DNA of 64,000 nt from positions 1 to 64,000 of the forward strand of contig JAPLPD010000110.1 in the NCBI GenBank assembly GCA_026400395.1, written 5' to 3'. The stretch comes from Alphaproteobacteria bacterium (GTDB lineage: Bacteria > Pseudomonadota > Alphaproteobacteria > Rhizobiales > Xanthobacteraceae). A model generated the notes under the pieces. It was not told the DNA's origin. It made no database searches and saw only the letters and a list, made by a program, of their open reading frames with translations. The position numbers were made by a program, and so were the translations under genes. This document shows positions 1 through 64,000 of this stretch, piece after piece. Within the stretch, counting starts at the first letter, position 1; every line of letters starts with the position of its first letter.

Positions 1-25
1 CAGACGCGGCCCTACGGGCGCACGC

Positions 26-86
26 CGCCGCTGCTGGGGCGCCTCCGGTCGGGCTCCGCCCTCCCTTCGTCACCCCAGCAGCGGCG
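26..86. repeat. 14-bp perfect inverted repeat (26-39 / 73-86) with a 33-nt loop at the window edge
   Basis: cgccgctgctgggg ... ccccagcagcggcg read directly; next to the direct repeats at 88-131. Confidence 0.6.
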
Positions 87-87
87 C

Positions 88-131
88 ATTCTCATCCTGA
101 TTGTCGCGGGATTCTCACCTTGATTGTCGCG
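88..131. repeat. Two 21-bp direct repeats (ATTCTCATCCTGATTGTCGCG / ATTCTCACCTTGATTGTCGCG), possibly the terminal repeats of an IS21-like element lying outside the window
   Basis: 19/21 identity with a 2-nt gap, read directly. The IS assignment is inferred only. Confidence 0.4.
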
Positions 132-144
132 CCGCAAAATGTAG

Positions 145-162
145 CCGTCACACGGCTGAGAC
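145..162 (+). promoter_or_regulatory. Weak PHO-box-like site CCGTCAC-ACGG-CTGAGAC upstream of the glycosyltransferase
   Basis: 11-bp-spaced 7-mers compared with CTGTCAT-N4-CTGTCAT; 9/14 match. Confidence 0.25.
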
Positions 163-227
163 ATGAAATGGCAATTGTCCCGTCATCGATTCTGCCAATG
201 AGCAGTAGGACGACGGTAGGTGCCTGG

Positions 228-1295
228 ATGCGGATACTGATCGCGACGGATGCTTGGCATCCGCAAGTCAACGGTGTGGTGCGCACGCTGACTTCGCTCG
301 CACGAAACGTTGAGAAACTCGGGGCGACCATCGAGTTCTTGTCGCCGGAGGGCTTTCGTTCGGTGCGCGTGCCGACCTATCCGGGACTTCGCCTGGCGCT
401 GCCAAGCCCGCGCCAGATTGCAAAACGTATCGAGGAAGCCAAGCCGGACGCCATTCATATCGCGACGGAAGGCACCATCGGAATCATGACGCGCGCCTGG
501 TGCTTGCGGCATGGCAAGCCCTTCACGACGAGTTATACGACGCGGTTTCCCGAATATATCTCAGCGCGTTGGCCGATTCCGCAAAGTTGGATATATGCCG
601 CCCTTCGCCGGTTCCACGGGGCGGCGGCGGTCACGATGGTGGCGACGCCATCGCTGACGGCGGAACTCACCGAGCGCGGGTTTCGCAATCTCGGCATGTG
701 GACGCGCGGCGTGGATACTGCCCTGTTCAGCCCTGACAAGGTAATCGAACTTGACCTCCCGCGACCGATCTTCGTCAGCGTCGGGCGCATCGCTGTCGAG
801 AAGAATCTCGAGGCGTTTCTTTCGCTCAAGCTGCCGGGAACCAAAATGGTGATAGGCACCGGCCCGCAAGAGGCCGAACTGCGGCAGCGGTTTCCAGATG
901 CGAAGTTCATGGGCCTGCTGGAAAACGGCAAGCTATCCGGGCACCTCGCCGCCGCCGACGTTTTCGTGTTCCCAAGCCTGACCGATACGTTCGGCGTGGT
1001 CCAGCTCGAGGCGCTGGCGTCCGGCGTGCCGGTGGCGGCGTTTCCGGTGACCGGTCCGAAGGATGTGATTGCCAATAATCCGATCGGCGCCTTGAACGAA
1101 GACCTTCGGACCGCATGTTTCGAGGCATTGAAAATGTCGCGGCATGCCTGCCGCGACTACGCGCTGGCGCACTCCTGGGAGCACAGCGCGCGACAATTTG
1201 TCGGCAACGTCAGACGGATCGTGCCTACTCCTTCGGACCAATCGCAGTTTCATTCGGGCGTCACGGCAACGGCGAACGGCACGTTCGTCCGTTGA
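228..1295 (+). CDS. GT4-family glycosyltransferase (Agt/SqdX-like glycolipid synthase candidate)
   Basis: MRILIATDAWHPQVNGVVRTLTSLA start; GVDTALFSP and DTFGVVQLEALASGVPVAAFPVTGPKDV GT-B motifs. Confidence 0.85.
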   Translation: MRILIATDAWHPQVNGVVRTLTSLARNVEKLGATIEFLSPEGFRSVRVPTYPGLRLALPSPRQIAKRIEEAKPDAIHIATEGTIGIMTRAWCLRHGKPFTTSYTTRFPEYISARWPIPQSWIYAALRRFHGAAAVTMVATPSLTAELTERGFRNLGMWTRGVDTALFSPDKVIELDLPRPIFVSVGRIAVEKNLEAFLSLKLPGTKMVIGTGPQEAELRQRFPDAKFMGLLENGKLSGHLAAADVFVFPSLTDTFGVVQLEALASGVPVAAFPVTGPKDVIANNPIGALNEDLRTACFEALKMSRHACRDYALAHSWEHSARQFVGNVRRIVPTPSDQSQFHSGVTATANGTFVR

Positions 1296-1339
1296 TATCG
1301 AAGAAAACGTTTTACCAACAGAAAAGGCAACGAAAGATC

Positions 1340-2038
1340 ATGACAGCACTGGCGCATGAACTCCCCAAAGACATGGTGACCAAAGCCTACGCGCGTTGGG
1401 CGCCGGTTTACGACGTGGTGTTCGGAGCGGTGTTCGATCGCGGGCGGCAGGCTGCGATCGAAGCCGCCGAGCGGATCGGCGGCCGCATACTGGAGGTCGG
1501 CGTCGGCACCGGCATCTCGCTTCCCGACTACAAGCGAACCAGCCGACTGTGCGGTGTCGATATCTCCGAGCCGATGCTGCGCAAGGCCAAGGAGCGGGTG
1601 ACCGATCTCGGCTTGAGCCACGTCGAGGGTCTTTGGGTCATGGACGCGGAACATCTGGACTTTCCGGACGCGTCGTTCGACGTGGTTGTGGCGCAATATG
1701 TCGTGACGACCGTTCCCAATCCCGAAGCGACGCTCGACGAGTTCGCGCGGGTGCTCAAGCCTGGCGGTGAGATCATTCTGTGCAGCCGCGTGGGCGCCGA
1801 CGCCGGATTGCGGCGCGTTCTGGAGCACGGTTTCGCACCGGCGGCCCGCAAGCTCGGCTGGCGGACGGAATTTCCGTTCGAGCGCTATGTGCGCTGGGCG
1901 GAACGTTCAAATGGCGTCGAACTGACCGAGCGGCGCCTTATGCCGCCACTTGGGCACTTCTCGCTCATACGGTTTACCAAGCTTGCTGAAACGGGGCGGC
2001 CTGACGTAGCCCATGAGGCCATGCAAGCCGCGGTCTGA
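1340..2038 (+). CDS. pmtA: PmtA-like phosphatidylethanolamine N-methyltransferase
   Basis: Class I SAM motif ILEVGVGTGISLPDY; YARWAPVYDVVFGAVFDRGRQAAIEAA typical of PmtA. Confidence 0.8.
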   Translation: MTALAHELPKDMVTKAYARWAPVYDVVFGAVFDRGRQAAIEAAERIGGRILEVGVGTGISLPDYKRTSRLCGVDISEPMLRKAKERVTDLGLSHVEGLWVMDAEHLDFPDASFDVVVAQYVVTTVPNPEATLDEFARVLKPGGEIILCSRVGADAGLRRVLEHGFAPAARKLGWRTEFPFERYVRWAERSNGVELTERRLMPPLGHFSLIRFTKLAETGRPDVAHEAMQAAV

Positions 2039-2102
2039 CCGCCTGATCGGACTTTCGGAAATGCCGCCCTACAGCGGCATTTCTATCCCTCGCATCTTCA
2101 AA

Positions 2103-2120
2103 CTGTCACATCGCATTCAT
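2103..2120 (+). promoter_or_regulatory. PHO-box-like site CTGTCAC-ATCG-CATTCAT
   Basis: 11-bp-spaced 7-mers (11/14 match) 46 nt upstream of the ATG at 2166. Confidence 0.45.
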
Positions 2121-2165
2121 CGAATCGCCGTAGCCAGATCGATGGCTTCGGATCGGAGAGAAATC

Positions 2166-2810
2166 ATGCAAGGCTTTCTGGAAGCGCTGCGGGTGCAGCG
2201 TTGGGACGATCATCGCTACTACCATCACAGCACGATCAACCAGTCTCTCCATCTGGTCAGCGCGTTCAGCTTCGTGTTCGCCTACGCCATGCTGCTCAAG
2301 GATCCCGCGGTTGCCGTCCTCGTGGCTTGGTTGGTCGGGATGACCAGCCGCCAGATCGGCCACTTCTTCTTTGAACCGCGCGACTACGACGTGCGCAATC
2401 AAGCCACTCACGAACATAAGGAGGAGATCAAGGTCGGCTACAACCTCCAGCGCAAGGTTGTGCTGATGTCGATCTGGGCGGCTTCTCCGATTGTGCTCTA
2501 CCTCGATCCCACATTGTTGGGCGTATTCCAGCCGCATGTCGGTGCGGAGGAATTCGTCCGCCACGTGGCGCTGGTCTGGCTCGCGGTCGGTATCGGGGGG
2601 CTGCTGTTTCGCACCATCCATCTGTTCTTCATCAAAGACGTGCAGAGCGGGTTGGTCTGGTTCACGAAAATCGTCACCGACCCGTTTCACGACATCATGC
2701 TCTATCACAAGGCCCCGCTCTACCTGATGCGCGGTGTGATGATCGATCCGGGGCATGAGGAAGCGTGGCTCGACGAGCAAGTTGAAGAGCCGGCTCCGCG
2801 GGCCAGCTGA
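2166..2810 (+). CDS. DUF962/Mpo1-like membrane protein (putative)
   Basis: YYHHSTINQSLHLVSAFSFVFAYAML ... SRQIGHFFFEPRDYD pattern with several TM segments resembles Mpo1-family H...GHxxFE topology. Confidence 0.5.
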   Translation: MQGFLEALRVQRWDDHRYYHHSTINQSLHLVSAFSFVFAYAMLLKDPAVAVLVAWLVGMTSRQIGHFFFEPRDYDVRNQATHEHKEEIKVGYNLQRKVVLMSIWAASPIVLYLDPTLLGVFQPHVGAEEFVRHVALVWLAVGIGGLLFRTIHLFFIKDVQSGLVWFTKIVTDPFHDIMLYHKAPLYLMRGVMIDPGHEEAWLDEQVEEPAPRAS

Positions 2811-2840
2811 CCGTCACGGTCTAGCGAAAAAATACGAGGT

Positions 2841-4520
2841 CTATGGATGGTCGCGCTTGGTAAAAAACCGATGCGCGATCATCTCTTTGAGGATCTGCCG
2901 CTTGATCGAACGGTTGGTGATCGACGCGTCGTGCCACCACCAGCCGTCCCGCTGCATCGCCCGTGCCGCCGCGATGAAGCGGGCTGCGACGGTTTCAAAG
3001 TCTGCTTCGGTGTAGTTAATGCTGAAGATCAGGCGACCGGTGCCGATCCAGCTCAACGCCAGCCCTTCTACTCGCAGATAGTACTGAAACATCCAGTTGT
3101 AACGCGAAGGCCGCGTGTAGCTCACGGTCCAGACAGAAGACATGTTGGCCACCTGCACGGGCAGTTCTGCTTCGCGCAGGCGAGCGTTCAGCCGCTTGGC
3201 GCGGCCGTCCCACAAGGCGTCGAGGTCGTGGTAGAGCGCCTGGGCTTCCGGCGTCTCAAGGTAGCGAAGGAACTCGTTCATCGCCCCCATTACGGCTGGG
3301 TGCGAGTTGAAGGTGCCGCGGGCGAAGCAGATGTCCGCCGGCCGCGCGTCGCGATACCGCTTCATCAACTCTTTACGGCCGCACACCACGCCGACCGGAA
3401 ATCCGCCGCCGACCGTTTTTCCGTAGGTCACGAGGTCGGCCCGGACGCCGAAGTACTCCTGGGCGCCGCCGGGCGCGAGGCGGAAGCCCATGAACACCTC
3501 GTCGAAGATCAGGACGATCTTGCGCTCCGTGCAAACCGACCGCACACACTGCAGCCAAGCGGTGTAGGCATCCCGGTCGAAATTCGCATTCCTGCTGCTG
3601 TCCACCAGGGAGGTGTCGGACGGAGCGTTACCGTTCGGATGCAGTGCCTGCAACGGATTGATGAGGACGCAAGCGATGTCATTGCGCGTCCGCAGCACGC
3701 GCAATGTATCCTCCGACATGTCCTGCAGCGTGTAGGTTTCTCGTGCCGGCAGAGGGTTGCCGACTCCGGGCTGCACGTCGCCCCACCAGCCATGGTAGGC
3801 CCCGCAGAAGCGTACCAGATGGGACCGGCGGGTGTGATAGCGCGCGAGACGAACCGCCTGCATCACCGCCTCGGTGCCCGACATGTGGAAAGACACTTCG
3901 TCGAGTCCGGAAAGTTCCTTCAAGCGCCGGACGTTGTCGGCGAACACCGGATGATACGAGCCAAGCACCAGACCAATCTCGGCTGTGCGCTCCAGGCCGC
4001 GCTGCATGCACGCCTTGTAAAGGTCAGTCCCGAACAGATTGACGCCGTACGACCCGGTAAGATCGTATGCCGTGTTGCCATCGAGATCGGTGACGGTCAC
4101 TCCGGCGGACGATTGCAGGAAGGACCCCAGCGGCAGGTGTCGGCGCACGACGCGGCTGTACTGAAAGGGTACCCGGTAGGCGTCGGTGAATTGCATATCC
4201 GATACGCCGCCGGCCGCCTCGGAGGTGGCTTCGAGCGTCCGGGTACTACGTTCCTTAAAATGGTCCGACAGCCGCATGAAGCCAGCCCGGCGCAGCTCGG
4301 CGATAGATTCAGGTGCGTCGTCGGAGCGGAAAAACCGCGCTTCGTCGTACTCGTAGAACGGCAGCATCGAGGCCACCCGCCGCGACATGCGAGCGTGGCC
4401 GGTCAGCGATTTGTGTTTGGCCTTCGACAGTTCCAGGCGCCGCTTAATCTTAATGAGCGATGTCGCCAAAGCAGCGGCGCCAAGCCCACTGATCGCCCAA
4501 GCCATGCTGCCCCATTCCAT
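2841..4520 (-). CDS. Class III PLP-dependent aminotransferase (GSA-AM-like fold) with N-terminal membrane anchor
   Basis: SFHMSGTEAVMQAVRLAR, IFDEVFMGFR, TYGKTVGGGFPVG (PLP lysine); hydrophobic N-terminus MAWAISGLGAAALATSLI. Confidence 0.8.
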   Translation of the reverse strand: MEWGSMAWAISGLGAAALATSLIKIKRRLELSKAKHKSLTGHARMSRRVASMLPFYEYDEARFFRSDDAPESIAELRRAGFMRLSDHFKERSTRTLEATSEAAGGVSDMQFTDAYRVPFQYSRVVRRHLPLGSFLQSSAGVTVTDLDGNTAYDLTGSYGVNLFGTDLYKACMQRGLERTAEIGLVLGSYHPVFADNVRRLKELSGLDEVSFHMSGTEAVMQAVRLARYHTRRSHLVRFCGAYHGWWGDVQPGVGNPLPARETYTLQDMSEDTLRVLRTRNDIACVLINPLQALHPNGNAPSDTSLVDSSRNANFDRDAYTAWLQCVRSVCTERKIVLIFDEVFMGFRLAPGGAQEYFGVRADLVTYGKTVGGGFPVGVVCGRKELMKRYRDARPADICFARGTFNSHPAVMGAMNEFLRYLETPEAQALYHDLDALWDGRAKRLNARLREAELPVQVANMSSVWTVSYTRPSRYNWMFQYYLRVEGLALSWIGTGRLIFSINYTEADFETVAARFIAAARAMQRDGWWWHDASITNRSIKRQILKEMIAHRFFTKRDHP

Positions 4521-4555
4521 AGATTCGGGGTCTATCCGAGGGAGTTAACGGGACC

Positions 4556-5422
4556 ATGACACTGCGAACCGAGATGATGCGTATATTTGCGCAGGAAGAC
4601 ATCAATTTCCTGCTTACCAACAGGATTCCCCGGCGGCTGCTGACTAGCTTTGTTGGCTGGTTCAGCCAAATCGAGCAACCGCTGATCCGCAACATCTCGA
4701 TCAAGCTTTGGAGTTTCTTTTCGGACCTGGATCTCTCGGAGGCAAAGCAGACGAAGTTTTGCAGCATGCACGCGTGTTTTACGCGGGAACTGAAGGAGGG
4801 CGCTCGGCCGGTCGATATTGACCCCGCTGTTCTGACCAGCCCGTGCGACGCGATCGTGGGCGCCGGCGGCATGATCGCGGGCAACCAATTGCTTCAGGTA
4901 AAGGGGTTTCCGTACACTCTGCAGGAATTGCTCGGGACATCGCTGCCGACGGTCGATCACGTCAACGGCTGCTATGTCACGCTGCGGCTGACTTCCAGCA
5001 TGTACCATCGTTTCCACGCACCGCACGATTGTCGTGTCGAGCAGGTGAACTACATTTCCGGCGACACTTGGAACGTCAATCCGATTGCGCTGAAGCGTAT
5101 CGAAAAGCTGTTCTGCAAGAACGAGCGGGCCGTGATTCGTACACGGACCTCAGTCGGCGGCCACAACCTAACTCTGGTGCCGGTCGCGGCCATTCTGGTT
5201 GCGAGCATCAGGTTGCATTTCATCGACGTTTTGCTCAACATCAAGCACCGGGGGCCGAATGTCATTCCGTGCGATGCATCATTCCGGAAAGGCGATGAAA
5301 TGGGTTGGTTCGAGCATGGCTCGACGATCATCGTCCTCGCGCCCCGCGGATTTTCGCTGTGCGGCAACGTCCGCGAGGGCGCGACCATCCGTATGGGGCA
5401 GCCGCTGATGCGGCTGCCCTAA
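4556..5422 (+). CDS. psd: Phosphatidylserine decarboxylase family protein
   Basis: LTSPCDAIV, VNGCYVTLRL..YHRFHAPHDCRV, and C-terminal GST cleavage motif FEHGSTIIVLAP. Confidence 0.85.
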   Translation: MTLRTEMMRIFAQEDINFLLTNRIPRRLLTSFVGWFSQIEQPLIRNISIKLWSFFSDLDLSEAKQTKFCSMHACFTRELKEGARPVDIDPAVLTSPCDAIVGAGGMIAGNQLLQVKGFPYTLQELLGTSLPTVDHVNGCYVTLRLTSSMYHRFHAPHDCRVEQVNYISGDTWNVNPIALKRIEKLFCKNERAVIRTRTSVGGHNLTLVPVAAILVASIRLHFIDVLLNIKHRGPNVIPCDASFRKGDEMGWFEHGSTIIVLAPRGFSLCGNVREGATIRMGQPLMRLP

Positions 5423-5423
5423 T

Positions 5424-6209
5424 TCAGCGCGCGGGCGCGTATCCGGCCGCGAAGCGCTGAGACTCGGACCCTGGCGACGATTGTTGAATCCGAACGACGA
5501 TGTCGCTGGTCGTGTCCGCCTTCGGGCGTTCTTTGGCGAAAGCGTGGCCTTCGATCATGTAATAAACGGCCTCTGCGATGTTGGTCGCGTGGTCGCCCAT
5601 GCGCTCGATGTTCTTGGCGCAAAACAGCAGATGGATACCGAAGGCCACGGTGCCCGGATCCTCCATCATGTAAGTCAGCAGTTCCCGAAATAGCGATGTA
5701 TACATCGAATCGATCTCTTCGTCGCGGTTTCGCACTTCGACGGCCTTCTGGCCGTCCTTCTCGGCGAAACTGTCGAGAGCGTCCCGCAGTAGATGAATCG
5801 CCAGGTCGGTCATGTGCGTCACGCCCCGCAGCGCCTTGCGCGGCATGTTTTCGCCATTCATAGCGTCAATACGTTGGCCGATATTTTTGGCGAGCTCGCC
5901 GATCCGTTCGAGTTCGTTAGCGATCCGTAGAATGCCCACGATCTCACGCAGATCAACCGCCATTGGCTGGCGGGTTGCTATTGTCTCGATTGCCTTTTGT
6001 TCGATATCGAATTGTTGCGCATCGAGCTTGGCATCGCCGCAGACGACTCGTTTGCCGCGGGCGCTGTCGGACCGTGTTAACGCATCGACCGATTCGATCA
6101 GTTGCCGCTCGGCATAGCCGCCCATCTCGGAGATCATGCGGGTGAGGTCGAGAAGGTCGGCGTCAAATGCCTTAGTTGTGTGTTCTGTAATCGCGATTGC
6201 CATCGTCAT
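5424..6209 (-). CDS. phoU: Phosphate transport system regulatory protein PhoU
   Basis: Two PhoU repeats: HTTKAFDADLLDLTRMISEMGGYAERQL and ERMGDHATNIAEAVYYMIEG. Confidence 0.9.
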   Translation of the reverse strand: MTMAIAITEHTTKAFDADLLDLTRMISEMGGYAERQLIESVDALTRSDSARGKRVVCGDAKLDAQQFDIEQKAIETIATRQPMAVDLREIVGILRIANELERIGELAKNIGQRIDAMNGENMPRKALRGVTHMTDLAIHLLRDALDSFAEKDGQKAVEVRNRDEEIDSMYTSLFRELLTYMMEDPGTVAFGIHLLFCAKNIERMGDHATNIAEAVYYMIEGHAFAKERPKADTTSDIVVRIQQSSPGSESQRFAAGYAPAR

Positions 6210-6374
6210 TCCTTTGCCGCGCTGGCAGCAGCGCGGCGAATTTCCAAGGGTCGAAGCTTCTGTGGGCGTTTGGATGCCGACCTGGGCTCGAATGGGAGGA
6301 TGCGGCGGATGCCCATGATTACTACGGGAGTCCTGGCTACCGAGAGCCTTAACGCAGCGGGTTTTCACAAGACT

Positions 6375-7244
6375 TCAAGTCGTATGATGATTCGGTGACG
6401 CGGTTATGACACCGGTGCCGGAGACGCCCGGCCGACTGTCTACGTTGCAGCCGAGCGTGCGATTGGTCCAGTCGATAATTTCGAGGCGACCGTCGAAATG
6501 TTCGACCACCGCAGTGCAGCTTTCAACCCAGTCGCCGCAATTGACGTATGTGAGACCGTCAGACTGCCGGATCGTGGCGTGGTGAATGTGGCCGCAGATC
6601 ACACCATCGACATGGTGGCGCGCCGCTTCGGCTGTCAAAGTCCGTTCGTATTCGCCGATGAAGTTGACTGCGTTCTTGACTTTGAGCTTGACCCATTGCG
6701 AGAGCGACCAATAGGGCAGGCCAAGCAGGCGCCGCGCCGCATTGAACCAAGTGTTGGCCGATATGGCGAAATCGTAGGCTTTGTTGCCCAGCAACGCGAG
6801 CCAACGCGCGTGGCGTATCACCACATCAAACAGATCGCCGTGGATGACCAGGAACCGGCGGCCATCCGCCGTGGTATGGATCATGTTTTCGGCAACTTCG
6901 ACGCCGCCGAAATGCGTGCCGTAGAAATCGCGCAGGAACTCGTCGTGATTGCCCGGAATGTAGATGACTCGCGCGCCCTTGCGCGCGCGCCGTAGTAGCT
7001 TCTGGACAACATCGTTGTGCGCCTGCGGCCAATACCATCCAGATCGGAGCATCCAGCCATCAACGATATCGCCGACGAGATAAATCACGTCGGCTTCATG
7101 ATCGCGAAGAAATTCGAGCACCTTTTCCGCTTGGCAGCCTTTGGTGCCGAGATGCAGGTCGGACAGAAACAACGTCCGAACTCTCGTCTGTCCCTCAGGC
7201 TCCAGCGCCAAGCTCGGTTCTGCGACAAAGTTCATGGTATCCAA
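6375..7244 (-). CDS. Calcineurin-like metallophosphoesterase, LpxH/PlcP-like
   Basis: FLSDLHLGTKG, LVGDIVDGW, IPGNHDE, VIHGD, GHIHHA metallophosphoesterase motifs. Confidence 0.85.
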   Translation of the reverse strand: MDTMNFVAEPSLALEPEGQTRVRTLFLSDLHLGTKGCQAEKVLEFLRDHEADVIYLVGDIVDGWMLRSGWYWPQAHNDVVQKLLRRARKGARVIYIPGNHDEFLRDFYGTHFGGVEVAENMIHTTADGRRFLVIHGDLFDVVIRHARWLALLGNKAYDFAISANTWFNAARRLLGLPYWSLSQWVKLKVKNAVNFIGEYERTLTAEAARHHVDGVICGHIHHATIRQSDGLTYVNCGDWVESCTAVVEHFDGRLEIIDWTNRTLGCNVDSRPGVSGTGVITASPNHHTT

Positions 7245-7301
7245 TTAGGCGATTCCTGTTGCGTTTCGATGACGTTGCGCGGGTTCGTGGCGCTGAAACG
7301 T

Positions 7302-7622
7302 CTAGCTTGGTGTCGCCAGCTTCAAACCGACCGTGTCCGCGACGATCATGACGAGGCATCCGATGCGAGCCGCGTCGGCCGATTCTCCGAACAAGAATAT
7401 GCCGGCGATGGCCGCGCCTGCGGCGCCGATGCCGGTCCATATGGCATAGGCGGTTCCGAACGGAACTGACTTCAGCGACAGGCCCAGCAGGGCGAAGCTC
7501 AACGCGATCGCAACAAACGTTCCGATGCTCGGCCAAAGCCGAGTGAAGCCAGCTGAGTATTTCAACCCAAGCGCCCAGGCGATCTCCAGCAGTCCGGCAA
7601 GCAGCAGCGCGACCCAAGCCAT
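7302..7622 (-). CDS. Small multidrug resistance (SMR/SugE-type) transporter
   Basis: 106 aa, four TM segments; MAWVALLLAGLLEIAWALGLKYSAGFTRLWPS and SVPFGTAYAIWTGIGA signature. Confidence 0.85.
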   Translation of the reverse strand: MAWVALLLAGLLEIAWALGLKYSAGFTRLWPSIGTFVAIALSFALLGLSLKSVPFGTAYAIWTGIGAAGAAIAGIFLFGESADAARIGCLVMIVADTVGLKLATPS

Positions 7623-7728
7623 AGAAGCGGCCCCGTTATGATGTGGCGCGCTTACCGCGCGTTCATGTCGTGGCGGTGAATGTCGGGGCCGATGTCAATC
7701 TATGCCGAGTCATTGTCGAGTCGCATAC

Positions 7729-7746
7729 CTGTCGGCTCACTGTCAG
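7729..7746 (+). promoter_or_regulatory. PHO box CTGTCGG-CTCA-CTGTCAG
   Basis: Two CTGTC cores exactly 11 bp apart, 43 nt upstream of the phoD ATG. Confidence 0.7.
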
Positions 7747-7788
7747 AAACCACCGGCATGGTCCGCCTGATTCGAAGGTGGAGGTCCG

Positions 7789-9360
7789 ATGGCTGGCACG
7801 ATTCCAAACCGCGCGCTCTCACGGCGCAGGTTTCTGACCACGGCGGCGTCCTCGGCTGGCCTCACGCTCGTTGGCGGTATCGCCAAGCCGTATCTCAGCC
7901 GGGCAGCGGATCGTCCGCTCATCACGCACGGCATCCAATCGGGCGACGTCTCGACCGATTCCGGGGTGGTGTGGGCGCGAACCGACCGTCCGGCGCGCAT
8001 GTTGCTTGAGGTCGCGACCAATGATCTGTTTACGGACATTCGCAACGCGGTTGCCATCGATGCGCTACCTGAGAGCGATTTCACGGCGAAGGCGCTGTTG
8101 GAGGATTTGCCCGCCGGCCAGGACATCTTCTATCGGGTCCGGTTCGAGGATTTATCGTCTCCCACGGTCGTGGGCGAAACGAAGATCGGCCATTTTCGCA
8201 CCGCGCCCAATCATCGGCGCTCGGTTTCCTTCGCCTGGTCCGGCGATACGGCGGGGCAGGGCTGGGGCATCGACGAGTCGCGGGGCGGGATGCGCACTTA
8301 TGCGACCATGCTGAACAACCGGCCGGACTTCTTCATCCATTCCGGCGACAACATCTATGCCGATTGCCCGATTCAGGCGGAACTGAAACTTCCGAATGGT
8401 GAGATGTGGCGCAACCTCGTCACCGAAGAGAAGTCCTGCATTGCACAGTCGTTGGCCGACTATCGAGGCAACTACAAATATAACCTGATGGACGCAAACC
8501 TGCGGCAGTTCAACGCCGAAGTCCCGACCTTCGCGCAGTGGGATGACCACGAGGTCGCCAACGACTGGTGGCCGGGGCAGGTTCGTGCCGACTACGACAA
8601 TATCAACGCTTCGCTGCTGGCGGCGCGCGGGCGGCGTGCGTTCTGCGAGTTCATGCCGGTGCGCCAGACGCTCGCCGAGACCGGACGCATCTACCGCAAG
8701 GTGTCCTATGGACCGTTGCTCGATGTGCTCCTGCTCGACATGCGCAGCTATCGCGGGTCGAATACAGATAAATCCGGCACGGCCAGCCATTTCCTCGGGG
8801 CGGCGCAGGTGGATTGGCTCAAGCGTAGCCTGATGAACTCTACCGCGACATGGAAGGTGATCGCCGCCGATCTTCCGATAGGGCTTGTCAGCGAGGATGC
8901 CATCGCACAGGGTGACGGCTCGCCGCTCGGCCGTGAGTTCGAGATGGCGGACCTGTTGTCGTTCATCAAGCACGCGGGAGTTCGCAATACGGTTTGGATC
9001 ACCGCGGACATGCATTATACGGCGGCGCACTATTACGATCCGAACCGAGCGATTTTTCAGGACTTCGAACCATTCTGGGAGTTCGTCTCCGGTCCGCTGC
9101 ACGCCGGCACCTGGGCGCCGGGCGGGCTCGACAACACCTTTGGACCGGCGGCGTTGTTTCAGAAGGGGTGCAGCGCCGAGCAGGGAGAAAATCTGGCGCC
9201 TTGTTTCGGGTTGCAGTTCTTCGGCCATGTTACCATCGATGGCGCGAGCGAGGTGATGACGGTAACTCTGAAGGACGTCGGTGATCGTGATTTGTGGTCG
9301 ACCCGTATCGAGCCCAAGCTAGGCCGTTGGTCCGGCGTTCCCGCGCCGCGCCGCATCTGA
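7789..9360 (+). CDS. phoD: PhoD-like alkaline phosphatase, Tat-exported
   Basis: Tat signal SRRRFLTTAASSAG; HGIQSGDVSTDSGVVWART; FIHSGDNIYAD; AQWDDHEVANDWWPG. Confidence 0.92.
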   Translation: MAGTIPNRALSRRRFLTTAASSAGLTLVGGIAKPYLSRAADRPLITHGIQSGDVSTDSGVVWARTDRPARMLLEVATNDLFTDIRNAVAIDALPESDFTAKALLEDLPAGQDIFYRVRFEDLSSPTVVGETKIGHFRTAPNHRRSVSFAWSGDTAGQGWGIDESRGGMRTYATMLNNRPDFFIHSGDNIYADCPIQAELKLPNGEMWRNLVTEEKSCIAQSLADYRGNYKYNLMDANLRQFNAEVPTFAQWDDHEVANDWWPGQVRADYDNINASLLAARGRRAFCEFMPVRQTLAETGRIYRKVSYGPLLDVLLLDMRSYRGSNTDKSGTASHFLGAAQVDWLKRSLMNSTATWKVIAADLPIGLVSEDAIAQGDGSPLGREFEMADLLSFIKHAGVRNTVWITADMHYTAAHYYDPNRAIFQDFEPFWEFVSGPLHAGTWAPGGLDNTFGPAALFQKGCSAEQGENLAPCFGLQFFGHVTIDGASEVMTVTLKDVGDRDLWSTRIEPKLGRWSGVPAPRRI

Positions 9361-9386
9361 TAGCCGGCGTATTGCGCTATTCAAGA

Positions 9387-9404
9387 CCGCAATATGACTG
9401 TCAC
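9387..9404 (+). promoter_or_regulatory. PHO-box-like site CCGCAAT-ATGA-CTGTCAC
   Basis: One strong and one weak half-site, 46 nt upstream of the ATG at 9450. Confidence 0.4.
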
Positions 9405-9449
9405 ATTGGCTGCCTAGGTTGGCTTCATTCTCCATAAAAGGATCGATCG

Positions 9450-11207
9450 ATGCGCTCGCTTTTTGCCGTCGCCTCCATTTTAACCGCCGTCATTCAAGCC
9501 GAGGCCCAGATCATCTACCCGATCGACCGGGCCGAAATTCTGTCGGGCGCGCGCTTTGATTTCAAAGTCGAATTTCCGCAATTGGCTGCTGCCGACAGGA
9601 TCAAGGTCACCGTGAACGGCGCGGATCACACCACCGCGTTCGGCAAAGCTGCGGCCTTCATCGAGCGCGAGGACGGCAAGGACCAATCGGCACTGCTGCT
9701 TCGTGACGTCACGCTCGCCAAACCCGGTTCTTATAAGGTGAGCGCGACTGATGGTGTGTACACCCGCGAGGTGACCTGGAACGTTTATGAGACCGGCGCC
9801 CGGCAAGCCAGGAACGTGATCCTATTCGTCGGCGACGGTCTGTCGCCCGCACATCGCGTGGCCGCGCGGTTGCTCAGCAAGGGCATCGCGGAAGGCAAGG
9901 CGTTCGGCAAACTCGCCATCGACGACATGCCGCGCACGGCTCTGGTCTCGACCGCCGGCAGCGATTCGATCATAACCGACTCCGCCAATTCGATGAGTGC
10001 CTACACGACCGGCCATAAGTCGGCGGTGAATGCCATGGGCGTCTATGCGGACCGCACCGAAAGTCCGTTCGACGATCCGAAGGTCGAGACCATAACCAGT
10101 CTGGTTAAGCGCCGGCTTGGCATGGCGGTCGGCGTCGTCACCAACACCGAGATCGAGGATGCTACGCCCGCGGCCATGGTTGCGCATACGCGGCGGCGCG
10201 CGGCCTATGACCAGATCGTTGAGCAATTCTACCAAGCGCGGCCAGAGGTCATCATGGGCGGTGGTTCGGCTTATTTCATGCCGCTGGGGGCCCCCGGGGC
10301 GCGCCGCCAGGACAGCATCGACTACGTGGCCAAATTCCGCGACGCCGGCTACCCGCTGGCGACCACCGCTGCGGAGTTGAACGCCATCGCTGGCGCAGGC
10401 GGCGAAGGTAAACTCCTGGGCTTGTTCAGCACCGGCAACATGGACGGCGCCCTCGATCGCAAGTTTCTCAAAGGCGGCAATGTTCTGAAATTCCCCGATC
10501 AGCCTGACCTCACGGATCAGGTGCGTGTCGCGCTGAATCTGCTGTCGCGGCGTCCGGAAGGTTTCGTGCTGATGGTGGAATCCGGTTTGATCGACAAGTA
10601 CACCCATTCGCTCGACATGGAGCGAGCGGTGTACGACACCATTATGCTCGACAACGCGGTCAAACTGGCCCGCGACTGGGCTGCGGCCCGCGGCGACGAC
10701 ACGCTGATTCTTGTGCTGCCCGATCACGGTCATCCGATCAGCCTGATTGGCACCATTGATGACGACATGACGCAAGTGCCGAAGGCGCCGCTCCGCGAAC
10801 GCGTGGGCGTCTACGACAAGGCAGGATTTCCCAACTACCCCGCGCCCGACAGGGACGGTTATCCGCCGCATGTCGATGTCAGCCGGCGGCTGGCGATCTT
10901 CTCGGCGAGTTCGCCCGACTACTATGAAACGTTTCGCCCGAAACTAGACAATCCCAACGATCCGACGGTGACCGGTTCGACGCCGGGCACCTACGAAGCC
11001 AACGAGCGCTATCGCGCCATGCCCGGCGCCATGCTGCGACTCGGCAATTTGCCGAAATACCTCAACGCCAGTGTTCACTCCGGTGAGGATGTGATTCTGA
11101 CCGGTGCTGGACCGGGCAGCGAGCGCGTGCGCGGACAGATCGACAACACCGAGGTATTTCGGATCATCGCCGAGGCATTGGGACTTGGTTATCCATCGCG
11201 CGACTGA
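9450..11207 (+). CDS. PhoA-type alkaline phosphatase (exported)
   Basis: Signal peptide; NVILFVGDGLS, TDSANSMSAYTTGHKS (nucleophile Ser), VLPDHGH motifs. Confidence 0.9.
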   Translation: MRSLFAVASILTAVIQAEAQIIYPIDRAEILSGARFDFKVEFPQLAAADRIKVTVNGADHTTAFGKAAAFIEREDGKDQSALLLRDVTLAKPGSYKVSATDGVYTREVTWNVYETGARQARNVILFVGDGLSPAHRVAARLLSKGIAEGKAFGKLAIDDMPRTALVSTAGSDSIITDSANSMSAYTTGHKSAVNAMGVYADRTESPFDDPKVETITSLVKRRLGMAVGVVTNTEIEDATPAAMVAHTRRRAAYDQIVEQFYQARPEVIMGGGSAYFMPLGAPGARRQDSIDYVAKFRDAGYPLATTAAELNAIAGAGGEGKLLGLFSTGNMDGALDRKFLKGGNVLKFPDQPDLTDQVRVALNLLSRRPEGFVLMVESGLIDKYTHSLDMERAVYDTIMLDNAVKLARDWAAARGDDTLILVLPDHGHPISLIGTIDDDMTQVPKAPLRERVGVYDKAGFPNYPAPDRDGYPPHVDVSRRLAIFSASSPDYYETFRPKLDNPNDPTVTGSTPGTYEANERYRAMPGAMLRLGNLPKYLNASVHSGEDVILTGAGPGSERVRGQIDNTEVFRIIAEALGLGYPSRD

Positions 11208-11276
11208 CGCGCGAAGCGTGGACCGGGTCCACTTTTGATTTGAGAATGTTCCTAAATTTTCCTGTCGCGTTGGTGG

Positions 11277-11294
11277 TTGTCATTCGAGCGTCAT
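11277..11294 (+). promoter_or_regulatory. PHO box TTGTCAT-TCGA-GCGTCAT
   Basis: 11-bp-spaced half-sites matching CTGTCAT in 6/7 and 5/7 positions, upstream of pit. Confidence 0.6.
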
Positions 11295-11397
11295 TGGCGA
11301 TGCGCAGTCTCCCGGTGTCAGCGTACCAGGGGAGATTTTCACGACTGATTTTGCGCTACCCGGCTCGATCGAGCCTGCTGCGAGACGAACTGGGACC

Positions 11398-12959
11398 AAT
11401 CTGGATGGCGGGTTTCACCCGCTTGCCGGGATCGTATTCCTGGGCGTCATCGCCGCCGGTCTGTTGTTCGCGGCTTACAGCATCTACGCCGACGTGGATG
11501 CGACCGGCGCGAAGGTAACGACTTATCTGCCATATATCCTGTTGTTCGTGGCGTTGCTGATTGCGCTTGGCTTCGAATTCGTCAACGGATTCACGACACC
11601 GCGAACGCCGTTGCCACCGTCATTTATACGCGCGCATTGCCTGCGAATTTCGCGGTGGTGTGGTCGGGCTGCTTCAATCTGCTGGGCGTTCTGGCCTCGT
11701 CCGGAGCGGTCGCCTTCGGCATCGTATCGTTGCTTCCCGTTGAACTGATCCTGCAGGTCGGCAGCGGCGCCGGATTTGCGATGGTATTCGCGCTGTTGAT
11801 CGCGGCGATCACCTGGAACCTCGGCACTTGGCTGCTCGGTCTGCCGGCCTCCAGTTCGCACACTTTGATCGGCTCGATCATCGGTGTTGGCATTGCCAAC
11901 GCTTTGCTGCATGGCCGGTCCGGCACCTCAGGTGTGGATTGGACCAAGGCGACCGAAATCGGCTACGCGCTGCTGCTCTCGCCGTTGTTCGGGTTCTGCG
12001 TCGCGGGACTTCTACTGTTGGCTTTGAAACTGGTGGTTCGAAGCCCTGCGCTGTACGCGGAGCCCAAGGGCGACCAGCCGCCGCCGTTGTGGATCCGCAG
12101 TATCCTTGTTCTGACCTGTACGCTGGTGAGCTTCTTCCACGGCTCCAACGACGGTCAGAAGGGCATGGGCCTCATTATGCTGATCCTGATCGGCACGGTG
12201 CCGACCGCCTACGCGCTCAACCGGGCGATGCCGGCAAGCCAGCAGGCGCAGTTCCAGACCAATTCCCAGTCGGCAAGCAAGGTCATCGCCGGGAAAGCGG
12301 CGGGCTATAACGTGCTGGGCAACCCGCGTCCGGCTGTCACCGCCTACGTCGCCGAACGCAAGATCAACGAAGGCACCTATCCGTCACTGTCCGTCCTGGT
12401 GGTTGATATCGCCAACCAGGTCAACCAGTACGGCTCGCTCGCCAAGGTGCCGGCGGAGGCTGTCGGCAACACGCGAAACGACATGTATCTGGCGTCGGAG
12501 GCGATCCGCTTCCTCATGAAGGACAAGGAGAACGATCTGTCCAAGGAGGAAGTCTCGACGCTTAACGCCTACAAGGGCTCGCTCGACAATTCGACCAAGT
12601 TCATCCCAACCTGGGTCAAGATCGTGGTCGCGATCGCCCTCGGCCTCGGCACGATGGTCGGTTGGAAGCGGATCGTCGTCACCGTCGGCGAGAAGATCGG
12701 CAAGACGCACCTGACCTACGCCCAGGGCGCCGCCGCCGAGATTACCGCATCGGCCACCATCGCGGGTGCCGATATCGCCGGTCTGCCGGTGTCCACCACA
12801 CATGTATTGTCGTCGGGTGTTGCGGGGACGATGGCAGCCAACGGCTCGGGCTTGCAACTGGCGACCATCCGCAACATCGCGCTTGCTTGGCTCTTGACGC
12901 TGCCCTGCGCGATCATGCTGTCAGCCTCGCTTTATTGGCTGTTCTCGCTTCTGTTCTAG
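11398..12959 (+). pseudogene. pit: Pit-family inorganic phosphate transporter interrupted by a -1 frameshift near 11592
   Basis: Frame 1 reads NLDGGFHPLAGIVFLGVIAAGLLFAAYSIYADVDATG...LGFEFVNGF. The next residues, HDTANAVATVIYTRALPANF, are only readable in frame 3 from 11592. The rest runs to 12959. Confidence 0.8.
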
Positions 12960-12970
12960 CCGTGGCCCCG

Positions 12971-13003
12971 CTGGCGCGCCCCGTCCTTCGCGGGGCGCGC
13001 CAG
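12971..13003. terminator. 13-bp perfect stem-loop downstream of pit
   Basis: CTGGCGCGCCCCG-tccttcg-CGGGGCGCGCCAG; no clear T tract. Confidence 0.55.
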
Positions 13004-13169
13004 ACCCGGCTGAACGTAATCGGCTAGAGTTCGTTTCGAAGTTTCCTCAGTTGGCGCCGTTCGATACTCGCAAGCGTGCAGAGAGTGTTTCGCGGGCCAC
13101 ATTGCCTGCATCGGGCCCCCCGGCGCGATTTTCGGAAAACTCTGATCCAGTCGGATTTTCTTCCACACA

Positions 13170-14534
13170 TCAGCCCTCACGACGCGGCAGCGCATCAAAA
13201 TCTGCCAAGATGCGATCGCCTGAATGCTGAAGAGTTTGCATTTTCTCCGCTAGACCGTTCGCTAGTAGCTTTCCGCCTTGTTTCATCACGCGGCCGGCGA
13301 TTATCACGGTGTCTACATTGCTCGTGCTAGCCTGCATAACAGCACAAGCCGCCAAGTCATGCATCGGCGTCATATTGAGGGCGTCAGTTCGCAAGAGGAT
13401 GATGTCAGCCTGCTTGCCCGGTGTGATAGAGCCAACTCGATCGTCGAGCCCGGCGATCCTGGCGGCACCGGTCGTCACCCAGGACAAGGCGTCGCGACAG
13501 GTCAGTGCTGAACGTTGGGGCCGGGTCCCCGTCTTGGCGAGTGCCTCGACAATGCCGCGGTGACGTTCGTGCTGCAGCGTCAGCCGCATGCACGTAAACA
13601 GGTCGCTGCCCACCGCTGGTTCGACGTCGGTTCCGATTGAAATGGGTGTCTTTTGCGCATGCAGGACGCCGGTCAGTGGATCGCCATAACCCATCTGCAA
13701 CTCAATCTCGGCGGTGACTGTAAACGTCCCGCCACACTCCACCATCCGGCGCACGGTGTCGGATGCAATGTCGTTGCCGTGCACGACCGTGAGGTGCTCG
13801 TCGACCAGATTATCATCCAGCAACCGCTCAAATCCCTGCGGCACGAGGGGCAATCCACCACCCACATGCATACTGGCCAATAGGTCGAACTCTCGGGCCA
13901 GCGCCAAGTCTGCCCGCGTGACGTCATAGGTAGAATAGGATGGACCGAGAATTGCGAGACCGAATGTAACAAGCCCGTCGCGGCTTCCGAACCGGCCCTT
14001 GCAGAAACGTTCGATCTCGCTCCGCGGCATCGGTACTTCGCTAAAATGCCGCTGGCCAGGACGTGGATCCGGCTTAGGGGAGCCGTGCAGGAACAATGCA
14101 CGGATCCCTGCATCATCTAACCCGCGGATGGCAGCGTCGGTGTGCTCGGGCGTTGGATTATTGTGGCACCAATCGACCAGAGTAGTCGCCCCATTGTTGA
14201 TCTGGTTGAGAGATCCCATCAGGTTAGCGATATAGATATCCTCTGGACGAAACAGAGTAGCGAGGCCGCGGTGCATCGCGTGCATGTATTCGGCAACCGT
14301 CCAATCGGCAGCCAGCCCGCGCAAGCCGGTCTGCCACGTGTGCAAATGGCCATTGATGAAGCCCGGCAACAACAGCATGTTTGCTGCATCAATTACGTCC
14401 GCGTCCTCGGCGGGGATATCGGGCGCCACCGAGGCAATGCGACCGCCCTCAATGAGAACGTCGCCCGTCCGCATATCCCCGATCATAGCGTCCATGCTCA
14501 CAATGGCGGGGCCCTTGATCAGCGTGCGGCGCAT
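13170..14534 (-). CDS. Amidohydrolase family protein (ATZ/TRZ or cytosine-deaminase-like)
   Basis: LLLPGFINGHLHTWQTGLRGL; TFTVTAEIELQMGYGDPLTG; SIGTDVEPAVGSDLF. Confidence 0.8.
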   Translation of the reverse strand: MRRTLIKGPAIVSMDAMIGDMRTGDVLIEGGRIASVAPDIPAEDADVIDAANMLLLPGFINGHLHTWQTGLRGLAADWTVAEYMHAMHRGLATLFRPEDIYIANLMGSLNQINNGATTLVDWCHNNPTPEHTDAAIRGLDDAGIRALFLHGSPKPDPRPGQRHFSEVPMPRSEIERFCKGRFGSRDGLVTFGLAILGPSYSTYDVTRADLALAREFDLLASMHVGGGLPLVPQGFERLLDDNLVDEHLTVVHGNDIASDTVRRMVECGGTFTVTAEIELQMGYGDPLTGVLHAQKTPISIGTDVEPAVGSDLFTCMRLTLQHERHRGIVEALAKTGTRPQRSALTCRDALSWVTTGAARIAGLDDRVGSITPGKQADIILLRTDALNMTPMHDLAACAVMQASTSNVDTVIIAGRVMKQGGKLLANGLAEKMQTLQHSGDRILADFDALPRREG

Positions 14535-14685
14535 GTTTGCTCCATTGTTGCAGCGCAGCTAAACGCGATTCCAAACAGCCAACCATCTGCACCATCGTGA
14601 CGAGCAAGTCGTCAGGTCTGATCCCGCTGGCATGCGGCCGAGGAGTTGGCTAACATTCTCATACAATATAGCGAGGAATGACCCA

Positions 14686-15954
14686 ATGAATCGGTTTGAA
14701 TTCGATCGCCGCACCCTGGTCAAGGGCGCTGTAGCGACTGGAACAGCGGCACTGCTGTCGCCACCCGCATTCGCCCAGCAGAACCCGATCAAAATCGGGT
14801 TCGGAATGTCCCTCACCGGCGGGCTTGCCGGCGGCGGCCGGCAGTCGTTACTCGGTTTTGAAATCTGGCGCGACGAGATCAACGCCAAGGGCGGGTTGCT
14901 GGGGCGCCCCGTGCAGCTTGTGTATTTCGATGATCAGAGCAGTCCAGCCAACGTGCCGGGCCTCTACGCCAAGCTGATCGACGTGGATAAGGTCGATCTT
15001 GTGGTATCGCCCTACGCGACCAATCAGATCACGCCCGCGATGCCGATCGTGATGCAGAAAAACATGGTCTATATGGGCCTGTTCGGCACTGACGTGAACG
15101 CAAACTTTCAATATGACCGTTATTTTGCGACCATCCCCAACGGTCCGGACGGAAAGCGCGCTCCGACGCTGGGGTTCCTCGAAGTCGCGGCCGGCATGAA
15201 CCCCAAACCGCAGACCATCGCGTTGATTGCGGCCGATGCTGAATACGCCCAGACGGTGATTGCTGGAGCGCGCGAAACTGTCGCGCGGCTCGGCTTCCGC
15301 ACGGTGTATGACCGGAGCTATCCGCCGACCACCGCGGACTACTCTCCGATCGTGCGGGCGGTTGCTGCGGCAAACCCGGACATCATCTGCATCGCGTCGT
15401 ATCCGCCCGACTCGGTCGGCCTAATCCGCGCGGCGAGCGAGATAGGCATCAAGCCGCGCATTTTTGGCGGCGCCATGATTGGTCTCGGCTTCACCCCGAT
15501 TAAGGCCCAGCTCGGGCCTTTGCTGAACGGCATCGTCAATTACGATACCTATGTGCCCGAGCCGACCATGAAGTTTCCCGGCGTGGACGAATTCCTGAAA
15601 ACCTATCAGGAGAAGGCGCCTGCTGCCGGTGTCGACCTGCACGGATTCTTCCTGCCGCCTTTTGCGTATTCGCAAATGCAGGTGCTAGCGCAGGCTGTGA
15701 CCGCTGCTGGCAGCATCGACCACGCCAAGATTGCAGCCGAACTGCGCAAGGGTACCTTCAACACCATCGTCGGGGAGATCAAATTTGGTCCGAATGGTGA
15801 GTGGCAAAAGAACCGAACGTTGACCATCCAGTTCCAGGGTATTCAGCCCGGTGATGTCAATCAGTTCAAGCAGGCGGGCAAGCAGGTCATCCTCCACCCG
15901 AATGAGTCGAAGTCTGGGAATCTGGTCGAGCCATATACGAAGGCGCGCGGCTAG
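14686..15954 (+). CDS. ABC transporter substrate-binding protein (branched-chain amino-acid/amide type), Tat-like signal
   Basis: FDRRTLVKGAVATGTAALL signal; IKIGFGMSLTGGLAGGGRQSLLGFEIWRDEINAKGGLLGRPVQLV. Confidence 0.88.
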   Translation: MNRFEFDRRTLVKGAVATGTAALLSPPAFAQQNPIKIGFGMSLTGGLAGGGRQSLLGFEIWRDEINAKGGLLGRPVQLVYFDDQSSPANVPGLYAKLIDVDKVDLVVSPYATNQITPAMPIVMQKNMVYMGLFGTDVNANFQYDRYFATIPNGPDGKRAPTLGFLEVAAGMNPKPQTIALIAADAEYAQTVIAGARETVARLGFRTVYDRSYPPTTADYSPIVRAVAAANPDIICIASYPPDSVGLIRAASEIGIKPRIFGGAMIGLGFTPIKAQLGPLLNGIVNYDTYVPEPTMKFPGVDEFLKTYQEKAPAAGVDLHGFFLPPFAYSQMQVLAQAVTAAGSIDHAKIAAELRKGTFNTIVGEIKFGPNGEWQKNRTLTIQFQGIQPGDVNQFKQAGKQVILHPNESKSGNLVEPYTKARG

Positions 15955-16115
15955 GTGCTGGTGTGAACCGGCACCGAACTTTGACCTCTGTGGTCCTTGA
16001 ACAACCAATGCTTGCTGCGGCAATCGGGGGTCGAATCCCAGGCTGATTTCCATGCTATCTGATTGAAAGGAACTTGATTCAAGGCCGAAAGTCGAAACCC
16101 AAACATTGACCGAGG

Positions 16116-16211
16116 CTAATTGATCGGTGCGATGCTAGCCTCCTTGATCAAGCGGCTGTGGGCCTCGCGGTCGGTCTTCAAGAATGCAGCGAACTCAATG
16201 GGTTCGATGCC
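16116..16211 (-). pseudogene. C-terminal fragment of a TctC/Bug-type solute-binding protein
   Basis: Minus-strand GIEPIEFAAFLKTDREAHSRLIKEASIAPIN*; no upstream gene body. Confidence 0.55.
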
Positions 16212-16287
16212 GGAGGAGTTTCCGCAGCTTGTCGCACGCCAACTTAAGGTGTGGAGTGACGTCGTTCGCCGCTTCGGCGTGAATTGA
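16198..16287 (+). pseudogene. C-terminal fragment of a second TctC/Bug-type solute-binding protein
   Basis: Plus-strand MGSMPEEFPQLVARQLKVWSDVVRRFGVN*; no upstream gene body. Confidence 0.5.
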
Positions 16288-16293
16288 ACTCGT

Positions 16294-17994
16294 TTACCGC
16301 ACCTTGGCCGGCATGATCATGTTGATGATCGCGCTCTTGCCCGAAGCAATGAATCCCAGCGCTTCGGCCAGCGCTGCTTTGAGCTCCGCAGGTGTTTCAA
16401 CGCGGCGCGAATAGCCATCCACCATCGCGGCAGCCTGTTCGTACTTCACGCCTTTGAGTTCGACGCCATAATAGTCATTCGCCGCGATGGACGTGCCCGA
16501 TGGGTAGAATTTGTCATGATAGTATTGCATGGCGGCATACTTGGCGTTGTTGAACACCAGTATGAGCAACGGCATCTTGTGTTCGTCCGCAAACGAAAGC
16601 GCGGGCGCTACAGGATTGTACAAGAAGGTTCCGTCTCCCATGGTGACGACAACCGTTCGGTTGGGCAACGCGAGCTTGATGCCCAGCGCATAGCCCATTC
16701 CCTGGCCGAGCCCGCTTGGCGCACGGAAGAAGTCGAACGGGCCATTACATAAGGTGTGCTCGCGGACGAGCCGCGCATGCACGATGGTCTCGTCGATGAT
16801 GATCGCATTAGGTGCGGCATTACGCAGCAGGCGAGCAACCAGCGGGACGGTGATTGACGTCTCGGTCTCTGCCTTTTGTTCGGCGGCATCCAACCGTTGC
16901 TGGAGTCGGTCATGCTGCTCCTTCCAGCGGCTTCGGCGCGCGGCAATCGCCGCGGAATCTAATTTCTGATTGCGTAGCGCTTCAGTCAGCAGGCGCAGCG
17001 TTAGCGCGAGGTCGCCTTCGAGGGAGTGCTCGGCTCCGGTCACCTGATAAACCAGTGTGTCCTTGCGAGGGCGGCTTCCGACTGCAACGATTGTTGCATT
17101 CTTCGGGATGTTGCTGGGCGGATACCAAGGCGCCTCTTTCTCGATCAAGAGTGCGAGGTCCATCTTCCCTAAATAGAGACTTGCATCGAGTCCGAGATAA
17201 AGATCGTGCGACTTGGGAAAATTCGAAACACATGCGCCCGGCGCGTCGAGCACAGGGATTGCGAGAAGCTCGGCCAGCGCCACGAGCGCGTCAAACGCCT
17301 CTTGGTCTGAGCCAGCATTTTCCACCAGGATGAAGGGGCATCGCGCCTCGGCAAGCAGAACAGCGACGCGCTCAATGTCCGCAGAGGCTGGCTGCGGTGC
17401 TGGTGGCGGCGGAGCCGCGCGCATCGTCTCCGGTCTCGACCACTCCTCGTTCATTGCTTCCATGGATACGCAGAGATATGTCGGCCCCTGTGGCGCGCCT
17501 TGGGCGAGTTGGCCTGCGTGTACGACGCTGTGGTAGAGCGTATCGACAGAGCCGGTCTGGAGTGCGATTTTGACGACAGGCTCGACAAGACGCTGCGGGC
17601 CGCCGACCATATTCAGGTTGCGATACCATTGCGGACCGGGGTCGAATTTTCCTTCGCCGTAGCCGATCGATTCTCCCGACATCACCAGCATCGGCGTTTC
17701 CATGGCCCGTGCGCCGTATATGGCCATGCAGCCTTGCATCAGACCTGCGCCGGCATGCAGAAGCACAGCTTGCATGCGGCCGGTCACCTGCGTGTATCCA
17801 GTTGCTATGGACACGGCGATCGTCTCATGCGCGCAGTCCAGATAGGTGGGGCCCGCATTGCCGCCCTTCTTTTGGCGCGCCAGAGCTTCCCAAAGAGATG
17901 GCCATTCCGAGCCCGGAGAAGAAATCACGTATTCGATTTTCAAGCTTCGTAACGCTTCGAGGATCGCCTCGCCGCCGTCCTGAACATTTTTCAA
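16294..17994 (-). CDS. Thiamine-pyrophosphate-dependent enzyme (acetolactate-synthase-like)
   Basis: AHETIAVSIATGYTQVTGRMQAVLLHAGAGLMQG; TMGDGTFLYNPVAPALSFADEHKMPLLILVFNN TPP motif. Confidence 0.85.
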   Translation of the reverse strand: MKNVQDGGEAILEALRSLKIEYVISSPGSEWPSLWEALARQKKGGNAGPTYLDCAHETIAVSIATGYTQVTGRMQAVLLHAGAGLMQGCMAIYGARAMETPMLVMSGESIGYGEGKFDPGPQWYRNLNMVGGPQRLVEPVVKIALQTGSVDTLYHSVVHAGQLAQGAPQGPTYLCVSMEAMNEEWSRPETMRAAPPPPAPQPASADIERVAVLLAEARCPFILVENAGSDQEAFDALVALAELLAIPVLDAPGACVSNFPKSHDLYLGLDASLYLGKMDLALLIEKEAPWYPPSNIPKNATIVAVGSRPRKDTLVYQVTGAEHSLEGDLALTLRLLTEALRNQKLDSAAIAARRSRWKEQHDRLQQRLDAAEQKAETETSITVPLVARLLRNAAPNAIIIDETIVHARLVREHTLCNGPFDFFRAPSGLGQGMGYALGIKLALPNRTVVVTMGDGTFLYNPVAPALSFADEHKMPLLILVFNNAKYAAMQYYHDKFYPSGTSIAANDYYGVELKGVKYEQAAAMVDGYSRRVETPAELKAALAEALGFIASGKSAIINMIMPAKVR

Positions 17995-18055
17995 AGTCGA
18001 AGTCCCAGGTTAACGATGAGCGTCGCGAAGAGGCCCTGACGGCATTAATGATAAC

Positions 18056-19042
18056 TCAGTCCGGTCGGGCGCCCGAGTGTTTGATGATGGGAGCCCAGCG
18101 CTGAACGTCGTTTTTTACGAACTTGGCGAACTCGGCCGCACTGCTGGGCGCCGGAGTGGCGCCTTCGTGCTGCAGTTGTGTACGCATCCCAGGATCGTTG
18201 AGAGCCGCGACGATAGCGGCGTTGAGCTTGCCGGTGATATTCGTCGGCAGGTTGGCGGGGCCGAAAACCCCGAACCATGCGGTCGATTCAAAGCCGGTCA
18301 CGACCTCGCCGATCGCAGGTAAATCGGGAAATGATGGCTGTCGCTGCGCTGTTGTTATGCCGTAAGCCCGCAACTTCCCGGCTCGCACCTGCGCGGAGCC
18401 AGTCACGAGACTGATGAACATCATGTCGATTTGACCGCCGAGCACGTCGGTGAGTGCCGGCGCGGTGCCCTTGTAAGGCACGTTAAGCACCTGAATGTCC
18501 GCCATAATCTTGAATTGATCGCCGGCGAGATGCAGCGACGAGCCGATGCCGCCGATCGCAATACTCAGGGTTTCCGGCTTGGCCTTAGCAAGGGCGATCA
18601 ATTCCTTAAGGTCCGCCGCGGGCAATTTGGGATGACCGACTAGCAGGCTCGGCACCGTCGCAATCATGCTGATCGGCGTGAAGTCGGCAACCGGGTCGAA
18701 CGGGAGCTTGGGATAGAGGGTCGCATTGATTGTATGGCTCGTAAAACTGACCAGCAACGTATATCCGTCAGGTGCCGATTTCGCGACGGCATCGGCTGCA
18801 AGATTGCCGCCGGCGCCCGGGCGATTCTCGATCAACACCGGCTTGCCAAGAGAAATTGAGAGCGGTTGCGCAATAGCGCGGGCCATGGTGTCGGTGGTGC
18901 CGCCCGCAGAGGCTCCGACGAGCAGTTTGATTGGCTTTGACGGGTAGTCTTCGGCTCGGACGGCGAAAGGCGAGGTCGTCAGCAGAAACTCCACGATTGT
19001 GAGCGCCGCGATCACGTGTCTCGGGCAGTTAAGTCTGATCAT
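18056..19042 (-). CDS. TctC/Bug-family tripartite tricarboxylate transporter substrate-binding protein
   Basis: YPSKPIKLLVGASAGGTTDTMARAIAQPL; ENRPGAGGNLAADAVAKSAPDGYTLL. Confidence 0.9.
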   Translation of the reverse strand: MIRLNCPRHVIAALTIVEFLLTTSPFAVRAEDYPSKPIKLLVGASAGGTTDTMARAIAQPLSISLGKPVLIENRPGAGGNLAADAVAKSAPDGYTLLVSFTSHTINATLYPKLPFDPVADFTPISMIATVPSLLVGHPKLPAADLKELIALAKAKPETLSIAIGGIGSSLHLAGDQFKIMADIQVLNVPYKGTAPALTDVLGGQIDMMFISLVTGSAQVRAGKLRAYGITTAQRQPSFPDLPAIGEVVTGFESTAWFGVFGPANLPTNITGKLNAAIVAALNDPGMRTQLQHEGATPAPSSAAEFAKFVKNDVQRWAPIIKHSGARPD

Positions 19043-19054
19043 GAAGCCTCCGAT

Positions 19055-19654
19055 CTACGCCGCCGCCAGCGAACGCAGCATTTCCGCGATGGTCGAGATT
19101 TTCGCCACCGGACGCAAGCCTTCCACAGCAGCGCGATGAATGTCGTCGGAGAACGCAGCGCATCCATCAGCAAGGACTGTGCACTCGAACTCGCGCACGT
19201 GGGCGTCGCGTACGGTCGATGCTATGCCGCCGTTGGTGACGATGCCGGAAAAATAAAGAGTTTCAACGCCGCACTTGCGAAGAACCCATTCCAGTCGCGA
19301 CATGTGAAATGCCGAATAGGCGATCTTCTCGACAGCGATATCGGCCGGAGCAAGCTGATCCACGAGTTGTTGGCCCCACGCGCCAGACGCGAAATCCCCC
19401 TTCTTCAGAAAAGGCCGCAACGACTTCAGGTGCGGCGAGATAATTGGCTCGCCGTGGCGGCCCGGCGCCAACGTGAACAGCGTGGCCGCAATCAGCATGT
19501 CGTGTTCCCGTGCCGCACGGACCAGCGGTGCGAGCCTGTCCGGCAGAGCCGCTATCGCGGGGCTGCTCTGCCCGGCGCGGCCATAGGCGCCGTCGGGGTG
19601 CAGGAAATCGTTTTGCAAATCGCCCAGTATGAGAGCGCTCACCGCCGGATTCAT
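19055..19654 (-). CDS. Isochorismatase-family cysteine hydrolase
   Basis: SALILGDLQNDFLHPDG; SGIVTNGGIASTVRDAHVREFECTVLADGCAAF. The usual catalytic Cys position reads Gly (NGGIAST). Confidence 0.82.
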   Translation of the reverse strand: MNPAVSALILGDLQNDFLHPDGAYGRAGQSSPAIAALPDRLAPLVRAAREHDMLIAATLFTLAPGRHGEPIISPHLKSLRPFLKKGDFASGAWGQQLVDQLAPADIAVEKIAYSAFHMSRLEWVLRKCGVETLYFSGIVTNGGIASTVRDAHVREFECTVLADGCAAFSDDIHRAAVEGLRPVAKISTIAEMLRSLAAA

Positions 19655-21711
19655 CGGACGGGCTCCACGATCAGGTTTCCAAGCCGGTCGATCCGCGCGG
19701 CGAACCCCGGCTCGATCACCGTCGTTGCATCAGGCTGTTCGAGGATAGCTGGTCCGCTTACTGTCGCGCCAACCGGCAGTTCGAGACGCGACCACACGGC
19801 GGTGTCACGCCAACCGCCATCGAACCACACCTGCCTCGAACCGATCTCTGCCTTATCGAGCGAGGCCGCCGGGCCTGGCGCAAACACCGAAAAGTCGAAT
19901 GCCGGCCGCCGGCCAATGGCTGCCACGCGCAGCGACACAATCCGCATCGCAAGTCCAGGAAGCAGGCGGCTGAACGACCCCAGATATGCGGCTTCAAAGG
20001 CCGATTGGACCAGGGCTTCGGACATACCGAAGCTGCCATCTCGCATAACGACCGGCAGTGGCACCGGTATGGTGTGGGTTTGTCCGACGTAATGCATGTC
20101 CAATTCATACTGGACGTCGATCCGCTCGACTGCGATTCCAGCGCCCGAGATGACGGAGCTGGCCTGTTCGCCAGCGGCGCGCATCCGCCGTTCAATGCCT
20201 GCGTCATCGAGGCCGTCGAGCACGACATTGAGCGTTTGCACCAAGTCGTGCCGCAGGTCGGCCAGCACGCAACCGAGCGCCGACGTGATCCCTGGGAATC
20301 GGGGCACGAGCGCGTTTTTTAGGCCGATCTGCCGGATCAGAGCGCAGACATGGAGCGCGCCGCCGCCGCCGAACGGAATCGCAACGAAGCGAGCCGGATC
20401 GTGCCCTCGCTCGATGGAAACGAGGCGGATTGCGCCGGCCATCCGCGCGTCGGCCACCTTCACGATCGCCGCGGCCGCCGCTGTGGTATCGAGTCCAAGG
20501 GGCTCGCCAATATGCTTGGCAATGGCCAGTTCCGCGGCATCGACATCGAGCGATTTCAATTCACCGCCGAGCGGGCGGGCCGGGTTGATTCGCCCGAGTA
20601 CCACCTGCGCGTCGGTCAACGTGGGGTGGCTGTTGCCCTGACCGTAACAGACCGGGCCCGGCACCGAGCCCGCGCTCTCTGGCCCAACCTGAAGCAGGCC
20701 GCCGCGATCCACCGAGGCGATCGAGCCGCCGCCGGCGCCGATAGTTGTGATCTCAATCATCGGCGTACGGATGACGAGGCCGAAGTCGATCGTGGTCTGT
20801 GCGGCAACCGAAACCTTTCCGCCTGAAATCACGGAGACGTCGAACGACGTTCCTCCAAGATCGCACGTGATGAGATCGTCGAAGCCGGACGCCTTGGCGA
20901 TCGCCACGCCTGCGACCACACCGGCCGCGGGGCCTGACAGCGCGGTGCGCGCGGGAAGCCTGCGCGCGATCGCGGTCGACATGATACCGCCGTTCGATTG
21001 AACGATGTGGAGTTGGCCGGGGAATCGTTGCGATGTCAGCGCCGCTTCGAGTTTGCCGAGGTAGGAGGCAACGACCGGCTGGAGATAAGCATTGATTGCA
21101 GCGGTCGATGAGCGTTCGAACTCGCGGATCTCGGATAACACTTCGTGTGACGCGGTGACGAACTCATTGGGCCACATGGCGCGCAAAGCGGCGACCGCTT
21201 GGCGCTCGTTGGCGGCGTTGGCGTAGGCATTGATAAAGATCAGTGCGACGCTGACGGCGCCCTTATCAAGTAGGTGGGCCGCGGCCGTTTGGACCTCCGC
21301 CGGATCGATCGGAACCCGGACACGGCCGTCTGCGAGGGTGCGTTCGTTCACCTCGACGCGCATGTCGCGGTCGGCAATTGGAATGAAGTCGCCCCACAGG
21401 CCCCAGGTGCGGCGGCGGTCACGTCTGCGCATTTCCAGCACGTCGCGAAAGCCGCTCGTGGTGATGACGCCTATTTTCGGACCGCGCCGTTCAAGCAGGG
21501 TGTTAGTGCCGACTGTGGTGCCGTGCACGATCGTGGCGATTTCGGCGGCCCCCCCGAGGGCGTTGAGGCCGTTCACAAAACCTTGCGCCTCGTCGCCGCG
21601 GCGCGACGGCACCTTGGCGGTCAGGAACCGGCCTGCCGATAAATCCAGCAGGAAAAGGTCGGTGAAGGTGCCGCCGACATCGACCCCCACAATGACGCCG
21701 CGCCTGCTCAT
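19651..21711 (-). CDS. hyuA: Hydantoinase/oxoprolinase-type subunit A (ATP-dependent)
   Basis: GVDVGGTFTDLFLLD; IVHGTTVGTNTLLERRG; DLGGTSFDVSVI. Confidence 0.9.
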   Translation of the reverse strand: MSRRGVIVGVDVGGTFTDLFLLDLSAGRFLTAKVPSRRGDEAQGFVNGLNALGGAAEIATIVHGTTVGTNTLLERRGPKIGVITTSGFRDVLEMRRRDRRRTWGLWGDFIPIADRDMRVEVNERTLADGRVRVPIDPAEVQTAAAHLLDKGAVSVALIFINAYANAANERQAVAALRAMWPNEFVTASHEVLSEIREFERSSTAAINAYLQPVVASYLGKLEAALTSQRFPGQLHIVQSNGGIMSTAIARRLPARTALSGPAAGVVAGVAIAKASGFDDLITCDLGGTSFDVSVISGGKVSVAAQTTIDFGLVIRTPMIEITTIGAGGGSIASVDRGGLLQVGPESAGSVPGPVCYGQGNSHPTLTDAQVVLGRINPARPLGGELKSLDVDAAELAIAKHIGEPLGLDTTAAAAAIVKVADARMAGAIRLVSIERGHDPARFVAIPFGGGGALHVCALIRQIGLKNALVPRFPGITSALGCVLADLRHDLVQTLNVVLDGLDDAGIERRMRAAGEQASSVISGAGIAVERIDVQYELDMHYVGQTHTIPVPLPVVMRDGSFGMSEALVQSAFEAAYLGSFSRLLPGLAMRIVSLRVAAIGRRPAFDFSVFAPGPAASLDKAEIGSRQVWFDGGWRDTAVWSRLELPVGATVSGPAILEQPDATTVIEPGFAARIDRLGNLIVEPVR

Positions 21712-23441
21712 GGCTTGGCTCGCGCTTTTGTGGTGGCACCGGTGTCAAGCGAGCCGTCGGAGTTGAGAGCGACCTTGTAATCGCGACGTGCGGCCTCCGG
21801 CGAGATGTATCCGAGCCGAACATCGCGGAGGACGCGATCTGGCTCGCGCATGGCCGGGTCGCCGAACCCGCCGCCACCCGGTGTCTCCAGCCGCACCTTC
21901 TGTCCACGACGAATCCTGATGTCTGTGACCTTAGACACGAGCGGCGGATTTTTCGCACCTTGATCGGTCTCGTGTGTGAACCGGTTGAGCGCTGCTGCCT
22001 TGCCACCATTGACGCCGAACGGCGGATACTTGCCGCGCTCGCCGATCAGGAATACGTCGGCGCCGTCATCGGCCAGGGCTTCGATCTCATAGATTGCACC
22101 GAGTCCGCCGCGGTTTCGGCCGGGACCGCCGGAATCCGGCCGGAGCGCCCACTGCGTGAACATCACCGGATAGAGCGACTCCAGGATTTCCACCGGTGGG
22201 ATTGTTGCGGTCGAGATCGGGTTATTGCTGTGATTGAGGCCATCGCTTTCGGGATTGCCTCCGAGGCCGCCGCCGAAGAAGCAAAACATGATCCAGCGCT
22301 GTCGCTGCTCTCGCCAGCCCGCGAGCGAGAGCGCGTTGATGGTCGCGAACGGGCTGCCCTGGGCGCGCTCAGGTGCGGCTTTCGAAAAGGCGCCGAAGAT
22401 GACATCGATGACGCGCAGAATAGTCTCGGTGTAGCCGGCAACCGGGCGGGGGGCCGAGACTGCGAGCAGGGTCGTGTCGGGAATGTTGAATTCGATGGGA
22501 ACCAGGCAGCCTGCGTTGGCTGGAACGTCGATAAAAATATGCTTGAGAGCCACATAGCAGGACGCGATCGCGGTGGAGCGCGCGATATTGAGCGGGCCTT
22601 CGCAGGGGCGTGCGGAGCGGGAGAAGTCCAGAGTCATTCGGTCGCCGGCGATCGTAAGATCGAGTGCGATCCGGAGCGGTGCGTCGGTCACCCCGTCGTT
22701 ATCGAGGAAGTCATCATAGGAATAGGTGCCGTCTGGCAACGCGGCGATGTTGGCGCGCATCAAAGCCTCGGCGCGCGATGAGAGCGCCGCGAAGGCGGCC
22801 GCGATAGTGTCGTCGCCGCTTTCATCGAGCAGTTCGTGTAGGCGGCGTTCGCCCAGGTCGAGTGCGTTGATCTGGCCGTTGAGATCGCCCCAGTTCGATT
22901 GCGGCACGCGGGAGTTCGCGGCAAGGATATCGATGATGTCCTGCTGGATTATGCGGGCGCGGATGAGCTTCACTGGCGGGATACGGACGCCCTCCTGAAA
23001 ACTCTCTGTCGCCTTTGGATTGTAGTTGCCTGGGACATTGCCGCCGATGTCCAGCCAGTGACCGACCGAGGCGATCCAGGCAAACACCCGGCCGCCGCGC
23101 ATCAGGGGGCGCACCAGCCGGAAATCGTTGAGGTGCGTGCCGCCCGCGTAAGGGTCGTTGAAGAGATAGGTGTCGCCGGGGGCGAGGTCGCCGTCGCGCT
23201 CGACCTTGTCGATCACGGCCTTCACAGCGAAAGCCATGGCGCCGACGAATATCGGCAAACCAGACGTGCCTTGTACGAGAGTGGCGCCGGTCGCGGCGTG
23301 GTAGATACCGTGGCAGGCGTCGTGGGCTTCGGCAATGATCGGGTTGAATGCCGAGCGGTAGAGCGTCGCATCCATCTCGTCGGCGATCTGGACGAGGCGG
23401 CCGTTGAGTACCGCAAGCGTGACCGGATCGAGAGTTGTCAC
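21708..23441 (-). CDS. hyuB: Hydantoinase subunit B family protein
   Basis: DPVTLAVLNGRLVQIADEMDATLYRSAFNPIIAEAHDACHGIY; NDPYAGGTHLNDF; ATPGGGGFGDP-like C-terminus. Confidence 0.9.
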   Translation of the reverse strand: MTTLDPVTLAVLNGRLVQIADEMDATLYRSAFNPIIAEAHDACHGIYHAATGATLVQGTSGLPIFVGAMAFAVKAVIDKVERDGDLAPGDTYLFNDPYAGGTHLNDFRLVRPLMRGGRVFAWIASVGHWLDIGGNVPGNYNPKATESFQEGVRIPPVKLIRARIIQQDIIDILAANSRVPQSNWGDLNGQINALDLGERRLHELLDESGDDTIAAAFAALSSRAEALMRANIAALPDGTYSYDDFLDNDGVTDAPLRIALDLTIAGDRMTLDFSRSARPCEGPLNIARSTAIASCYVALKHIFIDVPANAGCLVPIEFNIPDTTLLAVSAPRPVAGYTETILRVIDVIFGAFSKAAPERAQGSPFATINALSLAGWREQRQRWIMFCFFGGGLGGNPESDGLNHSNNPISTATIPPVEILESLYPVMFTQWALRPDSGGPGRNRGGLGAIYEIEALADDGADVFLIGERGKYPPFGVNGGKAAALNRFTHETDQGAKNPPLVSKVTDIRIRRGQKVRLETPGGGGFGDPAMREPDRVLRDVRLGYISPEAARRDYKVALNSDGSLDTGATTKARAKP

Positions 23442-24346
23442 CGGTTGCCACTCGGCTTTTGATCCGGCGGCCGGGCCGGGGCTTCATATTTCTGACCAAG
23501 CGCGATCATCTCCGGCGTGTCGATCAACTCGTTGAGGCCGGCGAAGTCGAGCATACGGTTGCGATATGGCTCGTTCGAGCCGTGGGCGGCGAGCGAACCG
23601 TAGAACTCGCTCGCCATGTAGCCTAGCGCGCGGACGATCGCGCCTGGGAAGATCGCTAAGGCGAAGCCGATCGCTTCCAACTCGGTTGCCGGCAATGTTG
23701 GGGTCTTGCCACCCTCGACCATATTGGCCATCAGCGGCAAGCTAGTGCCCAGCGCTGCGATCATACGCGCGAGATCGTCGCGGGTTCGCGGCGCCTCGAC
23801 AAAAAGCATGTCTGCGCCAGCCTCGCGATACATCGCCGCGCGCTCAAGGGCCCGATCGAAACCTTCGACCGCCACAGCGTCCGTGCGCGCGATGACAAGC
23901 GTATCGCCCGAGCGCCGGGCGTCGAGAGCTGCGCGGATCTTGCCGCACATCTCAGCCGCCGGGATTAACAACTTGCCGTCGAGATGGCCGCAGCGCTTGG
24001 GAAAGTCTTGATCTTCCAACTGGATTGCATTGGCACCGGCCCGTTCAAACTCGCGTACGGTGCGGACAACGTTGAGCGCATTGCCATAGCCGGTGTCGGC
24101 ATCGACGATCAGTTGCGAATCGACCCGGTCGCGTATCAACGCCAGCGTGTTTGTGACCTCTGTCATGCTGACCAGGCCGACGTCTGGGCGCCCGAGCTTC
24201 GTATAGGCGATTGCTGCGCCGGACACGTAGAGCGTCGAAAAACCCGACTTTGAGGCAATCAGCGCGGTGAAAGGGTCATAAACGCCGGGCGCCACCAGAA
24301 TGGGCTTTCGACAAAGGCGGGAACGTAGGGTTGCGGCATCGTCCAT
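23438..24346 (-). CDS. Isocitrate lyase/PEP mutase superfamily C-C lyase (2-methylisocitrate / dimethylmalate lyase-like)
   Basis: DADTGYGNALNVVRTVREFERAGANAIQLEDQDFPKRCGH; the KRCGH motif marks true lyases of this family. Confidence 0.85.
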   Translation of the reverse strand: MDDAATLRSRLCRKPILVAPGVYDPFTALIASKSGFSTLYVSGAAIAYTKLGRPDVGLVSMTEVTNTLALIRDRVDSQLIVDADTGYGNALNVVRTVREFERAGANAIQLEDQDFPKRCGHLDGKLLIPAAEMCGKIRAALDARRSGDTLVIARTDAVAVEGFDRALERAAMYREAGADMLFVEAPRTRDDLARMIAALGTSLPLMANMVEGGKTPTLPATELEAIGFALAIFPGAIVRALGYMASEFYGSLAAHGSNEPYRNRMLDFAGLNELIDTPEMIALGQKYEAPARPPDQKPSGNR

Positions 24347-24348
24347 GA

Positions 24349-25062
24349 TTACATTCCGAGATAGGCGCGCTTGAGGTTAGGGTTGTTCCGGATTTCGGAT
24401 GCGCTTCCCTCTAGCACGAACAGGCCATTGTCGAGGATATAGGCGCGTTCCGCCACCTCCAGGCTCTGCACCACGTTCTGTTCTACCAACAGGAGGGCGA
24501 TACCCTCGGCGTTAATGGTTTTGATCAGCGTGAACAGTTCTTCGACCAAGAGCGGCGATAGGCCGAGCGACGGTTCGTCGAGGATCAGCAGCCTTGGCTC
24601 CGCCATTAGGCCGCGCCCGATGGCGAGCATCTGCTGCTCGCCGCCTGACAGCGTGCCGGCGCGCTGGCCTTGCCGTTCCGCCAGCCGCGGAAATATCGAG
24701 AGCACCCGATCGCGATTGCTTGCGCGCCGCGGGCGGGCGCGGCGGTAGGAGCCGAGGTCAAGATTTTCGCGAACGGAGAGATCGGGAAAGATGCGGCGGC
24801 CTTCCGGCACATGGATCAGGCCCCGCTCGACGATAGCCGATGGCCGTTCGCGTCCGATGGCGATTCCGTCGAAGCGGATGGAGCCATGTGAGGCGCGCAT
24901 CACCCCTGAAATTGTCCGGTTGAGCGTCGACTTGCCCGTGCCGTTCGATCCCAGCACCGCGACAATCTCACCTGGGCCGACGGCGAGATCGACTCCGCGC
25001 AGGACTTCGGTAGATCCGTAACCGCAATGGAGTCCGCCGATGGCAAGGAGGCTGTCAGCCAT
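24349..25062 (-). CDS. livF: Branched-chain amino-acid-type ABC transporter ATPase
   Basis: LGSNGTGKSTLNRTISG; LSGGEQQMLAIGRGLMAEPRLLILDEPSLGLSP. Confidence 0.92.
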   Translation of the reverse strand: MADSLLAIGGLHCGYGSTEVLRGVDLAVGPGEIVAVLGSNGTGKSTLNRTISGVMRASHGSIRFDGIAIGRERPSAIVERGLIHVPEGRRIFPDLSVRENLDLGSYRRARPRRASNRDRVLSIFPRLAERQGQRAGTLSGGEQQMLAIGRGLMAEPRLLILDEPSLGLSPLLVEELFTLIKTINAEGIALLLVEQNVVQSLEVAERAYILDNGLFVLEGSASEIRNNPNLKRAYLGM

Positions 25063-25813
25063 GATCGGCCCCCGCCGCCATCATTCGGGTGGCTGCCCCT
25101 TTGCCGAGGTAGGCCTCAATGACGCGCGGATTGACGGCAATCTCCTGCGGCGCGCCCTCAGCGAGGACGCGTCCTTCGGACAGTACGAACACGTTTTCGG
25201 CAAGTTTCATCACCGCTTGCATGATGTGCTCGATCATAACCATGGTGACGCCGCCACCGGCGATGGCGCGGATGACCGGTACGATGTCGCGGATTTCGGA
25301 CGGATTGAGCCCGGCCAACACTTCGTCCAGCAAAAGGAGCCGCGGTTGGATCGCAAGCGCGCGAGCAAGCTCCAGGCGCTTGCGGCCGGCCACGGTGAGA
25401 CTATGCGCCGGGCGGTCCAGCCGGTCGCCCAGACCGACCGCGCGCCCGACATCGCCCGCGGCGGCGAGCGCGTCGGTCCGACTGCGCCGCGACAGATGCG
25501 CGCCGACGGCAATGTTCTCCCGGACCGTCAGGCCGACGAATGGCTGCACGATCTGAAAGGTTCGGGCGACGCCGAGCCGGGCGAGCTTGTGCGGTGGCTG
25601 CCCGGTGATGTCCTCGCCGGCATAGACGATACGGCCTTGGCTCGGCTGCTGGAATCCGGTGATGATCGAGAACAGCGTGGTCTTGCCGGCGCCATTCGGT
25701 CCGATCAAAGCGGTTATTCGGCCTGGTCGTGCTATGAACGAAGCTTGGTCCACGGCTAGCAGGCCGCCGAAACGCTTGGAGACGTTCTCGACACGGAGCA
25801 GGGGGTCAACCAT
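25055..25813 (-). CDS. livG: Branched-chain amino-acid-type ABC transporter ATPase
   Basis: IGPNGAGKTTLFSIITGF; LLLDEVLAGLNPSEI. Confidence 0.92.
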   Translation of the reverse strand: MVDPLLRVENVSKRFGGLLAVDQASFIARPGRITALIGPNGAGKTTLFSIITGFQQPSQGRIVYAGEDITGQPPHKLARLGVARTFQIVQPFVGLTVRENIAVGAHLSRRSRTDALAAAGDVGRAVGLGDRLDRPAHSLTVAGRKRLELARALAIQPRLLLLDEVLAGLNPSEIRDIVPVIRAIAGGGVTMVMIEHIMQAVMKLAENVFVLSEGRVLAEGAPQEIAVNPRVIEAYLGKGAATRMMAAGADHG

Positions 25814-26777
25814 CGCCGCGCTCCTGGGCTTTTCTCAAGAGCCGGCGCAGATCGACAAATATGCCGGCCATGCCGCGCGGTGCAAAGGCAACGACGGCGA
25901 CCAGAACGCCGCCGTAGATGACGAGATCGAGTCCCGGCGCGCCGCCGGTGACGAGCTTGGCGAGTTCGCCGAGCGTCTTGACCAGAAGCGCGCCGAGGAG
26001 CGGACCGAACACGGTGCCGATGCCGCCGATGATGGGCGCGAGCAGCGCCTCGATCGAAATCCAGGGCCCGTAAGCGATGTTCGCGTCGATGAACAAGAAA
26101 TACTGAGTGTAGAAGCAGCCGCCCGCCGCCGTCATCGCCGCGGACACCGTCATGGCGCCGAGCTTGATCATGGTTGCATCGACGCCGAGTGCCCGCGCGG
26201 CGTCCTCGTTTTCCCGCACGGCGACAAGATAAGCGCCGAAACGGCTGTGCTCGATCATGCGGGTGAGCACGAGCGAAACACCAACCAGCGCGAGAATGAT
26301 CCAGTAGAACGGCGCCCGGCTCTGGAACTGGAAGGCTTCAGGCCGCAGATCGAGTATGACCAAGGTGCCCACGCCCGCCCCGGTGATCGGCGTAACACTG
26401 GCAACGATGCGCAGCACCTCGGCGAAGGCCAGCGTGATGAGCGCAAAATACGAGCCCTTGAGGCCGGAACGGAAGCTCAACAGTCCGGTGATGGCGCCGA
26501 ACAGCGCGCCGGCGGCAACACCGATGACAAAGCCAAGCCACGCGTTGACGCCGTAACGCATCTGCAGGATCGCCGTCACATAGGCGCCGGTGCCGAAGAA
26601 TGCCGCGTGCCCGAACGAATACTGGCCGCCGAAACCGCCGAGCAGGTTCCAGCCCTGGCCAACGAGCGCGATCAGCAGTGCCATCACCATGAAATTAAGC
26701 GTCACGTTCGATGACGTGATCAGCGGCACAGCCGCCAGCAGCCCGACGACCGCCAGGATCGGCATAAGGCCCTTCAC
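25806..26777 (-). CDS. livM: Branched-chain amino-acid-type ABC transporter permease
   Basis: GQGWNLLGGFGGQYSFGHAAFFGTGAY; multiple TM segments. Confidence 0.92.
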   Translation of the reverse strand: MKGLMPILAVVGLLAAVPLITSSNVTLNFMVMALLIALVGQGWNLLGGFGGQYSFGHAAFFGTGAYVTAILQMRYGVNAWLGFVIGVAAGALFGAITGLLSFRSGLKGSYFALITLAFAEVLRIVASVTPITGAGVGTLVILDLRPEAFQFQSRAPFYWIILALVGVSLVLTRMIEHSRFGAYLVAVRENEDAARALGVDATMIKLGAMTVSAAMTAAGGCFYTQYFLFIDANIAYGPWISIEALLAPIIGGIGTVFGPLLGALLVKTLGELAKLVTGGAPGLDLVIYGGVLVAVVAFAPRGMAGIFVDLRRLLRKAQERGDG

Positions 26778-27646
26778 GTTCGCTCCCCGAACAGTCCGCT
26801 CGGCCGAAACAGCAGGACCAGGATGAACATTACGAAAATACCAATCTGTCCTAGCGATTCACCGAGGTACAGCCCGGACAGGCTCTCAACCACGCCAACG
26901 AACAGGCCGCCGGCAAGCGCGCCGGACACCGAGCCCATGCCGCCGAGCACGACGATGGTGAAGGCGATCAGCACGAAGGCGTTGCCGGCGGTCGGATTGA
27001 CGTAATAGGTCGGCAGCAGCAGGCATGCGGCGATTGCAAGACACGCGGTGCCAAGGCCGAACGTGACGGCATAGATGTGCGCCACGTCGATGCCGCAAAG
27101 CTCCGCGCCAAACTTCTCTTTGGCGACGGCGCGGATCGCCTTGCCGGTGTCGGTGAAGCGCATGATCAGCCACAGCGCCAGCGCGACTGCGATAACGACG
27201 GCGAAGGCGATGACTCGGGGGACTGCGAGAAACGCCGTGCCAATCTCGATGGTGTCGAAGGCGTAGGGCAGGTTGATGGTGCGGGTGTCGGCGCGAAAGA
27301 CGTAGAGCAATGCGTTTTCGGTGACGACAGCAAGGCCCAGCGTCACCAGCAGGATATTGCGGTCCTCGCCATGGGCGGCCGGACCGATCACAAAGCGTTG
27401 CAATCCGTAACCAAGCAGGAAGAACAGCGGCGTCAGTCCCACGGCGGCGAGGTAAGGATCGATGCCGAGCCATTGATGGGCGAAGAAAGCCGCGAACATG
27501 GCCGCAGTCAGCAACGCGCCGTGCGCGAAGTTGATGATGTGCAGGACGCCGTAGATCAGTGTCAGGCCGAGTGCGATCAGCGCATAGACGGCGCCGGTCA
27601 TAAGGCCGTTGAGTATCGCCGGAACGAGGATGACTGGTGACCACAT
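26774..27646 (-). CDS. livH: Branched-chain amino-acid-type ABC transporter permease
   Basis: ILNGLMTGAVYALIALGLTLIYGVLHIINFAHGALL. Confidence 0.93.
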   Translation of the reverse strand: MWSPVILVPAILNGLMTGAVYALIALGLTLIYGVLHIINFAHGALLTAAMFAAFFAHQWLGIDPYLAAVGLTPLFFLLGYGLQRFVIGPAAHGEDRNILLVTLGLAVVTENALLYVFRADTRTINLPYAFDTIEIGTAFLAVPRVIAFAVVIAVALALWLIMRFTDTGKAIRAVAKEKFGAELCGIDVAHIYAVTFGLGTACLAIAACLLLPTYYVNPTAGNAFVLIAFTIVVLGGMGSVSGALAGGLFVGVVESLSGLYLGESLGQIGIFVMFILVLLFRPSGLFGERT

Positions 27647-27700
27647 CGCGGTTCGCGGGCGAGGGCGGCGCCGCTCGGCGCCGGCTCTCGCTCCGCGCCG

Positions 27701-28936
27701 TCAGACCGGCGGCATCGGGAACACCGGCTTCGCCGATGCGAAAGCCGCCGGGAAGATCACCTGTATATCGTTGCCGATCACTTGTGTATTCGCGGGCGCT
27801 GCGCCCTGGTTCTGTCCGTTGACGAATTTGGTGGGGCCGTAAGGCATAACATGGCCGGCAAAGGTCGAGCTTTCGAGCGCAGCGATGATTTTCGCGCGGT
27901 CCGCGCTGGCGGCGCGTTCGATCGCGTCGGCAAGCAGCAGCACGCATGAATAATTCATGTACACCTCGTAGGTGTAGAACTCCCCCTTCGCCTCGATCTG
28001 CTTTTTCAGCGCCAGCGCCTTCGGGTTCTTGGGATCGAACCAGTGATTGCAGTCCATGATGAATTGCGCGGCCTCGGGGAATTCCTTGACGAATTTGTAG
28101 GAGGAGGCAGCGCCGCCGAGCACCGAATAGATGCCCTTCGGCCGCACCTTTTGCTGCTGCATCGTGCGCGCGAGCAGGACGTATTCATTGTAGTAGTTGG
28201 CCGGAATGACCAGATCGGGGTTCTGGGCCTTGATCTTGAGTACGACATTGTTGAAGTCGCGGGTCGGTGTCGGGTGCGGGATGGTTTCAAGCACCTGGAA
28301 TCCACGCTCAGGGAGTTGCGTGTTCAGAAGCTTGGCAAGCCCTGACCCGAACGCCGAGTCCTCGTGTACGATCATCAACGTCTTGGCGGCCTTGCTGGCC
28401 TGCTCATTGATGGTCACGAGGCTGTCGATTGCGGTCTTGGCGATCACGCCGAAGCCCGGCCCGAACCGGAATGTGTTCTTCAGACCGCGGCTGACGATGC
28501 TGTCGACCACGCCGACATCGACGATGTAGGGCAGATCATAGCGCGCGGCGGTCTGGCTGGCCGCGAGGCAGATGCCGCTGGCATAGCCGCCGACGATCGC
28601 CGCGACGCCGGCCCCGTTCATCTTCTCGACTTCGGCGTTGCCGCCGTCCGGCGTCGATTGGGCGTCACCGAGCACCGCTTCGATCTTCGCGCCGCTCATC
28701 GATTTGATGCCGCCGGCCGCGTTGATCTCATCAATGGCCAGTTGCGCGCCCATCCGGCCCTGCTGACCGGAATAGGACAGAGCGCCCGAAACCGGATGCA
28801 GTACGCCGACCTTGATGGCCGGGCCTTGAGCCCGCAGCACGGCCGGCGCGTGCAGCACACCGGCTGCGGCGGCGGCCCCGAGCGCGGTGGACTGCAAGAA
28901 CCTGCGGCGGCTGACGGCTGACGGTCGACGAGACAT
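27701..28936 (-). CDS. livK: ABC transporter substrate-binding protein (LivK-like), Tat-like signal
   Basis: SRRRFLQSTALGAAAAAGVLHAPAVLRAQ; IKVGVLHPVSGALSYSGQQGRMGAQLAIDEINAAGG. Confidence 0.9.
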   Translation of the reverse strand: MSRRPSAVSRRRFLQSTALGAAAAAGVLHAPAVLRAQGPAIKVGVLHPVSGALSYSGQQGRMGAQLAIDEINAAGGIKSMSGAKIEAVLGDAQSTPDGGNAEVEKMNGAGVAAIVGGYASGICLAASQTAARYDLPYIVDVGVVDSIVSRGLKNTFRFGPGFGVIAKTAIDSLVTINEQASKAAKTLMIVHEDSAFGSGLAKLLNTQLPERGFQVLETIPHPTPTRDFNNVVLKIKAQNPDLVIPANYYNEYVLLARTMQQQKVRPKGIYSVLGGAASSYKFVKEFPEAAQFIMDCNHWFDPKNPKALALKKQIEAKGEFYTYEVYMNYSCVLLLADAIERAASADRAKIIAALESSTFAGHVMPYGPTKFVNGQNQGAAPANTQVIGNDIQVIFPAAFASAKPVFPMPPV

Positions 28937-29035
28937 GTTGGCTTCTCCCGCTTGCGGTTCCATATACTAACATTGGTCCGACGAACTCTTCTATATTACC
29001 CTTTAATCCAGCCATCACACGGCACAATTTCCAGC

Positions 29036-30448
29036 ATGAACGAACCACATACCCTAATCGACAAGCTATGGGGGGCCCATGAGATTGTCCGCCGCGAGGA
29101 TGGCCAGTCGTTGCTTTGGGTCGATCGCCATTACGTTCACGAGGGCTCCTTTCACGCCTTCGGGAAGCTGGCTGAACGGGGCGTGCCGGTGGCCGAACCG
29201 GGGCTGACCTTCGGCGTGGCCGATCACTACGTCCCGACGCGCGGTTCGCGCCGCAACATCGCCAATCCCGAACTTGCGCGCATGGTGGGTCAGGTCGAGG
29301 AGAACACCGCCAGGCACGGGGTCAAGCTGTTCGGCCTCGACGATCCCCGCCAGGGTATCGTGCACGTGGTGGGCCCCGAGCAGGGCCTGACGCTGCCGGG
29401 TCTGTTGATTGTTTGCGGCGACAGTCACACATCGACGCATGGCGCGCTCGGTGCCTATGCGTTCGGCATCGGTGCTTCGGAAGTGGCCCATGTGCTGATG
29501 ACGCAGACAATCTGGCAGAAGAAGCCGCCGCGCATGCGGATCACGGTCAATGGTCGTGCCGCCCCCGGCGTTGCCGCAAAGGACATCGCACTCGCCATCA
29601 TCGCGCATATCGGCGCCGATGGTGCGACCCGCCACGCCATCGAATTCGCCGGGCCTGCGATCCAAGCGCTGTCGGTCGAAGGCCGTCTAACGCTCTGCAA
29701 TATGTCGATCGAGGCTGGCGCCCGTTGCGGGATGGTTGCCCCGGACGATGCGACCTTCGCATTTTTGAAGGGCCGTCCCTATGCGCCGCGGGGCGCCGCG
29801 TTCGACGAAGCGGTCGAGGTATGGTCGGCGCTGTCGACCGATGACGGTGCGGCGTTCGATCAGGAGGTCACCCTTGACGCGAATTCCATCGCGCCAATCG
29901 TGACCTGGGGCACCAGCCCGGAGGATGCGCTACCGATCGACGCCAGCGTCCCCGACCCGGCGCGCGAGCCGGACGCGACCCGCGCCAGCTATCTGCGCGG
30001 CGCGCTCGATTACATGGGTATCGCGCCCGGCCAACGGTTGACCGACATAGCGGTCGACCGGGTGTTCATCGGCTCCTGCACTAATTCCCGTATTGAGGAT
30101 TTACGCGCAGCGGCTGCGGTGCTTTCGGGGCGCACCAGCAAGGTGCCTGGGTTGGTGTCGGCCGGATCGTCGCTGATTAAGGCTCAGGCGGAGCAGGAGG
30201 GGCTCGACCGCGTGTTTCTCGATGCCGGTCTCGAATGGGGCGAGTCCGGCTGCTCGATGTGCGTCGGGATCAACGGTGATCTGGTTGCCGCGGGCGAACG
30301 ATGCGCCTCGACCACCAACCGCAATTTTCGCGGCCGGCAGGGCACGGGCGCGCGCACGCATCTCATGTCGCCGGCGATGGTGGCGGCCGCGGCGGTGGCC
30401 GGGCATCTGGCCGACGTGCGGCCGATGCTCGGCGGGCGAAAGGTCTGA
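29036..30448 (+). CDS. Aconitase-family hydratase large subunit, LeuC-like
   Basis: VCGDSHTSTHGALGAYAFGIGASEV; FIGSCTNSRIEDLRAAA; ESGCSMCVGIN 4Fe-4S cysteines; RNFRGRQG. Confidence 0.9.
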   Translation: MNEPHTLIDKLWGAHEIVRREDGQSLLWVDRHYVHEGSFHAFGKLAERGVPVAEPGLTFGVADHYVPTRGSRRNIANPELARMVGQVEENTARHGVKLFGLDDPRQGIVHVVGPEQGLTLPGLLIVCGDSHTSTHGALGAYAFGIGASEVAHVLMTQTIWQKKPPRMRITVNGRAAPGVAAKDIALAIIAHIGADGATRHAIEFAGPAIQALSVEGRLTLCNMSIEAGARCGMVAPDDATFAFLKGRPYAPRGAAFDEAVEVWSALSTDDGAAFDQEVTLDANSIAPIVTWGTSPEDALPIDASVPDPAREPDATRASYLRGALDYMGIAPGQRLTDIAVDRVFIGSCTNSRIEDLRAAAAVLSGRTSKVPGLVSAGSSLIKAQAEQEGLDRVFLDAGLEWGESGCSMCVGINGDLVAAGERCASTTNRNFRGRQGTGARTHLMSPAMVAAAAVAGHLADVRPMLGGRKV

Positions 30449-30451
30449 GCC

Positions 30452-31072
30452 ATGGACAAGTTCACCAAGTTGACCGGCGCGGCGTGCCCGATCAATCAGG
30501 CCAATCTCAACACCGACCAGATTCTCCCGGCCCGATATCTCAAATGGACGCGCGCGATGGGGATCGGCAATGTGCTGTTCCAGGACCTCCGCTTCGACGC
30601 CGAAGGGCGCGAGCGGCCTGATTTTCCGATCAACCGGCCGGCATGGCGTTGCGCCACGATTGTCGTCAGCGCGCGCAACTTCGGTTGCGGATCGTCCCGC
30701 GAGGCTGCGGTGTATGCGCTCTACGATTATGGGATACGCTGCGTGATTGCCCCGTCCTACGGCGATATCTTTTCCGGCAACGCCATCCAGAACGGTTTGC
30801 TGACCGCGATCGTATCCGACGAAGAAGCTGCCGAGATCATGGCCAAGCTGGAACAAGCGCCGGAGTTTCCGCTCACGGTGGACTTGGAGGAGCAGACCAT
30901 CCTGTGCGGCAACCGCACCTACATTTTTACGATCGATCCGGTGCGGCGCATGCGGCTGCTCAACGGGTGGGATGACATTGCGCTGACCGAAAGCTATCGC
31001 GAGCGCATCGCGGAATTCAAGGCGGGCGACCGCAAGGCGCGGCCTTGGGCTATTGCGAACGCAGAGCCATGA
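30452..31072 (+). CDS. Aconitase-family hydratase small subunit, LeuD-like
   Basis: NLNTDQILPARYLKW; VSARNFGCGSSREAAVYALYDYGIRCVIAPSYGDIF. Confidence 0.9.
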   Translation: MDKFTKLTGAACPINQANLNTDQILPARYLKWTRAMGIGNVLFQDLRFDAEGRERPDFPINRPAWRCATIVVSARNFGCGSSREAAVYALYDYGIRCVIAPSYGDIFSGNAIQNGLLTAIVSDEEAAEIMAKLEQAPEFPLTVDLEEQTILCGNRTYIFTIDPVRRMRLLNGWDDIALTESYRERIAEFKAGDRKARPWAIANAEP

Positions 31073-32268
31073 CAAGGCAGCCCACCGTTGTCATCGCGGG
31101 CGCGGGCCCCATCGGACTGACCGCGGCTCTGCTGCTCGGCAGCAAGGACATCCGCGTCACCGTCCTGGAAACCGATGACAAGATTTCCGATGCCTTGCGC
31201 GCCTCGACCTGGCATCCGCCGACGCTGGATATGCTGGCGCCCTATGGCATCACCGATCGCATGCTGGCGGCGGGGCTGCTTTGTCCGAGCTGGCAGATAC
31301 GAATGCATCCGTCCGGCGACCGCGCCGTGTTCGACCTGTCGATCCTCGAGGGCGAAACCGATCATCCCTATCGGTTGCAATACGAGCAGTCGAAGTACGG
31401 CCATCTGGTGCTCGATGCGGTTGGCGCGTTGCCGAGCGTCACGATTCATTTCTCGACCGAAGTAACCGGATTACAGCAGAATGCCGATGCGGTGACCGTG
31501 CAGGCCCTGTCGCAGGGCGAAGCGCGAGAGTTCACCGCCGACTACGTCATTGGCGCCGATGGTGCGCGCAGCGCAGTGCGTAAGGCTATCGGCGTGGGGC
31601 TTTCCGGCGACATTTATCCGGAGACGACGATCCTGGCGACGACGCTGTTTCCGTTCCACGATTGGCTGGAAGGGCTGTCCAACGTCTCCTATTGCTGGAA
31701 GCCGAGCGGCACATTCAGCCTGCTGCGGCTGCCGGGCGTATGGCGCGCCAGTCTTTATGCCCGGGAAGGCCAGAGCATCGAGCAGGCGCTGACCGATGAG
31801 GGTTTGCAGGACCTGTTGCACGATATCGTTCCGGAAGCCGGGCCGATCGAAGTGCTGGAGAGCCGTCCTTACCGCATCCACAAACGGCTCGCCTCAGCGT
31901 ATCGCAAGGGCCGCGTGTTCCTGGCTGGAGATGCGGCGCATCTCAACAGTCCGTCCGGCGGCATGGGGATGAACGGCGGTCTGCACGACGCCTTCAACCT
32001 CACCGAAAAATTGGTCTCGGTTTTGCATGGCGGAGCGGACGAACGCTTGCTCGATCGGTACGAGCGGCAGCGCCGCCCGATTGCCGAGGAAGAGATCATC
32101 GCGCAGGCGCACCGCAACCGGACCCGCATGCAGGAACGGGACCCGGAGCGGCGTCTCGGGATGCTGAAGGACCTGCAGCAGACCATCGGCGATCCGATGA
32201 AGCTGAAGGCGTATCTGATGAAATCCTCGATGATCGACGGGCTGCGCCGCGCCGCGGCAACGGAATAA
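31069..32268 (+). CDS. FAD-dependent class A (aromatic) monooxygenase
   Basis: VVIAGAGPIGLTAALLLG; YVIGADGARSAVRKAIG; GRVFLAGDAAHLNSPSGGMGMNGGLHDAFNL. Starts within the ATGA overlap with the LeuD-like gene. Confidence 0.88.
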   Translation: MTRQPTVVIAGAGPIGLTAALLLGSKDIRVTVLETDDKISDALRASTWHPPTLDMLAPYGITDRMLAAGLLCPSWQIRMHPSGDRAVFDLSILEGETDHPYRLQYEQSKYGHLVLDAVGALPSVTIHFSTEVTGLQQNADAVTVQALSQGEAREFTADYVIGADGARSAVRKAIGVGLSGDIYPETTILATTLFPFHDWLEGLSNVSYCWKPSGTFSLLRLPGVWRASLYAREGQSIEQALTDEGLQDLLHDIVPEAGPIEVLESRPYRIHKRLASAYRKGRVFLAGDAAHLNSPSGGMGMNGGLHDAFNLTEKLVSVLHGGADERLLDRYERQRRPIAEEEIIAQAHRNRTRMQERDPERRLGMLKDLQQTIGDPMKLKAYLMKSSMIDGLRRAAATE

Positions 32269-32278
32269 GGGCGAAGCG

Positions 32279-33280
32279 ATGACGAGCATGAATCTCGGAT
32301 GGCAATGCGCGCGGCGATCGCTGGCGGCGCTGGCAATGTTCGCCGTCACGGCGGGGAACACCGCTCATGCGCAGTCGGATTATCCGTCTCGGGCGATCAC
32401 GCTGCTGGTGCCGTTCGCGGCGGGCGGCAGTTCGGATGTGGTGATGCGGCTCGTGAGCGCGAAGGTCGGCGAAAGCATGAAGCAGACCATCATCATCGAA
32501 AATCGGCCCGGCGGCGGCGGCAATGTCGCGGCGCTGGCGCTCAAGAACGCGCCGCCCGACGGCTACACGCTGATGATGGGACACACCGGAACCCACGGCA
32601 TCAACTCCACGCTTTATCCCGACCTGAAGTTCGATCCGATCAAGGATTTCCAGCCGGTTACGGCGCTGATCTCCTTCAACAACATCCTGCTGGTGCCCGA
32701 AGCGAGCCCGGCTAAAACGGTGGCCGAGCTGGTCGCGTTCGCCAAGAACAGGCCGGACGGTTTGACCTATGGCTCGCAGGGCGTGGGCACCGGGGGGCAC
32801 CTGCTGGGCGTCATCCTGGCCAAGCAGACCGGCATCAAGCTCGTTCATGTGCCGTACCGCGGCGTGGCGCCGGCTGTGACCGACATGGTGGCAGGCCGCG
32901 TCGATATGATGTTCTCGTCCTATCTCACAGCCTCGCCGCATATTAAAAGCGGCAAGCTCCGCATGCTGGCGCTCGCTGGAGCTCAGCGGCATCCGCTCAT
33001 TCCGGAGGTGCCGACGATGGCGGAGGCAGGCTTTGCTGGCGTCGAAATGGAGCAGTGGTTCGGCCTATTCGCGCCGGCCGGAACCCCGGACCCGATCGTG
33101 CGGCGGCTCAACGGCGAGTTCGTCGGGGCGTTGCAAAGCGACGACGTGAAAAAGTCGCTGCTGCCGCAAGGCTCGATCATCATTCCTGGTGCGCCGGAAG
33201 ACCTGGCTGCCCGGATTGCGCGCGACGTCGTCGCGCTTGGCAAGGTCGTCAAAGATTCCGGCGCCACACCCACGGAGTAA
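32279..33280 (+). CDS. TctC/Bug-family substrate-binding protein
   Basis: YPSRAITLLVPFAAGGSSDVVMRLVSAKV; ENRPGGGGNVAALALKNAPPDGYTLMMG. Confidence 0.9.
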   Translation: MTSMNLGWQCARRSLAALAMFAVTAGNTAHAQSDYPSRAITLLVPFAAGGSSDVVMRLVSAKVGESMKQTIIIENRPGGGGNVAALALKNAPPDGYTLMMGHTGTHGINSTLYPDLKFDPIKDFQPVTALISFNNILLVPEASPAKTVAELVAFAKNRPDGLTYGSQGVGTGGHLLGVILAKQTGIKLVHVPYRGVAPAVTDMVAGRVDMMFSSYLTASPHIKSGKLRMLALAGAQRHPLIPEVPTMAEAGFAGVEMEQWFGLFAPAGTPDPIVRRLNGEFVGALQSDDVKKSLLPQGSIIIPGAPEDLAARIARDVVALGKVVKDSGATPTE

Positions 33281-33281
33281 C

Positions 33282-34061
33282 ATGTCGCTCGAATATGCAT
33301 CGCGCGGACTCGTCGGAATGCTGACGCCGCAAGCCAATACGACGGTGGAGCCGGAGTTCAATCTGCTCTGGCCTCCGGGCGTGGCGATGATCAACGCGCG
33401 GTTGATGAGCGACAAGGAGAGCATGTCGGCTCGTTTGGTCGACTACTTCGCCAACTACGGATCATCGCTGCGGCAATTTGCCAATGCGCCGATCGGCGTT
33501 GCCGCCGCGGCTTGCACTGGTGCATCCTATCTCGCCGGGCGCGAGCGCGAGGCCGTCGTGTCGAAGGCGATCGCGGAGCAGAGTGGCTTTCCGTTCATCA
33601 CGGCGGCGCTTGCCGTGGTCGATGCGCTGACGGTTATGAAGGCGCGCCGTATCGGTCTGGTGTCGCCCTATCCGGACGACCTCAATCGCGCGAGCGTGGC
33701 CTATTGGACAAGCCACGGTTTTGGCGTGGCCGAAGTTGCCAGTGTGTTCAACAGCGGTAGCGCATTTCATCCCATTTACAGCCTTGGCGGATCGAATGCG
33801 GCGGAGGCACTTGCCGCGCTGGAAGACAAGCGGCTCGACGCCATTGTCATGCTCGGCACCGGCATGCCAACGCTGGCGCCGATCGCGCAGTCGATCGGGT
33901 GGCGCGGCGCCCCCGTGATGTCGTGCAATCTATGTTTGGCTTGGCGCGTGGTTGAGACGGTCGAGCAGCAAGAGCCAAGCATTGCCGCTCTTGAGCCGTG
34001 GTTGAGAGGCGAAGGCTGGGTGGACCGACTCGTCGCTCACAAAAAATCAAGGCGATCCTGA
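33282..34061 (+). CDS. Asp/Glu racemase superfamily protein, maleate isomerase / arylmalonate decarboxylase-like
   Basis: GMLTPQANTTVEPEFNLLWP; AAACTGASY and SCNLCLAWR provide two catalytic-type cysteines. Confidence 0.8.
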   Translation: MSLEYASRGLVGMLTPQANTTVEPEFNLLWPPGVAMINARLMSDKESMSARLVDYFANYGSSLRQFANAPIGVAAAACTGASYLAGREREAVVSKAIAEQSGFPFITAALAVVDALTVMKARRIGLVSPYPDDLNRASVAYWTSHGFGVAEVASVFNSGSAFHPIYSLGGSNAAEALAALEDKRLDAIVMLGTGMPTLAPIAQSIGWRGAPVMSCNLCLAWRVVETVEQQEPSIAALEPWLRGEGWVDRLVAHKKSRRS

Positions 34062-34231
34062 AGGACGAACATGGGGTCACCGAGTGTCATGTAACGATCG
34101 ACATCGTCTTTGCTGCTGACGATGCCGACTGGCCGGTCGATCTTGCAGGCGGAGTTCCGGGGGCCGAGATCGGAACGGCTTCGGTTCGTATAAGTGCTGG
34201 GCGGTGAGCGGTTTGTCTTGGAGTGAAAACG

Positions 34232-35128
34232 TCAGACCAGCCGTTTTCGTACACTGGCGCTGAAAAGATCGATCAACACGACTGTGAGCACAACGATAAC
34301 AATTTGCGCCGCGGTCTCGGCATAGTGAAACGACCTGATGCTTTCATAGAGGGTTTGACCAATTCCACCGGCCCCGACGATGCCGAGCGTGGTGGCGGAG
34401 CGCACATTGGTCTCAAGTCGATAAAGAATGAAGGAACTCCATAGTGGAATGACCTGCGGAATGACGCCGTAGATGATTTCCGGAATTCGGCGTGCGCCCG
34501 TTGCGCGGATGCCCTCGACCGGACGGGGATCAATCGCTTCGACGGCTTCTGAGTAGAGCTTAGAAAATACGCCCATGTTGTGCACAAAAAGCGCCATCAC
34601 GCCCGCGAACGGCCCAAGGCCGACCGCCACGACGAATAGCAGCGCGAACATAATCTCGTTGATGGCGCGGCAGGCGTCCATGAGGCGCCGCACCGGTTGG
34701 ACCACCCATTGGGGCGCAATATTGGAGGATGAAAGGATTGCGAACGGCGCGCCGGCCACGGCGGCGAGCGCTGTGCCCCACAGCGCGATCTGCACGGTGA
34801 CGATCATATCTGCGAGATAGGCACGCCATTCGTGGAAATCTGGCCGCAGGAATCCGCGGCCGAACTCCGCCATATTTCGCCAGTCGGTGAACAGAGCGGT
34901 GACACGATCCATCTCCGCCGGGGCCCAGCTCCAGATCAATAGCGCGATCAGGATCAACCAGAGCGCCCAGTTTCGGGCGCGGTGCGCCATCGGCACTTGC
35001 GGTATCGCCGGCTCGGATCCGCCCCAGGCATCTTCCAGAGGGGGCTGCGCATACCTGCCCCGGGATAGAACGTTGATCTTGGTCATGGCGCCAGTCGGTG
35101 CTGCCAGCCGGCGTGCCGTGTCAGGCAC
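34232..35128 (-). CDS. phnE: Phosphonate ABC transporter permease
   Basis: VQIALWGTALAAVAGAPFAILSSSN; ATGARRIPEIIYGVIPQVIPLWSSFILYRLETNVRSATTLGIVGAGGIG. Confidence 0.9.
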   Translation of the reverse strand: MPDTARRLAAPTGAMTKINVLSRGRYAQPPLEDAWGGSEPAIPQVPMAHRARNWALWLILIALLIWSWAPAEMDRVTALFTDWRNMAEFGRGFLRPDFHEWRAYLADMIVTVQIALWGTALAAVAGAPFAILSSSNIAPQWVVQPVRRLMDACRAINEIMFALLFVVAVGLGPFAGVMALFVHNMGVFSKLYSEAVEAIDPRPVEGIRATGARRIPEIIYGVIPQVIPLWSSFILYRLETNVRSATTLGIVGAGGIGQTLYESIRSFHYAETAAQIVIVVLTVVLIDLFSASVRKRLV

Positions 35129-35149
35129 GGCACGCCGGCTGTTGCTCGA

Positions 35150-36259
35150 TCAGTTCGTGCCGGCAAAGCCCGCCGCGAACTCGGCGATCATCTTCCTGAC
35201 GGCCTCCTTGTCGCCAGCCTTGTCGGCCGCGACAAAAGCATCGACGCGCTTGCCAAAGGCATCACTGTCTGCAAGCTTCTCCGCGGCCTCGATCTTGGCG
35301 ATCTCAGCCTTGATCTTGCTCACGCTTGACGCTTTCTCATCCGCCGATAACTTGTCGTCGCCCTGAGCCTTCATCAGGTCCTTGTTGGCTTCGAGCTTGC
35401 GAATGGCGATGAGTTGCCGGTCCGACGACGGCCGAAACGGCGACCAGATCAGATTGGCCAGAACCTCGCCCTCCGCCTTTGTCTGTTCCTCGGAGCCGAA
35501 ACGGCCGTAGCTGAGCAAGAATGAATACAACTTGGTCTTGATCGCGGGATCCAGGTCCTTGCGCCACACTAAGGGGTCCAGCGGTATGATCGGAGAGGTC
35601 CAGATCACCTTGATCTGCTTGCGAGCGTCCGGCGCGCTGTGCTCAAGGCGCTGAAGGTCTTCGCTGTTGTTGGTCGCGGCCTCTACCTGCTTGTTAGCCA
35701 CAGCCATTGCGTTGGCCTGATGGCTGGCATTTCGCACAGTCTTGAAGCAGCTTTTTGGGTCGATGTCCTTGGCGGCAAAGATGTAGGACGTGGGCACCAG
35801 GAATCCCGAAGTGGAGTTTGGGTCGCCAATGCCGAAGTTGAGCGACTTGTCGCACTTAAGGATGTCCTCGACCTTGGTGTAGGGGCTGTCGGCGCGCACG
35901 ACGATGTGAGAGTAGTAGCCATCGCTACCATTTTTCGCGATCACCTGCGCGAAGACCTCGCCGTTCGAGCGATCGACGGCCTCGATTGCGGACTTGTTAC
36001 CGAACCAGGCGACATGCACCTTGTTAAAGCGCATCGCCTCGATCACCGCGGCATAGTCGGTCGCATAGAACGCTTTTATCTTCAACCCAGTGACCTTCGA
36101 CATCGATTCGATGAAGGGCTCCCAGTTCTTCTTCTGGTTGGCCGAAGCTTCGGTCGAGATTACGCCGAAATTGATTTCCGCGGGTGTCTCAGCTTGCGCA
36201 AGCGTGCTGCTGGCCAGCGCGATGGCCGCGAATGCGGCGTTCCGGAAGTACGATATCAT
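35150..36259 (-). CDS. phnD: Phosphonate ABC transporter substrate-binding protein
   Basis: EINFGVISTEASANQKKNWEPFIESMSKVTGLKIKAFYATDYAAVIEAMRFNKVHVAWFGNKSAIEA. Confidence 0.92.
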   Translation of the reverse strand: MISYFRNAAFAAIALASSTLAQAETPAEINFGVISTEASANQKKNWEPFIESMSKVTGLKIKAFYATDYAAVIEAMRFNKVHVAWFGNKSAIEAVDRSNGEVFAQVIAKNGSDGYYSHIVVRADSPYTKVEDILKCDKSLNFGIGDPNSTSGFLVPTSYIFAAKDIDPKSCFKTVRNASHQANAMAVANKQVEAATNNSEDLQRLEHSAPDARKQIKVIWTSPIIPLDPLVWRKDLDPAIKTKLYSFLLSYGRFGSEEQTKAEGEVLANLIWSPFRPSSDRQLIAIRKLEANKDLMKAQGDDKLSADEKASSVSKIKAEIAKIEAAEKLADSDAFGKRVDAFVAADKAGDKEAVRKMIAEFAAGFAGTN

Positions 36260-36330
36260 TCTGGTTGGTCCTTGTTGCCGTGTAAGCGGAGGCGGCGCCG
36301 TGTCGCTCCCTGCGACGCGGTACCAAGCGA

Positions 36331-37254
36331 TTATGCGTGAGCGCTTGTTCGGTGTTCGGTCGGCATACGGTGCGATGGATCGAAAGAGATGGCCCCATTA
36401 ATCGCGGCGGTGGGGGCCTCGGCAGCGGCTACAGCGGTTATGGGTTTCGAATCGATCGCGGCGAACAGGTCGTCGGTTTCCGAACCGTAGATCGATCCCA
36501 GGAATTCCCGTGTGAGCGCGGACGACGGCCCATCATAGACCACCTCACCAGCCTTTAGTGCGACTGTGCGTGGACAGTAGCGCAGCGCATACTCGACCTG
36601 ATGCAGCGAGACAAGAACCGTGATGCCGTCGCGACGGTTGAGGTCCGAGAGAATGTCCATAACGTTGCGCGCCGAGTGGGGATCGAGCGATGCAATCGGC
36701 TCGTCGGCGACTATGAATTCGGCACCCTGCATCAGCGCGCGCGCGATTGCCGCCCGTTGCTGTTGGCCGCCGGAAAGATCGCAACCACGCTTGAGCGCAT
36801 GCTCAGCAATGCCGACCCGGGTCATAGCTCGCATGGCGCAGCGTTTCGCTTCCGTTGAGAACTGTCCGAGGCTTGCCCGCAAAAATGGCATGCGGCCGAG
36901 CCGCCCAAGGCAGACATTGGTCAGCACCGACAGCCGCGGAACCAGATTGAACTGCTGGAATATGACGCCGGTGCGCGCGCGTAATGCATTCGCCGCGCCG
37001 GCAATCCGCCCGCGCTGTTGCATTGGTTGCGAAAATAGCAGGATTTCCCCCGCCTGGCCGGAGCCATTGGTGACGCGGTCGATCGGCGTGAGCCCGGCGA
37101 TGGAGCGGATGAGCGTCGACTTCCCGGAACCCGATGCGCCGATCAGGGCGACCATCTCGCCGCGACCAAGCTCGAGGCTTACCTCCCGGAGCACCCTTAC
37201 GCCGGCGAAGGTCTTGGAAACCTTGCGCGCTTGAACGACGGGTTCGGTCCGCAC
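36331..37254 (-). CDS. phnC: Phosphonate ABC transporter ATP-binding protein
   Basis: IGASGSGKSTLIRSIAGLT; LSGGQQQRAAIARALMQGAEFIVADEPIASLDP; next to phnD/phnE. Confidence 0.9.
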   Translation of the reverse strand: MRTEPVVQARKVSKTFAGVRVLREVSLELGRGEMVALIGASGSGKSTLIRSIAGLTPIDRVTNGSGQAGEILLFSQPMQQRGRIAGAANALRARTGVIFQQFNLVPRLSVLTNVCLGRLGRMPFLRASLGQFSTEAKRCAMRAMTRVGIAEHALKRGCDLSGGQQQRAAIARALMQGAEFIVADEPIASLDPHSARNVMDILSDLNRRDGITVLVSLHQVEYALRYCPRTVALKAGEVVYDGPSSALTREFLGSIYGSETDDLFAAIDSKPITAVAAAEAPTAAINGAISFDPSHRMPTEHRTSAHA

Positions 37255-37309
37255 GGTGCAACTCCGGTTGCATGCCAGAATGGCACTAGTGCCGGACTAA
37301 CAGCGACGC

Positions 37310-37327
37310 ATGACAGTCGAATGAAGT
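37310..37327 (-). promoter_or_regulatory. PHO-box-like site upstream of phnC (plus strand ATGACAG-TCGA-ATGAAGT)
   Basis: Reverse-complement CTGTCAT perfect half-site plus a 4/7 half-site 11 bp away; 56 nt from the phnC start. Confidence 0.5.
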
Positions 37328-37455
37328 GCCGGATGGGGCCGTTGCGGATAGTGTAGACAATACCGGACTTTTCAAACCTTCTGCGCGTAACTTCTGCAAC
37401 TGCTGACTCCGTCATCGTTCCGTTGCATAGCCGTCACAAAACAAACAGTGAGCGG

Positions 37456-38625
37456 TCAGTGACCGAGCCGGCTGGGCTCGGTCAGGTACACGATGCGCCC
37501 CTTTGAGATGGAGGCGACGACGCGGAGTGGTTGCGGCGGATCGTTCGCAACGAGAATGATGTCGGCTCGTTTGCCGTTCGCGATCTCACCGCGGTCGTTG
37601 AGGCCGACCGCACGCGCTGGCGCGCTGGAGACGAGGCGCCATGCCGCTTCAAGAGGTGCCACGCGGGTTTCGACCAGCCGGAATGCCGCGATCAGAGGTG
37701 CCGGATAGTAGTAGTCCGACGCGAGCACGGAGCAGAGTCCGAGCGAAACCATTTCGCTCGCGTTGACCCAGCCCATGTGGCTCTTGCCGCGCATGACATT
37801 CGGCGCGCCGAATACGATCTGGTCACCCGCGTTGGAGGCATCCCGCGCCGTTTCGATGTTGACCGGGAATTCACTGACCCGGCAGCCCAGCGTGCGGAAC
37901 CATCGCCGTTGCTCGGGGCTCGCGTCATCATGCGACAACAAAGCAACGCCGTTGGCCTGAGCTCTGCCGGCGATCCGCGTAATCGATTCGGGCACGGCGT
38001 CGCGCATGCCGTGCAAACGCTGCACCAGAGCCAGGAAATCCTCGCGTGGGATACCGGCGCGCTCGACCATCTGGTTGAGCTTGTCCGGACGCTTCATGTG
38101 ACTGTCCGAGGCTGGCAGGTGATCGTTGAAGGCGACCGCGCCGACGCGGCGCGCGTCAACCCATTCGCAGACCTCACTTTCGGCGGCGAAGTTGAATGTC
38201 TCGTGGCGAAGGTGATAGTGGGTGTCGGCCGCAAGCTGCTGTTTGAGCCGCTCAATGCCATCCAGGATCGCGCGCGCGTTTTCGGATCCGCGCAGACCAG
38301 GCTCCCAGGACCATGTCACGCCATGAAAGACCGTGGTGATTCCGTTGGCGATAGCCTGACGGTCACTGTCAGACAGCGCGACCTCCAGAGCCACGTGAAC
38401 ACCCGGCCTTGGCATTATCTGACGCTCGAAGGCATCTCCGTGAATATCGACAATGCCCGGCAGGAGATACAAGCCGCGGGCGTCTACGATACGGGCCGAG
38501 TTGCGATCCGTGCCGATTTCGGAAATCACGCCTTCCGCAGCGCTCACGCGAACCGACGTGCCGACCAACCCCCGGTCGAGCAACACCTGCGCCCCGACGA
38601 TCCGAAGGTCCATGGGCTGGCTCAT
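37456..38625 (-). CDS. phnM: PhnM-like amidohydrolase, paralog 1 (transport-side)
   Basis: LLPGIVDIHGDAFERQIMPRPGV; ASDYYYPAPLIAAFRLVE; PhnM-type ending GEIANGKRADIILV. Confidence 0.85.
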   Translation of the reverse strand: MSQPMDLRIVGAQVLLDRGLVGTSVRVSAAEGVISEIGTDRNSARIVDARGLYLLPGIVDIHGDAFERQIMPRPGVHVALEVALSDSDRQAIANGITTVFHGVTWSWEPGLRGSENARAILDGIERLKQQLAADTHYHLRHETFNFAAESEVCEWVDARRVGAVAFNDHLPASDSHMKRPDKLNQMVERAGIPREDFLALVQRLHGMRDAVPESITRIAGRAQANGVALLSHDDASPEQRRWFRTLGCRVSEFPVNIETARDASNAGDQIVFGAPNVMRGKSHMGWVNASEMVSLGLCSVLASDYYYPAPLIAAFRLVETRVAPLEAAWRLVSSAPARAVGLNDRGEIANGKRADIILVANDPPQPLRVVASISKGRIVYLTEPSRLGH

Positions 38626-39308
38626 GCGACCGCGGTGGCGGCGCGGGAGCAGTCGCTCGCCTGCTCGTAACGGTCGAGAAACGCTTCGGCGGATAGATTG
38701 CGAAAATCCGCGAGCGTCTGGCGCAGTCGCTCATGCGGCCAGTCCCACCAGGCCAGGGCCTGCATGCGGACGGCGACATCTGCCGGAAATCGGCTTCGAA
38801 TCGGACGTGCAGGATTTCCGCCGACTATGGAGTAGGGCGCGACATCCTTGGTGACGATAGCGCCGGCCGCAATCACCGCGCCGTCACCGATGCTGCGCCC
38901 CGGCAGCACAATGGCGCCGTGCCCAATCCACACATCGTGGCCGATTGCGACGTGTTGACCGCGCCGCCAGTCGAAGAATTCGGTTTCGTCCCGTTCGCCA
39001 GCGAAGTACGCGCTCGCGCGATAAGTAAAATGCGACTGACTCGCCCGCTGCATCGGATGATTGCCCGGATTGATCCTGGTCATAGCGGCAATGGAACAGA
39101 ATTTTCCGATGGCCGCGTATGCGATGTCGCTGTCGTTGACGACATAGGAGTAGTCCGACATGGACACACCGAGCAGCTTGGTCCGGGCGCCGACCTCAGT
39201 GTAGCGCCCGAAAGCGCACTGTTTGACCTCCGCAGTCGGGTCGATCAACGGCTCATGGGACAGTGCTTCGGGCGACATGCAGTCATTGCTGCTTCTTGAC
39301 AATGACAT
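38622..39308 (-). CDS. Hexapeptide-repeat acetyltransferase of phosphonate operons
   Basis: LGVSMSDYSYVVNDSDIAYAAIGKFCSIAAMTRINPGNHP; HDVWIGHGAIVLPGRSIGDGAVIAAGAIVTKDV. Confidence 0.85.
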   Translation of the reverse strand: MSLSRSSNDCMSPEALSHEPLIDPTAEVKQCAFGRYTEVGARTKLLGVSMSDYSYVVNDSDIAYAAIGKFCSIAAMTRINPGNHPMQRASQSHFTYRASAYFAGERDETEFFDWRRGQHVAIGHDVWIGHGAIVLPGRSIGDGAVIAAGAIVTKDVAPYSIVGGNPARPIRSRFPADVAVRMQALAWWDWPHERLRQTLADFRNLSAEAFLDRYEQASDCSRAATAVA

Positions 39309-39354
39309 CCGGATGACAATACCGGGCGCTTGTCCGCGATTCAGCGGACAACAA

Positions 39355-40125
39355 TCAACTGTCGATGACCAACTCCAGTCGGTCGGCCGCGAAGCGCGCC
39401 TGTGTCGCCAGGACCGGCGTATCGGCTTCGTCGATATCTACGCTATTCACGACAAGCAATGGCCGCCCCACGGCGATGCGAAGTAATCCGGCGTCACCGG
39501 CCTCGGCAGTCTCCGCGGTGACATGGGTGCTCTTTCGCGTGTAATTGCGGACGCCGAATCGAGCCAGTGTTCGGGTGATCGAACGATCAGCGGCATAGAA
39601 CGCCGCGGCATTGGGGAATCGGTGTGCATCAAGCCACGTTGTCGCGGCGCACAGTGGAATACGGTCGGCGTGGCGCAACAGTTCGAGCCGCAGGAGCTTT
39701 GATCCCAGCTTGATTTTCAGCCGCTTGGCCATCGTCGCATCGGCTGCTTCCACCGAGCTTGCGGTCAACCGGGCGCCGACAGCGTGACCGGCGCCGCCGA
39801 TAATCTCCGAGAATCGCGTTCGCTGCTTGATTGGATAGGGAATCCGGCGCTGCTCGATAAAGGTGCCGCTGCCGCGCTCGGCCCGGACCATGCCGCGCTC
39901 CGCCAGTGCGGCGATCGCGCGCCGCACTGTGTGCCGGTTCACTCCAAACCGCTCCGCGATCTCGATCTCGCCTGGAAGCCGCGTGCCGGGCTGGAATGTC
40001 CCACGCGCAATGGATTGCTCGATTTCGTCAGCGATCTGGCGCCACAGCGACACACCGGCCGAGATCTCGCGTTTGGGATCGGTGAACTCGACTTTCCGAA
40101 CGGTATGCCGAGTTATTGCTGTCAC
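39355..40125 (-). CDS. phnF: GntR/HutC-family regulator of phosphonate metabolism
   Basis: wHTH LWRQIADEIEQSIARGTFQPGTRLPGEIEIAERFGVNRHTVRRAIAALAERGMVRAERGSGTFI; divergent from phnG. Confidence 0.9.
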   Translation of the reverse strand: MTAITRHTVRKVEFTDPKREISAGVSLWRQIADEIEQSIARGTFQPGTRLPGEIEIAERFGVNRHTVRRAIAALAERGMVRAERGSGTFIEQRRIPYPIKQRTRFSEIIGGAGHAVGARLTASSVEAADATMAKRLKIKLGSKLLRLELLRHADRIPLCAATTWLDAHRFPNAAAFYAADRSITRTLARFGVRNYTRKSTHVTAETAEAGDAGLLRIAVGRPLLVVNSVDIDEADTPVLATQARFAADRLELVIDS

Positions 40126-40153
40126 GAAAGCTTTATTGATCGTCGTTAGGAGG

Positions 40154-40175
40154 GTTGTCTAGTAACATAGACAAC
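40154..40175. promoter_or_regulatory. Perfect palindrome GTTGTCTA-GTAACA-TAGACAAC, probable PhnF operator
   Basis: Perfect 8-bp arms between divergent phnF and phnG, 6 nt before the phnG ATG. Confidence 0.7.
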
Positions 40176-40181
40176 TTGTTA

Positions 40182-40664
40182 ATGGCAAATTCCGCAACCG
40201 ACATTTCCGCGAATGAAATGCAAACGCGTGAGCGCCGTCGCGAGGCGATGGCCGTTCTCACCCGCAGCACCGCTTGCGAGATTGCTCACTATTTCGCACG
40301 GATCGAAGCAGTGCCTGAGCATACCGAGCTTCGCCCGCCGCAAAGTGGGATTGTGATGGTTCGTGGGCGCATCGGGGGCGATGGGGCGCCGTTCAACTTC
40401 GGCGAGGCGACGGTTTCGCGCGCTGCCGTTCGGCTTGCGAGCGGAGAAACCGGGTTTGGCTATGTGCTCGGCCGCGATCAGGAAAAGGCTCGTCTCGTCG
40501 CTCTGTGCGACGCTTTGCTGCAAAGCGACATTCATCGCGACAGCGTCGATCGCGAGATGTTGACGCCAATCCGCGCCGCGCAAAATGCGGCGGACGAACT
40601 CACGGCACGGAAGACCGCCGCTACGAAGGTTGAGTTCTTCACGCTGGTGCGGGGCGAGGGCTGA
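40182..40664 (+). CDS. phnG: C-P lyase subunit PhnG (start codon uncertain; TTG at 40155 or 40176 also possible)
   Basis: RRREAMAVLTRSTACEIAHYF; PQSGIVMVRGRIGGDGAPFNFGEATVSRAAVRL. Confidence 0.92.
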   Translation: MANSATDISANEMQTRERRREAMAVLTRSTACEIAHYFARIEAVPEHTELRPPQSGIVMVRGRIGGDGAPFNFGEATVSRAAVRLASGETGFGYVLGRDQEKARLVALCDALLQSDIHRDSVDREMLTPIRAAQNAADELTARKTAATKVEFFTLVRGEG

Positions 40665-40665
40665 C

Positions 40666-41265
40666 ATGCTTACCGCAGGCTTCGGCAATCCTGTCTTATC
40701 GGCGCAGTCGACCTTCCGCGCGATCCTTGATGCCATGGCGCGGCCCGGCAGCGTGCAGCCAATCGGCGAGGCTGTAGAAGCGCCTGGGCCTATGTCCGCC
40801 GGAGCTGCGGCACTTGCCTTGACGCTTTGCGATCATGACGCGCCGGTGTGGCTCGACGACGGTCTGCGCCAACACGAGGCGGTCAGTGAATGGTTACGCT
40901 TTCACTGCGGTTGCCCCATCGCGTCGAGCAAGGCCGAAGCAGCTTTTGCATTTATCAGCGATCCTGACGCGCTTCCGTCATTCGACGAGTTCAACCTCGG
41001 GACGGTGGATTATCCTGACCGCTCCACAACCGTCGTTATGCAAGTCGCATCATTCGACGTTGGCCCGACCTTGGCACTTGCTGGCCCTGGCATCAAAGCG
41101 CGAACCGCGTTTCGGGCTTCGCCGCTGCCGGCGGACATGCCTGAACGGTTGGCTGTCAATCGTCGGCTGTTTCCACGCGGCGTCGATCTGATTTTGGTGA
41201 CGGCCAATACCGTCGCAGCTTTGCCACGCTCGATCCGTCTCATGGAGCGCATGGAATGTACGTAG
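40666..41265 (+). CDS. phnH: C-P lyase subunit PhnH
   Basis: GFGNPVLSAQSTFRAILDAMARPGSVQPI; synteny. Confidence 0.93.
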   Translation: MLTAGFGNPVLSAQSTFRAILDAMARPGSVQPIGEAVEAPGPMSAGAAALALTLCDHDAPVWLDDGLRQHEAVSEWLRFHCGCPIASSKAEAAFAFISDPDALPSFDEFNLGTVDYPDRSTTVVMQVASFDVGPTLALAGPGIKARTAFRASPLPADMPERLAVNRRLFPRGVDLILVTANTVAALPRSIRLMERMECT

Positions 41266-42353
41266 CGGCAAAAGGCGGCGAGCGCGCGATCGAGAATGCG
41301 CACCGGTTGCTGGCGCACGAGCGGCGCGGCGACACATCGGTTCCGGAGTTGTCGCTTGCGCAGATAGAAGGTCAAATGGCTTTCGCCGTTGATCGGGTGA
41401 TGAACGAAGGGTCGCTCTACGACCGAGAATTGGCCGCTTTGGCAATTAAACAGGCGCGTGGGGATTTGATCGAAGCTATCTTTCTTCTGCGTGCCTTTCG
41501 CGCGACGCTGCCGCGTATTGGCGTAAGCGAGCCAATCGAGTCCTCCGCGATGACCGTGCGGCGGAGGATTTCCGCTGCGTTCAAAGATTTGCCAGGCGGG
41601 CAAGTTCTCGGCCCCACTTTCGATTACACGCATCGGCTGCTGGAGCCGCAGTCGCTGGATGTCGTTGTCGAGCCGGCGCTGGCTGATGCCGATGTCGCGT
41701 CATCGCCCCGCGTCACCGATCTGCTTGCAGCCGACGATCTGGTCGAGCCTTCGCCGCGGCCGGAAGGCAACGTGCCGGTCGGTGATCTGACCCAAGACCC
41801 GCTCGAATTCCCGGCTGGTCGCGATCTTCGCCTGCAGAACCTCGCACGCGGCGACGAAGGGTTCTTGCTGGCGCTCGGCTATTCCACGCAACGAGGTTAT
41901 GGCCGCAACCATCCCTTCGCAGGAGAAATCAGGCTGGGCGAGGTCGAGGTCGAATTCTCCCCGCCAGAACTCGGCTTTGCGGTGCCGCTTGGCCGGATCA
42001 CCGTGACCGAATGTCAGATGATCAATCAGTTTCGTGGCACTGCCACCGAGCCGCCGCGCTTTACCCGGGGGTACGGTCTCGGCTTCGGCCATTGCGAGCG
42101 CAAAGTTATGGCGATGGCGCTTGTCGATCGCGCGCTGCGCGCGCGAGAGCTTGAGGAGGAGGTCAAAGCGCCGGCGCAAGACGAAGAATTTGTCCTTTCT
42201 CACTCCGACAACGTGCAGGCAACCGGCTTTGTCGAGCACTTGAAGCTGCCGCACTACGTCGATTTCCAGGCGGAGCTTGGTCTGGTTCGGAGTCTTCGCA
42301 AGCGGTTTCAAGATGCAGCGACGGGCGAGTCGGTCAGAGAGGCCGCAGAATGA
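41256..42353 (+). CDS. phnI: C-P lyase subunit PhnI
   Basis: MYVAAKGGERAIENAHRLL; GYGLGFGHCERKVMAMALVDRAL. Confidence 0.95.
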   Translation: MYVAAKGGERAIENAHRLLAHERRGDTSVPELSLAQIEGQMAFAVDRVMNEGSLYDRELAALAIKQARGDLIEAIFLLRAFRATLPRIGVSEPIESSAMTVRRRISAAFKDLPGGQVLGPTFDYTHRLLEPQSLDVVVEPALADADVASSPRVTDLLAADDLVEPSPRPEGNVPVGDLTQDPLEFPAGRDLRLQNLARGDEGFLLALGYSTQRGYGRNHPFAGEIRLGEVEVEFSPPELGFAVPLGRITVTECQMINQFRGTATEPPRFTRGYGLGFGHCERKVMAMALVDRALRARELEEEVKAPAQDEEFVLSHSDNVQATGFVEHLKLPHYVDFQAELGLVRSLRKRFQDAATGESVREAAE

Positions 42354-43225
42354 CGGCGCCAGCCTACAACTTCGCTTATCTCGACGAGCAAACCAAGCGG
42401 ATGATCCGCCGTGCCATTCTCAAGGCGGTGGCGATACCTGGCTACCAAGTGCCGTTTGCAAGCCGTGAGATGCCGATGCCCTACGGCTGGGGCACTGGCG
42501 GCGTGCAGGTAACGGCGGCGGTGCTCGGCCCCGATGACATCCTTAAGGTGATTGATCAAGGCGCCGATGATACGACTAACGCCGTCTCCATCCGCAAGTT
42601 CTTTATCAAGACGGCCGGCGTTCGCACCACGACAGAAACGTGCGAGGCGACCGTCATTCAGACGCGTCATCGCGTACCTGAGACGCCGCTTTCAGAAAAG
42701 CAGATACTCGTCTTTCAAGTGCCGATTCCGGAGCCGCTCCGTTTTCTCGAACCGCGAGAGACAGAAACCCGGCGCATGCACGCTCTCGCCGATTACGGCC
42801 TCATGCATGTGAAGCTCTACGAAGACATCGCGCATTACGGTCACATCGCGACGGCCTATGCCTATCCTGTAAAGGTTGACGGCAGATATGTGATGGACCC
42901 GTCCCCGACGCCAAAATTCGATAATCCAAAGATGGATGGCTGCGCCGCGCTGCAGCTTTTCGGCGCCGGGCGGGAAAAGCGGATCTACGCGGTGCCGCCC
43001 CATACAAGCGTTGTTTCGCTCGATTTCGACGACCATCCCTTCGAGCCCTACCGACTGGATGGCGCTTGCGTGCTGTGTGGAGCCGACGACAGTTATCTGG
43101 ACGAGGTCATCACTGACGATCGAGGCGCCCGCATGTTCGTCTGCTCGGATACCGACTTCTGTGCTGGACGCCGTTCCGCCGCTTCATCCGCCGAAGGTCT
43201 GGACGCGGAGCGGCGGCGTGACTGA
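42350..43225 (+). CDS. phnJ: C-P lyase radical-SAM subunit PhnJ
   Basis: YNFAYLDEQTKRMIRRAILKAVAIPGYQVPFASREMPMPYGWGTGG; CxxC...CSDTDFC cysteine cluster. Confidence 0.96.
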   Translation: MTAPAYNFAYLDEQTKRMIRRAILKAVAIPGYQVPFASREMPMPYGWGTGGVQVTAAVLGPDDILKVIDQGADDTTNAVSIRKFFIKTAGVRTTTETCEATVIQTRHRVPETPLSEKQILVFQVPIPEPLRFLEPRETETRRMHALADYGLMHVKLYEDIAHYGHIATAYAYPVKVDGRYVMDPSPTPKFDNPKMDGCAALQLFGAGREKRIYAVPPHTSVVSLDFDDHPFEPYRLDGACVLCGADDSYLDEVITDDRGARMFVCSDTDFCAGRRSAASSAEGLDAERRRD

Positions 43226-43688
43226 CGAGCCACCAATTCAAATCAGGCCGGCTCTGAACGAGGACTTGCAGTCTATCTTGGCGCTTTACGCGCAGCCCGA
43301 TTTCGACAATGGAAACGTGATCTCGACGGCCGATGCGAGCCGCCTGCACGCGCGCTTCGCCGATTATCCGGACTACACGCTCTATGTGGCGGAACGGGGC
43401 AGCGTGGTGGTTGGAAGTTTCGCGCTGCTCGTGATGGATAATCTCGGGCACCTCGGTGCGCCGTCGGCGATTGTGGAGGATGTTGTTGTAGCTGCCAGCT
43501 TGCAGGGTGGCGGCATCGGCGGAGCGATGATGAGCTTTGCCTGCGATATGGCGCGCCGGAAGCGCTGCTACAAGCTGATGCTGTCTTCCAACGCGCGGCG
43601 CGAGCGTGCGCACATCTTCTACGAGTCGCTCACGTTCGAGCGTCATGGCTACAGTTTTCGCCTCGATCTCGAGCCGGTGTCGCCGTGA
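43218..43688 (+). CDS. GNAT-family acetyltransferase embedded in the phn operon (PhnO-like candidate)
   Basis: GTG start overlaps the phnJ stop; VEDVVVAASLQGGGIGGAMMSFACDMARRKRCYKLMLSSNARRERAHIFYESLTFERHGYSF. Confidence 0.75.
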   Translation: MTDEPPIQIRPALNEDLQSILALYAQPDFDNGNVISTADASRLHARFADYPDYTLYVAERGSVVVGSFALLVMDNLGHLGAPSAIVEDVVVAASLQGGGIGGAMMSFACDMARRKRCYKLMLSSNARRERAHIFYESLTFERHGYSFRLDLEPVSP

Positions 43689-44470
43689 AGGACAACGAAG
43701 ACGAGCCGTTGCTGGTTGCCGAGGGCCTGACGAAGCGCTACGGCCGCCAGACGGGCTGTCAGGACGTTTCCTTCGAGCTCTACGAGGGCGAGGTCATCGC
43801 GGTGGTCGGCGAGTCCGGTTCCGGGAAGTCTACCCTGCTGCAAATGCTCTGCGCGCAGATGGAGGCGACGTCTGGCCGCGTGCTCTACCGCAAGCGTGAT
43901 GGCGTCATGTGCGATCTCGCGGCAATGGACGAGGCGGAGCGCCGCTTTCTGGCGCGCACCGATTGGGGCTATGTGCACCAGGATCCGACCATTGGCCTTC
44001 GGATGGCCATTTCGGCCGGGGGCAATGTCGGCGAGCGGTTGATGGCCGTCGGCCAACGCCACTACGGCCGCATCCGCGGCACGGCAACGTCGTGGCTCAA
44101 TCGGGTGGAGATTGATCCGGTACGTATCGATGACAGCCCGCGGACCTACTCGGGGGGCATGCGCCAGCGGCTGCAGATTGCTCGCAATCTCGTCACCGAG
44201 CCGCGTCTTGTCCTGTTGGATGAGCCGACGGGTGGTCTCGATGTTTCGGTGCAGGCGCGGCTGCTCGATCTGCTGCGCGGCCTGGTAGCAGATCTAAAGC
44301 TGTCCGCGGTCGTCGTGACCCATGATCTCGCTGTCGCGCGGCTGCTTTCCCATCGGATCATGGTTATGCGCGGCGGCAAGGTCATCGAAAGCGGATTGAC
44401 CGATCAGGTACTCGACGATCCACGCGAGCCGTATACGCAGCTCCTCGTCGCATCGATCCTTCCGCTATAG
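43685..44470 (+). CDS. phnK: PhnK ABC-type ATPase of the C-P lyase complex
   Basis: VGESGSGKSTLLQMLCAQM; DWGYVHQDPTIGLRMAISAGGNVGERLMAVG; TYSGGMRQRLQIARNL. Confidence 0.94.
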   Translation: MKDNEDEPLLVAEGLTKRYGRQTGCQDVSFELYEGEVIAVVGESGSGKSTLLQMLCAQMEATSGRVLYRKRDGVMCDLAAMDEAERRFLARTDWGYVHQDPTIGLRMAISAGGNVGERLMAVGQRHYGRIRGTATSWLNRVEIDPVRIDDSPRTYSGGMRQRLQIARNLVTEPRLVLLDEPTGGLDVSVQARLLDLLRGLVADLKLSAVVVTHDLAVARLLSHRIMVMRGGKVIESGLTDQVLDDPREPYTQLLVASILPL

Positions 44471-44477
44471 GCCCAAC

Positions 44478-45176
44478 ATGCAGGCTGCACTCGAACTGAC
44501 CGGAGTCGCCAAGGGCTTCACCATGCACCTGCAGGGTGGCGTGCGCTTGTCCGTGGTGTCGAACGTGACGTTCTCGGTGCGGGCCGGCGAGTGCGTGGTG
44601 CTCGGGGGGCCGTCTGGAGCCGGGAAGTCGTCTATTCTGAAAATGGTTTTCGGCAGCTATCGCTGCGACCACGGCCAGATATTGGTGCGCCGGCGTGCGG
44701 AGAGTATCGATATCGCCACGGCTCGAGCCCGTCAAATTCTTGCGTTGCGCAAGGACACGGTCGGCTATGTCAGCCAGTTTCTTCGCGCCGTTCCGCGCGT
44801 GCCGACCATCGACGTCGTTGCCGAGCCATTGGCGGGCTCGGGCACCTCTCGCGACGCTGCGCGTAGAAAAGCGACTGAACTTCTGCGCCGCCTTAATCTT
44901 CCTGGGCCGCTTTGGGGGCTGCCGCCCGCTACATTTTCCGGCGGTGAGCAGCAGCGGGTGAACATCGCCCGCGGGTTCCTTCCGAACTTTCCGATCCTGC
45001 TGTTGGACGAACCTACAGCCTCCCTCGATGCCGCCAATTGCGAAGTGGTGATGGAACTGATTGCCGAGCGCAAGCGCTGCGGTGCAGCGATCGTCGCGAT
45101 CGTACACGACCACAACGTCCGGGATCGGATCGCGGACACCGTGATCGATATGACCCGTTTTGCTGAAATCGCGTGA
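44478..45176 (+). CDS. phnL: PhnL ABC-type ATPase
   Basis: LGGPSGAGKSSILKMVFGSYRCDHGQILVR; FSGGEQQRVNIARGFLPNFPILLLDEPTASLD. Confidence 0.94.
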   Translation: MQAALELTGVAKGFTMHLQGGVRLSVVSNVTFSVRAGECVVLGGPSGAGKSSILKMVFGSYRCDHGQILVRRRAESIDIATARARQILALRKDTVGYVSQFLRAVPRVPTIDVVAEPLAGSGTSRDAARRKATELLRRLNLPGPLWGLPPATFSGGEQQRVNIARGFLPNFPILLLDEPTASLDAANCEVVMELIAERKRCGAAIVAIVHDHNVRDRIADTVIDMTRFAEIA

Positions 45177-45181
45177 GGACC

Positions 45182-46339
45182 ATGAGCGGACACCAAGCGG
45201 ATTGCATCCTCGGAAATGCTCGCATCGTGCTGGCCGACCGCGTCATCGAAAACGGATGGCTTGCGACGTCCGGCGGCATCATTGCCGAAATCGGCGAAGG
45301 CCGGCCGCCCGAGCACGGCGAGGATATGGAAGGCAATCTGGTGATGCCGGGTCTGGTGGAACTTCACACCGACCATCTCGAAGCACATTACGCTCCCCGT
45401 CCCAAGGTCCACTGGAATCCCGTCGCAGCGGTGGTGTCGTTCGACGGCCAGCTTGCCACCAGTGGCATCACGACAGTGCTCGATTCGCTGCGAGTGTGGA
45501 CGGAGGACGGAGCGGAAGAGGTCGATGGCCAGGCTGAGACGTTGGCCCTCGCCATTGCTCAAGCGCGGGCAGACGGCCTGCTGCGTGTGGATCACTTCCT
45601 GCACCTGCGCTGCGAGGTGCCTATGCCAAATGTCGTGGCGGAAGCAACGCGGTTGATTGGCCGCAGCGACGTGCGGCTCGCCTCGCTGATGGATCATACT
45701 CCGGGGCAGCGGCAGTTCCGCGACGAAAGCAAACTCCGCGATTACTACCGGGGAAAGAAGGGCGGCCTGACCGACGCCCAACTCGATGAGTTGTTTCGAA
45801 AGCGGATGGAGTATCAAGCGGCCTATGCTGCGGAGAACTATCGCAAACTCGTCGATTTGGCCCGCATCCACCATACGCCGCTGGCGAGCCACGACGACAC
45901 CACATTGGGGCATGTCGAGGAGGCTGTTCGAGATCGCGTATCGATCGCCGAATTCCCGACCAACATCGAAGCCGCCGAAGCGCTGCATGCGGGTGGCGTC
46001 CGGGTGCTGATGGGCGCCCCCAATCTGGTTCGTGGGGGGTCGCATGCCGGCAATGTCGCGACCTTGGATTTGGCAGAGGCGGGTGTGCTCGACGTGCTGT
46101 CGTCCGACTACATGCCGGCGAGTCTCTTGATGGCAGCGCTCTATCTGCCGAAGGTTACGCCAGGCATTAATCTTCCGGCGGCGGTGAGGACCGTTACCAA
46201 GACTCCGGCCGAAGCGGTAAATCTGGCCGATCGCGGCGAAATCGCGGTGGGAAAGCGGGCCGACCTCATTCGGGTACATGTCGCGGGCGAAGTGCCGGTG
46301 GTGCGCGCGACGTGGCTGCGCGGGGCCCGCGTCGCATGA
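45182..46339 (+). CDS. phnM: PhnM (ribose 1-methylphosphonate 5-triphosphate diphosphatase), paralog 2
   Basis: LVMPGLVELHTDHLEAHYAPRPKVHW; LASLMDHTPGQRQF; LSSDYMPASLLMAAL. Confidence 0.94.
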   Translation: MSGHQADCILGNARIVLADRVIENGWLATSGGIIAEIGEGRPPEHGEDMEGNLVMPGLVELHTDHLEAHYAPRPKVHWNPVAAVVSFDGQLATSGITTVLDSLRVWTEDGAEEVDGQAETLALAIAQARADGLLRVDHFLHLRCEVPMPNVVAEATRLIGRSDVRLASLMDHTPGQRQFRDESKLRDYYRGKKGGLTDAQLDELFRKRMEYQAAYAAENYRKLVDLARIHHTPLASHDDTTLGHVEEAVRDRVSIAEFPTNIEAAEALHAGGVRVLMGAPNLVRGGSHAGNVATLDLAEAGVLDVLSSDYMPASLLMAALYLPKVTPGINLPAAVRTVTKTPAEAVNLADRGEIAVGKRADLIRVHVAGEVPVVRATWLRGARVA

Positions 46340-46950
46340 GCTGGCTGGTCGATCTGCGGCGATACGCACGCAACAGCCCGAATTTGGTCGGGCCGGGCCG
46401 GTTGATCCTTGTGGTTGGCCCGAGCGGCGCCGGCAAGGACACGCTGATCGACGGTGCGAGGCGCGCTTGCGCAAGTGATTCCACCGTTGTCTTTGCCCGC
46501 CGCGTGATAACGCGGCCAGCGTCGTCCGCCGAGGACAATGCTACGGTTTCCGAACAGTCGTTCAATCAGTCCGTGGCCGAAGGCGCTTTTGCGATGTGGT
46601 GGGATGCGCATGGCCATCGTTACGGGATTCCGGCTGCAATCGACGAAGACATTCGTAAGGGCCGGACGGTAATCTGCAACGTGTCGCGTACGATTGTCGG
46701 TTTGGCTCGGAAACGCTTCGCTTCTGTCGTAGTGGTCTTGGTCACCGCACCCAAGCCGATACTGCAAGCGCGATTGGCGAGCCGCCTCCGAACGAGTGAC
46801 GGCGATATCGGTATCCGGATCGGCCGAACGGTGGAATTGACGTCGGTAGACTTGCCGGACATCGTGATTCAGAATGTAGGCTCACCGGACAGTGGAATCA
46901 GGCGGCTTTTGAATGCGGTTAGGGATCCCGGAATTTTTGTTGTCTATTGA
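46336..46950 (+). CDS. phnN: PhnN ribose 1,5-bisphosphokinase
   Basis: RLILVVGPSGAGKDTLIDGARR; FARRVITRPASSAEDN; MWWDAHGHRYGIP. Confidence 0.93.
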   Translation: MSWLVDLRRYARNSPNLVGPGRLILVVGPSGAGKDTLIDGARRACASDSTVVFARRVITRPASSAEDNATVSEQSFNQSVAEGAFAMWWDAHGHRYGIPAAIDEDIRKGRTVICNVSRTIVGLARKRFASVVVVLVTAPKPILQARLASRLRTSDGDIGIRIGRTVELTSVDLPDIVIQNVGSPDSGIRRLLNAVRDPGIFVVY

Positions 46951-47019
46951 ACGTTCGAATCGCACCCCACGGCCGGCTTACGGCCAGATGAGTGCGTTGC
47001 TCCCGCAGTCGCCACGCTC

Positions 47020-47736
47020 TTATGGCGATGGAGACGCTTGGAGCGGTGCGTGGCTCAGAACTTGAAAGTTAGCGTTTGGATTCTCCTGTTTCATCAACGC
47101 CAGACGGTCAACGATCACATCCCGATCGCGACACATACGCCGAAAAACAGTTTTTAAAGTTGCCAGAGCGGTGTCACGATTGGCCGCAGCTATCTCCCCA
47201 GTCAAAGTCATATGAAATTGAAAGTCTGAAAATAGATATGGGTAGCCCCAGCGATCGAGATTATCGATTTGACTTGAATTGAGTTGGCCAGCGAGCCGTC
47301 GTGCGCGCTCCTGCGGTAACATAGATGCCCGAAAGGCGTCGAAAATGGTGGTGCAGTCCGCAGCGAGCGCGTTGAGGGTGGTATTGGGAAGTTCTGGTAC
47401 TAGAGCAGCGAATTTTCCGAGCATCTGTACCACCGGTTTGAAACGGGCCGAAGCTCGGCCCAAGTTCACGAAACTGCTGAAAGCGCTGACAAGGCTCGCC
47501 TCTGTGCACGACAGGGAAAGATAAAACGGAGCTTTAAGCGTGGTATGAAATCCGTAGCGCCGGGGCTCTTGTGTGACCTTTCGCCAGTCGTCCCGGTCGC
47601 CGGCAAACTCAGAGGGAGCGGTAACCGCCTCTCCGCTATAACAATCATATTGCAGAACGGCGCTGCCGAACTGGTACAAGTCAGAATTCGCCGCTGGCAC
47701 GAAATACACCGCATAGCGCGGTCGCTCGTTCGCCAT
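47020..47736 (-). CDS. DUF1045 phosphonate-operon protein, 2H-phosphoesterase-like
   Basis: Two HxT motifs: YGFHTTLKAPF and FQFHMTLTGEI; position next to phnN. Confidence 0.82.
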   Translation of the reverse strand: MANERPRYAVYFVPAANSDLYQFGSAVLQYDCYSGEAVTAPSEFAGDRDDWRKVTQEPRRYGFHTTLKAPFYLSLSCTEASLVSAFSSFVNLGRASARFKPVVQMLGKFAALVPELPNTTLNALAADCTTIFDAFRASMLPQERARRLAGQLNSSQIDNLDRWGYPYLFSDFQFHMTLTGEIAAANRDTALATLKTVFRRMCRDRDVIVDRLALMKQENPNANFQVLSHAPLQASPSP

Positions 47737-48023
47737 GACCTTATCCCGCTAGTTTCACTGTCAACCGGCGTGCGCAGCCCAGATTTGGACCGCAACCATG
47801 GTGGAGGACGAAGCGGTGAGCAACGGGTCTGCTTAGGACAACGGTAAGTTCTGCTTGTCACTGGCTAGCAATAGCAACCGGGCCGTTTATTTTTGCAGGT
47901 AGTAACTGGACTTGCGCAACTTTCGAGAACCACGGATGGCTTGAAATGAACGGAAACGGGCGTTGATGAGATGGTATGAGACGGGTGAAAATCGATTAAA
48001 TCATTGATACATAGTGTGTTGAA

Positions 48024-49025
48024 ATGAATCAAACGCGCTGGCGATTCTGCGTGGCCCCCATGATGGATTGGACCGACCGGCATTGCCGGTTTTTCCATCG
48101 CCTGATGACGCGCCACGCGCTGCTTTACACTGAGATGGTCACCACTGGCGCGGTGCTAAACGGCGACCGGGCGCGCCTGATCGGCTTCGATCCGGCCGAG
48201 CATCCGGTGGCCCTGCAGCTCGGCGGCAGCGATCCCGCGGCGCTGGCTCAATGCGCGCGGATCGGCGGGGACTTTGGATACGACGAGATCAACCTCAACG
48301 TCGGCTGCCCTTCGGATCGCGTGCAGGAGGGCCGGTTCGGCGCCTGCCTGATGGCGGAACCAAAGCTCGTGGGCGACTGCGTCGCCGCCATGAAGGCTGC
48401 GGTCGCGATGCCGGTGACGGTTAAGTGCCGCATCGGCATTGACGATCAGGATCCGGAGATTGCGCTTGAAGCCATGACAGCGACCATGGCGGCGGCCGGT
48501 GTGGATGCGCTGATCGTGCATGCGCGCAAAGCTTGGCTGTCCGGCCTGTCGCCGCGCGAGAACCGCGATGTCCCGCCGCTCGACTACGAGCTCGTGTTCC
48601 GTCTCAAGGCCGCGCATCCGAACCTGCCGATCGTGCTCAATGGCGGCGTGAACACCATCGAGGCCGCCCGCGAGCATTTGCAAAAGCTCGACGGCGTGAT
48701 GATGGGCCGGGCCGCCTATCAGGAGCCGTGGAGACTGTTGCAGGTCGACCCGCTGTACGGCGAGCCCGCGCCGTTTGCTTCGCCGAGAGAAGCGGCGCTG
48801 GCGCTTAATCCGTATATCGAGCGTGCGCTGTCGCGCGGCGTTCGCGTGCATTCCATCACGCGCCATCTGCACGGGCTCTTCCACGCGGTGCCGGGCGCGC
48901 GGGCCTATCGCCGGCATCTGGCGACGGTCGCGGTCAAGCCTGGCGCATGCGCCGAGGTTCTGGCAGAGGCGCTTGCGCTGGTGGTGGACAGAGCGCCGCA
49001 CGAGGCGCAAACCGCCGCGGCCTGA
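48024..49025 (+). CDS. dusA: tRNA-dihydrouridine synthase A
   Basis: FCVAPMMDWTDRHCRFFHRLMTRHALLYTEMVTTGAVL; DEINLNVGCPSDRVQEGRFGACLM. Confidence 0.95.
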   Translation: MNQTRWRFCVAPMMDWTDRHCRFFHRLMTRHALLYTEMVTTGAVLNGDRARLIGFDPAEHPVALQLGGSDPAALAQCARIGGDFGYDEINLNVGCPSDRVQEGRFGACLMAEPKLVGDCVAAMKAAVAMPVTVKCRIGIDDQDPEIALEAMTATMAAAGVDALIVHARKAWLSGLSPRENRDVPPLDYELVFRLKAAHPNLPIVLNGGVNTIEAAREHLQKLDGVMMGRAAYQEPWRLLQVDPLYGEPAPFASPREAALALNPYIERALSRGVRVHSITRHLHGLFHAVPGARAYRRHLATVAVKPGACAEVLAEALALVVDRAPHEAQTAAA

Positions 49026-49056
49026 TCGCGCGCTGCCAGCTTTTCCGGGGAATGGC

Positions 49057-49887
49057 ATGTTGCTTGGAGTTTCGTTCGGCGAACTCGCCGCGCTCGCCGC
49101 AGCGATCGTGATCGCAGGCGTTGCGACCGGCATCCTCGCCGGTCTGTTCGGCATTGGCGGCGGCGCCATCATCGTGCCGGTGCTGTACGAGGTGTTTCGC
49201 ATTCTCGGTGTGCCCGAGGAAGTCCGTATGCAACTCTGCGTCGGCTCCTCGATGGCGATCATCCTGCCGACCACCATTCGCTCCTACCTGACGCACCGCG
49301 CTAAGGGCGCCGTGCTGGAGGGGGTGGTGCGGCAATGGGCCGTGCCGGCGGTGGCCGGAGTCGCAGTCGGATCGGTGATCGCCTATTTCGCGCCGAGCCT
49401 CGTTTTCAAGATCGTCTTCACGGTGACGGTCACGTTCATCGCCCTCAAGCTTCTGTTCGGCAAGGACAGCTGGGTGATCGCCCATGACTTTCCCGGGCGC
49501 CCGGCGATGATCGGGTACGGGTTTCTGATCGGCATCGTGTCATCGCTCATGGGCGTGAGCGGCGGATCGCTCTCCAACATGATCCAGACGCTCTACGGCA
49601 AGCCTCTGCACAACGCGGTCGCAACCTCCGCCGGTCTGGGTGTGCCGATCACGATTGCGGGTACGGTCGGTCTCGCCATCGCCGGCTGGCCGAAGATGGC
49701 GCTGCTGCCGCCGCTCTCGATCGGCTACGTGTCGTTGCTCGGCGTAGTGATCATGGCGCCGGTGTCGAGCTTCACGGCGTCCTATGGGGCACGGCTCGCC
49801 CACCGCCTGACCCAGAGGCAACTGGAAGTCGGCTTCGGCGTGTTCCTGCTGTTGGTCTCGGCGCGTTTTGTCGCGAGCCTCGTCTGA
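49057..49887 (+). CDS. TSUP (TauE/SafE) family membrane transporter
   Basis: GILAGLFGIGGGAIIVPVLYEVF; GIVSSLMGVSGGSLSNMI duplicated TSUP motif. Confidence 0.9.
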   Translation: MLLGVSFGELAALAAAIVIAGVATGILAGLFGIGGGAIIVPVLYEVFRILGVPEEVRMQLCVGSSMAIILPTTIRSYLTHRAKGAVLEGVVRQWAVPAVAGVAVGSVIAYFAPSLVFKIVFTVTVTFIALKLLFGKDSWVIAHDFPGRPAMIGYGFLIGIVSSLMGVSGGSLSNMIQTLYGKPLHNAVATSAGLGVPITIAGTVGLAIAGWPKMALLPPLSIGYVSLLGVVIMAPVSSFTASYGARLAHRLTQRQLEVGFGVFLLLVSARFVASLV

Positions 49888-49888
49888 G

Positions 49889-50602
49889 CTACGGCTTGCC
49901 GCGCATCATCAGCCGGTCGCCGCGCACCTCCCAGCTTTCCAGCCGGTTGAGGAAGCTCATGCCGAGCAGACTGGTGCGAAGCTGGCCGGGCTGCGCGATC
50001 AACGCCGGCACCGCGCGTTCGATGATGCCGCCGACCGCCAGCCGGTCGAGAGTAACCGCGGCGGCGCGGGCGCGTCCGTTCGCGGTATCCACCTGAACCG
50101 AGTAGTTCAGCATCTCCAGAGGCAGCCCCGCGGCCTTGGCGGCCTCCTGGGTGAGCACCACGGCGCTGGCGCCGGTGTCGAGCGCCATCGCGACACGCGT
50201 GCCGTTAAGCTGCGCCGCCACCTGGAAGTCGCCGGCGCGCCCGCGCACGATCTCGACCGTTTGCGCACTGCGGGTCGCGGCGCGGCCGGGCATCAGTTCG
50301 GCCATCACCCGATCGCCGACCGACCGAAGCTCGGTGCGATACGTGTAGAGGAAGACCAGCACGAAGCCGACCACGATCCAGAACAGCGCGGCCTCCAGCG
50401 CATGGGAGAACCGCTCGCGGAACAGCACGAGCACCGATCCGCCAATGAGCACCACCAGCGCCAGATGGTAGGCCAGCGAGCCCCAGTCGTCGGTTGAAAG
50501 CCCGGCGATCGGGTCCTGTTCATGGCGGGCGATCATGACGATCCGCGTGAGCGCCAATCCGATCAGCAGGACCCACAGCAGACGTCGGCGCACGGCAAAC
50601 AT
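49889..50602 (-). CDS. TIGR02281-type membrane-anchored retropepsin-like aspartic protease
   Basis: QLNGTRVAMALDTGASAVVLTQEAAKAAGL; N-terminal TM helices. Confidence 0.85.
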   Translation of the reverse strand: MFAVRRRLLWVLLIGLALTRIVMIARHEQDPIAGLSTDDWGSLAYHLALVVLIGGSVLVLFRERFSHALEAALFWIVVGFVLVFLYTYRTELRSVGDRVMAELMPGRAATRSAQTVEIVRGRAGDFQVAAQLNGTRVAMALDTGASAVVLTQEAAKAAGLPLEMLNYSVQVDTANGRARAAAVTLDRLAVGGIIERAVPALIAQPGQLRTSLLGMSFLNRLESWEVRGDRLMMRGKP

Positions 50603-50603
50603 C

Positions 50604-50795
50604 CTAGGCTTTGGCGGCGGGAGCGCGCGCGTTCAGGGCGTCAAGCCGCTTCGGTAAATCGGCCATGATACGGGCGCGTTCGGTGTGGCTGTAGGAGATC
50701 CAGCGGCCGATCTCATCGACGCTCCGCCCGCAGCCGATGCAAAGCCCGGTCGGCTCGTCGATGCTACAGATATTTTTGCAAGGCGTTCGGATCAT
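50604..50795 (-). CDS. DUF1289 family small Cys-rich protein
   Basis: MIRTPCKNICSIDEPTGLCIGCGRSVDEIGRWISYS, CxxxC..CxxC pattern. Confidence 0.88.
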   Translation of the reverse strand: MIRTPCKNICSIDEPTGLCIGCGRSVDEIGRWISYSHTERARIMADLPKRLDALNARAPAAKA

Positions 50796-50888
50796 GCTGA
50801 GATTCGAGGGTGATATTTCAAAATAGGGACCGTGGCGGGGAACGCAATCGCCCGGCCGGCTCTGGCGGCTCGCGCGTCCCAACTGACC

Positions 50889-52427
50889 TCAGCCCGCCAT
50901 GCGGAACATCGACCTCTTGCCCCTCGGGCCGGCGTCGGCGTCCTGCTGCGGCTGGATCGGCGGGGAGGGCTCTGACAACGGCGGCAGCGCCGCCATCACG
51001 CGCTCTGGCGGGAAGGTGGCGATCAACTCGGTGCCGATGCGGACCTTCGACTTCAGCGTGAACGTGCCGCCATGCAGTTCGATCAGGTTCTGGGCAATCG
51101 GCAGGCCCAGGCCGGTGCCTTGCTCCGCCGACTTGATGGCGTTCGAACCCTGGCCGAACTTCGACAGCACCACCGAGATTTCCTCCTCGGGGATGCCGGG
51201 GCCGGTGTCCTTGATGCTCATGTATTGCCCGCCCGCGGCGGTCCAGCCGACCTTGAGCCACACCTCGCCGCCGGGCGGGGTGAACTTCACTGCGTTGGAC
51301 AGGAAGTTGAGGCAGACCTGACGCAGCGCCCGCTCGTCGGTCTTGGCGCGCAGCGTCAACAGATGATGGCAGTCTTCGACGACCGCCGTGAGCGACACCG
51401 GCTCTTCGTTGAGCTCATAGCGGCCTGCTTCGATGCGGGAGAGGTCGAGGATCTCGTTGATCAGGTTGAGCAGGTGTTGGCCGGAGTTGTGGATGTCGTT
51501 GGAGTAGTCCTTGTAGGCCGGCACGTGATGCGGGCCGAACACTTCGGTCTTCATCACCTCGGAGAAACCGAGAATGGCATTTAGCGGCGTGCGCAACTCG
51601 TGGCTCATCTGGGCGAGAAACTGCGACTTGGCGATGTTGGAGCCCTCGGCGCGCCGGCGGGCGTCGTCGGATATCAGCTTGGCCTGTTCCAATTCGCCGA
51701 TCAGCGAGTCCTTCTCGGCGCGCGCCACCAGCGTCGCGAGCCCGGCCGAGTAGAGCCGGTGTGCGAGCAGGGTGAAGTAGCCCTGGGAGGCGATCGCCAT
51801 GATGCCGAGGATGTAGTTGTGAAGGTCGCCCTGCAGCGCGAAATTGAGCGCGACGGCCAATGTCACCGGAACCGTTGCCGCGAACACCGCAATCGGCAGG
51901 CTCGACGCCAGCATGCTCGACACCGACACCACCAACAGCATCACGAACAGCATGAACGTGCTGGAGCCTTCGTCGGCGCCGACCGGATGGATCAGGTTGT
52001 ACATCCAGGCGAGGCCGTAAAAGAGGTCGAGGATGATGAAGCGCAGGCGCCAGTGCTTCAAGTCCTGGGTGGTCGACGGCTCGGACAGGAATTGCCGGCA
52101 CTTGGTGATGATGACGGCGTGGATCACCAGCACGGCGGCGGTCCAGGCGCCGGCCATCACCGCGCCGACCCATAGGCTGGAAAGCAATCCCACGGTGCCG
52201 ATCAGCAGCAGCACCACCCGCGATGCCGACAGCCGGTTCTCGGCGAATTGCCGCAACAACTCGTAATCGAACGCGACGCGGGTGCCGGTGGTGGAGGTGA
52301 GCCGCTCGCGCGCCTCGCGGACCCGTTGCGCGGCAAGCCGCCGCCGCTTGGCGAGCGGCTTCTCGCTCGGCATGGGGATGTCGCGCTGTTCTGATAAGCT
52401 CACGGGTACGCCACCAACACTGACCAC
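50889..52427 (-). CDS. Membrane sensor histidine kinase (HisKA + HATPase_c)
   Basis: SQFLAQMSHELRTPLNAILGFSEVM H-box; GPGIPEEEISVVLSKFGQGSNAIKSAEQGTGLGLPIA. Confidence 0.92.
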   Translation of the reverse strand: MVSVGGVPVSLSEQRDIPMPSEKPLAKRRRLAAQRVREARERLTSTTGTRVAFDYELLRQFAENRLSASRVVLLLIGTVGLLSSLWVGAVMAGAWTAAVLVIHAVIITKCRQFLSEPSTTQDLKHWRLRFIILDLFYGLAWMYNLIHPVGADEGSSTFMLFVMLLVVSVSSMLASSLPIAVFAATVPVTLAVALNFALQGDLHNYILGIMAIASQGYFTLLAHRLYSAGLATLVARAEKDSLIGELEQAKLISDDARRRAEGSNIAKSQFLAQMSHELRTPLNAILGFSEVMKTEVFGPHHVPAYKDYSNDIHNSGQHLLNLINEILDLSRIEAGRYELNEEPVSLTAVVEDCHHLLTLRAKTDERALRQVCLNFLSNAVKFTPPGGEVWLKVGWTAAGGQYMSIKDTGPGIPEEEISVVLSKFGQGSNAIKSAEQGTGLGLPIAQNLIELHGGTFTLKSKVRIGTELIATFPPERVMAALPPLSEPSPPIQPQQDADAGPRGKRSMFRMAG

Positions 52428-52510
52428 CGGAAACAGGCTAAACTCGCGTAAATTCCTTAAGGGCGAGCTTAAGGCCCTGCGGAAAACGCGCGGTTAACGA
52501 AGGGTGAACG

Positions 52511-53122
52511 ATGAAACTCTTTGACGGGGGCCGGGCGCCCAATCCGAGGCGCGTGAAGGTCTTCCTGGCGGAAAAGGGCATCACGGTCCCCATCGAGCAG
52601 GTCGATCTGGGCAAACTGGGGCACAAGTCTGCCGCATACACCGCGATCAATCCCCTGCAGCGGGTGCCGGCGCTCGAGCTCAACGACGGCACAATCATCA
52701 CCGAGTCGATCGCCATCTGCCGTTATTTCGAACGGCTGCATCCGGAGCCGCAGCTGTTTGGCACCGACGCCAGGGACGCTGCGCTGGTCGAGATGTGGGA
52801 GCGGCGCATCGAATTCCACCTGCTCGGTCCGGTCTCGCACATCTTTCGCAACTCGCATCCCGCGATGAAGGAGATGGAGGTGCCGCAGGTGCCTGCATGG
52901 GCGGATGCCAACCGGCCGCGGGTGATGGAGTTCCTGGGACTGCTCGACCGCGAGCTTGCCACCCGCCGCTATATCGCCGGCGAGCGTTACACGGTGGCCG
53001 ACATTACCGGAATGATCGCGGTGGATTTCCTGAAGCCGGCCAAGCTCGCGGTGCCTGAAGCCTTAGGCAGCCTCAAGCGCTGGCACGAGGACGTTTCATC
53101 GCGGCCCAGCGCCAAAGCCTAG
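52511..53122 (+). CDS. Glutathione S-transferase family protein
   Basis: MKLFDGGRAPNPRRVKVFLAEKGI; NPLQRVPALELNDGTIITESIAICRYFE. Confidence 0.92.
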   Translation: MKLFDGGRAPNPRRVKVFLAEKGITVPIEQVDLGKLGHKSAAYTAINPLQRVPALELNDGTIITESIAICRYFERLHPEPQLFGTDARDAALVEMWERRIEFHLLGPVSHIFRNSHPAMKEMEVPQVPAWADANRPRVMEFLGLLDRELATRRYIAGERYTVADITGMIAVDFLKPAKLAVPEALGSLKRWHEDVSSRPSAKA

Positions 53123-53249
53123 CGTGCACGGAACGAAGTCTGCCTTCAGCCAGATAAGCTGAACGCGCGTTCAGCCGCAATTGCGCTACAGTCGAGGTCG
53201 TTTCTGGCGGTTGCCAGCGCTCCGTCTGCCGGTTGAAGGGGAGACTTTC

Positions 53250-55550
53250 ATGTTTCGTCGGATTGCTCTGCTCGCGCTGAGCGCGCTCGTGCTCGCCTGG
53301 TTTGGCAATGCGCCGCTTCAGGCCCAGCAGTCCCGCCAGACCGAACCGCGCATCGCCTTCGTTGTCGGCAATTCGGCGTACGCCCCCAATGCGCTGCCGA
53401 CCGCGCTCAATGACGCCGGTCTGGTCGCGGAGGCTTTGCGCAGCATCGGCTTCTAGATTGTCGAGGGCGCCAATCTCAGCCAAGCCGAAATCGTGCGCAC
53501 CTATCGCCAATTCCTCGGCAGGGTTCAAGCCAGCGGGCCCGACACCATCGCGTTCGTTTATTTCGCCGGTCACGCGCTGTCGTTCGACGGTGAGAATTTT
53601 CTGCTCGGCGTCGATGCGCGGCTGGCGCGCGACAGCGATATTCCGATCGAGTCCGTGCGGCTGTCCGATCTGCTGGGGCCGTTCGCCGATACGCCGGTTC
53701 GCGCCAAGGCGATGGTCATCGACGCGGCGCGGCCGTTGCCGTTCCAGCCGCAGGGCAGGGCGCTGGCGCGCGGACTTGAAGCGATCGATCCGCCGAAGGG
53801 CATGCTGATTGCGTTTTCATCCGCGCCCGGCACGGTCGTACCCGATCGGCCCGGCGACTACGGCGCCTATGCCACCGCGATCGCTGAAATGCTGCGAGCG
53901 CCCGGCACCGATCTCGAAACCGCATTTACGCATATCCGCAGCCGCGCGCATCTGACCACCGATGGACAGCAGACGCCGTGGCACGCCTCGGCGCTGGGTG
54001 AGCCGATCGAACTTCTGCCGCCGGAGGCTGCGACCGCGAGCGTAGCGCCGCCGCCCCCGGTTCGCCGTGCACGGCCGATGCGCGAAATCGGTCCCGAGGA
54101 GGCGTATTCGCTGGCCGTGGAGATGGACACGCTGGAGGGCTATTCGTCATACGTCGAGGCTTATCCGAACAGCGCCTACTCGCCGCGCGTCTGGGCGATG
54201 GTGCGTGCGCGTCGCGAGTCGCTCGCTTGGATGCGCGCGCGCGAGGTCAACACGCCGCGTGCCTACTGGACGTATCTGCGCCGCTATCCGAACGGCATGT
54301 ATGCGTTCGATGCCGAGCGCCGTCTACGCCGCCTGGGCCAGCCGTTTGCGGCGCCGCAGGGCTTTTCGATGATCGAGTTCGACGACGTGCCGATGGCGCT
54401 GATGGGCGAGCCTGTCGAGTACGAAGAGTTCTATCGGGTCGGCCCGCCGCCGCCGCGCGGCCTCTATGGCGCGCCGCGGCCGGCCTACCTCACCGACCTG
54501 CCGCCGCCGCAACGGCGCAGTGGAGTTGGCGTCGGAAATGCCGCGTTGAGCGTGCTACCCGCGTTGGCGATCGCGATCCCGGCGGTGGCCGTGCTCGCTC
54601 CGGCGCCCCGCCGAGCGTTTGTGCCCGGGCAGGCGGTGCCGGGTGGTTTCGAACAGCGCGGACGCAATCGTGCGACTCCGGCCAACGTCTCACCGAACCA
54701 GGCGATTGCGCCGAGCGCCGTCAGTCCGAGCGCGGTGGCGCCATCCTCGGCCGTTGCGCCGGCAACCCCTGGCATCGCCCGTCCGCCGGGCGCAGGACCT
54801 GGCGCAGGACCTGGCGCAGGACCTGGCGGCACGCGGCCTTCGGGTGCCGCCGGACGCACGCCTCCTGGGGCCGCCCCCGGGGCGCCGGCTGTGGCGCCAA
54901 ACGCTGCCATCGCCCCGAGTGCTGTGACGCCCAACTCGGCTCCGCCGGCCACGGCCACGGCCGCGCCGGTGCCGAGCGTTCCGCCTGCCGCTGGATCCGC
55001 GAATCCGCAGCGTCGTCCACCAGGAGGTGCGCCGCCTCCGGGCATAGCAAACCGGACGCCGCCTACGGCGCCCGGCGCTGCGCCACCCAACGCGGTTGCA
55101 CCGGGCACACCGGCTCCGGGCGTCGCCGCGCCACCGTCTTCCAGTCCGCCCCCAGGCCGTCCGCCGGGCTTCGCCAATCGTCCTCCGCCATCCACGCCCC
55201 CGGCCCCGGGCGCGGCCCCGCCGCCTCAGTCGGCACCCTCAGCGGCCCGGCCGCCGGGGCGTCCGCTTGGGCCGCCGCCGGGCTTCGCCAATCGGCCGCC
55301 GCCCGGTGCGCCGCTGCAGTCCGCGCCGCCTCCGCGTCCGGCCGCTCCGCCGCCGGTGGCTGCGCGTCCGCCGGCTGCCGCACCACCTCCGCCGCCTCGT
55401 CCGGTTGCGGCGCCGCCTCCGCCGCCTCGTCCGGCTGCTCCCCCGCCGGTGGCTGCCCGTCCAGCTCCGCCGCCTGCCGCCGCCAAGCCGCCGGCATGCC
55501 CGCCGGGCAAGACTCTGAAGCCGGTCAACGGTGTGCCGACCTGCGCATAA
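53250..55550 (+). pseudogene. Caspase-fold (C14-like) protein with Pro/Ala-rich C-terminus, interrupted by in-frame TAG at 53454-53456
   Basis: PRIAFVVGNSAYAPNALPTALNDAGLVAEALRSIGF*IVEGANLSQAEIVRTYRQF...AFVYFAGHALSFDGENFLLGVDARL reads in one frame across the TAG. Confidence 0.75.
54789..54824 (+). repeat. Three perfect tandem 12-bp repeats (GGCGCAGGACCT) encoding GAGP units
   Basis: Read directly; translates as PGAGPGAGPGAGPGG. Confidence 0.85.
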
Positions 55551-55556
55551 AACAAA

Positions 55557-55588
55557 CGCCGCGCCGGATCGCTCCGGCGCGGCGTTTT
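55557..55588 (+). terminator. Rho-independent terminator
   Basis: CGCCGCGCCGGA-tcgc-TCCGGCGCGGCG followed by TTTT. Confidence 0.85.
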
Positions 55589-55602
55589 GCTTCAGCGATT
55601 GA

Positions 55603-56367
55603 TTAGCGCTTGGAGGGATGCTTCTCCACCGGCGCGCCCTTGGGCAAGTCGTACTGGCCCTGCGGCACCGTATCGAAGAACTCAAGCACCTCAGAGGTTT
55701 TCACAACGTCGGCGTATTTGGCGTTCATGTCGCACAAGTTGATGGCGTGGCTCGCCTGCGAACGGTCAAAGCAGCCTTCCTCGGCGAGCGAGATGCGATA
55801 GTTCAGGCTGAATGCATCCAGGACCGTGGCGCGAACGCAGCCTGACGTGGTTGTTCCGGTGACGATGACGCTGTCGCAGCCGAGCAGGGTGAGATAGCTC
55901 GTCATATTGGTGCCGAAGAAGCCGGATGGCTTCTGTTTGTAGATGACGATGTCCTGCTGGCCCGGAGCGATTTCGGCGACGATCTCGTTGCCGTCTACGT
56001 TGGTGTTCGGACGCGCGCCGTTGTCCTCGTCCGAGCGGGCGTTCTTCCAGCTCCAGCTTCCGGCGTCCCAGTTGTCCTCGCGGCGCACACCGGTGGTGTA
56101 GATCACCGGGATGCCCTTCTCGCGTGCCTTCTCGATCAGCGACTTCAAATACGGCATTGCCACCCACGCGTCTTCGCCGCAGGAGTTCCGCCAGCGCTTG
56201 ATGGACTCCAGGATCGGCATCGGCCGCTCGTCGCAGAACGCATAGATGACGTCGATCACGAGCAACGCCGGCCGCTTGCCAAATCCCTGCCGCGCGCCGT
56301 AACCCGATGATCCAAACACCGCCTTGTCGCGATCGGTGAGAAATTGATTCCAGACCGGTTCGGACAT
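55603..56367 (-). CDS. Isochorismatase-family cysteine hydrolase (N-carbamoylsarcosine amidohydrolase-like)
   Basis: RPALLVIDVIYAFCDERP; VTGTTTSGCVRATVLDAFSLNYRISLAEEGCFDRSQASHAINLCDM. Confidence 0.85.
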   Translation of the reverse strand: MSEPVWNQFLTDRDKAVFGSSGYGARQGFGKRPALLVIDVIYAFCDERPMPILESIKRWRNSCGEDAWVAMPYLKSLIEKAREKGIPVIYTTGVRREDNWDAGSWSWKNARSDEDNGARPNTNVDGNEIVAEIAPGQQDIVIYKQKPSGFFGTNMTSYLTLLGCDSVIVTGTTTSGCVRATVLDAFSLNYRISLAEEGCFDRSQASHAINLCDMNAKYADVVKTSEVLEFFDTVPQGQYDLPKGAPVEKHPSKR

Positions 56368-56409
56368 GTCACACTCCTCAATGCTGATGATGTTCGAAAA
56401 CTAGCATGA

Positions 56410-57408
56410 TCAAATCGTTGCGCGCAGACTATCCGCGAAGCTCATATCCACGATTTCGTCATAGCCGACATCGACTTTCAGAATGCCGGCCCCCATCACC
56501 ACGGCCTTGCCGGTATCCCAGACGGCGCGGCTGATCGAGCCGTCCTTGCTCCACATCTCATCGGCGAATGAGCGGTCCATCGTTGCCTTCAGATCGTCGA
56601 GCGCCATGGTGGGGAACTGCTTCTTGGCGATCTCGGCTGCCTCGGCAGGGTTGGCATAAAGGAACTTCGAGGCCTTCATCATGCCGCGCACGAACCCCTT
56701 CACCACCTCCGGCTCCTTGGTGATTGAATCCTTGCGGATGTTGATCGTTGAATAGGCGTAAGGGCCAAGTTCCTTCGGCACGTTGAAGAAGGGCTCGGTC
56801 CAGAACCCTTGCGTGATGCCCTGCTTGATCAGCGGTTCGGTGCTTACGCCGATCGTCGCCGTGCCGGAGCGGACGGCGGCGGGAACGGCGGACGTCGGCA
56901 TTTCGTAGAGCGTCACGTCTTTTTTGACGTCGAGTTTCCACTTCCCCAACAGATATCGCATGATCGAGTTGGGCGTCGCACCGAAGGCGCTCACCGCGAT
57001 GGTCTTGCCCTTGAAGTACGTTGCAAAGTCGCGATCTTTCGGTCCTTGGCCTGTAGCGGCGCAGATGTAGACGTTGCCGCGATCGACGCAGCCGACCACC
57101 GCGCGCAATTCGGCGCCCTTCGCTTTGGCGAAGGCGTTGTGTTCGGGCCCGCCGATGAAGGCGAAAGCCTGGCCGGACAGCACCGCGCTGGTGTGGCCGC
57201 CGCCGGTTTCGATGGTGACGACCTTCACGTCGATGTCGGCTTCGGCGAAGTATCCTTTTGCCATGCCGATGTACATCGGCAGATAGCCGGTCGAATGCAC
57301 CGGCTCGGCCACCAGCAGTTCGTGCTTGGCGGCGCGGGCGATGGAGGGGCTCGCGATCAGTGCGGCTCCGGCGGCCGCTGTGGTGCCGAGGAATGTTCGC
57401 CTGTTCAT
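56410..57408 (-). CDS. ABC transporter substrate-binding protein (NMT1/SsuA-like), copy 1
   Basis: HELLVAEPVHSTGYLPMYIGMAKGYFAEADIDVKVVTIETGGGHTSAVLSGQAFAFIGGPEHNAFAKAKGAELRAVVGCVDRGNVYIC. Confidence 0.9.
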   Translation of the reverse strand: MNRRTFLGTTAAAGAALIASPSIARAAKHELLVAEPVHSTGYLPMYIGMAKGYFAEADIDVKVVTIETGGGHTSAVLSGQAFAFIGGPEHNAFAKAKGAELRAVVGCVDRGNVYICAATGQGPKDRDFATYFKGKTIAVSAFGATPNSIMRYLLGKWKLDVKKDVTLYEMPTSAVPAAVRSGTATIGVSTEPLIKQGITQGFWTEPFFNVPKELGPYAYSTINIRKDSITKEPEVVKGFVRGMMKASKFLYANPAEAAEIAKKQFPTMALDDLKATMDRSFADEMWSKDGSISRAVWDTGKAVVMGAGILKVDVGYDEIVDMSFADSLRATI

Positions 57409-57431
57409 GAGCCCCTCTGTCTATGTGTTGG

Positions 57432-58430
57432 TTACAGACTCGCGCGCAGACCCTCGACAAAGCTCATGTCGATGATCTCTTCATACTTGATGTCGGTCTT
57501 GAGCATTCCCGCGCCCATGACCACGGCTTTGCCGGTTTCCCAGGCTGCCTTGCTAACCAGTCCGTCGGGGCTCCACATCTGGTCGGCGAACGAACGGTCG
57601 AGGGTGGCCTTCAAATCGTCCAGCGCCATGGTCGGGAATTGCTTCTTGGCGACGTCGGCGGCGCCGTCCTTGTCGGCGTAGATGTACTTCAAGCCCTTCA
57701 TCATGCCACGCACGAAACCGCGCACCACCTCGGGCTGCTTCTGGATTGATTCCTGCCGGATGTTGATGGTCGAGTAGGCGTACGGGCCAAGCTCCTTCGG
57801 TACGTTGAAGAAGGGTTCGCTCCAGAGCCCCTGGTTCTTGCCCTGAGCGATCATCGGTTCGGTGACGACGCCGATCGTGGCCTGCCCGCCGCGCACGGCG
57901 GAGGGAACCGCCGAATTCGGTACCTCATGCAGCGTGACGTCGGTCTTGGCGTCCAGATTCCATTTTTTGATCAGATAGCGGGTGATCGCGTTCGGCGTTC
58001 CGCCATAGGGGCCGACGGCGATGCTCTTGCCCTTGAAGTACGCGGGCCAGTCGGTGTTCTTCGGCTCGTTGCCCTTGGTCGCGCAGATATAGATATTGCC
58101 GCGATCGACGCAGTGGACGACACACCGAAGCTCCGCGCCCTTAGCTTTGGCGTAGGCGTTGTGCTCGGGGCCGCCAATGAATGCGAACGCCTGGCCCGAC
58201 AGCACCGCATTGGTGTGGCCGCCGCCGGTTTCGATGGTGACGATCTTCACGTCGATGTCGGCCTCGGCGAAATAGCCCTTCGCCATGGCGATATACATCG
58301 GCAGATAACCGGTCGAGTGCACCGGCTCGGCCACCAGCAGCTCATGCTTGGCGGCGCGCGCGATATAGGGGCTGGTGATGATCGCCGCGCCGGCGGCCGC
58401 CGTCGTGCCGATGAATTTGCGCCTGTCCAT
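57432..58430 (-). CDS. ABC transporter substrate-binding protein, copy 2 (tandem paralog)
   Basis: Same length (332 aa) and near-identical segments to copy 1. Confidence 0.9.
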   Translation of the reverse strand: MDRRKFIGTTAAAGAAIITSPYIARAAKHELLVAEPVHSTGYLPMYIAMAKGYFAEADIDVKIVTIETGGGHTNAVLSGQAFAFIGGPEHNAYAKAKGAELRCVVHCVDRGNIYICATKGNEPKNTDWPAYFKGKSIAVGPYGGTPNAITRYLIKKWNLDAKTDVTLHEVPNSAVPSAVRGGQATIGVVTEPMIAQGKNQGLWSEPFFNVPKELGPYAYSTINIRQESIQKQPEVVRGFVRGMMKGLKYIYADKDGAADVAKKQFPTMALDDLKATLDRSFADQMWSPDGLVSKAAWETGKAVVMGAGMLKTDIKYEEIIDMSFVEGLRASL

Positions 58431-58460
58431 GATGATGACCTTTCTGATGGTATGAAACGA

Positions 58461-59282
58461 CTATTGCCGCGTGCCCTTGCGCAGCAGGCTCTCAAGCCAA
58501 GACACTGCGGCGTACATGATGATGGCGAGCGTCGAGAGTACGAACACCGCGACCCAGACGAGTGCGATGTCGTAAGTCTGGCCGGCGTAGAGGATTTGCC
58601 GCCCCAGCCCGTGCTGTGATGCGATGAATTCGCCAACGATGGCGCCGGTCAGCGCGAGGCCGATGTTGACCCGCAGCACCGAAATCACCCACGGCAGGCA
58701 GAACGGCACGACGAGCTTGCGGAACACCTGCCAGCGCGTGGCGCCGAGCGAATAGAACAGCTTCTCACCGTCTGGATCGAGCGCCTTGACGCCGGCATAG
58801 GTGGTCAGCGTCGAGACCACAAGGGTAAGTGCGGTGGCAATCGCAACCTTCGAGGTCAGGCCCAAGCCGAACACCAGGATGATGAGCGGCGCGAGCGCGA
58901 GTTTCGGAATCGACTCAAAGCAGATGATGTAGGGCTGCGCGACGGCGGCGTAATTGCGCGACCACCAGAACGAGAGGCCGAACAGCGAGCCCGCGGTGGT
59001 GCCGATCAGGAAGCCGAAAATTGTTGAACGGAAGGTGAAGCTGATGTCGGTCCAGGCATCGCCTTCGGTGAAGAAGATTTTTGTCGTCTTCCAGATCGCG
59101 GTGGGCTGCGACCAGAAAAAGCCGTTGATGAAACCGGCGCGGACGCCGATTTCCCATCCGGCAACGACGGTGAGGAGAATGCTGACCTGAACCGCGACAA
59201 TGGCCCACGTCGGCCAGTCCTTCTGCACCGGCAGGCGGCGCACGGGTTTCGCCACGGGCTTCGCCGATGCGCTCTTCGACAC
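58461..59282 (-). CDS. ABC transporter permease (SsuC/TauC type)
   Basis: Multiple TM segments; LYSLGATRWQVFRKLVVPFCLPWVISVLRVNIGLALTGAIVGEFIAS EAA loop. Confidence 0.92.
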   Translation of the reverse strand: MSKSASAKPVAKPVRRLPVQKDWPTWAIVAVQVSILLTVVAGWEIGVRAGFINGFFWSQPTAIWKTTKIFFTEGDAWTDISFTFRSTIFGFLIGTTAGSLFGLSFWWSRNYAAVAQPYIICFESIPKLALAPLIILVFGLGLTSKVAIATALTLVVSTLTTYAGVKALDPDGEKLFYSLGATRWQVFRKLVVPFCLPWVISVLRVNIGLALTGAIVGEFIASQHGLGRQILYAGQTYDIALVWVAVFVLSTLAIIMYAAVSWLESLLRKGTRQ

Positions 59283-59331
59283 ATCGAGATTGGCAAGGCC
59301 GGCGATCCGCTACGTGTCCTGGACGGTCATC

Positions 59332-60108
59332 TCAGGCAGCCTCCTCGAGCGCGGGCGATTTGAGCAGGTCCATGCAATGCTCTTTGATGGCGATGAACCC
59401 AGGCGTCAGGGCGGTCGTGCGCAGGCGCGGGCGCGGCAGCGTGATCGGGATGGTCTCCAGGACGCGGCCGGGGCGCGTGCCCATGACGTGAATTTCGTCT
59501 GACAGATAGATCGCTTCCTCGACGTCATGGGTGATGAACACGACGGTCTTCTGGAAATCGCTCCAGAGTTGCATCAACCATTCCTGCATCTGCAGTTTGG
59601 TCTGGGCATCGAGCGCGCCAAACGGCTCATCGAGCAGGATCACGTCGGTGTCGAACAGCAGCGTCCGCAACAGCGCCGCGCGCTGGCGCATGCCCCCGGA
59701 CAGCGAATTCGGATAAAGGTATTCGAAGCCCGCGAGGCCGTATTTCCGCAGAAGAGGCAGCGCCCGCTCGCGTGCCTGCTTCAGCGGCATACCCTGGACT
59801 TCCATGCCGAGGATTACGTTGTCGAGCACCGTCCGCCACGGCAGCAGCAGATCTTTCTGCAGCATGTAGCCAACCCGGCCAATGATACCGGTGGCGTCCT
59901 CGCCGTCGATCAGCACGCGGCCTTCGGTCGGCTGCAGCAGCCCTGCGATGACGTTGAACAGTGTACTTTTGCCGCAGCCGGATGGGCCGACCAGGCTGAC
60001 GAAACGGCCGGTTTCAATTTTGATGTCGAGCGGCGCGACCGCGCGGAACACGCCGGCGTTCGTTGTGAACGCCATGCCGACCTTCTCGAGTTGCACCTTT
60101 ACAGGCAT
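59332..60108 (-). CDS. ABC transporter ATP-binding protein (SsuB/TauB type)
   Basis: VGPSGCGKSTLFNVIAGLLQP; LSGGMRQRAALLRTLLFDTDVILLDEPFGALDAQTKLQMQEWL. Confidence 0.93.
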   Translation of the reverse strand: MPVKVQLEKVGMAFTTNAGVFRAVAPLDIKIETGRFVSLVGPSGCGKSTLFNVIAGLLQPTEGRVLIDGEDATGIIGRVGYMLQKDLLLPWRTVLDNVILGMEVQGMPLKQARERALPLLRKYGLAGFEYLYPNSLSGGMRQRAALLRTLLFDTDVILLDEPFGALDAQTKLQMQEWLMQLWSDFQKTVVFITHDVEEAIYLSDEIHVMGTRPGRVLETIPITLPRPRLRTTALTPGFIAIKEHCMDLLKSPALEEAA

Positions 60109-60200
60109 CGCCAGTCTCCGCGCATTTGCGAGAGGGCTCACGCAACTGCGAGGACGTTAATGCATTGGCTGTGCCAAGTCGATTAAACAGGCATTTCATA

Positions 60201-60233
60201 CGCTTAGGCGCGACGCTCGGTCGCGCCTAAGCG
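60201..60233. terminator. 13-bp perfect stem-loop downstream of the dehydrogenase gene
   Basis: CGCTTAGGCGCGA-cgctcgg-TCGCGCCTAAGCG; no strong T tract. Confidence 0.5.
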
Positions 60234-60260
60234 GGTGCTGGCGAAAAAAGCGGCAGTCGA

Positions 60261-61163
60261 TCAGCGATCCAGGCGCGCCAGCAGCGCTGAGGTGTCCCAG
60301 CGGCTGCCGCCCATCTTCTGCACCTCGGCGTAGAACTGATCGACCAGCGCCGCAACCGGCAGGTTCGCGCCATTCCGCCGCGCCTCGGCGAGGCAGATCG
60401 ACAAATCCTTGCGCATCCAGTCCACCGCGAAGCCGAAGTCGTACTTGCCCTCCGTCATCGTCTTGTAGCGGTTCTCCATCTGCCACGACTGCGCAGCGCC
60501 CTTGGAGATGGTGGCGATCAGCCCCTCGATGTCGAGGCCGGCCTTCTTGGCGAAGTGGATGCCTTCGGCGAGGCCCTGAACGAGGCCAGCGATGCAAATC
60601 TGGTTGACCATTTTGGCGAGTTGGCCCGAGCCCGACGGCCCCAGCAGCTTGCACATTCGCGCATAGGCCGCGATCACCGGCTCGGAGCGTCCGTACGGCC
60701 CGGCATCGCCGCCGCACATGACGGTGAGCACGCCGTTCTCGGCACCGGCCTGTCCGCCGGAGACCGGCGCGTCAACGAAATCGAAGCCGCGTTTTTTTGC
60801 CTCGGCGTGCAGCGTGCGCGCGATCTCGGCGGAGGCGGTGGTGTGATCGACGAACACCGCGCCCTTCGCCACGCCGTCGAACGCGCCGCTGGCGCCGAGT
60901 GTTACCTCGCGCACGTCGTTGTCGTTGCCGACGCACATCATCACGAAGTCCTGGCCGGCCGCGGCCTCCTTCGGCGTTGCGGCTTTCTTGCCGCCGTATT
61001 GCGCAACCCACTTGTCGGACTTGGCGGCATTGCGATTGTAGACCGTGACCTCGTGGCCGCCCTTGGTCTTGAGATGCCCGGCCATCGGATAACCCATGAC
61101 CCCGAGCCCGAGAAACGCCACTTTCGCCATCGTTCCCTCCGTTTTGCGCGTTGATCCGATCAA
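60261..61163 (-). CDS. NAD(P)-dependent beta-hydroxyacid dehydrogenase (3-hydroxyisobutyrate dehydrogenase family)
   Basis: VAFLGLGVMGYPMAGHL; FVDAPVSGGQAGAENGVLTVMCGG; GSGQLAKMVNQICIAG. Confidence 0.92.
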   Translation of the reverse strand: MIGSTRKTEGTMAKVAFLGLGVMGYPMAGHLKTKGGHEVTVYNRNAAKSDKWVAQYGGKKAATPKEAAAGQDFVMMCVGNDNDVREVTLGASGAFDGVAKGAVFVDHTTASAEIARTLHAEAKKRGFDFVDAPVSGGQAGAENGVLTVMCGGDAGPYGRSEPVIAAYARMCKLLGPSGSGQLAKMVNQICIAGLVQGLAEGIHFAKKAGLDIEGLIATISKGAAQSWQMENRYKTMTEGKYDFGFAVDWMRKDLSICLAEARRNGANLPVAALVDQFYAEVQKMGGSRWDTSALLARLDR

Positions 61164-61236
61164 TAACCGGCGGGCGCGGCGTTGACCATAGCGTCGGCGA
61201 CACTATGGTGGCGCTCAACCTTTACGGGACAGAAAT

Positions 61237-62379
61237 ATGCCGGTTACCAAGGACGATGTGCTTGCAGCGCTGGCTGAGGTCGAGGCGCCAGACGGCAGGC
61301 CGCTGCCGAAGACCGGCGCGCTCTCCGAGATCGTCGCGTCCGACGGCAAGGTGTTTTTCTCGATCACCGTCGATGCTGCCGTGGTGCAGGCTTGGGAAGA
61401 AGTTCGAAAGGTCGCCGAGAAGGTGGTCAAGGCGATGCCCGGCGTCTCCTCGGTCATGGTTGCGCTGACCGCCGAGCGAAAAGGCGGCGCTCCAGCGCCC
61501 GCTGCGCGTCCGCCACAGGGCGCGCCGTCCGGCCGTCCGGCGCATACGCATGGCGGTCAGGCGCAAGGCCCGGCGGGCGTTCCGGGCGTGACCTCGATCA
61601 TCGCCGTCGCCTCCGGCAAAGGCGGCGTCGGCAAATCGACCACCGCGATCAATCTGGCGCTCGGGCTGCGCGATCTCGGCATGAAAGTCGGCGTGCTCGA
61701 TGCCGATATCTACGGGCCGTCGCTGCCGAAGCTGCTGGCGATTCGGGAAAAGCCGGAAACCGTCAACGGCAACCGCCTGAAGCCGATCCAACGCTACGGC
61801 CTCACCGTCATGTCGATCGGCTTCCTGGTCGAGGAGGAGACGCCGATGATCTGGCGCGGGCCGATGGTGATGTCGGCGCTGACCCAGATGCTGCGCGAGG
61901 TCGAGTGGGGCACGCTCGACGTCATGGTGGTCGATATGCCGCCTGGCACCGGCGACGCCCAGCTCACCATGGCGCAGCAGGTACCGCTCAAGGGCGCCGT
62001 CATCGTCTCAACGCCGCAGGATCTCGCGCTGATCGATGCGCGGCGCGGCATCGCCATGTTCAAGCGCGTCAACGTCCCGGTTCTCGGCATCGTCGAGAAC
62101 ATGAGCACGTTCATCTGCCCGAATTGCGGGACGCGCCATGACATCTTCGGCCATGGCGGCGCGCGCCATGAGGCGGAGCGGTTCGGCGTGCCGTTCCTGG
62201 GCGAGGTTCCGCTCGACATGGCGATCCGCGAGACGTCGGATGCGGGTTTGCCGATCGTCGCGACCCAGCCCGACGGCCCGCATGCGGCGGCCTATCGCGC
62301 CATCGCGGCGAATGTCCGCGACCAGCTCGGTCCAGGCGGTCCATCCAAGGCCGCGCCGAGGATCGTGGTCGACTCCTGA
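61237..62379 (+). CDS. apbC: Mrp/NBP35-family Fe-S cluster carrier ATPase
   Basis: VASGKGGVGKSTTAINLALGLRDLGMKVGVLDADIYGPSLP; VENMSTFICPNCGTRHDIFGHGGAR. Confidence 0.94.
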   Translation: MPVTKDDVLAALAEVEAPDGRPLPKTGALSEIVASDGKVFFSITVDAAVVQAWEEVRKVAEKVVKAMPGVSSVMVALTAERKGGAPAPAARPPQGAPSGRPAHTHGGQAQGPAGVPGVTSIIAVASGKGGVGKSTTAINLALGLRDLGMKVGVLDADIYGPSLPKLLAIREKPETVNGNRLKPIQRYGLTVMSIGFLVEEETPMIWRGPMVMSALTQMLREVEWGTLDVMVVDMPPGTGDAQLTMAQQVPLKGAVIVSTPQDLALIDARRGIAMFKRVNVPVLGIVENMSTFICPNCGTRHDIFGHGGARHEAERFGVPFLGEVPLDMAIRETSDAGLPIVATQPDGPHAAAYRAIAANVRDQLGPGGPSKAAPRIVVDS

Positions 62380-62499
62380 AGCCCGCTGCCGGATTAACGA
62401 AAGTGTGAGCCGCGCGTCGGCGTTCCGCCTTGCGCGCCGAAGTTCGGCGCAGCATTGTCCGCCCGGCCAAGCTGCTTCGTTCGCCAAGAGCGATTCTAG

Positions 62500-63606
<1,107 letters not shown>

Positions 63607-63629
63607 GCGCAGCGGCGCGCCAGATCGAC

Positions 63630-63663
63630 AGCCCCGTCCGGCTCGCCGGGCGGGGCTTTTTTT
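63630..63663 (+). terminator. Rho-independent terminator
   Basis: AGCCCCGTCCGG-ctcg-CCGGGCGGGGCT followed by a T-run. Confidence 0.85.
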
Positions 63664-63839
63664 CGCCGATTGTTTCGAGCCGCCGGGGGCCGCGGGGTTC
63701 TCACCCCACTTTCAACGTTCCACGAAGCGGTGCAGACTATGGGTCCCGTCATGGCTGCGGCCATGCCCAAAGAGGGCTCAAAAGCACGGGACACGCAGGG
63801 GCGGGCACGGCCCGCGGAAAAACAGGGAGGGTAACAGCA

Positions 63840-64000
63840 TGAAGCGTCGTCAATTTCTGAAGGCCGCGGGTGTGGGTCTTGCCGCGTCCACCGCGGTTGC
63901 CGCGCCGGCCATCGCGCAATCGATGCCGAGCATCAAATGGCGCATGCCGTGCAGCTGGCCGAAATCGCTCGAGACGATCTACGGCGGCGCCGACATGATG
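63840..64000 (+). CDS. Second TRAP solute-binding protein (DctP family), truncated by window end
   Basis: [54 protein letters not shown], close to the gene at 62518. Confidence 0.85.

Follow-up and report, generated by a model that had tools for sequence, protein, structure and literature searches.

A DUF1045 protein encoded at the end of a C-P lyase cluster is predicted to supply the PhnP step in an alphaproteobacterium of the family Xanthobacteraceae, a reading to which we assign a probability of about 0.86. The absence of PhnP, the mutual exclusion of DUF1045 and intact PhnP across C-P lyase genomes, a fold match to a plant cyclic phosphodiesterase, and a PhnP homolog that has lost its active site all support this prediction. 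An earlier note on the 64-kb stretch of DNA analyzed here (the window) had proposed DUF1045 as a PhnP replacement; the genomic and structural side of that proposal gained support, the enzymatic activity is its predicted part, and the idea itself had already been published.

In the window, the cluster order is phnF(−), phnGHIJ, a GNAT gene, phnKLMN(+), and DUF1045(−), with DUF1045 convergent to phnN and 69 bp from its end at 46950 (Table 1). A second PhnM paralog, PhnM2, adjoins phnCDE in the window and is the immediate neighbor of DUF1045 in Bradyrhizobium-type loci; the window DUF1045 differs from the latter in being convergent with phnN rather than adjoining PhnM2.

TABLE 1 Features of the phn locus (window positions) and of the PhnP homologs located beside DUF1045 (positions within the named loci)
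Feature	Position	Strand	Basis or remark
phnC, phnD, phnE, phosphonate transporter	34235..37296	−	Stop-to-stop coordinates
PhnM2, second PhnM paralog	37456..38628	−	NF011987, 449.2 bits (cutoff, 253)
phnF, regulator	39355..40125	−	TIGR02325, 283 bits (cutoff, 156.8)
phnG	40155..40664	+	TIGR03293, 156.1 bits (cutoff, 89)
phnH	40585..41265	+	TIGR03292, 186.1 bits (cutoff, 91.5)
phnI	41256..42353	+	
phnJ, C-P lyase making the cyclic phosphate	42350..43225	+	PF06007, 486.9 bits
GNAT acetyltransferase, PhnO-like	43218..43688	+	NF007530, 29.4 bits (under cutoff, 142)
phnK	43685..44470	+	Homology in related clusters
phnL	44478..45176	+	TIGR02324, 313 bits (cutoff, 256.3)
phnM	45173..46339	+	TIGR02318, 474.8 bits (cutoff, 390.55)
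phnN, ribose 1,5-bisphosphokinase, taking the cyclic phosphodiesterase product	46312..46950	+	TIGR02322, 189.1 bits (cutoff, 156)
DUF1045/TIGR03223 2H phosphoesterase gene	47020..47736	−	238 aa; proposed 5-phosphoribosyl 1,2-cyclic phosphodiesterase
Second HxT motif, F174-H175-M-T177-L-T179	47200..47217	−	Sequence and conservation
First HxT motif, Y61-G-F-H64-T-T66-L-K68-A-P70	47527..47556	−	Sequence and conservation
PhnP homolog beside DUF1045 and phnN	L153:4504-5304; L154:4879-5679	−	Alignment

The DUF1045 reading frame runs from an ATG at 47736, with an AAGG Shine-Dalgarno-like stretch upstream, to a TAA at 47022-47020. Its product passes the Pfam profile PF06299 (DUF1045) with 148.8 bits (E value, 1.7e-43; cutoff, 24.3) and matches TIGR03223 ("putative phosphonate metabolism protein") over its full length with 220.5 bits, under the curated cutoff of 248.95 that several relatives exceed (e.g., L028 with 291 and L153 with 294.5); PF13563 (2_5_RNA_ligase2) is a weak match (E value, 0.0028). 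In an alignment of 38 homologs, residues R7, Y11, Y61, H64, T66, P70, R136, G164, Y165, and H175 were invariant, and T177 was kept in at least 90%. The paired HxT motifs of 2H phosphoesterases that the earlier note had seen beside phnN (FHTTLKAPF and FHMTLTG) are therefore both present in a genuine gene and conserved across the family, placing it in the 2H phosphoesterase superfamily. Two HxT motifs by themselves would be weak evidence, but a profile match along the entire protein, together with the fold prediction, indicates that they are not due to chance. Identity to named relatives is about 47% at most, and the protein belongs, as a divergent representative, to a known, uncharacterized family. 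Very divergent homologs scoring about 50 bits, with the motif YGLHYTVKAPF, were observed outside phn clusters in 1.4-Mb genomes (L026:9676-10290 and L027:9817-10431).

A PDB search with the single sequence returned no match, and the relation to characterized proteins surfaced only through a fold search. With an AlphaFold model (pLDDT, 95.3) as the Foldseek query against the PDB, the top matches (E value, ≤0.001) were 2H proteins with few exceptions, and they included YjcG, Appr>p cyclic phosphodiesterase, Usb1, and LigT, as expected of a 2H fold. The best characterized match was the Arabidopsis Appr>p cyclic phosphodiesterase (1JH6/1FSI; for 1JH6, E value of 3.8e-6 and TM score of 0.68 by target). 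Like DUF1045, the plant enzyme has a 2H fold with two HxT motifs, and it opens a ribose 1'',2''-cyclic phosphate so that the 1''-phosphate remains, a bond change equivalent to the PhnP step of E. coli; it shares 13% identity with the window protein, however, and has no link to phosphonates.

No PhnP was found in the window, where the earlier note had already reported an MBL-fold PhnP to be missing, or in the 5.3-Mb, 99.16%-complete genome, in which the best TIGR03307 match scored 33.8 bits against a cutoff of 272.25 and against 296 to 433 bits for genuine PhnPs in other genomes. The discovery of an ortholog elsewhere in the genome had been named as fatal to the proposal, and none came to light. 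With an HMM built from aligned PhnPs, metallo-β-lactamase (MBL) proteins of this genome scored 20 to 47 bits versus 307 to 421 bits for intact PhnP. Candidates rejected as PhnP were a 684-residue multidomain protein (L002), an MBL protein adjoining tatD (L005/L006), PqqB (L007), and, after inspection of the TIGR03307 and HMM results, the MBL matches L003, L004, and L008. A PHP-type cyclic phosphate hydrolase (KEGG phnPP; PMC8774927) offers an alternative fate for the same intermediate; its fold is not that of the DUF1045 protein, and it makes ribose 5-phosphate and avoids the PhnN step, and the intact phnN in the window argues against a need for that route.

The distribution of the two enzymes was examined in 385 genomes of the alphaproteobacterial class, 65 with PhnJ and 320 without. 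Strong DUF1045 matches occurred in 63 of the 65 PhnJ-positive genomes versus 14 of the 320 PhnJ-negative ones, and PhnP above the cutoff occurred in none of the 65. When PhnJ-positive genomes from a draw across the phylum and from the class of genome G605 were added, the resulting 148 C-P lyase genomes comprised 122 with DUF1045 only, 22 with PhnP only, and 4 with neither; none had both above the cutoff. The anti-occurrence of phnP and DUF1045 that the earlier note had suggested checking thus holds, with no intact pair in 148 genomes, and DUF1045 accompanies C-P lyase in genomes without intact PhnP, although the pattern reflects few independent events: in a 65-row PhnJ tree, one to three changes suffice to account for the DUF1045/PhnP states, so that 122:22:0 does not represent 144 independent trials and a Fisher value for these counts is not usable as a probability. 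DUF1045 clusters from other classes group with the remaining DUF1045 clusters on this tree, and one host family (f193) holds both cluster types, on different PhnJ lineages. C-P lyase clusters therefore seem to travel with either DUF1045 or PhnP. DUF1045 lay within 15 kb of phnJ in 95 of the 122 genomes and was retained in the other 27 although unlinked or on another contig. Among 80 named GTDB DUF1045 loci, phnJ was found within about 10 kb in 56 and PhnP near DUF1045 in none; some phn gene lay within 1.2 kb in 74, mostly phnM or PhnM2 (34 counts each).

Two genomes of one genus (G823 and G941) appeared to carry both enzymes, in a cluster where DUF1045 separates phnM from phnN and a PhnP homolog comes next (locus L154 begins within the cluster). 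In both species, this homolog has lost H76, H78, D80, H81, H143, and D164, six of the seven metal-ligand positions of E. coli PhnP, as well as H200, and the replacements partly differ between the species. Its structural zinc site is retained, with C21, C23, C26, and H225 all kept, H222 is the only active-site residue left, and the reading frame is intact. All of these residues are kept in E. coli PhnP and in 12 of 12 aligned PhnPs from clusters lacking DUF1045. Between the two species, dN/dS was 0.49 for the PhnP relic, 0.38 for DUF1045, and 0.42 for phnN; the relic is possibly a structural pseudoenzyme. We therefore rejected these genomes as counterexamples to the exclusion, the PhnP homolog being without an active site. 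A dead PhnP is what takeover of the reaction by DUF1045 is expected to leave behind, here in one lineage; a wider search of the order around G823 yielded only these two genomes.

Both enzymes are missing from four C-P lyase genomes. Two of these (G161 and G259) have phnG-M in a cluster from which phnN is missing, one (G720) has a frameshifted phnN that may be a sequencing error, and one (G724) keeps phnN. Joint loss of PhnN and the phosphodiesterase fits the pathway, if PhnN depends on the ring-opening step. In clusters lacking PhnP, DUF1045, and phnN (L024:6660-7511 and L162:38-922), a calcineurin-like phosphoesterase lies directly before phnG and a PHP-domain protein is close by; the two were identified by eye and may be additional substitutes for the ring-opening enzyme. 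At L031:5600-6500 (minus strand), in an E. coli-type cluster without phnP, phnN is frameshifted, which could be a sequencing error. At L032:5950-6400, a tandem repeat array of HTIRTIRSGAIYCAMFGG units occupies the place after phnN where phnP is expected.

Conversely, DUF1045 is not exclusive to C-P lyase, given the 14 genomes that encode it without PhnJ. In 10 of these, it has no adjacent PhnM and stands beside unrelated genes; PhnM-DUF1045 pairs, some with PhnF, were found without PhnJ at L011:9252-11163, L015:8064-10252, L018:1-1263, and L019:9852-12579 and are either relics or parts of a separate ribosyl phosphate pathway. A broader scenario, which we put forward tentatively and with less than even confidence, is that DUF1045 took over in PhnP-bearing clusters, leaving a dead PhnP reading frame, and also acts outside C-P lyase in PhnF-PhnM-DUF1045 miniclusters or alone, and may there clear ribosyl cyclic phosphates that arise from other sources, for example PRPP breakdown.

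These genes could also mean that DUF1045 is a general ribose-cyclic-phosphate cleanup enzyme, acting for instance on 5-phosphoribosyl 1,2-cyclic phosphate from spontaneous PRPP breakdown, and was merely recruited to phn clusters. Its occurrence in PhnJ-negative genomes, largely away from PhnM, and the weak motif-bearing homologs in small genomes are in keeping with such a function, but a housekeeping enzyme should be widespread and DUF1045 is found much less often in genomes without C-P lyase than in those that have it, which makes this account unlikely. We find it more doubtful still that DUF1045 works together with PhnM or PhnM2 and that its substrate is not what C-P lyase makes but a by-product of the PhnM reaction. 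Of the 80 named loci, most have one or the other gene close by, and PhnM-DUF1045 pairs persist without C-P lyase; PhnP-type clusters, however, have PhnM yet no DUF1045, a cyclic PhnM product was not found described in the literature searched, and the dead PhnP would be left unexplained.

The small number of state changes on the PhnJ tree leads to another alternative, in which mutual exclusion reflects the shared ancestry of two cluster lineages, DUF1045 has no catalytic tie, and an unseen enzyme performs the PhnP step. Retention of unlinked DUF1045 in 27 genomes, the relic beside DUF1045 without its active site, and a phosphodiesterase fold that fits the missing step all speak against this alternative, and we regard it as improbable. 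The least probable account is that DUF1045 acts, like LigT or CPDase, on RNA ends or 2',3'-cyclic nucleotides, with its placement among phn genes reflecting phosphorus scavenging from nucleotides. LigT, YjcG, and Usb1 do share the fold, and PF13563 is matched weakly, but DUF1045 is tightly tied to C-P lyase genes and to the absence of intact PhnP, and RNA-processing genes are not prominent near it.

Replacement of PhnP by DUF1045 remains our preferred reading, and for it we infer a substrate, a scissile ester bond, and a mode of catalysis. Cleavage of the C-P bond by PhnJ gives 5-phospho-α-D-ribosyl 1,2-cyclic phosphate, which the 2H-fold protein would open to ribose 1,5-bisphosphate, and PhnN would then convert this product to PRPP. 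The HxT motifs (H64/T66 and H175/T177) may clamp the cyclic phosphate, one histidine activating water and the other protonating the leaving 2-oxygen, with no metal involved. 2H enzymes can cut either bond, and a 2-phosphate product would not feed PhnN. DUF1045 would thus be a nonhomologous substitute for E. coli PhnP: the reaction and pathway position are the same by proposal, whereas PhnP is a metal-dependent enzyme of the metallo-β-lactamase fold, unrelated in sequence and structure.

In E. coli, PhnP makes ribose 1,5-bisphosphate from 5-phosphoribosyl 1,2-cyclic phosphate (PMC3463581). That another protein replaces it is not a new idea (Podzelinska 2009; Martinez 2013; Hove-Jensen 2014). 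As relayed in PMC10574752, a SEED survey (Podzelinska 2009) placed rcsF, a 2H gene, in 16 operons without phnP; replacement of PhnP by a 2H protein is stated in PMC3840354 and in PMC8235418, which cites Hove-Jensen 2014. These RcsF/DUF1045/TIGR03223 "Phn_opern_protn" proteins, of the Sinorhizobium meliloti pSymB type, share family, neighborhood, and proposed role with the window protein. DUF1045 is also listed with PhnI, PhnJ, PhnL, and PhnM among the Phaeobacter proteins induced by phosphate stress (PMC10132767). The literature searched yielded no assay, mutant, or other biochemical proof for DUF1045, and in it we found no genome-wide test that includes unlinked genes, no dead PhnP, and neither solo DUF1045 nor PhnM-DUF1045 pairs in genomes lacking C-P lyase; these elements appear to be new here.

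Alphaproteobacteria are major users of C-P lyase, and their ring-opening enzyme is still only predicted. C-P lyase frees methane and phosphate from phosphonates, including glyphosate. If confirmed, the exchange would be a clean nonhomologous replacement, of a metal-dependent metallo-β-lactamase fold by a presumably metal-free 2H fold, with the dead PhnP as its transition, and many genes annotated as "DUF1045" could be renamed.
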